From the NCBI RefSeq assembly GCF_017313335.1, contig NZ_JAFLQW010000283.1, positions 1 through 32,513 of the forward strand: a DNA stretch of 32,513 nt, written 5' to 3'. Positions 1-32,513 of this stretch are shown in pieces. Source of the stretch: Phormidium pseudopriestleyi FRX01. Its GTDB lineage: Bacteria > Cyanobacteriota > Cyanobacteriia > Cyanobacteriales > Laspinemataceae. Made by a program: the position numbers and the translations under genes. The number at the start of each line of letters is the position of its first letter. Positions within the stretch are counted from its first letter, which is position 1. The notes beneath the pieces were generated by a model, which was not told where the DNA came from, made no database searches, and worked only from the letters and a program-made list of their open reading frames with translations.

Positions 1-187
1 ATTTAACTTCAACCAGTCCATCATTGACTCTACGGGTCGTGTGGTCAATACCTGGGCTGATGTGATTAACCGGGCTAACCTGGGTATGGAAGTGATGCAC
101 GAGCGTAATGCTCACAACTTCCCCCTTGATTTGGCTGCTGGCGAAGCGACTCCGGTTGCTTTGACTGCTCCTTCTATCAATGGTTAA
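1..187 (+). CDS. psbA: Photosystem II D1 protein, 3' end (partial)
   Basis: This is the last 61 codons of the D1 reaction-centre protein, cut by the window edge. D1 binds the primary donor, pheophytin, QB and most ligands of the Mn4CaO5 cluster in the thylakoid membrane. The visible tail carries the family's C-terminal metal ligands in [14 protein letters not shown] (the H332, E333, H337, D342 and A344 equivalents). A 16-residue extension beginning AGEATP follows; CtpA removes it after the conserved Ala. The gene ends in TAA at 185-187 and a strong terminator follows. The segment reads STGRVVNTW where many D1 proteins have SQGRVINTW. Residue 130, which separates D1 isoforms, lies outside the window, so the isoform cannot be assigned. 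Confidence 0.97.
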
Positions 188-201
188 TCTCAGAAAAGAA
201 T

Positions 202-233
202 AAAAAAGCGCCTCCAATTTGGGGGCGCTTTTT
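202..233. terminator. Bidirectional intrinsic terminator between psbA and lrtA
   Basis: A long hairpin pairs AAAAAGCGCC plus TCC with GGG plus GGCGCTTTTT around an AATTT loop, with one G-T wobble. The plus strand ends in a T-run suited to psbA. The minus strand also ends in six T's, so the hairpin can serve the convergent lrtA transcript as well. Confidence 0.85.
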
Positions 234-287
234 ATTTGGGGCTAGACAGAGTTCTGACAACCGATCAAAGAACCAATCTAAGGGAGG

Positions 288-929
288 TCATACTTTGGCC
301 GGGTTAGATTTGCTGGTGGTAGCGTTTGTTTTGCCGTTTTTGGTGTGACCATTGCCATTGCGGGGTTGCAGAACGCCGTAACCGCCGTGGTTGCGTTCGT
401 AAATCACATTAATTTCACCGCTGTCGGCATTGCGGAACATATAGAAGTCGTGATCCACGAGTTGCAGTTGTTCCAAGGCATCGAGAACACTCATCGGAGG
501 CATGGCAAAATATTTGGTTCGCACCACTTCCTCGGGAAGTTCTGGGGTGCGATCGCCAATGAGGTCCTCGACCAGGGGTTGCTCTTCGAGAAGCGTTTCA
601 TTAAGCGTGTCTGGCGCTTGAATTTTCTGAGTGTGACGTTTTTCTTTGTACTTACGCAATTGGCGAGCGATTTTATCAGCGACTAAATCGATGCTTGCGT
701 ACAGATTTTCACTGCTCTCTTCAGCGCGAATGATCGTACCATTTGCAAAAATGGTTACTTCAGCAGTTTGTTTAGAATTGTTCCGAGGATTTTTGGCCAC
801 AGATAGATGGACATCTACTTGTGTGGTCAAGTTTTGAAAGTGACTCACTGCTTTTTCAACCTTTTGGTTGACGTACTCGCGAATGGCCTCGGTTATTTCA
901 ATATTTTTGCCGTGGATAACAAGCTTCAT
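288..929 (-). CDS. lrtA: Ribosome hibernation-promoting factor, long form (LrtA)
   Basis: This 213-residue long-form HPF/LrtA binds the 30S decoding region and promotes 100S ribosome dimers in darkness or stationary phase. Residues about 1-100 form the S30AE domain ([20 protein letters not shown] onward). A charged linker follows, and the C-terminal dimerisation domain lies near residues 140-195 ([20 protein letters not shown]). Length and two-domain order are typical. The start at 929 was chosen because GGAAG lies about 7 bases upstream and MKLVIHG is the family start; a longer reading to 956 has no support. The gene is convergent with psbA. In other cyanobacteria lrtA is light-repressed with a long leader, and here the upstream region contains two inverted repeats. 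Confidence 0.96.
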
Positions 930-1048
930 AATCAATCTTCCCACTGAAGACTCCATCGTATTAATGGTTTAGATATTAGGGTTTGGAGGGATGATAAAAA
1001 AAGCGAAATATGCATATCTCCATGCCCAATTTCTAATAATAGACGGAG

Positions 1049-1135
1049 GGAAAGCGGGGCGGGTAATGCCGCTTTCCTAACATTAGTTCTTTTGCCCGTT
1101 TTTGGCGTTTCGCTCGCTTAAGAACGGAGCCAAAA
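1049..1135 (-). promoter_or_regulatory. Structured upstream/leader region of lrtA (candidate)
   Basis: Two inverted repeats lie 120-206 bases upstream of lrtA. GGAAAGCGG (1049-1057) pairs with CCGCTTTCC (1069-1077). TTTTGGC (1100-1106) pairs with GCCAAAA (1129-1135). Known lrtA transcripts have long 5' leaders, so these may be leader hairpins. No start site can be fixed from sequence alone. Confidence 0.35.
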
Positions 1136-1712
1136 CTTATCAAGGTTGACTACCCTTGAAAGGGTGGAATTACTCTGCCCTGAGTTGCCCATAAATTACG
1201 GCAGATCTTTGAGGCATCGCGGTTGGGAAATGGGTTGGGCGATCGCCCTTCAGTCACCGGAGTCACATGGGACTGTGGATCACTCGTCATCAACTGCGAT
1301 GGTACGAGCTTCAAAGTCTGATGTGCCAGTTGGTCAGCAGGTTCTGTCGATAATGAAGATGATTATAGCAATCAAGACCCAAAATTGTAAGTCTTGGAGA
1401 CTTGAGTGGAAGGGTTCCAGAAATCCTGTCCTCGGGGACAAGGCCACTTAGGGTACTGGATTAGTCAACTAAATGGTCTTCTGCGTTTTATAATAGATGG
1501 CTTTTGGGAAACCCCTCCTGTGCTGTAATTCAACTCCTTACCTTTCAGACTACCACCTTGTATTGAGAATTACACCGAATTTTGTCATCTCTTTAAAATT
1601 CGTTGCAATACGTTACGGAATGACAATCCAGTTAGCCTGGGCTATAGTAGTTATCCGGATTTCCACCCTGATTTTTGCCTAATTTTCTGCCAAAAACCCC
1701 TTGCTTTTTTGG
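1136..1712. other. Gene-free stretch upstream of lipB
   Basis: About 580 bases hold no convincing gene. Short open frames (for example 1146-1451) begin at TTG or weak starts, lack a ribosome binding site and resemble no family I recognise. No tRNA or known small RNA was recognised. The lipB promoter and the distal lrtA control region may lie here. Confidence 0.5.
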
Positions 1713-2429
1713 ATGATATATAGTAGTAGTCTAGCCAATGCTTTTGAAACCCGTTCCCCTCGTCGGCGTTGTGGGTTCTACAATCTCGATCGCCTCCCCT
1801 ATCGGGACGCTTGGACCTGGCAGCAGTCTCTGGTGGCTGCCCGACGGTCAAATCCAGAGTTAGAGGATGTCTTGATTTTGCTGGAACATCCTCCGGTTTA
1901 TACCCTGGGAAAAGGGGCGAGTTTAGAATTTCTCAAGTTTGACCCCACCTGTAGCGATGTGGAACTGCATCGGGTGGAGCGTGGGGGTGAGGTCACTTAT
2001 CATTGTCCGGGTCAAATCGTGGGTTACCCGATTTTGAATCTGCGATATTACCAGACGGACTTGCACTGGTATTTGCGGCAGCTTGAAGAGGTGATTCTTC
2101 AGGTGTTGGCTGAGTATGGCTTAAAGGGCGATCGCCTGACGGGGTTGACCGGAGTTTGGCTGGAGGGGCGAAAAATAGCGGCGATCGGGATTAAAGTCAG
2201 TCGATGGATTACGATGCACGGTTTTGCGCTGAATGTTTGCCCGGATTTAAAAGGATTTGAACAAATAGTCCCTTGTGGGATTGCCAACAAACCCGTGGGT
2301 AGTTTGGCTGAATTTGTAGAGGGGATTAACCCTGATCGGGTGCGCCAGCAAATCGCCACAGCGTTTGCCGATATCTTTGCCGTTGAATTGAGTGAGTTAA
2401 AATTGCCTACACAGGCCGAGCAGATTTAA
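1713..2429 (+). CDS. lipB: Octanoyltransferase LipB (lipoate biosynthesis)
   Basis: LipB transfers octanoate from acyl carrier protein to the lipoyl domains of 2-oxoacid dehydrogenases and the glycine cleavage H protein. LipA then inserts sulfur. The 238-residue reading shows the family motifs [12 protein letters not shown] (about 90-101), the catalytic lysine in AAIGIKV (K161), [10 protein letters not shown], and the acyl-thioester cysteine in PCGI (C188). The frame is open back to a TTG at 1701, but ATG at 1713 is the better start. Neither has a clear Shine-Dalgarno. The 20 or so residues before [11 protein letters not shown] look like an extension relative to usual LipB, so a later start is possible. 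lipA is not in the window. Confidence 0.95.
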
Positions 2430-2782
2430 GCGCGATCGCCATAGAATCAGTGCGATCGCTCAGTTTAGGGTGCATCAACATCAAAAACTCAGAGGGGATA
2501 AGCATTTGAAGCATTTATCCTGCCAGTTCGAGGCGGCTTGATCGCCAATGCCAGGGTATCCGGTGAGCGATCTCCGGTTCCCCAGTGTCTGATTGATAGC
2601 GCTTTAAAGATTAAAAAAGGATAAAGAATCGAAAATCGGCTCAATCCTGCATTCAGAGGTCGATCAGATCGCAGCCTGGATTGTCGCCATCCTCTCTTGA
2701 GAAACTCTCCCATCAGCTTGATTGCACATCCGCGCACCCCGTTGGGGGTAAGCGCGGGAATTTTAACATCCCTTCCCCAATT
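2430..2782. other. Intergenic stretch after lipB
   Basis: About 350 bases begin with two close GCGATCGC-type sites just after the lipB stop. No hairpin followed by a T-run, no RNA gene and no convincing coding frame were seen. Confidence 0.5.
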
Positions 2783-3145
2783 ATGAGTTCATCTACCAAC
2801 TCCAGGGATCCCTTTCTTACCCAACTGATTGAATTTAGTAAAAAGGCAACAGTCTCCAAACCATCAAGAAAGTGGCGGCGTTTTTTATCAAGCAAAATTG
2901 AAGCCCTATCAGACTTAGGAGCGATCGCCAGATCCGATTTTACCGCCAATTCCTGTGATTTCTCCACCGGGACAGCCGAACCCTTGTCTGCCCTAAAAGA
3001 ACGAGATACTCAAGCCTTAGCCGAACTATTCGAGGACGAAGAGATCGAAGCCATCCAAGCCGATGTTCTTCTTTGTTTGAGCTTCTTGTCTCCCGCACCC
3101 TGTTGGGACGAGCAAGCTTTTGAGTTTTTAAAAGAATTCCTTTAA
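2783..3145 (+). CDS. Hypothetical protein, 120 residues
   Basis: I do not recognise this protein. From ATG 2783 it gives 120 residues starting MSSSTNSRDPF. A basic stretch (KPSRKWRRFLSSK) lies near residue 30 and an acidic segment (LAELFEDEEIEAIQAD) near residue 90. It has no signal peptide, membrane span or known catalytic motif. The frame stays open upstream to a TTG at 2681, but those residues look non-coding. No good Shine-Dalgarno precedes the ATG. HIP1-type sites occur inside the frame, as in neighbouring genes. The frame and its predicted helical content make it a plausible cyanobacterial orphan, but this is not certain. Confidence 0.5.
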   Translation: MSSSTNSRDPFLTQLIEFSKKATVSKPSRKWRRFLSSKIEALSDLGAIARSDFTANSCDFSTGTAEPLSALKERDTQALAELFEDEEIEAIQADVLLCLSFLSPAPCWDEQAFEFLKEFL

Positions 3146-3163
3146 CCCTCGGATTTTTTGCGT

Positions 3164-3250
3164 TATAATAGCAAGATAAAGCATCAAATCAACCCCAAAC
3201 CCGATTAGCAACCAGGGCGATCGTCAATGGATCGCCCTGGTTGCTAATTC
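3164..3250 (+). ncRNA. Candidate small RNA: -10 box plus perfect 19-bp hairpin
   Basis: TATAAT at 3164-3169 matches the -10 consensus. About 35 bases further, 3204-3222 and 3230-3248 form a perfect 19-bp inverted repeat with a 7-base loop; its outer arm starts ATTAGCAACCAGGG. A transcript starting near 3176 would consist of a short 5' tail and this hairpin. No T-run follows, so it may instead be a dispersed palindromic element. No coding frame fits. Confidence 0.35.
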
Positions 3251-3607
3251 ATACATTCTCCACAGCCAAAAGCAATGTCCTTTCCCAAAGCTTGTCCCCA
3301 CTCCGAACAACCGATTCAATTGAAAACACTGAAGGTCACTTCACCCTGAGACAGAAGGATTGAGTAACACTTGCTCCAGTTCACGACTACAATAACAAAC
3401 AATCCGAGGGATTTCTAAATCATCAACCCTTAAAAAAATAGCCACTTTACCCTAAATCGGCTTAACCCCACGGGAACAAAGAAGGAGAAATTTAGAATCC
3501 TCCATTCACTATTTACCGAGAAAATTTCTCTATTTTCTCTTTCCATCCCCCATCCCCGGTTACCAAACCCCCATTACCTAACCCTTGTTTATCATCATTC
3601 TTTTGAT
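3251..3607. other. Intergenic stretch upstream of the ABC exporter genes
   Basis: About 360 bases with no coding frame, RNA gene or repeat recognised. The promoter of the permease/ATPase pair presumably lies here, but no clear -35/-10 pair stands out. Confidence 0.45.
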
Positions 3608-4789
3608 ATGCCTTCAATAGCCCGAAAAAACCTATTTGAAGATCTCCCACGCTTTCTCGTCGCCCAAGCAGGCATCATGTTTGCGGTGAGTTTGATTACC
3701 ATTCAAACTGGAATCTTTAAAGGGGTCATGCGCTCAACAGCCTTACTGGTGGACTATTCTCCAGCGGATATTTGGGTCAGTTCCCAGGATATGGAAACCT
3801 TAGAAATGACCCTGCATATGCCCTACAAGCGATTGAGCGAGGCTCAAGAAGTGGAAGGGGTCGCCCAAGCGGAAGCGCTGATCGTCCAGGGGACCTTGTG
3901 GCGAGATTCAACGGGGCATATCAACCATGTCCGGGTGTTTGGATTTGACCCAGATGGCGAACTCTTTGTACCGGGACAGATTGTCCGAGGCAGCGATCGC
4001 GACCTCCACAGACCCTACACCATGTTTGTGGATGAAGCGAGCTTTGATACCCTGAAGGTGTCATGGCTGGGGGACAAAGTGGAAGTCGGGGCATTTTCCG
4101 CCACGGTTGTGGGATTCACCCATGACACTCAATCGATTGTGGCGAGTCCCTATATTTTCGCTTCTTTAGATAATGCCAATGCCTTCACGACGACTCGTCC
4201 CAGTGAAGAGGCGGCTTCTGAAGTCCAAGAGGATCCAGAACCCTTAACAGAGGATGACCCGATCACCTATATTTTGGTGAAAGCTGAACCGGGACAAAAT
4301 TTGCAGGAACTCAAAGAGAGACTACAAGAGGCATTGCCCTATACCCGCGCTTATACTCAGGAAGAAATGGCCCAACTCAACCGCGTTTATTGGCAAGATC
4401 GGACGGGAATTGGCTTTGTGCTGAGTTTGGGGGCCGGGGTGGGGGTGATGGTCGGGATGGTGGTTGTTGGACAGATTCTGTACGCTTCTGTCTCGGATCA
4501 CATCAAAGAATTTGGCACCCTGAAGGCGATGGGGGCCTCCCAGAGCGTGATTTATGGGGTGATTATTGAACAGGCGCTGTGGATGGCTGTGTTAGGATAC
4601 CTGCCAGGAATGATGCTGTGTTGGGGGATCCAATCATGGGCGCTGGCGGCCCAGGGATTGACTATTCTGATTTCACCGGGGACTGCTGTTGGGGTATTTG
4701 GGATTACGGTGGTGATGTGTGTATCTTCTGCAATTTTTGCCATTCAGAAAATTAACCGAGTCGATCCAGCGATTGTTTTTAAAGCCTAG
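3608..4789 (+). CDS. devC: FtsX/MacB-like ABC exporter permease, DevC type
   Basis: This 393-residue permease has the FtsX/DevC layout. One membrane span lies near residues 15-37, a large external domain covers about 40-265, and three C-terminal spans lie near 272-298, 322-346 and 357-382. The cytoplasmic loop EFGTLKAMGASQSVIYGVII is the family's typical coupling segment. DevC works with the ATPase DevA and the membrane-fusion protein DevB, together with a TolC-type outer-membrane channel. In heterocyst formers this exports envelope glycolipid; in other cyanobacteria the homologues have other or unknown cargo. The ATPase follows 106 bases downstream on the same strand. No devB is adjacent, because the 3.1-3.6 kb stretch upstream is non-coding. 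Confidence 0.88.
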   Translation: MPSIARKNLFEDLPRFLVAQAGIMFAVSLITIQTGIFKGVMRSTALLVDYSPADIWVSSQDMETLEMTLHMPYKRLSEAQEVEGVAQAEALIVQGTLWRDSTGHINHVRVFGFDPDGELFVPGQIVRGSDRDLHRPYTMFVDEASFDTLKVSWLGDKVEVGAFSATVVGFTHDTQSIVASPYIFASLDNANAFTTTRPSEEAASEVQEDPEPLTEDDPITYILVKAEPGQNLQELKERLQEALPYTRAYTQEEMAQLNRVYWQDRTGIGFVLSLGAGVGVMVGMVVVGQILYASVSDHIKEFGTLKAMGASQSVIYGVIIEQALWMAVLGYLPGMMLCWGIQSWALAAQGLTILISPGTAVGVFGITVVMCVSSAIFAIQKINRVDPAIVFKA

Positions 4790-4895
4790 GTTGCAATTCT
4801 TGGGGAGATTGGTCATAATTACTCAGACCGATCGGGGGATGACGATTTTAAAAGTGGCACAAACAATTAGACTAGGGTGATGGACGAGTGCCAGA

Positions 4896-5684
4896 ATGCG
4901 ATCGGGCATCCTCTTAACTTATAAATCTATGAGAAATCTCTCCACTCAGGTGATTGCACCCTCGTTAGCTGCATCAACAGCGGCATCGACAACAATGGGC
5001 GCGATTAAAGCTAGAGGCGTCAAGATGGTCTTCGAGTCTGGTTCCGAGGAGTTTCATGCCCTTAAAGGGATTGATTTGGAAGTCCGTCCCGGAGATATTC
5101 AACTTTTGATGGGACCATCGGGTTCGGGCAAAACGACCTTGCTCTCAATTTTGGCTGGGATGCTAACCCCAACAGCGGGAACGGTTAAATTACTCGGCGA
5201 AGAAATTACCTGGATGTCCCGGGCTGAATTATCCCGGTTTCGCCGAGATAATATTGGCTTTATTTTTCAAGGTTTTAATTTATTTCCGGCACTCACGGCG
5301 ACGGAAAATGTGGAAGTGGCGCTGAATTTGAAAGGAATTCGGGGACGCAATGCTCACCTCGAAGCGCAGCATCTTCTGGAACAAGTGGGTTTGGGAGAGA
5401 AAGTTAATCAGTTGCCTCGGGATTTATCCGGTGGACAAAAACAACGGGTGGCGATCGCCCGTGCTTTGGCAGGTCATCCCCAGTTAATTATGGCCGATGA
5501 ACCCACGGCAGCTCTAGATTCTCATAGTGGTCATGCCGTTATCGAACTGCTTCGCAAATTGGCAAAAGAAGGGGGTAGCACGGTCTTAATGGTCACTCAC
5601 GATCCGCGCATTCTGGATGTGGCCGATCGCATTCTCTATCTCGAAGATGGGGAATTACAAAAGCCCCCTTCAGATTTAAGTTAG
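4896..5684 (+). CDS. devA: ABC transporter ATPase, DevA/MacB (LolD-like) type
   Basis: This 262-residue nucleotide-binding subunit would power the DevC-type permease just upstream. Motifs are complete: Walker A GPSGSGKT (73-80), Q-loop in FIFQGFNLF (Q125), signature LSGGQKQRVAIARAL (177 on), Walker B LIMADEP (197-203), D-loop and switch H235. About 35 N-terminal residues precede the usual family start (AIKARGVKMVF). ATGs at 4929 and 4995 are therefore alternative starts; none has a strong Shine-Dalgarno. A palindromic repeat and an intrinsic terminator follow. The ATPase assignment is firm, but the exact substrate cannot be read from sequence. Confidence 0.9.
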   Translation: MRSGILLTYKSMRNLSTQVIAPSLAASTAASTTMGAIKARGVKMVFESGSEEFHALKGIDLEVRPGDIQLLMGPSGSGKTTLLSILAGMLTPTAGTVKLLGEEITWMSRAELSRFRRDNIGFIFQGFNLFPALTATENVEVALNLKGIRGRNAHLEAQHLLEQVGLGEKVNQLPRDLSGGQKQRVAIARALAGHPQLIMADEPTAALDSHSGHAVIELLRKLAKEGGSTVLMVTHDPRILDVADRILYLEDGELQKPPSDLS

Positions 5685-5726
5685 GTTTGATAGCGAGTCT
5701 TACAGCAATTGAGCCATTACACTGAT

Positions 5727-5781
5727 GGAGTGGGAGCATCTTGCTCCCTACGACTCTAAGGGAGCCAGATGCTCCCACTCC
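5727..5781. repeat. Palindromic repeat (GGGAGCATC family)
   Basis: The arms 5727-5741 and 5767-5781 (GAGTGGGAGCATCT and its complement) pair perfectly. The inner arms GCTCCCT (5743-5749) and AGGGAGC (5759-5765) extend the stem. Related hairpins occur at about 26946-26967 and 27037-27060, so this is a dispersed family in this genome. Confidence 0.75.
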
Positions 5782-5863
5782 TCAATTCTATGAGGCTCAG
5801 ACTGCTACAAACAATGCGCTAGAGGGCATCTAAATCAGATATCTCGATAGAATTTAGAATTCA

Positions 5864-5894
5864 GCAAAGGGAGCAAAATGCTCCCTTTGCTTTT
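5864..5894 (+). terminator. Intrinsic terminator after the ABC genes
   Basis: A perfect 11-bp stem, GCAAAGGGAGC (5864-5874) with GCTCCCTTTGC (5880-5890), has a 5-base loop and is followed by TTTT. It closes the exporter transcript. Confidence 0.8.
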
Positions 5895-5914
5895 GCCGTT
5901 ATTTTATCCCAAAT

Positions 5915-7465
5915 TCACACAATTTTTGAGAAATTATTCACAATTTTTGAGAAATTCTTAACCACCCAATAGATTAAAAAACCCACCCAAACTGTCCAGA
6001 CTGGAATTAAGGCTAACAAAGTCTCTTGAGAGAACCATTGATTCAAGAAGTTACCCTGTATGCGATCTGTTGAAACCGTGGGTTCGGGACCGACTTGAAT
6101 CTGGGTTTCGGTTCCTGAAAATCCAACTTGAATGCCTACTCTGGTATTTTCTTCGGGATTATAAGGGACAAGTGCGAGGGTGTCAAGTTTTTGAATCTCT
6201 AAATCCTCGGATGTTTCTCCCATTAAAAAATCGTTTTGTGATATTTGGAGTGATTGCCTTGCCATCCGAATCTGACCGGCGATCGCAGTAGACTCATAGA
6301 CCTTTGTATCTGTAGCCGTTTGTGCTCTTTGCCTGCGGTAAAATCGCACATCTTCCACATTTAGATTACCTGGTATCCATTGAGGCGAGGGTGACGGAAC
6401 GATCGCCGCGATCGCTGCTTGTTCTCTCAAGGTTAAAGTTAGCCGTTTTTCCTCGGGAATCCAGGTAAATTCTAAGGGAGTATCGAGGTTGGGGCGACTA
6501 CTCCCGGACTGAAGTTCGGTAATTTGATATCCTCTTAAACGAACAAGCAACGGCTGATTGCCCAAGTCGAGTTCTAGCACATTGGGACGAATCGCTGGTT
6601 GCAAGACAAGATGGAGACGACCGCGATCATAACTCAACTGTTCGACTAAGGTATGTTGTCTTAACCATAAGCGTCTGAGCGTCAGTTCACTGCGGCGATC
6701 GGCTTCAACGGGCGTGATTTCCCATTCACTCTCGGCAGTGGGCAGATCAACGGTGAGGCTGGATAACTGATTCAATCGCGGATCATTGGCATTCTCAAAT
6801 CGTCCGGTTAAAGTGAAGTTTTGTTCCCCGGCGATCGCCATCTGACGCAACCCGCTTATCCCTTCAAATAAAACAACACTTTGGGGTGATTCTCCATATC
6901 TAAAGCTGAGTTCTTCTACCAGAATACTGCCTTCAAAGGGATGGGGAAAGGGGAGGAATGTTACCAAGGGAAGGACGGCTAGGCACAGGGCAATTAATGC
7001 GATCGCCCGATAGAACTCTTGAGGCAGTCTCCCGGGTTGCTTCCGGGGCGGATCCTCCGGCGGAATTGACTGTAGCCTGGGTTTAGAAATGCCTGACTTG
7101 CCAATGGAATTTCCCAAGGCTGGAACGGTACGGGCCAGTGTTGGCAAATGGGTAATATACCAGACAATCAATTCAATCAGATGGATCAACAACCAGAAGC
7201 CTTGAAAGGCGAATTGCCACATCCCCAGCAGTAGCCATTTGAAGGGGAAGAGTAAAATCATGAAATTTCTCTGGGCGATCGCTTCCTTGACTTGCATGAG
7301 CGATCGCTGTATCCACATCCGGAGTTCTGAAAATGCCCACAGCAACAATTCAATTAGCTGAATCCCCAGCCAAAACAGGTTAACTAGCAGGTTCCAGATG
7401 ACCACAAGAACCCACCGACCGAATTCCTGTAACCCCTTAAAAATTAGTTGAACGCTTGGTTTCAC
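5915..7465 (-). CDS. Unknown multi-span membrane protein
   Basis: This 516-residue protein is not one I recognise. Two similar hydrophobic N-terminal blocks (about 17-48 and 68-107) share the pattern IQLIELLLWAFS / IHLIELIVWYIT and look like a duplicated membrane hairpin. A proline-rich linker, a span near 155-175, a beta-rich domain of about 300 residues and a last span near 481-502 follow. The topology suggests a large non-membrane domain held between two spans. The C-terminus ends in a tandem 7-residue repeat (NFSKIVN, NFSKIV) caused by a 21-bp DNA duplication at 5918-5959. No catalytic motif is visible. It is transcribed convergently with the ABC exporter genes, with no co-directional neighbour. 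Confidence 0.75.
   Translation of the reverse strand: MKPSVQLIFKGLQEFGRWVLVVIWNLLVNLFWLGIQLIELLLWAFSELRMWIQRSLMQVKEAIAQRNFMILLFPFKWLLLGMWQFAFQGFWLLIHLIELIVWYITHLPTLARTVPALGNSIGKSGISKPRLQSIPPEDPPRKQPGRLPQEFYRAIALIALCLAVLPLVTFLPFPHPFEGSILVEELSFRYGESPQSVVLFEGISGLRQMAIAGEQNFTLTGRFENANDPRLNQLSSLTVDLPTAESEWEITPVEADRRSELTLRRLWLRQHTLVEQLSYDRGRLHLVLQPAIRPNVLELDLGNQPLLVRLRGYQITELQSGSSRPNLDTPLEFTWIPEEKRLTLTLREQAAIAAIVPSPSPQWIPGNLNVEDVRFYRRQRAQTATDTKVYESTAIAGQIRMARQSLQISQNDFLMGETSEDLEIQKLDTLALVPYNPEENTRVGIQVGFSGTETQIQVGPEPTVSTDRIQGNFLNQWFSQETLLALIPVWTVWVGFLIYWVVKNFSKIVNNFSKIV
5918..5959. repeat. 21-bp tandem duplication at a gene's 3' end
   Basis: Two adjacent 21-bp copies (5918-5938, 5939-5959) differ only at the second base from the end. 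Being a multiple of three, the duplication lengthens the C-terminus of the membrane protein by seven residues. Confidence 0.85.
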
Positions 7466-8697
7466 AAATGGTTGAAGGCTTTGATTGCTTTAAGACAAGA
7501 GCATCATACCATTTTAGATTTTTTAATCGGGCTTGAGGCGATCGTCACGTCACCGCCGACACCCCACCCTAACCAGGACCAAGACACAGGTCCGGGAACC
7601 GTCGCTGCTCTTAAGCTTAAAAAACCTACTCTTGTAAGCCCCAAACCGATGGCGGCCCCCCTTCGACCCTTCGACCCTTCGACCCTTCGACCCGCTCAGG
7701 GCTCAGGGCTCAGGGTTCAGGGCTCAGGGAGAGGGGTTCGGGGTCAGGGTTCTGAAATCTGCTATATTGCCCAAAATCTGCCTCAGAAACCCAGGGTGAC
7801 TGCCTCCATACGCTCTGTACCCACAGGCGATCGCAAAGGCTAGAGAGTTCAGACAGCCGATCATCCACTTGAGTTGCGACTTTGGAATGCTCGTTTTCGG
7901 AAAATCTATGCCAATAGATAGAGGTTATTTTCTGCGTTTTCCTATGGTTTTCGTCCCTGAAGGGGATTGATAAATTTTTCTTTTGATTCACAAGTATTTT
8001 GGATGAATTATATCATTTTAGTTGATGGCGATCGGTGTAGTTTTTTCGGGAGAAACTGGGTAAACTCATGTATAGAGAGTTTCTCACGCGATTAACTCTC
8101 CAGAAGGACGTTTTATCCAAAGGAATGCAGGTGTTTATAAGCTGATGCAAGAGTTTGAGCTCGCCAGGAGAAATCACGGGTTCTATCTTTGAGACTGATG
8201 CTTCTATCAAGAGGCTTTGGGTGCAAAAATCAATCCGCGATCGCCTTACCCATAGTTTTTTCTCTACCCCTGGTGAGTATTTTTGCTGATTGCCAAAATT
8301 GTATTATTGTTGTAGCATAGGTAGAGGGGCTTGCCCCTAACGAAGGAACACCACAAGGAACATCACTCTGTAGAGAGATAGAGATGCTCTTTGAGTGAAC
8401 CCTAAACCTTCAAACCCAGTCCAAAAGGAAAGGAGACTCATCCAGTCACAGCGGGACGCATTTGCGAAAAAGCTAGAAGTAAAGTTTTTCTAAAAAATTT
8501 ATCCCATTGCCTACTCCCGCAGCAGGATTCAGGTCAAGAAAGGTAGGTGGTAAACTCAGGGTACTAAGTAGCAAGCTCTCTCATTCAGTGGGGAAACCCC
8601 CCTCTTACTCGGGTTTAAAAGTACGGAGATTGCCCTATTGAAGACGCTGTTAAAGGCGAGTGAAATAGTGCACGATCTGTAAATAGAGGAGAATATC
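7466..8697. other. Long gene-poor stretch
   Basis: About 1.2 kb hold no convincing gene. The contents seen are an expanded repeat at 7659-7728, a lone CRISPR-repeat-like hairpin near 7947-7973, and an 8-bp inverted repeat at 8050-8057/8078-8085. Short frames on both strands (7710-7991, 8013-8210) lack ribosome sites and family resemblance. The stretch may be decayed sequence. Confidence 0.45.
7659..7728. repeat. Composite microsatellite: 9-mer then 7-mer array
   Basis: About four copies of CTTCGACCC are followed directly by about five copies of GCTCAGG (7694-7728). The same two-part structure recurs at 26787-26849. An unexpanded form (CCCTTCGACAAGCTCAGGGC) occurs at 10356-10375. Confidence 0.85.
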
Positions 8698-8826
8698 GTG
8701 GAAGTAAATTGGTACAAAAGACCTAAAACTAGAAACGCGATCCTAGGGTATTTAACGGTTAATGCCTATCCCCTAGTTTCTAATTTGAAATCTAAAATCC
8801 CTCTTCTTTCACTTCCCTTAGATTGA
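8698..8826 (+). CDS. Candidate 42-residue small ORF upstream of the sigma gene
   Basis: A GTG start is preceded by AGGAG with a 6-base spacer (AGGAGAATATCGTG), which is better than for many genes here. The frame encodes VEVNWYKRPKTRN... and ends in TGA at 8824-8826. Nested inverted repeats overlap it (TTAACGGTTAA; CTAGGG with CCCCTAG), so it may be a structured RNA or decayed sequence instead. I recognise no family. Confidence 0.2.
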   Translation: MEVNWYKRPKTRNAILGYLTVNAYPLVSNLKSKIPLLSLPLD

Positions 8827-9157
8827 ATCTCTCAAATCCTCGTTGACCCGGGAAACGGGAATATTAAGGAAACTTTAAGGTGACTAGGACTGACTCTAAT
8901 CTCAATAACCCTTTACTCAATTGTAGATCTGACATAAGATAGAAGAAGTCAAAATCATAACGACTTTGAGTTGACTAGGCATCACCCCCGGTCTGGTGCA
9001 GCGGAAAAGCCCCCCCGAACAGGCATCTGTAAGGCCCTGACCCAAATCGCGAGGAGGATGTAACCCAGTCAGTGAGACCAAACCGCGAAATGCTACCCGT
9101 TGAGTGGGGCGAGTGCTTGCTACGCATAAGAATGTATTTCGTTTGGAGAACTGCAAA
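8827..9157 (+). promoter_or_regulatory. Upstream region of the sigma factor gene
   Basis: About 330 bases precede the sigma gene. They contain CCCGGGAAACGGG, a run of C-rich and G-rich segments near 8985-9032, and an AGGAGG followed at once by ATG-TAA (9051-9062). Long leaders are common for cyanobacterial sigma genes, but no promoter can be assigned with confidence. Confidence 0.3.
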
Positions 9158-10162
9158 ATGCCCACAATCAAATCTCGGCCAACGACTGTTAAGCAAACTT
9201 ATATGGGCGCACGACAAAGCGATTCTACTGATACCATTCGTTCGTATTTACATGAAATTGGTCGTGTGCCGTTGCTGACCCACGAGCAAGAAATTGTCTT
9301 TGGGAAGCAAGTGCAGCAACTGATGGCGTTTTTGGAAGCCAAAGAAGCGCTAGAGAAGAAGCTCAAACGCGAACCTACGGAAGAAGAATGGGCCGAGGGG
9401 GTTGGACAAAGCGTCAGTGATCTCAAGAACTTGGTAAAAATCGGTCGGCGATCCAAGCAAAAGATGATTGAAGCGAACCTGCGCCTGGTGGTGGCGATCG
9501 CCAAGAAATACCAGAAGCGCAACCTAGAATTCTTGGACTTGATCCAAGAAGGAACCCTCGGATTAGAGCGGGGTGTAGAGAAATTCGACCCGATGCGGGG
9601 ATATAAATTCTCCACCTACGCCTACTGGTGGATTCGTCAGGCGATTACCCGGGCGATCGCCCAACAAGCGCGGACCATCCGCCTGCCGATTCACATCACC
9701 GAAAAACTCAACAAAATCAAGAAAGTGCAACGGGAACTCACCCAAAGCTTAGGGCGGAGTCCTTCCCCGTCGGAGATTGGCGAAGCACTGGATTTAGAAC
9801 CGGCACAGATTCGGGAATATCTCTTAATGGCACGTCAGCCCGTTTCCCTGGATCTGCGAGTGGGAGATAACCAAGACACCGAACTGCAAGACCTCTTAGA
9901 GGACGCAGACGCTTCTCCGGAAAATTACATCACCCAAGAACTACTGCGGGAAGACTTAGAAAGCCTTTTGGCCGAACTAACCACTCAGCAGCGCGATGTG
10001 ATTATTTTGCGATTTGGCCTGAAAGATGGGCGGGAATTGTCCCTTGCCAAAGTCGGTGAAAAGCTCAGTCTGAGCCGGGAACGAGTGCGTCAGCTAGAAC
10101 ATCAAGCTCTCGCTCACCTACGACGCAGACGAGCGAATGTCCAAGAGTATTTAGCCAGCTAA
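9158..10162 (+). CDS. Group 2 sigma-70 factor (SigB/SigD-like)
   Basis: This 334-residue RpoD-family factor directs RNA polymerase to promoters. Region 1.2 starts at DTIRSYLHEIGRVPLLT. Regions 2.1-2.4 include IEANLRLVVAIAKKY, the core-binding DLIQEG and the -10 recognition helix with YAYWWIRQAITRAI. Region 3 follows, and region 4.2 (LSLSRERVRQLEHQAL) recognises the -35 box. It lacks the long acidic N-terminus of the primary factor SigA, which marks it as a dispensable group 2 factor; such factors act in stress, nutrient or dark adaptation. The start at 9158 has GGAGA at a good distance. An in-frame GTG at 9104 is less likely. A terminator follows. Whether it is SigB, SigD or SigC needs a phylogeny. 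Confidence 0.92.
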   Translation: MPTIKSRPTTVKQTYMGARQSDSTDTIRSYLHEIGRVPLLTHEQEIVFGKQVQQLMAFLEAKEALEKKLKREPTEEEWAEGVGQSVSDLKNLVKIGRRSKQKMIEANLRLVVAIAKKYQKRNLEFLDLIQEGTLGLERGVEKFDPMRGYKFSTYAYWWIRQAITRAIAQQARTIRLPIHITEKLNKIKKVQRELTQSLGRSPSPSEIGEALDLEPAQIREYLLMARQPVSLDLRVGDNQDTELQDLLEDADASPENYITQELLREDLESLLAELTTQQRDVIILRFGLKDGRELSLAKVGEKLSLSRERVRQLEHQALAHLRRRRANVQEYLAS

Positions 10163-10201
10163 CCTATGGCTAATAGCAATAGGCTATTGGCGTTGAAGAT
10201 G

Positions 10202-10239
10202 CGGGAGGGGATCGATTGAAGGTCCCCTTCCGTTTTTTT
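10202..10239 (+). terminator. Intrinsic terminator of the sigma gene
   Basis: CGGGAGGGGA (10202-10211) pairs with TCCCCTTCCG (10223-10232), with one G-T wobble, and is followed by seven T's. Confidence 0.85.
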
Positions 10240-10426
10240 GGTCATTGGTCATTGGTCATTGGTTATTGGTCATTGGTTATTGGTCATTGGTTGTTGGTCA
10301 TTGGTCATTGGTTATTGGTCATTGGTTGTTGGTCATTGGTCATTGGTCATTGGTCCCCTTCGACAAGCTCAGGGCAAGATTGGTCATTGGTCATTGGTCA
10401 TTGGTCATTGGTCATTGGTCATTGGG
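10239..10426. repeat. Heptanucleotide tandem array (GGTCATT), STRR class
   Basis: About 23 copies of the 7-mer GGTCATT and its variants GGTTATT and GGTTGTT start at the T-run of the sigma terminator. The array is split at 10355-10380 by a 26-base segment holding the CCCTTCGACAAGCTCAGGGC repeat. The right block (10381-10426) is perfectly regular, while the left block carries all the variants. Such short tandemly repeated repetitive sequences are typical of filamentous cyanobacteria. Confidence 0.92.
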
Positions 10427-10491
10427 GACTTACAAGGGTATGTTTTTTAAGTTCAAGGTGATTTACTTTATTATTAATTGCACGGACGGTC

Positions 10492-10514
10492 CCCTCCCCT
10501 TGGCAAGGGGAGGG
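10492..10514. repeat. Palindrome downstream of the PLD gene
   Basis: CCCTCCCCTT (10492-10501) pairs perfectly with AAGGGGAGGG (10505-10514) across a 3-base loop. It lies just beyond the 3' end of the minus-strand gene and could stop its transcript, although no T-run follows. Confidence 0.7.
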
Positions 10515-10535
10515 TTAGGGTGGGGTCCACTCCCC

Positions 10536-12203
10536 TTAAAAGGTGACCCGATCGCGCAAGCGTTCTGATAGAGTGGGACCAATTCCGGAGACCCGTTGCA
10601 AATCCTCCACTGAGGTGAATGGTTGCTGCTGCCTGGTGGCAATCATCCGAGAGGCTAAAGCCGGACCAATTCCGGGTAACTCCTCTAACTCCTGCTGAGT
10701 GGCGCGATTCACATTGATTCGGGCCGATGGAGATAATGCGGGAACCGGAGTGGGTGAGCCACATTGCTGAATCTGTTGTTCGATTCTGGCCTCAATATGG
10801 CTGGGTAAACCCAAACGAGCCGTGTTATAAAGTCGTTCAAACTCTCGCCTAAAATGGGCTGCGACGATGGGAGAGTCAATGACCAATAGGGTCTCATCAT
10901 TGCGAGAATTAGCGGCGGCGGACCAGTTATGAGACCCGGTGATCACGGTGCGATCGTCCAAGAGGGCAAATTTATGATGAAGGCGATCGCCCGGAGGTAA
11001 CTGGGGAACGCCTACCGTATCCAGGGGAGTAGACCAAGGTTGGTTACCCTGATCATACTGACAATTTTGATTGGGTAAAGCCACCCCCATCATGTCCAAC
11101 CCTTCGCTATAACTGCGATAGGCAAAACTGGCATCAATAAGCGCACGGACTTGGACCCCAGTCTGATGACGAGCATAAAGAGTATCGCTTAACTGCTGTT
11201 TTGAGAAGACAAACAGGGCCAGGTCCACGGATTGAGTCGCTTGGTTCAACGTATTGGCGATCGCCCCATTGACACTCTGGGCCCAAGGAACTCGCGCCCC
11301 CGTCGGAGCAAATTGCACCCCCACCGAACTCGCCCCCAAATTCACCCACTGCTTCGGGCGAAATGATTTTTGGACTCCAAAGAGACTATCCGACTCACCG
11401 CCTGGGCCATCCCCCCACATTAAGTTAAACTCTTGTTGAAATAAACCGGCTAATTCCGAACTCGATATTTTGAGTAAATTATTGGGATTACCGCGACTGG
11501 TGGGAGAGAGAAAATCTCCGTGGATGTCACTGGTGGTAAAATTGGCCGAAGTGACGATTACCATGCGACCATCGGCGATCGCAAATTTATGGTGCATCAA
11601 CCCACTGCCTTTGGAACCATCTGCCGTATCGTCAATCGTCGGCACCCCAGCATTTTTAAAAATGATTAAAGCATCCCCCTGGACGATTTCCTCCGAACTG
11701 AGAGAACCATCCTGGTTGCGATCAATCAGGTGACGCCACTCCTCATACCGCGCTTTGTTGCGTTCATCCAGACGGGCGACTTGCTGCGGTGTCAACTCAC
11801 TGAGGGCTTGATTATAGGTATTTTCCAAAATCACCCGGACCCTGACACCGGATTGATGCTTCTGTGCGAGGGCCTGAGCAATCTTAGGCAACTGCAACTC
11901 TTGAACTGCCACCTCCACTGTGGATGTGGCACCATTGATGGTATCCACAATCAACTGTTCCAAATCATCCCCCGGTCGAGTGATGCCTCGGTAAGGTTCT
12001 GAGTAATCCAGGACCGGATTCTGGTTAAAATAAACCTCCACAAACGGATCTTGGGGTAGGGGAGGGAGTCGATGCAGTGTGGGTTGAATTTCTTCTTTGC
12101 AACCGCTTACCATCAGGCCCAGAATCGCTACAAACACTGACCACGGAAGGGCCCAGAATCGCGGAGGTTGTGGAGTTTTTCGTAGGATCAGCAGTAGAAG
12201 CAT
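10536..12203 (-). CDS. Lipoprotein PLD-superfamily protein with EF-hand loop and ComEA-like HhH tail
   Basis: This 555-residue protein has a signal sequence with lipobox LMVSGC (lipid Cys 35), so it is exported and anchored. Two phospholipase-D HKD motifs are complete: H204/K206/D211 (HHKFAIAD) and H409/K411/D416 (HHKFALLD). Residues 161-172 (DRNQDGSLSSEE) match a calcium-binding EF-hand loop inserted in the first PLD half. Residues 495-555 form a ComEA-like double helix-hairpin-helix domain (LPGIGPALASRMI, VSGIGPTLSERL), which binds DNA in other proteins. PLD-family members can be phospholipases or nucleases. The DNA-binding tail favours a nuclease acting on extracellular DNA, which is inference. 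No partner gene is adjacent. Confidence 0.88.
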   Translation of the reverse strand: MLLLLILRKTPQPPRFWALPWSVFVAILGLMVSGCKEEIQPTLHRLPPLPQDPFVEVYFNQNPVLDYSEPYRGITRPGDDLEQLIVDTINGATSTVEVAVQELQLPKIAQALAQKHQSGVRVRVILENTYNQALSELTPQQVARLDERNKARYEEWRHLIDRNQDGSLSSEEIVQGDALIIFKNAGVPTIDDTADGSKGSGLMHHKFAIADGRMVIVTSANFTTSDIHGDFLSPTSRGNPNNLLKISSSELAGLFQQEFNLMWGDGPGGESDSLFGVQKSFRPKQWVNLGASSVGVQFAPTGARVPWAQSVNGAIANTLNQATQSVDLALFVFSKQQLSDTLYARHQTGVQVRALIDASFAYRSYSEGLDMMGVALPNQNCQYDQGNQPWSTPLDTVGVPQLPPGDRLHHKFALLDDRTVITGSHNWSAAANSRNDETLLVIDSPIVAAHFRREFERLYNTARLGLPSHIEARIEQQIQQCGSPTPVPALSPSARINVNRATQQELEELPGIGPALASRMIATRQQQPFTSVEDLQRVSGIGPTLSERLRDRVTF

Positions 12204-12669
12204 AAGACCCGACTAGAGAGAATTAGGAGAATTGGGAGAACGCAGACAGAAGACTTGAGGAAAAAGTGTCGGTGGAGAGTCGCGAGTGCTAACGCATGGT
12301 AGAATTGCGATCTGTTGAAAAAGATTTGTCCATCGTCTTCGCCCTCTTTGTCCGGCATCATAGCATTCAGGATGGGTTATTCTGCCCTTTCGAGGGGAGG
12401 ATCCACGTCAACAAATTTTTAAGGGTTCAATTCAGCAGTTGAACCGGCAGGGATTTAGTTGACTTAACGGATGTCTGGTGATGGCATGGAAATATGGTCG
12501 AAATTAGGTTTCGGCTCGGGGATTAGGGTAACATCAGATCTATTGCTGACTGAGGAAGTTCGTGCAACAAGAAACAGTTGGCATGGACCAGAGGCTATGG
12601 GTTGAGGATAAGCTCTCATCACGAGTTGAAGTTGGAGGTTTGGGCCAAACAAACCAACACCAGTGTTTT
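12204..12669. other. Intergenic stretch
   Basis: About 465 bases lie between divergent genes. A short inverted repeat, GGTTCAA (12424-12430) with TTGAACC (12439-12445), is present. The 12562-12669 part is open in frame with the next gene from a GTG, but the residues do not look coding. No RNA gene was recognised. Confidence 0.45.
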
Positions 12670-13071
12670 ATGCCGAGAAGAAAAAGAACCTTTCCATGCG
12701 GTCACAAGGGTTATGGTCAAGTTTGTCACCGTTGCGCTCAAGATCAAGAGGCCCAGGAGCAAGCGGTACGTTCGCTGGCGGAAAAACGACAGCAAAAAAT
12801 GGACTGGGAAGCCAGTTTTAACCATGACCCCATTGATTTGAGAGAGTTACCGGATTACGTGGTTCACAAAGCCCGGAATATTATCGAGGGGCTCCGCGAA
12901 CGCCGTAATTATCGAGAGTTTGGCGGAAAGCGTCTCCGTCACAATCGCTGCATTATCAGTATCCCGGTTACCCGAAACTATCGGATGATCTGCCGAGAGG
13001 AGGGGAATGTCACGATTCCTGAATCGGTATTGTCACACGAAGATTACAATGTGTGCAAGCCGGGGAGTTAA
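12670..13071 (+). CDS. Small zinc-binding protein with RelE/ParE-like C-terminal half
   Basis: This 133-residue protein starts MPRRKRTFPCGHKGYGQVCH. C10, H12, C19 and C22 form a likely zinc site. This N-terminus resembles a small cyanobacterial zinc-binding family of unknown function (I believe DUF7682). Residues 55-133 (YVVHKARNIIEGLRERRNY onward) follow the helix-helix-sheet pattern of RelE/ParE-type folds: KRLRHNRCIISIPVTRNYRM, then a final strand and SHEDYN. ATG 12670 was chosen because the family starts there; the frame is open back to GTG 12562. No antitoxin-like gene is adjacent, so a toxin role is not supported. It may bind or cut RNA, but that is speculation. Confidence 0.75.
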   Translation: MPRRKRTFPCGHKGYGQVCHRCAQDQEAQEQAVRSLAEKRQQKMDWEASFNHDPIDLRELPDYVVHKARNIIEGLRERRNYREFGGKRLRHNRCIISIPVTRNYRMICREEGNVTIPESVLSHEDYNVCKPGS

Positions 13072-13275
13072 GGGTGCTGAGTGAATGGAGTGTGAATTGT
13101 CGATCGCACTGATGAAAAGATTGATAAACTGCTTAGATGGCGATCGCCAGTTCTCTGGGGTTATTAGCGTGAAGCTTTAAGACCGATGGAGAGGCGATCG
13201 CTCCCTCCGTCGCTGCTGGATGAAGGCTCACGAGAGATTAGCCCTGTAGCGGCTTATCCTCAAGCTCAGTAACTC

Positions 13276-14454
13276 ATGCAGATCTATTTAGATTACAGCG
13301 CAACCACACCGACTCGACCTCCTGCGATCGCCGCCATGCAAGATGCCCTCACCCAGAATTGGGGGAATCCTTCGAGTATCCATGAATGGGGGCAAAGAGC
13401 TGCAACGGTGGTGGAAAAGGCTCGAATGCAGGTCTGTAGTCTCATCAATGCACAGGCGGATTCGCTGATTTTTACCGCAGGCGGAACGGAAGCGGACAAC
13501 CTGGCTATCATCGGGGTGACTCGTCACTACCCAACCCCGCAGCATCTGATTATTTCTGAGGTGGAACATTCTGCTGTCAGTAAAACCGTAGAGTTGCTAG
13601 AGCAGTGGGGATGGCAGGTGACGCGGTTGCCGGTCGATCGCCTGGGAAGCGTGAATCCCGAGGACTTGAAATCTGCCCTACGCTCAAATACGGTGTTGGT
13701 GTCGGTGATTTATGGACAGAGTGAAGTGGGAACGGTGCAACCGATTCAAGAATTGGGGGCGATCGCTCGCGCGGCAGGGGTGTTATTTCATGTGGATGGG
13801 GTGCAGCTTGTCGGGCGATCGCCGGTGAATGTGCAAGAATTGCCGGTGGATCTGCTCTCCTTATCTAGTCATAAAATTTATGGTCCTCAAGGGGCGGGGG
13901 CGCTGTATGTCCGGGAAGGGTTGGAATTGGTGCCGTTGCTGACGGGAGGGGGACAAGAATCAAATCGGCGATCGGGGACTCAGGCGGTCCCGGCGATCGC
14001 TGGGTTTGGGGTGGCAGCAGAATTAGCGATGGAAGAAATGCCAACGGAGACCCCGAGATTAATCCAATTGCGCGATCGCCTTTTCGACTTATTAGCGGAT
14101 ACCCCGGAACTCGTCCCCACCGGCGATCGGCTGCATCGCTTACCGCACCATGTTAGTTTCTGTCTGCGGGAGGATGCTCACCATCGAGGGAGTCAACCCA
14201 TCTCCGGCAGGGCGATCGTCCGGCAAATGAACCTCGCCGGAATCGCCATCAGTTCTGGATCCGCCTGTAGTAGCGGCAAACTCAACCCCAGTCCCGTCCT
14301 ATTAGCAATGGGATACAGTCCCACCGAAGCCACCGCAGGCCTGCGCCTCACCCTAGGACGACAAACCACCGCAGCAGATATCGACTGGACAGCAATGGTC
14401 CTCAAGCAAGTTTTAGCCCGACTAATGCCCGAATTAGCCTTAGCTAGACTTTAA
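13276..14454 (+). CDS. iscS: Cysteine desulfurase, IscS/NifS family
   Basis: This 392-residue PLP enzyme releases sulfur from L-cysteine as an enzyme persulfide for Fe-S cluster and other sulfur pathways. The N-terminal IYLDYSATTP, H98 (EVEHSA) stacking on PLP, D174/Q177 in HVDGVQ, the Schiff-base lysine K200 (SSHKIYGPQGAGAL) and the persulfide cysteine C331 (SSGSACSSGK) are all present. The long active-site loop places it in the NifS/IscS class rather than the SufS class. YGQSEVGT replaces the common NNEVGT. No iscU, nif or suf gene is adjacent, so it is a stand-alone copy, as is common in cyanobacteria. The name iscS or nifS is a family label. Confidence 0.93.
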   Translation: MQIYLDYSATTPTRPPAIAAMQDALTQNWGNPSSIHEWGQRAATVVEKARMQVCSLINAQADSLIFTAGGTEADNLAIIGVTRHYPTPQHLIISEVEHSAVSKTVELLEQWGWQVTRLPVDRLGSVNPEDLKSALRSNTVLVSVIYGQSEVGTVQPIQELGAIARAAGVLFHVDGVQLVGRSPVNVQELPVDLLSLSSHKIYGPQGAGALYVREGLELVPLLTGGGQESNRRSGTQAVPAIAGFGVAAELAMEEMPTETPRLIQLRDRLFDLLADTPELVPTGDRLHRLPHHVSFCLREDAHHRGSQPISGRAIVRQMNLAGIAISSGSACSSGKLNPSPVLLAMGYSPTEATAGLRLTLGRQTTAADIDWTAMVLKQVLARLMPELALARL

Positions 14455-14520
14455 TTTCCCGTCTTATTTTCTGTGCCTTTTTAGAAGAAAATATTATTCT
14501 GTGGCACTCTGAAAACAGGT

Positions 14521-14703
14521 TAGAAACCGGGTTTCTACCAGAGTTTTTTCCGCCCTTTCACAAATTGGGACAGAAACCCGGTTTCTGGAGTCTGGGGTGG
14601 GGTTTAGAAACCGGGTTTCTACCAGAGTTTTTGCCGCCGTTTCACAAATTGGGACAGAAACTGGGTTTCTGGAGTCTGGGGTGGGGTTTAGAAACCGGGT
14701 TTC
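14521..14703. repeat. 84-bp tandem duplication built on GAAACCGGGTTTC palindromes
   Basis: Two 84-bp copies (14521-14604, 14605-14688) plus the first 15 bases of a third (14689-14703) lie head to tail. Each begins with the palindrome GAAACCGGGTTTC; the first copy also holds GAAACCCGGTTTC (14573-14585). The copies differ at a few bases. It lies between convergent genes. Confidence 0.9.
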
Positions 14704-14711
14704 ATCTGTAT

Positions 14712-14742
14712 TTGTAGGGGCGCAAGCATTGCGCCCCTACAA
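14712..14742. repeat. Perfect 14-bp palindrome (TTGTAGGGGCGCAA)
   Basis: TTGTAGGGGCGCAA (14712-14725) and its complement (14729-14742) are separated by GCA. The motif resembles a widespread cyanobacterial dispersed repeat and may act as a transcript end between the convergent genes. Confidence 0.8.
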
Positions 14743-14789
14743 GAAGTTTTTATAGACATTTAAATACCGTATGTAGTATGAGAAAAATT

Positions 14790-14822
14790 AGAAACCGGGT
14801 TATTGCTCACAACCCGGTTTCT
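14790..14822 (-). terminator. Likely terminator of cydAB
   Basis: On the minus strand, AGAAACCGGGTT pairs perfectly with AACCCGGTTTCT across a 9-base loop and is followed by AATTTTTC. It uses the same GAAACCGGG palindrome as the nearby tandem repeat. Confidence 0.65.
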
Positions 14823-14891
14823 GGGTGGTTGGGGTCCAAAATATATTAGAAACTCAGTTTTTGAGTTGTAAGGGTAAGCAATCCTGACCTA

Positions 14892-15902
14892 CTATTCATA
14901 AGATCCCCCGGTGACTTTGCCTCGGAATACAACATATTGATAGAGGTTGTAAAACAACATCACGGGAATCAGCGCCCCTATCATCACAATCATAATCACT
15001 AACGAACTCGGATCTGCCGCTGCTTCATAGATGGTGATTTTTGAAGGAATGATATAGGGAAACACCACAAGGGCCAAGCCCAAAAACGTTAAGACAAAAA
15101 GCAGAATTGTCCAAATAAATGGCATTCTTTCCTGTTTGCGATCCAAGCTTTTCAGCAATAGCCAAATTAACAGCACACCCAGTAAAGGAATCAGAGCAAA
15201 CACATAAACTTGGGGTCCTTCAAACAAGCGCGTTCTGGCTTGTTCATAAAAAATTGGGGTGACAATGGTAATCAAAACTGCGCCGATTAAAGTCGTTATG
15301 GATGCTATTTTTGCCGTCTTATAGTGGGTTTCCTGGAGTTCTCCCGTAGTTTTCCAAATCAGATAAGTTGATCCAATTAGTACATAGCCTTGAATTAAAG
15401 TTAAGGCAACTAGAATGGATTGCCAACTCAACCAGTCCCAAGTGCTGCCAATAAAATGGCCATTGCTATCGACTTCAATACCTTTCAAGACAGCACCCAA
15501 GGCAAATCCTTGACCGAGTGCGGCGAGAAAACTACCGCCACCAAAGGCCAAATTCCACAATAATTTTCGGTTAGATTGCTCTCGAAACTCAAAGGCAACA
15601 CCCCGAAAAATAAACCCAAATAGCATCACAAAAATGGGAATATAAAGCGCGCTAAGAATGGTGGCATACGCTACGGGGAATCCCCCAAATAAACCACCTC
15701 CCATCAAAATCAGCCAAGTTTCATTGGCATCCCAAATATTGCTCAAGCTCGTCATGAGAATTCCGCGTCTGTCTTCCGATGAAGCCGTCAGAGATAAAAT
15801 TCCGACCCCTAAATCGAACCCGTCCAACATGACGTAAAGAAACAGGAATAGGGCTAATATTCCAAACCAAACTAGGGGTAAAAAATAACTGAGTGTCTCC
15901 AC
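14892..15902 (-). CDS. cydB: Cytochrome bd quinol oxidase subunit II
   Basis: This 336-residue integral membrane protein pairs with CydA in the bd oxidase, which oxidises quinol and reduces oxygen to water without pumping protons. The N-terminus (VWFGILALFLFLYVMLDGFD) and IWDANETWLILMGGGLF are diagnostic of the family. Eight or more hydrophobic spans cover most of the length. It starts at GTG 15902 with AGGAG 6 bases upstream (AGGAGCGATCGTG). Eight bases separate it from cydA, so the two are one operon. In cyanobacteria this oxidase is usually of the cyanide-insensitive type and helps under high light or stress. A hairpin terminator follows. Confidence 0.96.
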   Translation of the reverse strand: METLSYFLPLVWFGILALFLFLYVMLDGFDLGVGILSLTASSEDRRGILMTSLSNIWDANETWLILMGGGLFGGFPVAYATILSALYIPIFVMLFGFIFRGVAFEFREQSNRKLLWNLAFGGGSFLAALGQGFALGAVLKGIEVDSNGHFIGSTWDWLSWQSILVALTLIQGYVLIGSTYLIWKTTGELQETHYKTAKIASITTLIGAVLITIVTPIFYEQARTRLFEGPQVYVFALIPLLGVLLIWLLLKSLDRKQERMPFIWTILLFVLTFLGLALVVFPYIIPSKITIYEAAADPSSLVIMIVMIGALIPVMLFYNLYQYVVFRGKVTGGSYE

Positions 15903-15910
15903 GATCGCTC

Positions 15911-17353
15911 CTATTGTTTTGTTTCGACAGGTCGTTCATTGGGTAGAAATTCTGCCGGTTTTGTGTCCATCGCCGGTTGCGGTTCTATCCCAGGAATAGG
16001 TAAGTCAAACCGGGGTCCGCGACGAATAATCCGGCTGCCAAAATAGAGGACACAGAAGAATAAAATGCTGTAGACGATCGCAAACCCAGTTAAGGTCGTT
16101 AAAACATTACTCGCCGGGAGATTAGAAACCGAATCAACAGTGCGGATTTGTCCATATAAGGTCCAGGGTTGCCTCCCCACACAGCGCACAATCCATCCCG
16201 ATTCAATGGCAATATATCCCAAGGGGGCGGCAAAAATCCAGCTTCCCATTAACCACCTTTGTTGGCTAATATTTTCTGGAGAAAGTTTCCCGCGCATCCA
16301 TTGCAGGGCGGAAATTAGCATTAAACCGGCTAAAAAGAACCCGATGGCAATCATGGTCCGAAATGCATAGTAGATTAACCCGACTAAATGGGGTCGGTCC
16401 TCCGGTTTCCATTCGTTCAGTCCTTTGACAGGAAGGGTGAGTTCTTTTTTAAATTCCAGAATGTATCCCAAGGCATTGGGAACTGTAATTTCCCAGTCAT
16501 TTTTCTGGGCTTTTTCATTCGGAAATGCCACTAAACTCCAATCGCCCCCTTGTCCAGCCGGAATGGTTTCCCATTGCGCTTCCATTGCGGCTAATTTGGC
16601 CGGTTGATAGTGATAGACTTGTTCACCGCTTAAATGGCCGATATAGAGTTGTAACGGTGCCACGGCGATCGCCGCTGCCAACACAATTTTAAACGACTTG
16701 CTAAAAAATTCATGATGGCGATTTTTAAGAATGTACCAGGCGCTAATTCCTCCAATCACAAACAGCGAGGTTTCCAGGGTGGCAAAAAACATATGCAGCA
16801 CGCTGTTCACCATGAAGGGATTCGTAATCGCTTCAAAATAATCTCGAACTATGAATTTTCCATCCACTAATTCTCCTCCGGCAGGGGTTTGCATCCAGGA
16901 GTTGGCAGTTAATATCCAAAATGTGGATAAATTGGACCCGATCGCCACTAAAATAGTAGCCAAATAGTGAATCCCTGAATTCACCCGTTCCCAACCAAAC
17001 ACCATAATCCCTAAAAATGCCGCTTCTAGCATAAACGCCCAGGATGCTTCAAACCCAATGACGCTGCCAAAAAAATTGCCCACCGCTTCAGAAAACGGTG
17101 CCCAGTTTGTTCCAAATTGAAATCCCATCGGAATCCCCGATGACACCCCAATTCCAAAATTTAGGACAAATAATTTTGACCAAAATCGGGCATGGTAATA
17201 GTAGTCTTTATTGCGCGTTTTTAGCCAGATTCCCTCGACAATTACGAGATAAATTGACATCCCGGTAGTCAGAACCGGCCACAGCATATGAAAAATAGCT
17301 GTCAGCGCAAACTGCATTCGCGATAACACTAACGTATCGGATAGAAAATCCAC
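15911..17353 (-). CDS. cydA: Cytochrome bd quinol oxidase subunit I
   Basis: This 480-residue subunit carries the haems b558, b595 and d. H22 (IFHMLWPV) matches the N-terminal haem-ligand histidine, and NSVLHMFFATLETS holds a second histidine. GRQPW near residue 393 is the CydA signature. The Q-loop is short, as in cyanide-insensitive oxidases. The start is GTG 17353 with a perfect AGGAGG 7 bases upstream. A perfect 10-bp inverted repeat at 17392-17420 lies 39-67 bases upstream of the start, well placed for a regulator. cydB follows after 8 bases. Confidence 0.96.
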   Translation of the reverse strand: MDFLSDTLVLSRMQFALTAIFHMLWPVLTTGMSIYLVIVEGIWLKTRNKDYYYHARFWSKLFVLNFGIGVSSGIPMGFQFGTNWAPFSEAVGNFFGSVIGFEASWAFMLEAAFLGIMVFGWERVNSGIHYLATILVAIGSNLSTFWILTANSWMQTPAGGELVDGKFIVRDYFEAITNPFMVNSVLHMFFATLETSLFVIGGISAWYILKNRHHEFFSKSFKIVLAAAIAVAPLQLYIGHLSGEQVYHYQPAKLAAMEAQWETIPAGQGGDWSLVAFPNEKAQKNDWEITVPNALGYILEFKKELTLPVKGLNEWKPEDRPHLVGLIYYAFRTMIAIGFFLAGLMLISALQWMRGKLSPENISQQRWLMGSWIFAAPLGYIAIESGWIVRCVGRQPWTLYGQIRTVDSVSNLPASNVLTTLTGFAIVYSILFFCVLYFGSRIIRRGPRFDLPIPGIEPQPAMDTKPAEFLPNERPVETKQ

Positions 17354-17385
17354 AATTTAACCTCCTTCAAACTGTCATTGAAGTT

Positions 17386-17420
17386 TAACAAATTTGTGTA
17401 AAATAAAATGTTACACAAAT
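17386..17420 (-). promoter_or_regulatory. Operator-like palindrome upstream of cydAB
   Basis: ATTTGTGTAA (17392-17401) and TTACACAAAT (17411-17420) form a perfect 10-bp inverted repeat with a 9-base A/T-rich spacer. An overlapping ACAAATTTGT core (17389-17398) adds a second, imperfect dyad. The AT-rich sequence and position just upstream of the cydA ribosome site fit a repressor or activator site. Confidence 0.5.
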
Positions 17421-17591
17421 AACATTTTTATTCATTTTAATGGGTAAATCTAAAAGTTATAATGAAGAGAGGTACAAAAATATTCCCCCTAAAGAGGGTG
17501 TCTTTGTATTATGTATTAGACAAAGTCAAGCCAGATTAGGCATAGAGGCCATAGATCCGGTCAAGACCCCATTAAGAAGAACCGTAATCTT

Positions 17592-17902
17592 TTATCTTTT
17601 AAAATCTGGATTTTCCTTGATTTTAGAGCGTTGCTCAGTCACATAAGCCAAGGTTTTTTGGGCATCAGAGGCCGGGGTTTGCTCGGGGATATCTGTAATA
17701 TGCCACCAAGCATAGATGAGTCCTGCTGCTCCCCCTCCAACTACCCCAAATAAAATACTCACAGCGGTTGAATACCCCAAAAAGCCAAACATAACCATGA
17801 AAAATATCCACATTTTAACCCCAAAAGAAATGCCTTTTTCTTTGGGTGATTTGGGATGTTTTTTGACAGTTGCTGTCACTTTTTTTTTTGCCAGTTTGCC
17901 AT
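17592..17902 (-). CDS. Small two-span membrane protein with apparent frameshift at an A10 tract
   Basis: The in-frame part (17592-17879, GTG start) encodes 95 residues with a basic N-terminus and two adjacent hydrophobic spans near residues 22-41 and 43-61, then a soluble tail (YVTEQRSKIKENPDFKR). The GTG has no ribosome site. Upstream, ATG 17902 has GGAGA at a good distance and reads MANWQKKK into a run of ten A's (17880-17889), where the frame ends in TGA. One extra A would join MANWQKKK to VTATVKKHPKSPKEK in one 103-residue protein. Transcriptional slippage, a real frameshift or a homopolymer sequencing error could explain this. The function is unknown, although similar small membrane proteins occur in cyanobacteria. 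Confidence 0.65.
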
Positions 17903-17942
17903 ATATTTTCTCCGAATTGTGAGGGGTAAAAAATGGGCAAAA

Positions 17943-19496
17943 TTAGGGATTGATTTGGGTGATAAGTGGTTTTAATTGGGCCTCGATATCGCCGGTAGTG
18001 TCGAGGGATGTAAGGTATGGAAGTTCTTTCTCACAAAACGGTTCGGCAGTTTGTTGCTGGCTGTCGAGGAGATCTGCAGTGGCATCGGCAATATCTCCTT
18101 GGCGGTGATTGAGCCGATCGCACAAGACGGCGATCGCAGCGGTACAATGCAAAATCTCCAAAGGCAATCCGCTGTCTCTAGCGGCACCGATCGCCTCTTC
18201 CCTCAACCCTTGCCGGTCATATTTGGCATCCAAAATCACCGTCCATCCCTCACTTGCTACCATTATCCCCAATTCTAACAATCGAGCATAAGTCTGGGCG
18301 GTCATTTCTGGGCTGTATATCTCATCACCCCCTTTGGACTGCAGGGAAATCCCTGCCAAATGCTTGCGGACTGCATCTGATCGGATGTGAATCGCCCCAG
18401 TCGCCCTAGCTAACTGTCGGGCGATCGTACTTTTTCCCGAACCGGATAAACCGGACATTAAAATTAATCGCCCTTGGCGAGGTTGTGTGTACTGCCATGC
18501 TACTTGATAATAATGGGCTGCAGTTCCCCTTGCTTCTTCCTTCTCATCCTCGGCAATGTTAGCATCGTCCAACATCAACGAGGTCACTTTAGCTCGGACA
18601 TACGCCTGCCGACTTAAGTATAATTGGAGCACTTGCAACCCTTGCCAGTCGCCGGTTTGTTCCAAATAAGTATTTAAAAACCCGTTGGCGAGGTCCTGTC
18701 GTCCCCTAGCTTCCATATCCATGACGGCAAAACCAATATCATACATAACATCCACAAACCGAAAGGCTTCGTTAAATTCAATGCGATCGAACAGCACAAT
18801 CTGATTATCCCACAGGGCAATATTTTTAAAATGCAAATCCCCGTGACATTCGCGAATTTTATCCAGTTGCATTCGCTGCTCAAACTGAGAAGATCGTTCC
18901 GCAAAAAAACAGTCGCTGTAGGCTTTGGTTTCCTCAAATTGCTGGCGGGTTTGGGGTCCATCGATATAAAGTTGGGATTGCTTGTAATTATTATCGATCG
19001 CCACCCGGATTTTAGCCACCTCCCCAAAACTTTTAATATAGTCATTCGTCGGCGTTTGCCGATGAAACTCAGCCACAACTTGGCCTAATTGTTCCATCTG
19101 CTCTTGGGTGAGTTGACCCTGCTCAAATTGATGAATTAATAACGCCTCTTGAGGAAACTGCCGCATTTTTAAAGCATATTCAACGGATTCACCATTCCCA
19201 TTCAGTTCCAATCCACTGCCTTGTTTAGTGACTGCCACGACTTCCAGATACATCTGGGGTGCAATCTGTCGGTTTAAGCGCAACTCTTCATCGCAAAAAT
19301 GATGGCGTTTTTCCAGGGTAGAGTAATCTAAAAAGCCAAAATTAACCGATTTTTTGACTTTATAAACATAATCTCCCGTCAACAGAATAAACGAGGCATG
19401 GGTTTGCATCAAGGTGACGGGTTCTTGCACCGGATGGGGATAAAAGTCTCCCTGCATCATCTGGGCGATCGCCTGGGGAAGTCTGGACTGACTCAT
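17943..19496 (-). CDS. Fused APH-like phosphotransferase and P-loop kinase
   Basis: This 517-residue protein joins two kinase-like halves. Residues about 1-330 resemble aminoglycoside phosphotransferase-fold proteins, with the catalytic-loop motif HGDLHFKN (218-225) and a metal-binding aspartate in LFDRIEF (D237). Residues about 340-517 form a P-loop kinase with Walker A GLSGSGKS (349-356) and a lid region holding RSDAVRK. The same two-domain arrangement is known in bacteria (COG2187 plus COG0645) without an established substrate. The start at 19496 was chosen because GGAGG lies 6 bases upstream; upstream in-frame ATGs lack such a site. An antibiotic-resistance role should not be inferred from the fold. 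Confidence 0.85.
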   Translation of the reverse strand: MSQSRLPQAIAQMMQGDFYPHPVQEPVTLMQTHASFILLTGDYVYKVKKSVNFGFLDYSTLEKRHHFCDEELRLNRQIAPQMYLEVVAVTKQGSGLELNGNGESVEYALKMRQFPQEALLIHQFEQGQLTQEQMEQLGQVVAEFHRQTPTNDYIKSFGEVAKIRVAIDNNYKQSQLYIDGPQTRQQFEETKAYSDCFFAERSSQFEQRMQLDKIRECHGDLHFKNIALWDNQIVLFDRIEFNEAFRFVDVMYDIGFAVMDMEARGRQDLANGFLNTYLEQTGDWQGLQVLQLYLSRQAYVRAKVTSLMLDDANIAEDEKEEARGTAAHYYQVAWQYTQPRQGRLILMSGLSGSGKSTIARQLARATGAIHIRSDAVRKHLAGISLQSKGGDEIYSPEMTAQTYARLLELGIMVASEGWTVILDAKYDRQGLREEAIGAARDSGLPLEILHCTAAIAVLCDRLNHRQGDIADATADLLDSQQQTAEPFCEKELPYLTSLDTTGDIEAQLKPLITQINP

Positions 19497-19576
19497 GTTG
19501 TCCTCCATTGTGATCAATTCGGCTCCCGGAAAGCGGAAGGATGAATTTTACCACTTCATCCTTCCTGCTTTTGCTA

Positions 19577-20563
19577 TTATCCGGCGATGAGCGATCGCGT
19601 CTCTTCTTTCAATAACCGAGGTCCGTAGGTGGTGACAATTCGCCCTGCTGCTTTAGCCGCTAATTTTCCTGCTTCTGCATCACTCATTCCATGAGTAATC
19701 CCATACAAAAAGGCTCCGGCATACATATCTCCAGCGCCTACGGTATCGATCGCCTGGACGGAAATCGCCGGAATTTCGATAAGTTTTTCTCCATCAAAAA
19801 TGATAGACCCTTTCGCACCCAGGGTAATCGCAAAGCGTTTGGAAAGAGTTTTTAAATGGGTGACGGCCCCATCCAGGCTTTCGGTTTCAGCCATTGTTAA
19901 GGCTTCACTTTCGTTGGCAAAGATAAAATCAAGTCCGGGTCCAATCATATCTAACAAACCCGGTTTAAAGAATTTCACCATATTGATATCCGAGAGAGAC
20001 AGGGCAGTTTTTACTCCCGATTGACTGGCGATTTCTCGGGCTTTAATGGCAGCCGTTTGTCCGGTGGGGGAACTAACGAGATACCCTTCAATGTAGAGAT
20101 ATTCCGATGCAGCAATTGCATCAGGAACCAGTTCCGTTGTGCCAAAACTGCCGGTAATGCCTAAATAAGTATTCATGGTGCGATCGGCATCCGGGGTGAC
20201 GAACACCAGACATTTTCCCGTTACCCCTGACGGTCGAGTTTGATGTTGTAAGTTGGTCTCTACGCCATTGCGGAGGAGGTCTTCCAGATAGAAAGTGCCG
20301 GTTTCATCATGGGCAACTTTACAGGAATAAAAGCCTTTACCCCCGAATTGGCTGACTGCGATAATGGTATTAGCTGCTGAACCGCCACAGGTTTTTTTAC
20401 AAGGGCGATCGCTGAATTGTTCAAGAATGGAATGATGCCGATCTTCCTCAATTAAGGTCATCACTCCTTTTTCGATTTGCATCTGGGCCATGAGTTCCGG
20501 GGATATTTCATATTCCATATCCACCAAGGCATTGCCGATGCCATAAACGTGATAATTGCTCAT
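19577..20563 (-). CDS. PfkB-family kinase, adenosine kinase-like
   Basis: This 328-residue sugar/nucleoside kinase most likely phosphorylates adenosine to AMP. The N-terminal VYGIGNALVDMEYEI, the substrate motif CGGSAANT (59-66), the NESE motif (217-220) and the C-terminal anion-hole/catalytic motif DTVGAGD (273-279, base D279) are intact. The N-terminus resembles the adenosine/inosine kinase branch common in cyanobacteria. It lies within 5 kb of purA and an ADA-like gene, consistent with adenine salvage. Closely related PfkB enzymes use other nucleosides or sugars, so the substrate is inferred. Confidence 0.88.
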   Translation of the reverse strand: MSNYHVYGIGNALVDMEYEISPELMAQMQIEKGVMTLIEEDRHHSILEQFSDRPCKKTCGGSAANTIIAVSQFGGKGFYSCKVAHDETGTFYLEDLLRNGVETNLQHQTRPSGVTGKCLVFVTPDADRTMNTYLGITGSFGTTELVPDAIAASEYLYIEGYLVSSPTGQTAAIKAREIASQSGVKTALSLSDINMVKFFKPGLLDMIGPGLDFIFANESEALTMAETESLDGAVTHLKTLSKRFAITLGAKGSIIFDGEKLIEIPAISVQAIDTVGAGDMYAGAFLYGITHGMSDAEAGKLAAKAAGRIVTTYGPRLLKEETRSLIAG

Positions 20564-20631
20564 GAACTTGTTAGTTTTTAGGACGATAAGAGAACATAAA
20601 TTTTGGCTTAAACCGACAGATACAAAGCCAA

Positions 20632-20674
20632 AAGGAAAAAGGCAACAGGGAGTAACCTGCCTGCCTTTTTCCTT
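20632..20674 (-). terminator. Terminator downstream of rplY
   Basis: AAGGAAAAAGGCA (20632-20644) pairs perfectly with TGCCTTTTTCCTT (20662-20674), and an inner CAGG/CCTG adds to the stem. The minus-strand 3' arm is T-rich and continues into TTTT. It separates rplY from the adenosine kinase gene. Confidence 0.7.
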
Positions 20675-20819
20675 CTATAAAATCAGAGGTTGGATTGTAG
20701 GAACCCCGAGAAAGGATGCGATCGCCCCTGGTATCCCTGCCGCCACGGATAAAACCGTTGCCTTTGGCAAGGAGTTTTTACTCCCAGGGACCGGCAGAGG
20801 ATCACAGACTAGAATCTAA

Positions 20820-21431
20820 CTATACAGTGGCTCCTTCCTCAGCACCCTCTTCGCTAGTGGCTTTCTCGCTATTTCTGGACTGGAGAATCGCCAAAACCGT
20901 GCGCTCGCCCTCAACGTGAGCCGTTACTCCTTCCGATAAGGGGAGTTCATGAACTTGTAAGGAATCCCCAAGTTTGAGGTGCGTAATATCAATTTCAATA
21001 GAATCGGGGATATTGTCCCGGGTACATTGGATCGGGAGTTCCGTCATCATGATATCTAAGACACCCCCTTCCTGGGTGACCCCGTATGGTTCTCCCACCA
21101 AATGTAGCGGCACAACCAAATCCAAGCTGGTCCCTGCCGACACCGCAAAAAAGCTGATGTGGTAAACCGAGGTTGATTTCCAAGGATGAGTCTGAACTTC
21201 TCTGAGGATGGTTTTGCCCTTCCAGGAAAGATCGGGGATATTGAGATCCACCAAGGTATTGTTCACTGAGGCTTCTTTGAGCAATTTCTCAGCGACTTTG
21301 GCGGGAATCGTCAGGCTAATGGATTCCTTGCCTTGATGACCATACAGGGACGCCGGAATCAATCCTGACCGTCGCAGGGCCTTGGGTTTGCTTCCTTCGT
21401 GGCGTTTTTGGCATTCAACGATGACTGTCAT
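20820..21431 (-). CDS. rplY: 50S ribosomal protein L25, CTC (long) form
   Basis: This 203-residue protein binds 5S rRNA. Residues 1-95 form the L25 domain ([20 protein letters not shown] is the typical start), and residues 100-185 form the TL5/CTC beta domain ([20 protein letters not shown]). An acidic tail (SEEGAEEGA) is typical of the long form. The gene is a single transcription unit with a hairpin terminator downstream. Confidence 0.95.
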
Positions 21432-21551
21432 GTTAGGTGTTACTCGTTAGGGGTTAGCGATTAAAGATGGATCGGACGTTGTTCACGGTCTAACCAGAGG
21501 GTCCGGGAAAACGCTGCAATCTCCTATTCTATCAACAGCGGGGACAGATAT

Positions 21552-21914
21552 TCAAGCCCGTTGGAGATATTGGTAGGTTTCGTTTTCCACACAGCGGCGT
21601 AATTCATGCAGTTTTTTCAGGGGATAGGTCAGTTTTTGATATTCCTCTTTGGACGGAGAATCTCCCAATTTTTCAATGATTTTTTCACTTTCTAGGATAA
21701 TGGCATCCCGCAGAAAATACTTGAGAATCTGGCGATTTTCTGGATCTAGTTTAATCAACAGCAGTTCTTCTTTCTCTTCTTCTATGTTAATCAGTGTCGG
21801 TTGAGATTTACCTATCCTGGAAAAGTTCGTATGAGCCAACCACTCAAAAAAATCTTCGGTCATCTCTATCGTATGTGGTTCTTGCCCTTCTGTATAAAAG
21901 CTGACATCTAACAT
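21552..21914 (-). CDS. Hypothetical protein, last gene of a three-gene unit
   Basis: This 120-residue protein (MLDVSFYTEGQEPHTIEMTE...) is not one I recognise. It is soluble, acidic in the middle (NIEEEKEELLLIKL) and predominantly helical in its second half, ending with a cysteine-containing helix (RRCVENETYQYLQRA). ATG 21914 overlaps the stop of the upstream frame by one base (TAATG) and has a strong AGGAGG 7 bases upstream. Translation may therefore be coupled but can also start independently. The tight packing with two other small genes suggests a shared role. Confidence 0.7.
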   Translation of the reverse strand: MLDVSFYTEGQEPHTIEMTEDFFEWLAHTNFSRIGKSQPTLINIEEEKEELLLIKLDPENRQILKYFLRDAIILESEKIIEKLGDSPSKEEYQKLTYPLKKLHELRRCVENETYQYLQRA

Positions 21915-22120
21915 TAGCTTTCCTCCTGGGATTCTGATTCCATAAACTCGCTTTCGGGAACATTTTCAGCCCAAGCTATTTGCGCTTTATCCAATAATTG
22001 TTTTGCATTAGTTGAAATGCGTCCGGTTGTCAACACTGCAATGATCGTCCCTTTATTAATGATTTTCTACGCTTCTCCTGGATCAATAGTTTTTTTAGTC
22101 TTGATTTCGATGTAGGGCAT
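21914..22120 (-). pseudogene. Small gene with in-frame amber codon (MPYIEIKTKKT...)
   Basis: This frame starts at ATG 22120, four bases after the upstream gene's TAG, and ends in TAA at 21916-21914. It would encode 68 residues, but codon 18 is TAG (22069-22067), between DPGEA and KIINKGTII. The downstream part ends with the coherent segment IAWAENVPESEFMESESQEE, so the frame looks genuine on both sides. One base change (for example CAG or GAG to TAG) would explain it. Recent inactivation, suppression or a sequencing error are possible. The spacing (4-base gap before, 1-base overlap after) argues that it was a working member of the operon. Confidence 0.6.
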
Positions 22121-22124
22121 CGCT

Positions 22125-22349
22125 CTATCCATTAAATTGTCTGTTAATACCCCTAATTATTTCTTTGACGCTGGGAGCCTGCTCTGGATTAATCACCAAA
22201 ATATCGCCATTTGGGTCGTTTCCCGTTGTTCTTTGACAGGGAATATTTTCTTTTTCTAATTGTTGGATCACCCAAGTAATCAAATTTTTGTGAACGGTCA
22301 ATTTATGAATCATTCTATCTTCATCAGTATCCCATCTTTGATTGGTCAT
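22125..22349 (-). CDS. Hypothetical protein, first gene of a three-gene unit
   Basis: This 74-residue protein (MTNQRWDTDEDRMIHKLTVH...) is not one I recognise. It shows an N-terminal helix (HKNLITWVIQQLEKEN), then short strands (DILVINPEQAPSVKEIIRGI), a pattern of many small alpha/beta proteins. It has no membrane span. An AAAGG lies about 11 bases upstream of the ATG, which is a weak ribosome site. The next frame starts only 4 bases after its stop. Upstream lies the purA terminator, so the unit probably has its own promoter. Confidence 0.6.
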   Translation of the reverse strand: MTNQRWDTDEDRMIHKLTVHKNLITWVIQQLEKENIPCQRTTGNDPNGDILVINPEQAPSVKEIIRGINRQFNG

Positions 22350-22486
22350 TTTTGTAATTTACCTTTGAAATTTAAAAAATATTGTCAATATATGGAACCG
22401 ATCAAGACATGAAACCAATGTTACTCGGGTGAAATGGTGGTCTTGATCGCCAAAGAATTAGAATCTGGAGAATTGCCCTGAAGAGA

Positions 22487-22509
22487 AAAAGGGGGACGGC
22501 CCCCCTTTT
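22487..22509 (-). terminator. Intrinsic terminator of purA
   Basis: On the minus strand AAAAGGGGG and CCCCCTTTT form a perfect 9-bp stem with a 5-base loop, extended by TTCTCTT. It lies about 45 bases after the purA stop. Confidence 0.8.
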
Positions 22510-22552
22510 AATGTATTTTAAATCGTCAGGATTCAGGATGTCAAACCTGAGC

Positions 22553-23893
<1,341 letters not shown>

Positions 23894-24095
23894 CTAAAGT
23901 TTACACAATCGACAATTATCTCCAGATACCGTACCACTTGTCAAATTAATTTTTGTTAAATTTTCCGTTTCCAAAAAATCACACTAAAATATAACCTAAA
24001 GGGCTTGACTCGGAGTGCATCTTTTCGATACCCTAGATCTAATTAGCTCTCCGAACTCATTGACCCCTCACCCATTTACAAGAGGAGAAGCTGCT

Positions 24096-25136
24096 GTGGC
24101 TTTATATGCTGAACTGCACCGACATCTAGGAGGTTCGGTGGTGCCTCGGGTTCTGTGGCGATACTTTCAGCGTCACGATCGCGAACTGGCGCTAAGGTTT
24201 CCCGAATATCCAGGGTTTGAGGAGTTTTACACCAAACCCCGGGATACTCTAGATGAGTATTTAGAACTCCACACCCTGGTTGAAAGTGTCCAAAGCGTCG
24301 AAACTCTCCCGTATTTTATCTATCGGTTGATTCGGGGGGCCTATATTTTTGAGAATCTGGCCTATTTAGAACTGCGTTATACCCCCTACCTGCGGACCCC
24401 CCATGATTTGAGTCAATCTCAGCGAATCGATCTCATGGCAGAGATTGTGGAGGTGGTGGGAAAGGCGTCGCAGTTGCCGGAATATCCCATCGTCACCCGC
24501 CAAATTCTCTGTATGCATTCGCGACTGCCTGATGAGGTGAATCGGGCGATCGTGGACTTGGCGAGTCAGATGCCCCAGTACGTCTGTGCGATCGATGTAG
24601 CGGGAGGAGACAATCATTATGGCGATCGCCTCGATGAATTTGTCAAACTCTACGCCTATGCCCGCAATCTGGGTATAAATACCACCGGCCACCTCTACGA
24701 AACCCCCGACGGTTGCCATCCGGAACTCCTCCCCTACTTAATGCGAATCGGACATGGGATTCAAATTCCCTTAAAACATCCGGAATTATTACCCGAAGTT
24801 GCCCGTCGGGGACAATGTTTAGAAGTCTGTCCCACCACTTATTTTAAAACCGGAACCCTCCAGGATATCCAACAGCTAAAAATCGTATTTGACCGCTGCT
24901 TTGAGGCGGGAGTTGATATAGCGATTTGTACGGATAATGCCGGATTACATGATATGCGCTTGCCCTTTGAGTACGAAAGTCTATTAACTCAAGATATTAT
25001 TGATTTTCGCCAGATGCAAGCCTGTCAGGAAGCGGCATTTCGTCATGCCTTTGCATGGCCTTATCAGCAACCCCCAGCCGAAATGTTAACGGATTTGTTG
25101 AAACCGGAATCTATGCCAGTCATGCCCAGGGTTTAG
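24096..25136 (+). CDS. Adenosine deaminase-like metal-dependent hydrolase
   Basis: This 346-residue TIM-barrel protein has the ADA metal and catalytic residues: H8/H10 (ELHRHLGG), H199 with E202 (TGHLYET), H220 (RIGHG) and D280 (CTDNAG). The second Asp of the usual TDDP, which contacts the purine in classical ADA, is N281. The purine N6/N1 chemistry is probably kept, but the substrate may differ from adenosine. The start was placed at GTG 24096 because GAGGAGAAG lies just upstream and the family starts at MALYAELHRHLGG; the frame is open to GTG 24015. A terminator follows. Adenosine kinase and purA lie nearby. Confidence 0.85.
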   Translation: MALYAELHRHLGGSVVPRVLWRYFQRHDRELALRFPEYPGFEEFYTKPRDTLDEYLELHTLVESVQSVETLPYFIYRLIRGAYIFENLAYLELRYTPYLRTPHDLSQSQRIDLMAEIVEVVGKASQLPEYPIVTRQILCMHSRLPDEVNRAIVDLASQMPQYVCAIDVAGGDNHYGDRLDEFVKLYAYARNLGINTTGHLYETPDGCHPELLPYLMRIGHGIQIPLKHPELLPEVARRGQCLEVCPTTYFKTGTLQDIQQLKIVFDRCFEAGVDIAICTDNAGLHDMRLPFEYESLLTQDIIDFRQMQACQEAAFRHAFAWPYQQPPAEMLTDLLKPESMPVMPRV

Positions 25137-25182
25137 GGTCGAGAATTTCTCCAAAATCAAGGGTGTAATTCTCATCAATCAG

Positions 25183-25202
25183 GCCCCAATCGGGGCTTTT
25201 TT
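25183..25202 (+). terminator. Terminator of the ADA-like gene
   Basis: GCCCC (25183-25187) pairs with GGGGC (25192-25196) and six T's follow. Confidence 0.8.
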
Positions 25203-25418
25203 ATGGACCAATGAATAGATTGACCGAGGGTGGTGATTTGCCTAGTCTGCTAAGGTCTAAGTCCATCTTGACAAAGGAGCGATCGGCCTCTTATCATTAA
25301 AGATAGGGTCGTCCTTCAAAAAATTAGCCAAATCACGTCTTAATCATAACCCTACTGAGATAAAATAAGACACTCTAAAACTCAATTCATTAACTCGAAC
25401 TTAACTCGTTCATATATT

Positions 25419-26717
25419 ATGCCCCGCCAAAAGAAAGAACCCGGTGGATGTGGTTGTGCCAGCATTCCGTTTTCCGTAATTCTCCTGATTTTAGGTGGTG
25501 GTTATTTGTTGTTCACCCAGCGCGAACATTTAAACATCAGTAGATTTATACCCGAAGATTTAAGAAAAAATATTCCCTTAGAAATCAGTCGTTTTATTCC
25601 CGAGGATTTACAACAAAAAATTCCCTTTCTGAATGCGTCTAATCCAGCGGATGAGGTACATCAGAATTTGCCCGAGGCTACCCCAACTCCGGAAGCGCCC
25701 CCACAACAACCCCGGTTACCCGCCGCCCCAATTTCTAATCCATCTCCCCCCACGCCAACGGCTGAGATTAAACCCCCAGCCAATTTACCAGAAAATCCCC
25801 TAACCCCCTCCACTCCTCAAAGTCTTTGGGAACAAAAAGCGATTCGAGGGATTTATTTTAGTCGCTACCAAATCACCAATAATGCGACGGAAGAAACGAT
25901 TAGAGCCCGGGTCAGGTATTATCGCGATCGCGGGATTAATACCCTCATTCATGGCGTCTGGGGAAATGCTTGCACCATGTACAAAAGTGCAGTTATGCAG
26001 GCCAAATTCGGCTATGAGAGTTGTCCCAATGAGTTTGAGGATAAATGGCTGGATTGGTTAATTGACGAAGCGCAGAAACATGACATGGAAGTTCATGCTT
26101 ATTTTGAGAAAGGGATTAAAATAGATGAAAATAGTCCGGCATTCGATTTAGCTGTTCAGCGGGGGTGGATTGTTCCGGGAGTGGACCGTACCCATCCCGG
26201 AGTGGACCATTATGTTTTGAATGTGGGCGTTCCGGAAGTTGGGGAATTTTTCACCAATATTTTAGTCGAGTTTGTCACCAAATATCCCACAATTGATGCC
26301 GTGCAGTGGGATGATTATTTAGGGTATCATGCTGAGTTACCGGGACAAGTCGATCGCACCCTGGAATTAACCAACTTTGTTAAAAAAGCGATTTCAGCAA
26401 CCAAAGCCGCCAATCCATCGGTGAGTTTTGACATTTGTCATCATAACCCCTATTGGGCAAAACGCTACTTTGCAGCAGATTGGGAAAACTGGGGAGTTGA
26501 TCGCGTGTTTATTCAAGTCTATGCCGATGAAAATTTCGCCGAGGAACTCCCCTATGTAGAGGCTTACGATGGCATTTCTATTACTGAACGGCAATTTAAT
26601 CGCTTAGAAGAATTAGTCAGGAATCCGAAGGTTGACAATATTTTGCTATTTCCCCTTTCTGGAGAACCGGAAAAAATGGCCGATGAGGTCAACCGTTTGA
26701 CGAGTAAGATTAAGTAG
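25419..26717 (+). CDS. Membrane-anchored GHL10-type glycoside hydrolase-like protein
   Basis: This 432-residue protein starts with a short basic N-terminus and one span (about 15-33), so it is probably anchored with its domain outside the cytoplasm. A 16-residue tandem repeat (ISRFIPEDL..., 40-55 and 56-71) and a proline-rich linker (85-135) follow. Residues 142-430 resemble the family 10-like (GHL10, DUF187-related) TIM barrel, with IRGIYFSRYQI at the start and DAVQWDDYLGYH as the likely acidic active-site segment. Substrates of this family are mostly unknown; cell-envelope polysaccharides are an inference. It stands alone, with its own upstream gap of about 215 bases after the previous terminator. 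Confidence 0.78.
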   Translation: MPRQKKEPGGCGCASIPFSVILLILGGGYLLFTQREHLNISRFIPEDLRKNIPLEISRFIPEDLQQKIPFLNASNPADEVHQNLPEATPTPEAPPQQPRLPAAPISNPSPPTPTAEIKPPANLPENPLTPSTPQSLWEQKAIRGIYFSRYQITNNATEETIRARVRYYRDRGINTLIHGVWGNACTMYKSAVMQAKFGYESCPNEFEDKWLDWLIDEAQKHDMEVHAYFEKGIKIDENSPAFDLAVQRGWIVPGVDRTHPGVDHYVLNVGVPEVGEFFTNILVEFVTKYPTIDAVQWDDYLGYHAELPGQVDRTLELTNFVKKAISATKAANPSVSFDICHHNPYWAKRYFAADWENWGVDRVFIQVYADENFAEELPYVEAYDGISITERQFNRLEELVRNPKVDNILLFPLSGEPEKMADEVNRLTSKIK

Positions 26718-26786
26718 TGGAAGGAGTTTTCACCCACTATATATAGCAGATCCTTTATCAGTTGTGGAATGCCCTCACCCCCAACC

Positions 26787-26849
26787 CCCTTCGACCCTTC
26801 GACCCTTCGACCCTTCGACTGGCTCAGGGCTCAGGGCTCAGGGCTCAGG
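26787..26849. repeat. Composite microsatellite, second copy
   Basis: About four CTTCGACCC units are followed by four GGCTCAG units, matching the layout at 7659-7728 but with different flanks. A small GGAG-rich palindrome (26855-26880) follows. Confidence 0.85.
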
Positions 26850-26912
26850 ACAGGCCTCTCCCAAAGGGGGAGAGGGGAGAAGACAGATGTCATAAATCAT
26901 TTAGGATTGCTA

Positions 26913-27003
26913 TAGCGTGTCTCAATCAGTTTGACCATTCTAAGAGGAGTGGGAGCGTCTCGCTCCCTTAATTCCGATTTATCAAATTCATTGAGACCCA
27001 CTA
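26913..27003. mobile_element. MITE-like element with 21-bp terminal inverted repeats
   Basis: The left end, TAGCGTGTCTCAATCAGTTTG (26913-26933 plus one base), matches the complement of the right end (26983-27003) at 17 of 21 positions. The interior holds a GGGAGCG/CGCTCCC hairpin (26951-26967). There is no coding capacity. A second left end (27006-27026, 20 of 21 identical) follows at once with a related hairpin but no right end. Confidence 0.55.
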
Positions 27004-27005
27004 TA

Positions 27006-27060
27006 TAGCGCGTCTCAATCAGTTTGTTATAAAAAAGCGAGCAAGATGCTCGCACTCCTC
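27006..27060. repeat. Partial copy of the MITE-like element
   Basis: The left terminal repeat is followed by GCGAGC (27037-27042) pairing with GCTCGC (27048-27053) and by CACTCCTC. This is the same outer sequence as the palindrome at 5727-5781. Confidence 0.55.
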
Positions 27061-27241
27061 TATTATCTGTACGCGAATGAGTCCGGGAACTACGATAGTT
27101 TACTCTAGGCATTGGAGCATCAAAACGATTCTGTTTGTTTTTCATAGTCGTTGAAATCAGAGAATTAGGGGCATTTGATAAATTGCCCCGATCAAGAATA
27201 GCGGGGTCGGGGCAAAACTTGAGGGTTCTGGTGATGCTGGA

Positions 27242-28003
27242 TTAATTATCCATCAAGTTAAGGAAAGGTTGGTTTGTTTGGGAGAGGTTCAGATCTAGGC
27301 TATACCCTAACTCCAGAGCTTGGTCACGTCTTGACTGATTATTGGAGTATTCTGTGATGTTAATATTATGACAAATTGCCCAGTATAGGGCATCGGATTC
27401 CATGAATACACCACCGGGCTGATTACCTGGACTGAGGTTGTTAATGGTGTAGTTATTCCCATCGGAAAACACCACCATTGGACGTTGGATCGAACATAAA
27501 ACTTTGGTGGAAGCTTCCTGTAATATCCATTCGCCGACGGTTTCACCGAGGGGGACTTTGTAGGTTAAGACTTCGGTGTCGTAGAGTCGTTCCCCATCGG
27601 CTTCTTGCTTCAAGTAGGTAAACGTATAGTAAGTCTCCAGGCATTGTCCCATTCGACAATAACTGGTGAGGAGGGTTAAATTTTCATCGATGATTGCGGT
27701 TTCGAGCGCTTCTAACCGCATCATTTCGACTTCACTTTGCGCCACCTGGGTTTCAGAATGGGAGGGGACGGAGGTGATTGGAGTTGGGGAAATCGGGACA
27801 TCTTCTGAAACTGTGAATACTTCTGAGTCGTTAGAAACTACGGAGTCTGTGGAAACAACTTCTGTCTGTGCCGATCGCAAAGGTTGGGTACAGCCTAGGG
27901 TAATCCCAACGGCGATCGCCAAGGTAATGATTCGCTGAATCTTGGACGTATTTCCCTGGCAGGCTGGACTGTTGGGACTGGATTGTTGAGACTCTAAATC
28001 CAT
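27242..28003 (-). CDS. Putative lipoprotein of unknown function
   Basis: This 253-residue protein has a hydrophobic stretch (about 22-37) ending in ITLGC, a lipobox-like site with Cys 38, so it is probably exported and lipid-anchored. The N-terminal 20 residues before it are long for a signal peptide; a start inside is possible. A serine/threonine/valine-rich linker (45-90) leads to a domain of about 160 residues with four cysteines (YCRMGQC, VLCSIQ, AICHN) that could form disulfides. I recognise no family. It lies downstream of the histidine kinase gene on the same strand, 176 bases apart, so co-transcription is possible but unproven. Confidence 0.6.
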   Translation of the reverse strand: MDLESQQSSPNSPACQGNTSKIQRIITLAIAVGITLGCTQPLRSAQTEVVSTDSVVSNDSEVFTVSEDVPISPTPITSVPSHSETQVAQSEVEMMRLEALETAIIDENLTLLTSYCRMGQCLETYYTFTYLKQEADGERLYDTEVLTYKVPLGETVGEWILQEASTKVLCSIQRPMVVFSDGNNYTINNLSPGNQPGGVFMESDALYWAICHNINITEYSNNQSRRDQALELGYSLDLNLSQTNQPFLNLMDN

Positions 28004-28179
28004 CTTAAATTTCTCTACTTTAAATGCTTATGATGATGATACTTCCTCTCTTAATTTAGTGCAAGTGTAACCCAGCTCCTACTTGTTGATTTCATTGGCT
28101 TGATATCGAGATTTGGGAGAGTCGGACTGAGAGGATATAGCGTGAATTCACGGGGGATGGAGTGCTGAACTCTCTCCAT

Positions 28180-31100
28180 TTACTCGGGATGAATGGGGAG
28201 GGAAATCAAAAATTCAGTGCCCTTTCCTGGGATGGAAAAGCATTCGAGTTTTCCGCGATGTTTTTCGACGACGATTTGATAGCTGATGGATAAGCCTAAG
28301 CCGGTTCCTGCTCCGACAGGTTTGGTGGTAAAAAACGGGTCAAATATTCTCTGTTTGACTTCCTCTGTCATGCCGGTGCCGTTGTCGGAAATTCTGATTT
28401 CAATTTGGTTTATCCCTGGGTGGGTTGTTTGAATTCGGATGTAAGGAGCATAATTTTTGGTAGATATGGCTGCATCGGATTTGGTCTGTGTGGCATCCGG
28501 TAAAAGGGCTGTATGTTGTTTTGATTTGTTGTTTTTTAGGGGTCGTTCTAAGGCATCGATCGCATTACTAAGCAGATTCATAAATACTTGATTCAGTTCG
28601 CCACCATAGCACTCGACTAGGGGCAATGTATCGTATTCTTTAATGATTTTAATTTCACCCCGTCCCGGTTTAGCTTTGAGGCGATTTTGTAAAATCAAGA
28701 GAGTGCTATCGATGCCTTCATGGAGGTTAACCGATTTCATTTGAGATTCATCTAAGCGGGAGAAGTTTCTCAGGGAAAGGACGATTTCTCGGATGCGATT
28801 AGCTCCAACTTTCATGGAGGATAAAAGTTTTGGAAGGTCATCAATGATAAAATCTAATTCGATTTCTTCTATGAATTCTTGGATTTCAGGGACAGGTTCT
28901 GCATAGTGGGTTTGATATAATTCTAATAAATCGAGTAAATTTTGGATATATTCGTTGGCGGGTTCGATATTGCCATAGATAAAGCTAACGGGATTATTGA
29001 TTTCGTGGGCAACTCCGGCTACCATTTGACCGAGGCTGGACATTTTTTCGGTTTGGATGAGTTGGGTTTGGGTTTTTTGGAGTTCTCGTAAGGTTTGTTG
29101 GAGTTGTTGGGCTTTTTCGCGGGCATGGCGGGCGGAGTCGGTGGCGCGGATGTATAGTTCGGCTTGGGAAATGGCGATCGCCACTTGATTGGCGATCGCT
29201 TTGAGGAGTAACAGTTCGCGATCGCTCCATCGCCGAGGACCCTGACAGTGACCACAACTGACTAAGCCAATTTCTCCATTTAAGGTTTGAATTGGTAACG
29301 CCACAAATGCTTGATAACCCCATGCGGTTTGTAAATTCTGGTAGTCGGAATTCTGGGTCTGGCTCACATCATCTACCCGAATGGTTTCCCGATTCAACAG
29401 TTGAGTCATCAGGCAACTCTGTGGATCCGTGGGATAATACCCTAAGAGGCTGGTTAAGTCTGGAGTGTGAGATTCTTTGACCACTTCCCAGCAAGGGGAC
29501 AGAGTAGGAGTTGCACCATTGTGAGAATCGTTGGGTTTTCCCAATCCTTGGGGACGATACCAGATAAACAAACAGCGATCAACTTGCAACAAGGACCGGA
29601 TTTCACTCACGGCAGTTTCCAGAATAGTATCGATTTCTAGGGAGTTCCGGATTTGGTCTGTGAGTCGGTTAATTAAGGCTTCTTGTTTGGCGAGTTTCCG
29701 ATAGCGTAATTCCGATTTGCGTAATTTGGCCTCAGCTTGTTTGCGATCGGTGATATCGCTGGCGATGCCATCGATCCGGAGGGGATTGCCGTCAAAATCG
29801 CGCACTAACCGGGTGCGTTGCCGCAACCAGCGCACCTCTCCAGAGGGTCTCACAATCCGATATTCCAAGTCTGTACTGCCGGTTTCCAGGCTAGTTTGAA
29901 AAGCCAGATTCACCACGGCTCGATCATTAGGATAAATCACGTCCTGCCAGAGGTTAAAATTTTCAAAAAATGCGGAGAAAGGTCTTTCATAAATTGTTTC
30001 CACTGCGGGACTCAAATAGAGCATTTCTGAGGTGGTTCCGGAAATGGACCAGACGACATCATCAATGGAGTGTAATATGCCGTTGAGCCGTTCTTGACTT
30101 TGATGTAATGCCTCGGCGACTAACTTCCGTTCCAGGGATTCCCGTTGTAATTGTTCCAATGCTTGCCTTAACTCGAATGTCCGATTTTGGACCCGAGTTT
30201 CTAATTCGTCATTGGCTTTTTGTAGAGCCTCTTCCATCCGTTTGCGTTCGGTGATGTCGGCAATGGTTCCCACATAATCGCTGCGGTTGCAGTCTTTGTC
30301 GCTTTGGCAGACTGCTTGACCCCAAACCCATCGTTCGGTGCCATTTTCATGTAAAAACCGAAACTCAGATTGGAAAGGTAATTGCTCTTTTACAGACTGA
30401 TTCCATTCTTGGATCACCCGATCGCGATCGCCCGGATGAATCACCTCAAACCAATCTCCGATTTTGGCTTGGCTTTCGGTGAGTCCGGTAATTTGAGATA
30501 AGCGCTCATTCAAGTACAAAAACTGACCTGTTCCACTCATGCGGAAGATGCCCACGGGAGAAATGGATGCCAAGGTATGATAACGATATTCGCTTTCTTG
30601 TAGAGCAGCTTCGGCTCGTTTTCGCTCTCGAATATCCTGGGCTAAACAGACGATTGCCTGAATTTCACCCGCTTCTTCTCGCATCACTGAGGCAGAAAAA
30701 TAAACGGGAATAATTTGTCCATCTTTGCTCAAAAATTCTACTTCTTTTCGACCAATTAAACTATTGGTTATTCCGGTTTGAGTCGCTAATTCATCGTATG
30801 TAAGTCGGTCTTTCAAGAGGGTGCTGATAGACCGCCCTAATAGTTCTGTGTCGTTTTCATAACCCAGCAAGAATAAGGTTGCAAAATTAAAGTCTCGAAT
30901 CGTTCCATCCGGGTTTAAGATAATTAAAGCATCAAGGAGTGATTTAAAAATATTATCAACATAGTGCTTGGATACGGTCTTTTTGTTGAGTTCCTCTGCC
31001 ATGCTATTAAAGGCATTCGCTAAAACACCAATTTCGCTGCTATTGTTGATATTAACACGGACATTTAATTTACCTTGTCCGATGGCGATCGCTGCATTTT

Positions 31101-31785
31101 TAAGCTGAATAATCGGTTTGGCAATATCTTCGGCTAATAACAAACCTAAACTAATAGCTAAAAGCGCAATTAAAACAATTAAAATTAAATTAACAAACTT
31201 AGCCTGATAGGTTTGTTTTGCCAGCAGTTTTTGGTCTTCTTTCAGGTCGAAAACTGCTTTTTCTGCTTGAGAATTTATTTTGCTTGTAAAAACAATTTTT
31301 ATTTCTTCTAAGTTTCTATAATTAGTTAAAATTGGCGAATTTATATTTTGAGATTTTAATTCAATAATTTCTTTGGCAATTCGGTCAATCTCTTCGATGA
31401 TTTGCTTGAGATCTTCCAGGAACTCTCGCTCCTCTCCGGTGCTCGGGGTTAACCGGTCTAATTGAGCCAGAGCTCTTTCTAGAGTTTGATGGGCTTCTTG
31501 ATATTCACCAGATTTTCCCTCTACGAAACTAGAGGCATTGTTTCGTTTTTCACCCAACCCCTCTAGTTCGGATTGGAGTAAAGCATAGGAGGTAACTTCG
31601 GTGATCATCCGCACCAAAGTTACTTTGATTTCCTCTAGGGCAACAATTTTGGGTACTTTATGAATAGAAATTTCCTCAATCCTTTGACTGATGGTTTGGT
31701 TAGAATTGACATGAGTAATGCCCAAAACAGCGACAACGGCTGTTAATCCCAAAAAACTGGAAACCAATTTTGTTTGTAATTTCAT
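28180..31785 (-). CDS. Membrane sensor histidine kinase with three PAS and one GAF domain
   Basis: This 1201-residue sensor has a span near 7-25, a helical external region to about 195, and a second span near 198-217. HAMP follows (about 218-270), then PAS domains near 275-390, 400-515 and 575-690 with coiled-coil linkers (ERKRAEAAL, ERKRMEEAL), and a GAF domain near 705-880. The dimerisation helix holds the phospho-acceptor H927 in VAGVAHEINNPVSF. The ATPase domain has NQVFMNLLSNAIDAL, DNGTGM and GTGLGL. No receiver domain is fused and no response-regulator gene is adjacent, so the partner is unknown. The H-box type (HEINNP) is common in large cyanobacterial hybrid-like sensors. Confidence 0.93.
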   Translation of the reverse strand: MKLQTKLVSSFLGLTAVVAVLGITHVNSNQTISQRIEEISIHKVPKIVALEEIKVTLVRMITEVTSYALLQSELEGLGEKRNNASSFVEGKSGEYQEAHQTLERALAQLDRLTPSTGEEREFLEDLKQIIEEIDRIAKEIIELKSQNINSPILTNYRNLEEIKIVFTSKINSQAEKAVFDLKEDQKLLAKQTYQAKFVNLILIVLIALLAISLGLLLAEDIAKPIIQLKNAAIAIGQGKLNVRVNINNSSEIGVLANAFNSMAEELNKKTVSKHYVDNIFKSLLDALIILNPDGTIRDFNFATLFLLGYENDTELLGRSISTLLKDRLTYDELATQTGITNSLIGRKEVEFLSKDGQIIPVYFSASVMREEAGEIQAIVCLAQDIRERKRAEAALQESEYRYHTLASISPVGIFRMSGTGQFLYLNERLSQITGLTESQAKIGDWFEVIHPGDRDRVIQEWNQSVKEQLPFQSEFRFLHENGTERWVWGQAVCQSDKDCNRSDYVGTIADITERKRMEEALQKANDELETRVQNRTFELRQALEQLQRESLERKLVAEALHQSQERLNGILHSIDDVVWSISGTTSEMLYLSPAVETIYERPFSAFFENFNLWQDVIYPNDRAVVNLAFQTSLETGSTDLEYRIVRPSGEVRWLRQRTRLVRDFDGNPLRIDGIASDITDRKQAEAKLRKSELRYRKLAKQEALINRLTDQIRNSLEIDTILETAVSEIRSLLQVDRCLFIWYRPQGLGKPNDSHNGATPTLSPCWEVVKESHTPDLTSLLGYYPTDPQSCLMTQLLNRETIRVDDVSQTQNSDYQNLQTAWGYQAFVALPIQTLNGEIGLVSCGHCQGPRRWSDRELLLLKAIANQVAIAISQAELYIRATDSARHAREKAQQLQQTLRELQKTQTQLIQTEKMSSLGQMVAGVAHEINNPVSFIYGNIEPANEYIQNLLDLLELYQTHYAEPVPEIQEFIEEIELDFIIDDLPKLLSSMKVGANRIREIVLSLRNFSRLDESQMKSVNLHEGIDSTLLILQNRLKAKPGRGEIKIIKEYDTLPLVECYGGELNQVFMNLLSNAIDALERPLKNNKSKQHTALLPDATQTKSDAAISTKNYAPYIRIQTTHPGINQIEIRISDNGTGMTEEVKQRIFDPFFTTKPVGAGTGLGLSISYQIVVEKHRGKLECFSIPGKGTEFLISLPIHPE

Positions 31786-32160
31786 CTTTTTTTGAACAAA
31801 GAATAAAAATCAAGGGAAATATCCGAACCCTTAATCTAGGGATTAGGTCGAGGGAGCATGGACCCAACTGGGGTCATGAATCGCTCCGATAGAGGTAGGC
31901 GATCGCTGCTGAATATCCCCGGGTAGACTCACAGGCAAAGCGCTTTTTGAGATTAACCCGGGTATGGCAGCAACGAGAGACCGATTACCGATCGCCTCTT
32001 TTATTAGTTTTGATGCCGAAGAACTCCTCCCTCGATTCAGAACAGTCGCCTGGGAACCTCAAAAGGGGTTCATTCGCACTCCCTGAGTCAGAATGGAGGA
32101 GGCGGCGGTTGGTGCTACCCTATTCTAAGAGTTCCCGCTTGACCTGTTGGTTTGACTAGA
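31786..32160. other. Intergenic stretch between divergent genes
   Basis: About 375 bases lie between the kinase start and the next gene. A small hairpin, GACCC with GGGTC (31861-31875), is present. The frame 31947-32159 lacks a ribosome site and resembles no family. The promoters of both genes should lie here. Confidence 0.45.
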
Positions 32161-32513
32161 ATGTTTTTATTTCTTTCCAAGCTGCTTCCCATCTTCATTT
32201 ACCCCCTCGGACTCAGTTGCTTATTGATGCTGGTGGCATTAGTAACCCTCTGGAGACGACCCAAATTGGCATCTGCGGCGATCGCCTCGGCATTGGTGAT
32301 ATTACTCCTCAGCAGTAATGGATGGGTTGCCAACGGCATCGCCCAATCCCTGGAATGGCAGCATTTACCCTCGGGGGAACTCCCCAATGCAGCGGCAATT
32401 GTGGTATTAGGTGGCGGCATCAAACCGGCAATTTACCCCCGTCCCTGGGTGGATGTCAGTGAAGCGGGCGATCGCGTCCTTTATGGGGCCGAACTCTACA
32501 ACCAGGGCAAAGC
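32161..32513 (+). CDS. YdcF/ElyC-like (DUF218) membrane protein, 5' part
   Basis: The frame opens at ATG 32161 and runs off the window (117 codons seen). Two hydrophobic spans (about 8-30 and 38-55) precede NAAAIVVLGGGIKPA, the glycine-rich first strand and loop that mark the DUF218 fold, then VDVSEAGDRVLYGAELY, also typical. Members such as SanA and ElyC affect envelope or peptidoglycan precursor steps; the cyanobacterial role is not established. No clear Shine-Dalgarno precedes the ATG. Confidence 0.85.
   Translation, partial: MFLFLSKLLPIFIYPLGLSCLLMLVALVTLWRRPKLASAAIASALVILLLSSNGWVANGIAQSLEWQHLPSGELPNAAAIVVLGGGIKPAIYPRPWVDVSEAGDRVLYGAELYNQGK

Follow-up and report, generated by a model that had tools for sequence, protein, structure and literature searches.

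Gene layout at the A10 run

On the minus strand of the window (as we term the whole 32,513-nucleotide stretch of DNA analysed here) the reading frame of a small gene is interrupted at a run of ten A's. The locus thus raises the question of whether the break is a device through which slippage or phase variation sets expression, as the first-pass annotation suggested, or whether an ordinary gene is simply recorded with one base too few.

As read in related genomes, the gene extends over positions 17592..17902 (minus strand, like all the features described for it below), being one base short in the window. Its ATG (17900..17902), found at the same place in all seven congeners, lies 7 nt 3' of GGAG, a ribosome-binding-like site (17910..17913) that the congener comparison located in five of eight genomes, the window's included. 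From the ATG the sequence continues ATG GCA AAC TGG CAA AAA AAA AAG TGA, encoding MANWQKKK and then reaching a TGA (17878-17876), read from the sequence, just past the A10 run (17880..17889). The first-pass annotation had described this same arrangement, an ATG with a ribosome site leading through MANWQKKK into ten A's and a stop, and the sequence bears it out. Its arithmetic also stands: one more A would join the eight upstream codons to the 95 codons of a downstream frame (17592..17879; GTG start, 95 amino acids, relatives known) to give a protein of 103 residues, and the spacing in congeners is exactly one base longer.

Two features at the stop were absent from that annotation. Directly 5' of the TGA, and phased so as to allow a -1 ribosomal slip, is the heptamer A_AAA_AAG (17879..17885), of a motif class treated in PMC4066793 (seen in excerpt, as were all the papers cited here); and in the tetranucleotide GTGA (17876..17879) the stop of the eight-codon frame overlaps the GTG of the 95-codon frame. 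With the stop reached through such a heptamer and overlapped by such a GTG, the gene would not necessarily be silent even if A10 is true. A 6-bp hairpin, UGACAG-CAA-CUGUCA (17864..17878), follows directly 3' of the heptamer.

By composition the A10 run is unsurprising, the window containing two overlapping matches to nine A's (a single run) against a mean of 2.70 in shuffled sequences; it is the frame break that needs explanation. The 5.97 Mb assembly as a whole holds six runs of ten A's, none longer, and 90 of exactly nine.

The 95-residue frame gave no match above cut-off to Pfam or NCBIfam models, and an identity as PAM68/DUF3464 was rejected on the same family-model search, which returned no match to it. 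Among 59 genomes drawn from the genus, family and order, 35 (its own counted) nevertheless contain a relative. Inspection by eye of 30 translated loci, the window's among them, reveals that they share a hydrophobic core containing small-residue motifs. Its flanks vary, the N-terminal one in both length and sequence. Hydropathy of the window protein is high from about residue 20 to residue 58, and we read this stretch of about 40 residues as two putative membrane segments. Upstream the gene is neighboured by one with AAA_33 and APH matches, and downstream by a cytochrome bd subunit I gene. A cydA-cydB-like pair (window 14892-17353) adjoins the gene; neither member was matched in the stretch compared from congener G007, where the pair may be missing or lie elsewhere.

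The gene in related genomes

Comparison was made with seven genomes of Laspinema and its kin, one per species. In all seven an in-frame ATG lies exactly 66 nt before the KGISF motif, while in the window the distance is 65 nt; adding one base to the window restores the common spacing, so that the earlier view of the two split frames as one gene is upheld. A reading of the downstream frame as a gene in its own right, beginning at its GTG, was rejected, given the ATG at the same place in 7/7 congeners.

A related proposal is that the window strain now makes use of the GTG, ribosomes that end at the TGA restarting at the overlapping start codon to produce a protein that lacks its first eight residues. 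In its favour are the GTGA overlap and the variable length and sequence seen by eye ahead of the hydrophobic stretch in the 30 loci. However, no ribosome site precedes the GTG itself and every one of the seven congeners has kept the ATG, and we consider this restart unlikely to be how the strain expresses the gene.

The check on tract length and N-terminus in relatives that the first-pass annotation had called for finds all seven congeners in frame from the same ATG, with interrupted runs: after the interrupting bases come six A's in six of them and three in the seventh, CAAGATAAAAAA being read at the run in four of the seven. The window has A's where the congeners have the interruption, minus one base. 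The downstream protein is still constrained to judge from its sequence, since dN/dS of the window copy against the seven congeners is 0.08-0.31 over 87 codons, and in these codons the window has a single private residue (V to G) where each congener has 4-7. This low dN/dS and the single private residue indicate one of three things: the frame lost its constraint only recently, the DNA itself carries no break, or the protein is made regardless. The closest congener in dS is G002 (0.13); in its copy a TAA near the end of the gene removes the last seven residues of the protein.

Very probably, therefore, the gene is an ordinary one and not a conserved switch, its frame broken in this assembly alone among the genomes compared, by a one-base change in length that arose from an error or a recent slip. 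We infer that the interrupting bases of a sequence like the congeners' CAAGATAAAAAA were replaced by A's, which would have produced an uninterrupted, in-frame run of eleven, and that this run would now be recorded as ten. The missing base would be either a read or assembly error or a recent replication slip in the population sampled. Against this reading, such a change from an interrupted to an uninterrupted run, if real, would resemble a phase-variable tract coming into being.

Possible switching or recoding at the run

A contingency tract in the 5' part of the gene would, through replication slippage, have the population alternate between A10 (off, an 8-residue peptide) and A11 (on, 103 residues). 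The anatomy resembles that of inlA, in which A7 is in frame, a run of A6 ends translation after residue 8 and AAGAAAA is found in other lineages (PMC2831843, in excerpt): in both genes the poly(A) run is 5', one A fewer ends translation after the eighth residue, and other lineages have an interrupted run in frame. The likeness does not extend to the evidence for switching, as in the same excerpt isolates differ in the length of the inlA run and rates of switching are measured, whereas here there is one assembly, in which no variation was seen. Moreover, the uninterrupted run occurs in the window genome only, breaks at A and also at C runs affect further genes of the assembly (see below), and no sign was found that a gene present in 35 of the 59 genomes is a surface antigen. 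A contingency tract is accordingly an improbable account of the locus.

A second possibility is that recoding, whether regulated or constitutive, supplies the full protein from an A10 gene, either through A11 transcripts made by a slipping RNA polymerase or through a -1 ribosomal slip on A_AAA_AAG. As regards transcription, A10 exceeds the nine A's or T's in a coding region taken as the minimum for slippage, and a conserved second frame follows; nine A's is also the length at which avoidance becomes apparent across a large share of bacterial genomes (PMC1088944, in excerpt). A run conserved among orthologues was, however, not found, the seven congeners having at most A6. A precedent is provided by Citrobacter rodentium tssM1, where transcriptional slippage rescues a gene with A11 and where, as here, a long A run is closely followed by a stop and the remaining codons lie in another frame (PMC4256274, in excerpt). 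The difference is that both tssM1 products are described there as shown and needed, while recoding in the window is putative and the run is not conserved.

As regards translation, an X_XXZ_ZZN heptamer is present in the zero frame before the TGA in the form of A_AAA_AAG. dnaX is an example of -1 programmed frameshifting on this heptamer, and the window copy is in the right phase; what the window lacks is conservation and, at the usual distance, a stimulator of the hairpin or Shine-Dalgarno-like type. The excerpt of PMC4066793 places a stimulatory hairpin 5-8 nt downstream and uses a range of 6-17 nt for an upstream Shine-Dalgarno-like sequence; here the hairpin begins at the heptamer itself (0 nt) and GGAG ends 24 nt before it. 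The same excerpt, reporting a survey of efficiencies in E. coli, puts the three best V_VV.A_AA.G heptamers at about 0.3% without stimulators. It also notes that a downstream structure is not a constant feature of prokaryotic cases. Folding of the hairpin is sensitive to the length considered, z being -5.7 when 51 nt are folded and 0.48 when 90 nt are. Its arms are kept in just two of the seven congeners, G003 and G006, where inspection finds five complementary bases per side, though not in the predicted folds; the other five lack them. The congeners, for their part, need no recoding, and we consider it improbable that recoding accounts for the locus.

These routes would nonetheless bear on the consequences of the break under the preferred reading of an ordinary gene with a one-base length change. 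Were A10 real, partial expression would be likely, from A11 transcripts, from a -1 slip on A_AAA_AAG or from reinitiation at GTGA. As the TGA is reached through A_AAA_AAG, the -1 slip and an A11 transcript would encode identical residues, and nearly the same protein may thus arise by three routes, leaving a real A10 gene leaky and not off.

Homopolymers elsewhere in the window and the assembly

Whether the window is generally rich in indels was assessed by comparing the ends of its ORFs with the corresponding stretches of the congeners. For the 20 other ORFs taken as genes, some of the pieces being cut at the borders of the stretches compared and the end of one ORF (27242-28003) being compared with a single congener, the ends agree with no shift common to congeners; a generally indel-rich window was rejected on this basis. 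The same comparison places the congener ATG of the A10 gene eight codons ahead of the window GTG. Departures confined to single congeners are an upstream ATG in G007, 65 codons before the aligned start of 10536-12203, and one in G003, 14 codons ahead of the aligned start of 17943-19517. The ends of a few other ORFs differ by some residues. A test for inner splits, which is blind to breaks at ORF ends and so scores the A10 gene as whole, found 21 window ORFs matching congener DNA unsplit. Finally, a scan with all congener frames of at least 60 codons returned 25 split pairs, those outside the A10 gene being judged by eye to be non-gene frames or intergenic.

Beyond the window, the assembly contains three unrelated genes whose frames break at a long homopolymer, A9 in two and C9 in one, each with one base too many; the A10 gene has one too few. 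The first (L137, C383:6350-6360) is a gene of an uncharacterised orphan family of about 375 residues, which an A9 run splits into halves that align end to end with seven homologues (L169-L174 and L176, from the same taxonomic order), all of which read through. It had no match in the seven congeners and no Pfam match above cut-off. Against our reading of it, of the 13 other genomes with a match one (G158) holds a copy with several stops, so that the family decays elsewhere too. The second (L062, C108:12631-12641) is a retropepsin-like gene, named by eye, that an A9 run puts out of frame: three congener relatives keep its C-terminus, which in the window assembly lies in another frame, although these matches are just 45-47% identical and come from three of the seven congeners. 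The third (L077, C225:1673-1681) is a large gene, presumably for a protein of the CHAT-domain kind, that a C9 run splits where an 85%-identical match in G004 lies within an open frame of 1173 codons.

These examples derive from a survey that was carried out partly by eye. All 96 runs of nine or ten A's in the assembly were classed by frame length as spanned (14), broken (11) or other (71). From the broken class five translations were read and one, L137, was accepted; L062 had been classed as spanned and was recognised by eye, while the window run fell under other because its upstream frame is short. L077 was accepted from 22 runs of at least nine G's or C's. In G004 (three contigs) no clear broken gene was seen by eye at 88 A or T runs of at least nine among the matches listed (100 of 114, the last six left out), L252 being doubtful. 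The comparison for A runs, at least three broken genes in 96 in the window assembly against none clear in 88 in G004, is suggestive only. Long runs are not always wrong, which tells against our preferred explanation: an A10 lies in frame within the coding sequence of L034 (contig C449; TPR-like repeats by eye), as do several A9 runs.

With three further genes broken at A and C runs, a change in homopolymer length is here special neither to the A10 gene nor to A's, and the gene broken at a C run is not explained by any mechanism specific to A. The pattern fits an unspecific length change at long homopolymers, introduced in assembly or by recent slippage. Since the A10 run is not conserved, the frame break occurs only here and the other broken genes include one at a C run, the part of the first-pass annotation that saw a slippage or phase-variation device is not sustained, while the sequencing error that it named as the main alternative may still apply. 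The scattered breaks also bring to mind a lineage whose long homopolymers are unusually unstable, as might follow from weakened mismatch repair, in which unrelated genes would flip both ways and those broken at A runs would be kept alive by transcription slippage; we regard this as very improbable.

The two forms of the preferred explanation would have different implications. If the missing base is an error, the gene should be annotated intact, and no gene of this assembly should be taken as broken at a long homopolymer until that run has been checked. If A10 is real, the locus would be another inlA-like 5' poly(A) frameshift, in a cyanobacterium, caught just after an interrupted run became uninterrupted. 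A population-genomic study on Laspinema used Illumina reads and SPAdes (PMC9500459, in excerpt). Among the papers listed for cyanobacterial phase variation and homopolymer slippage, none is on this gene or genus by title.

One further run of ten A's in the assembly (L035, C480:494-503) ends in the A of an ATG, that of a small membrane protein which we take to resemble a photosystem II subunit.
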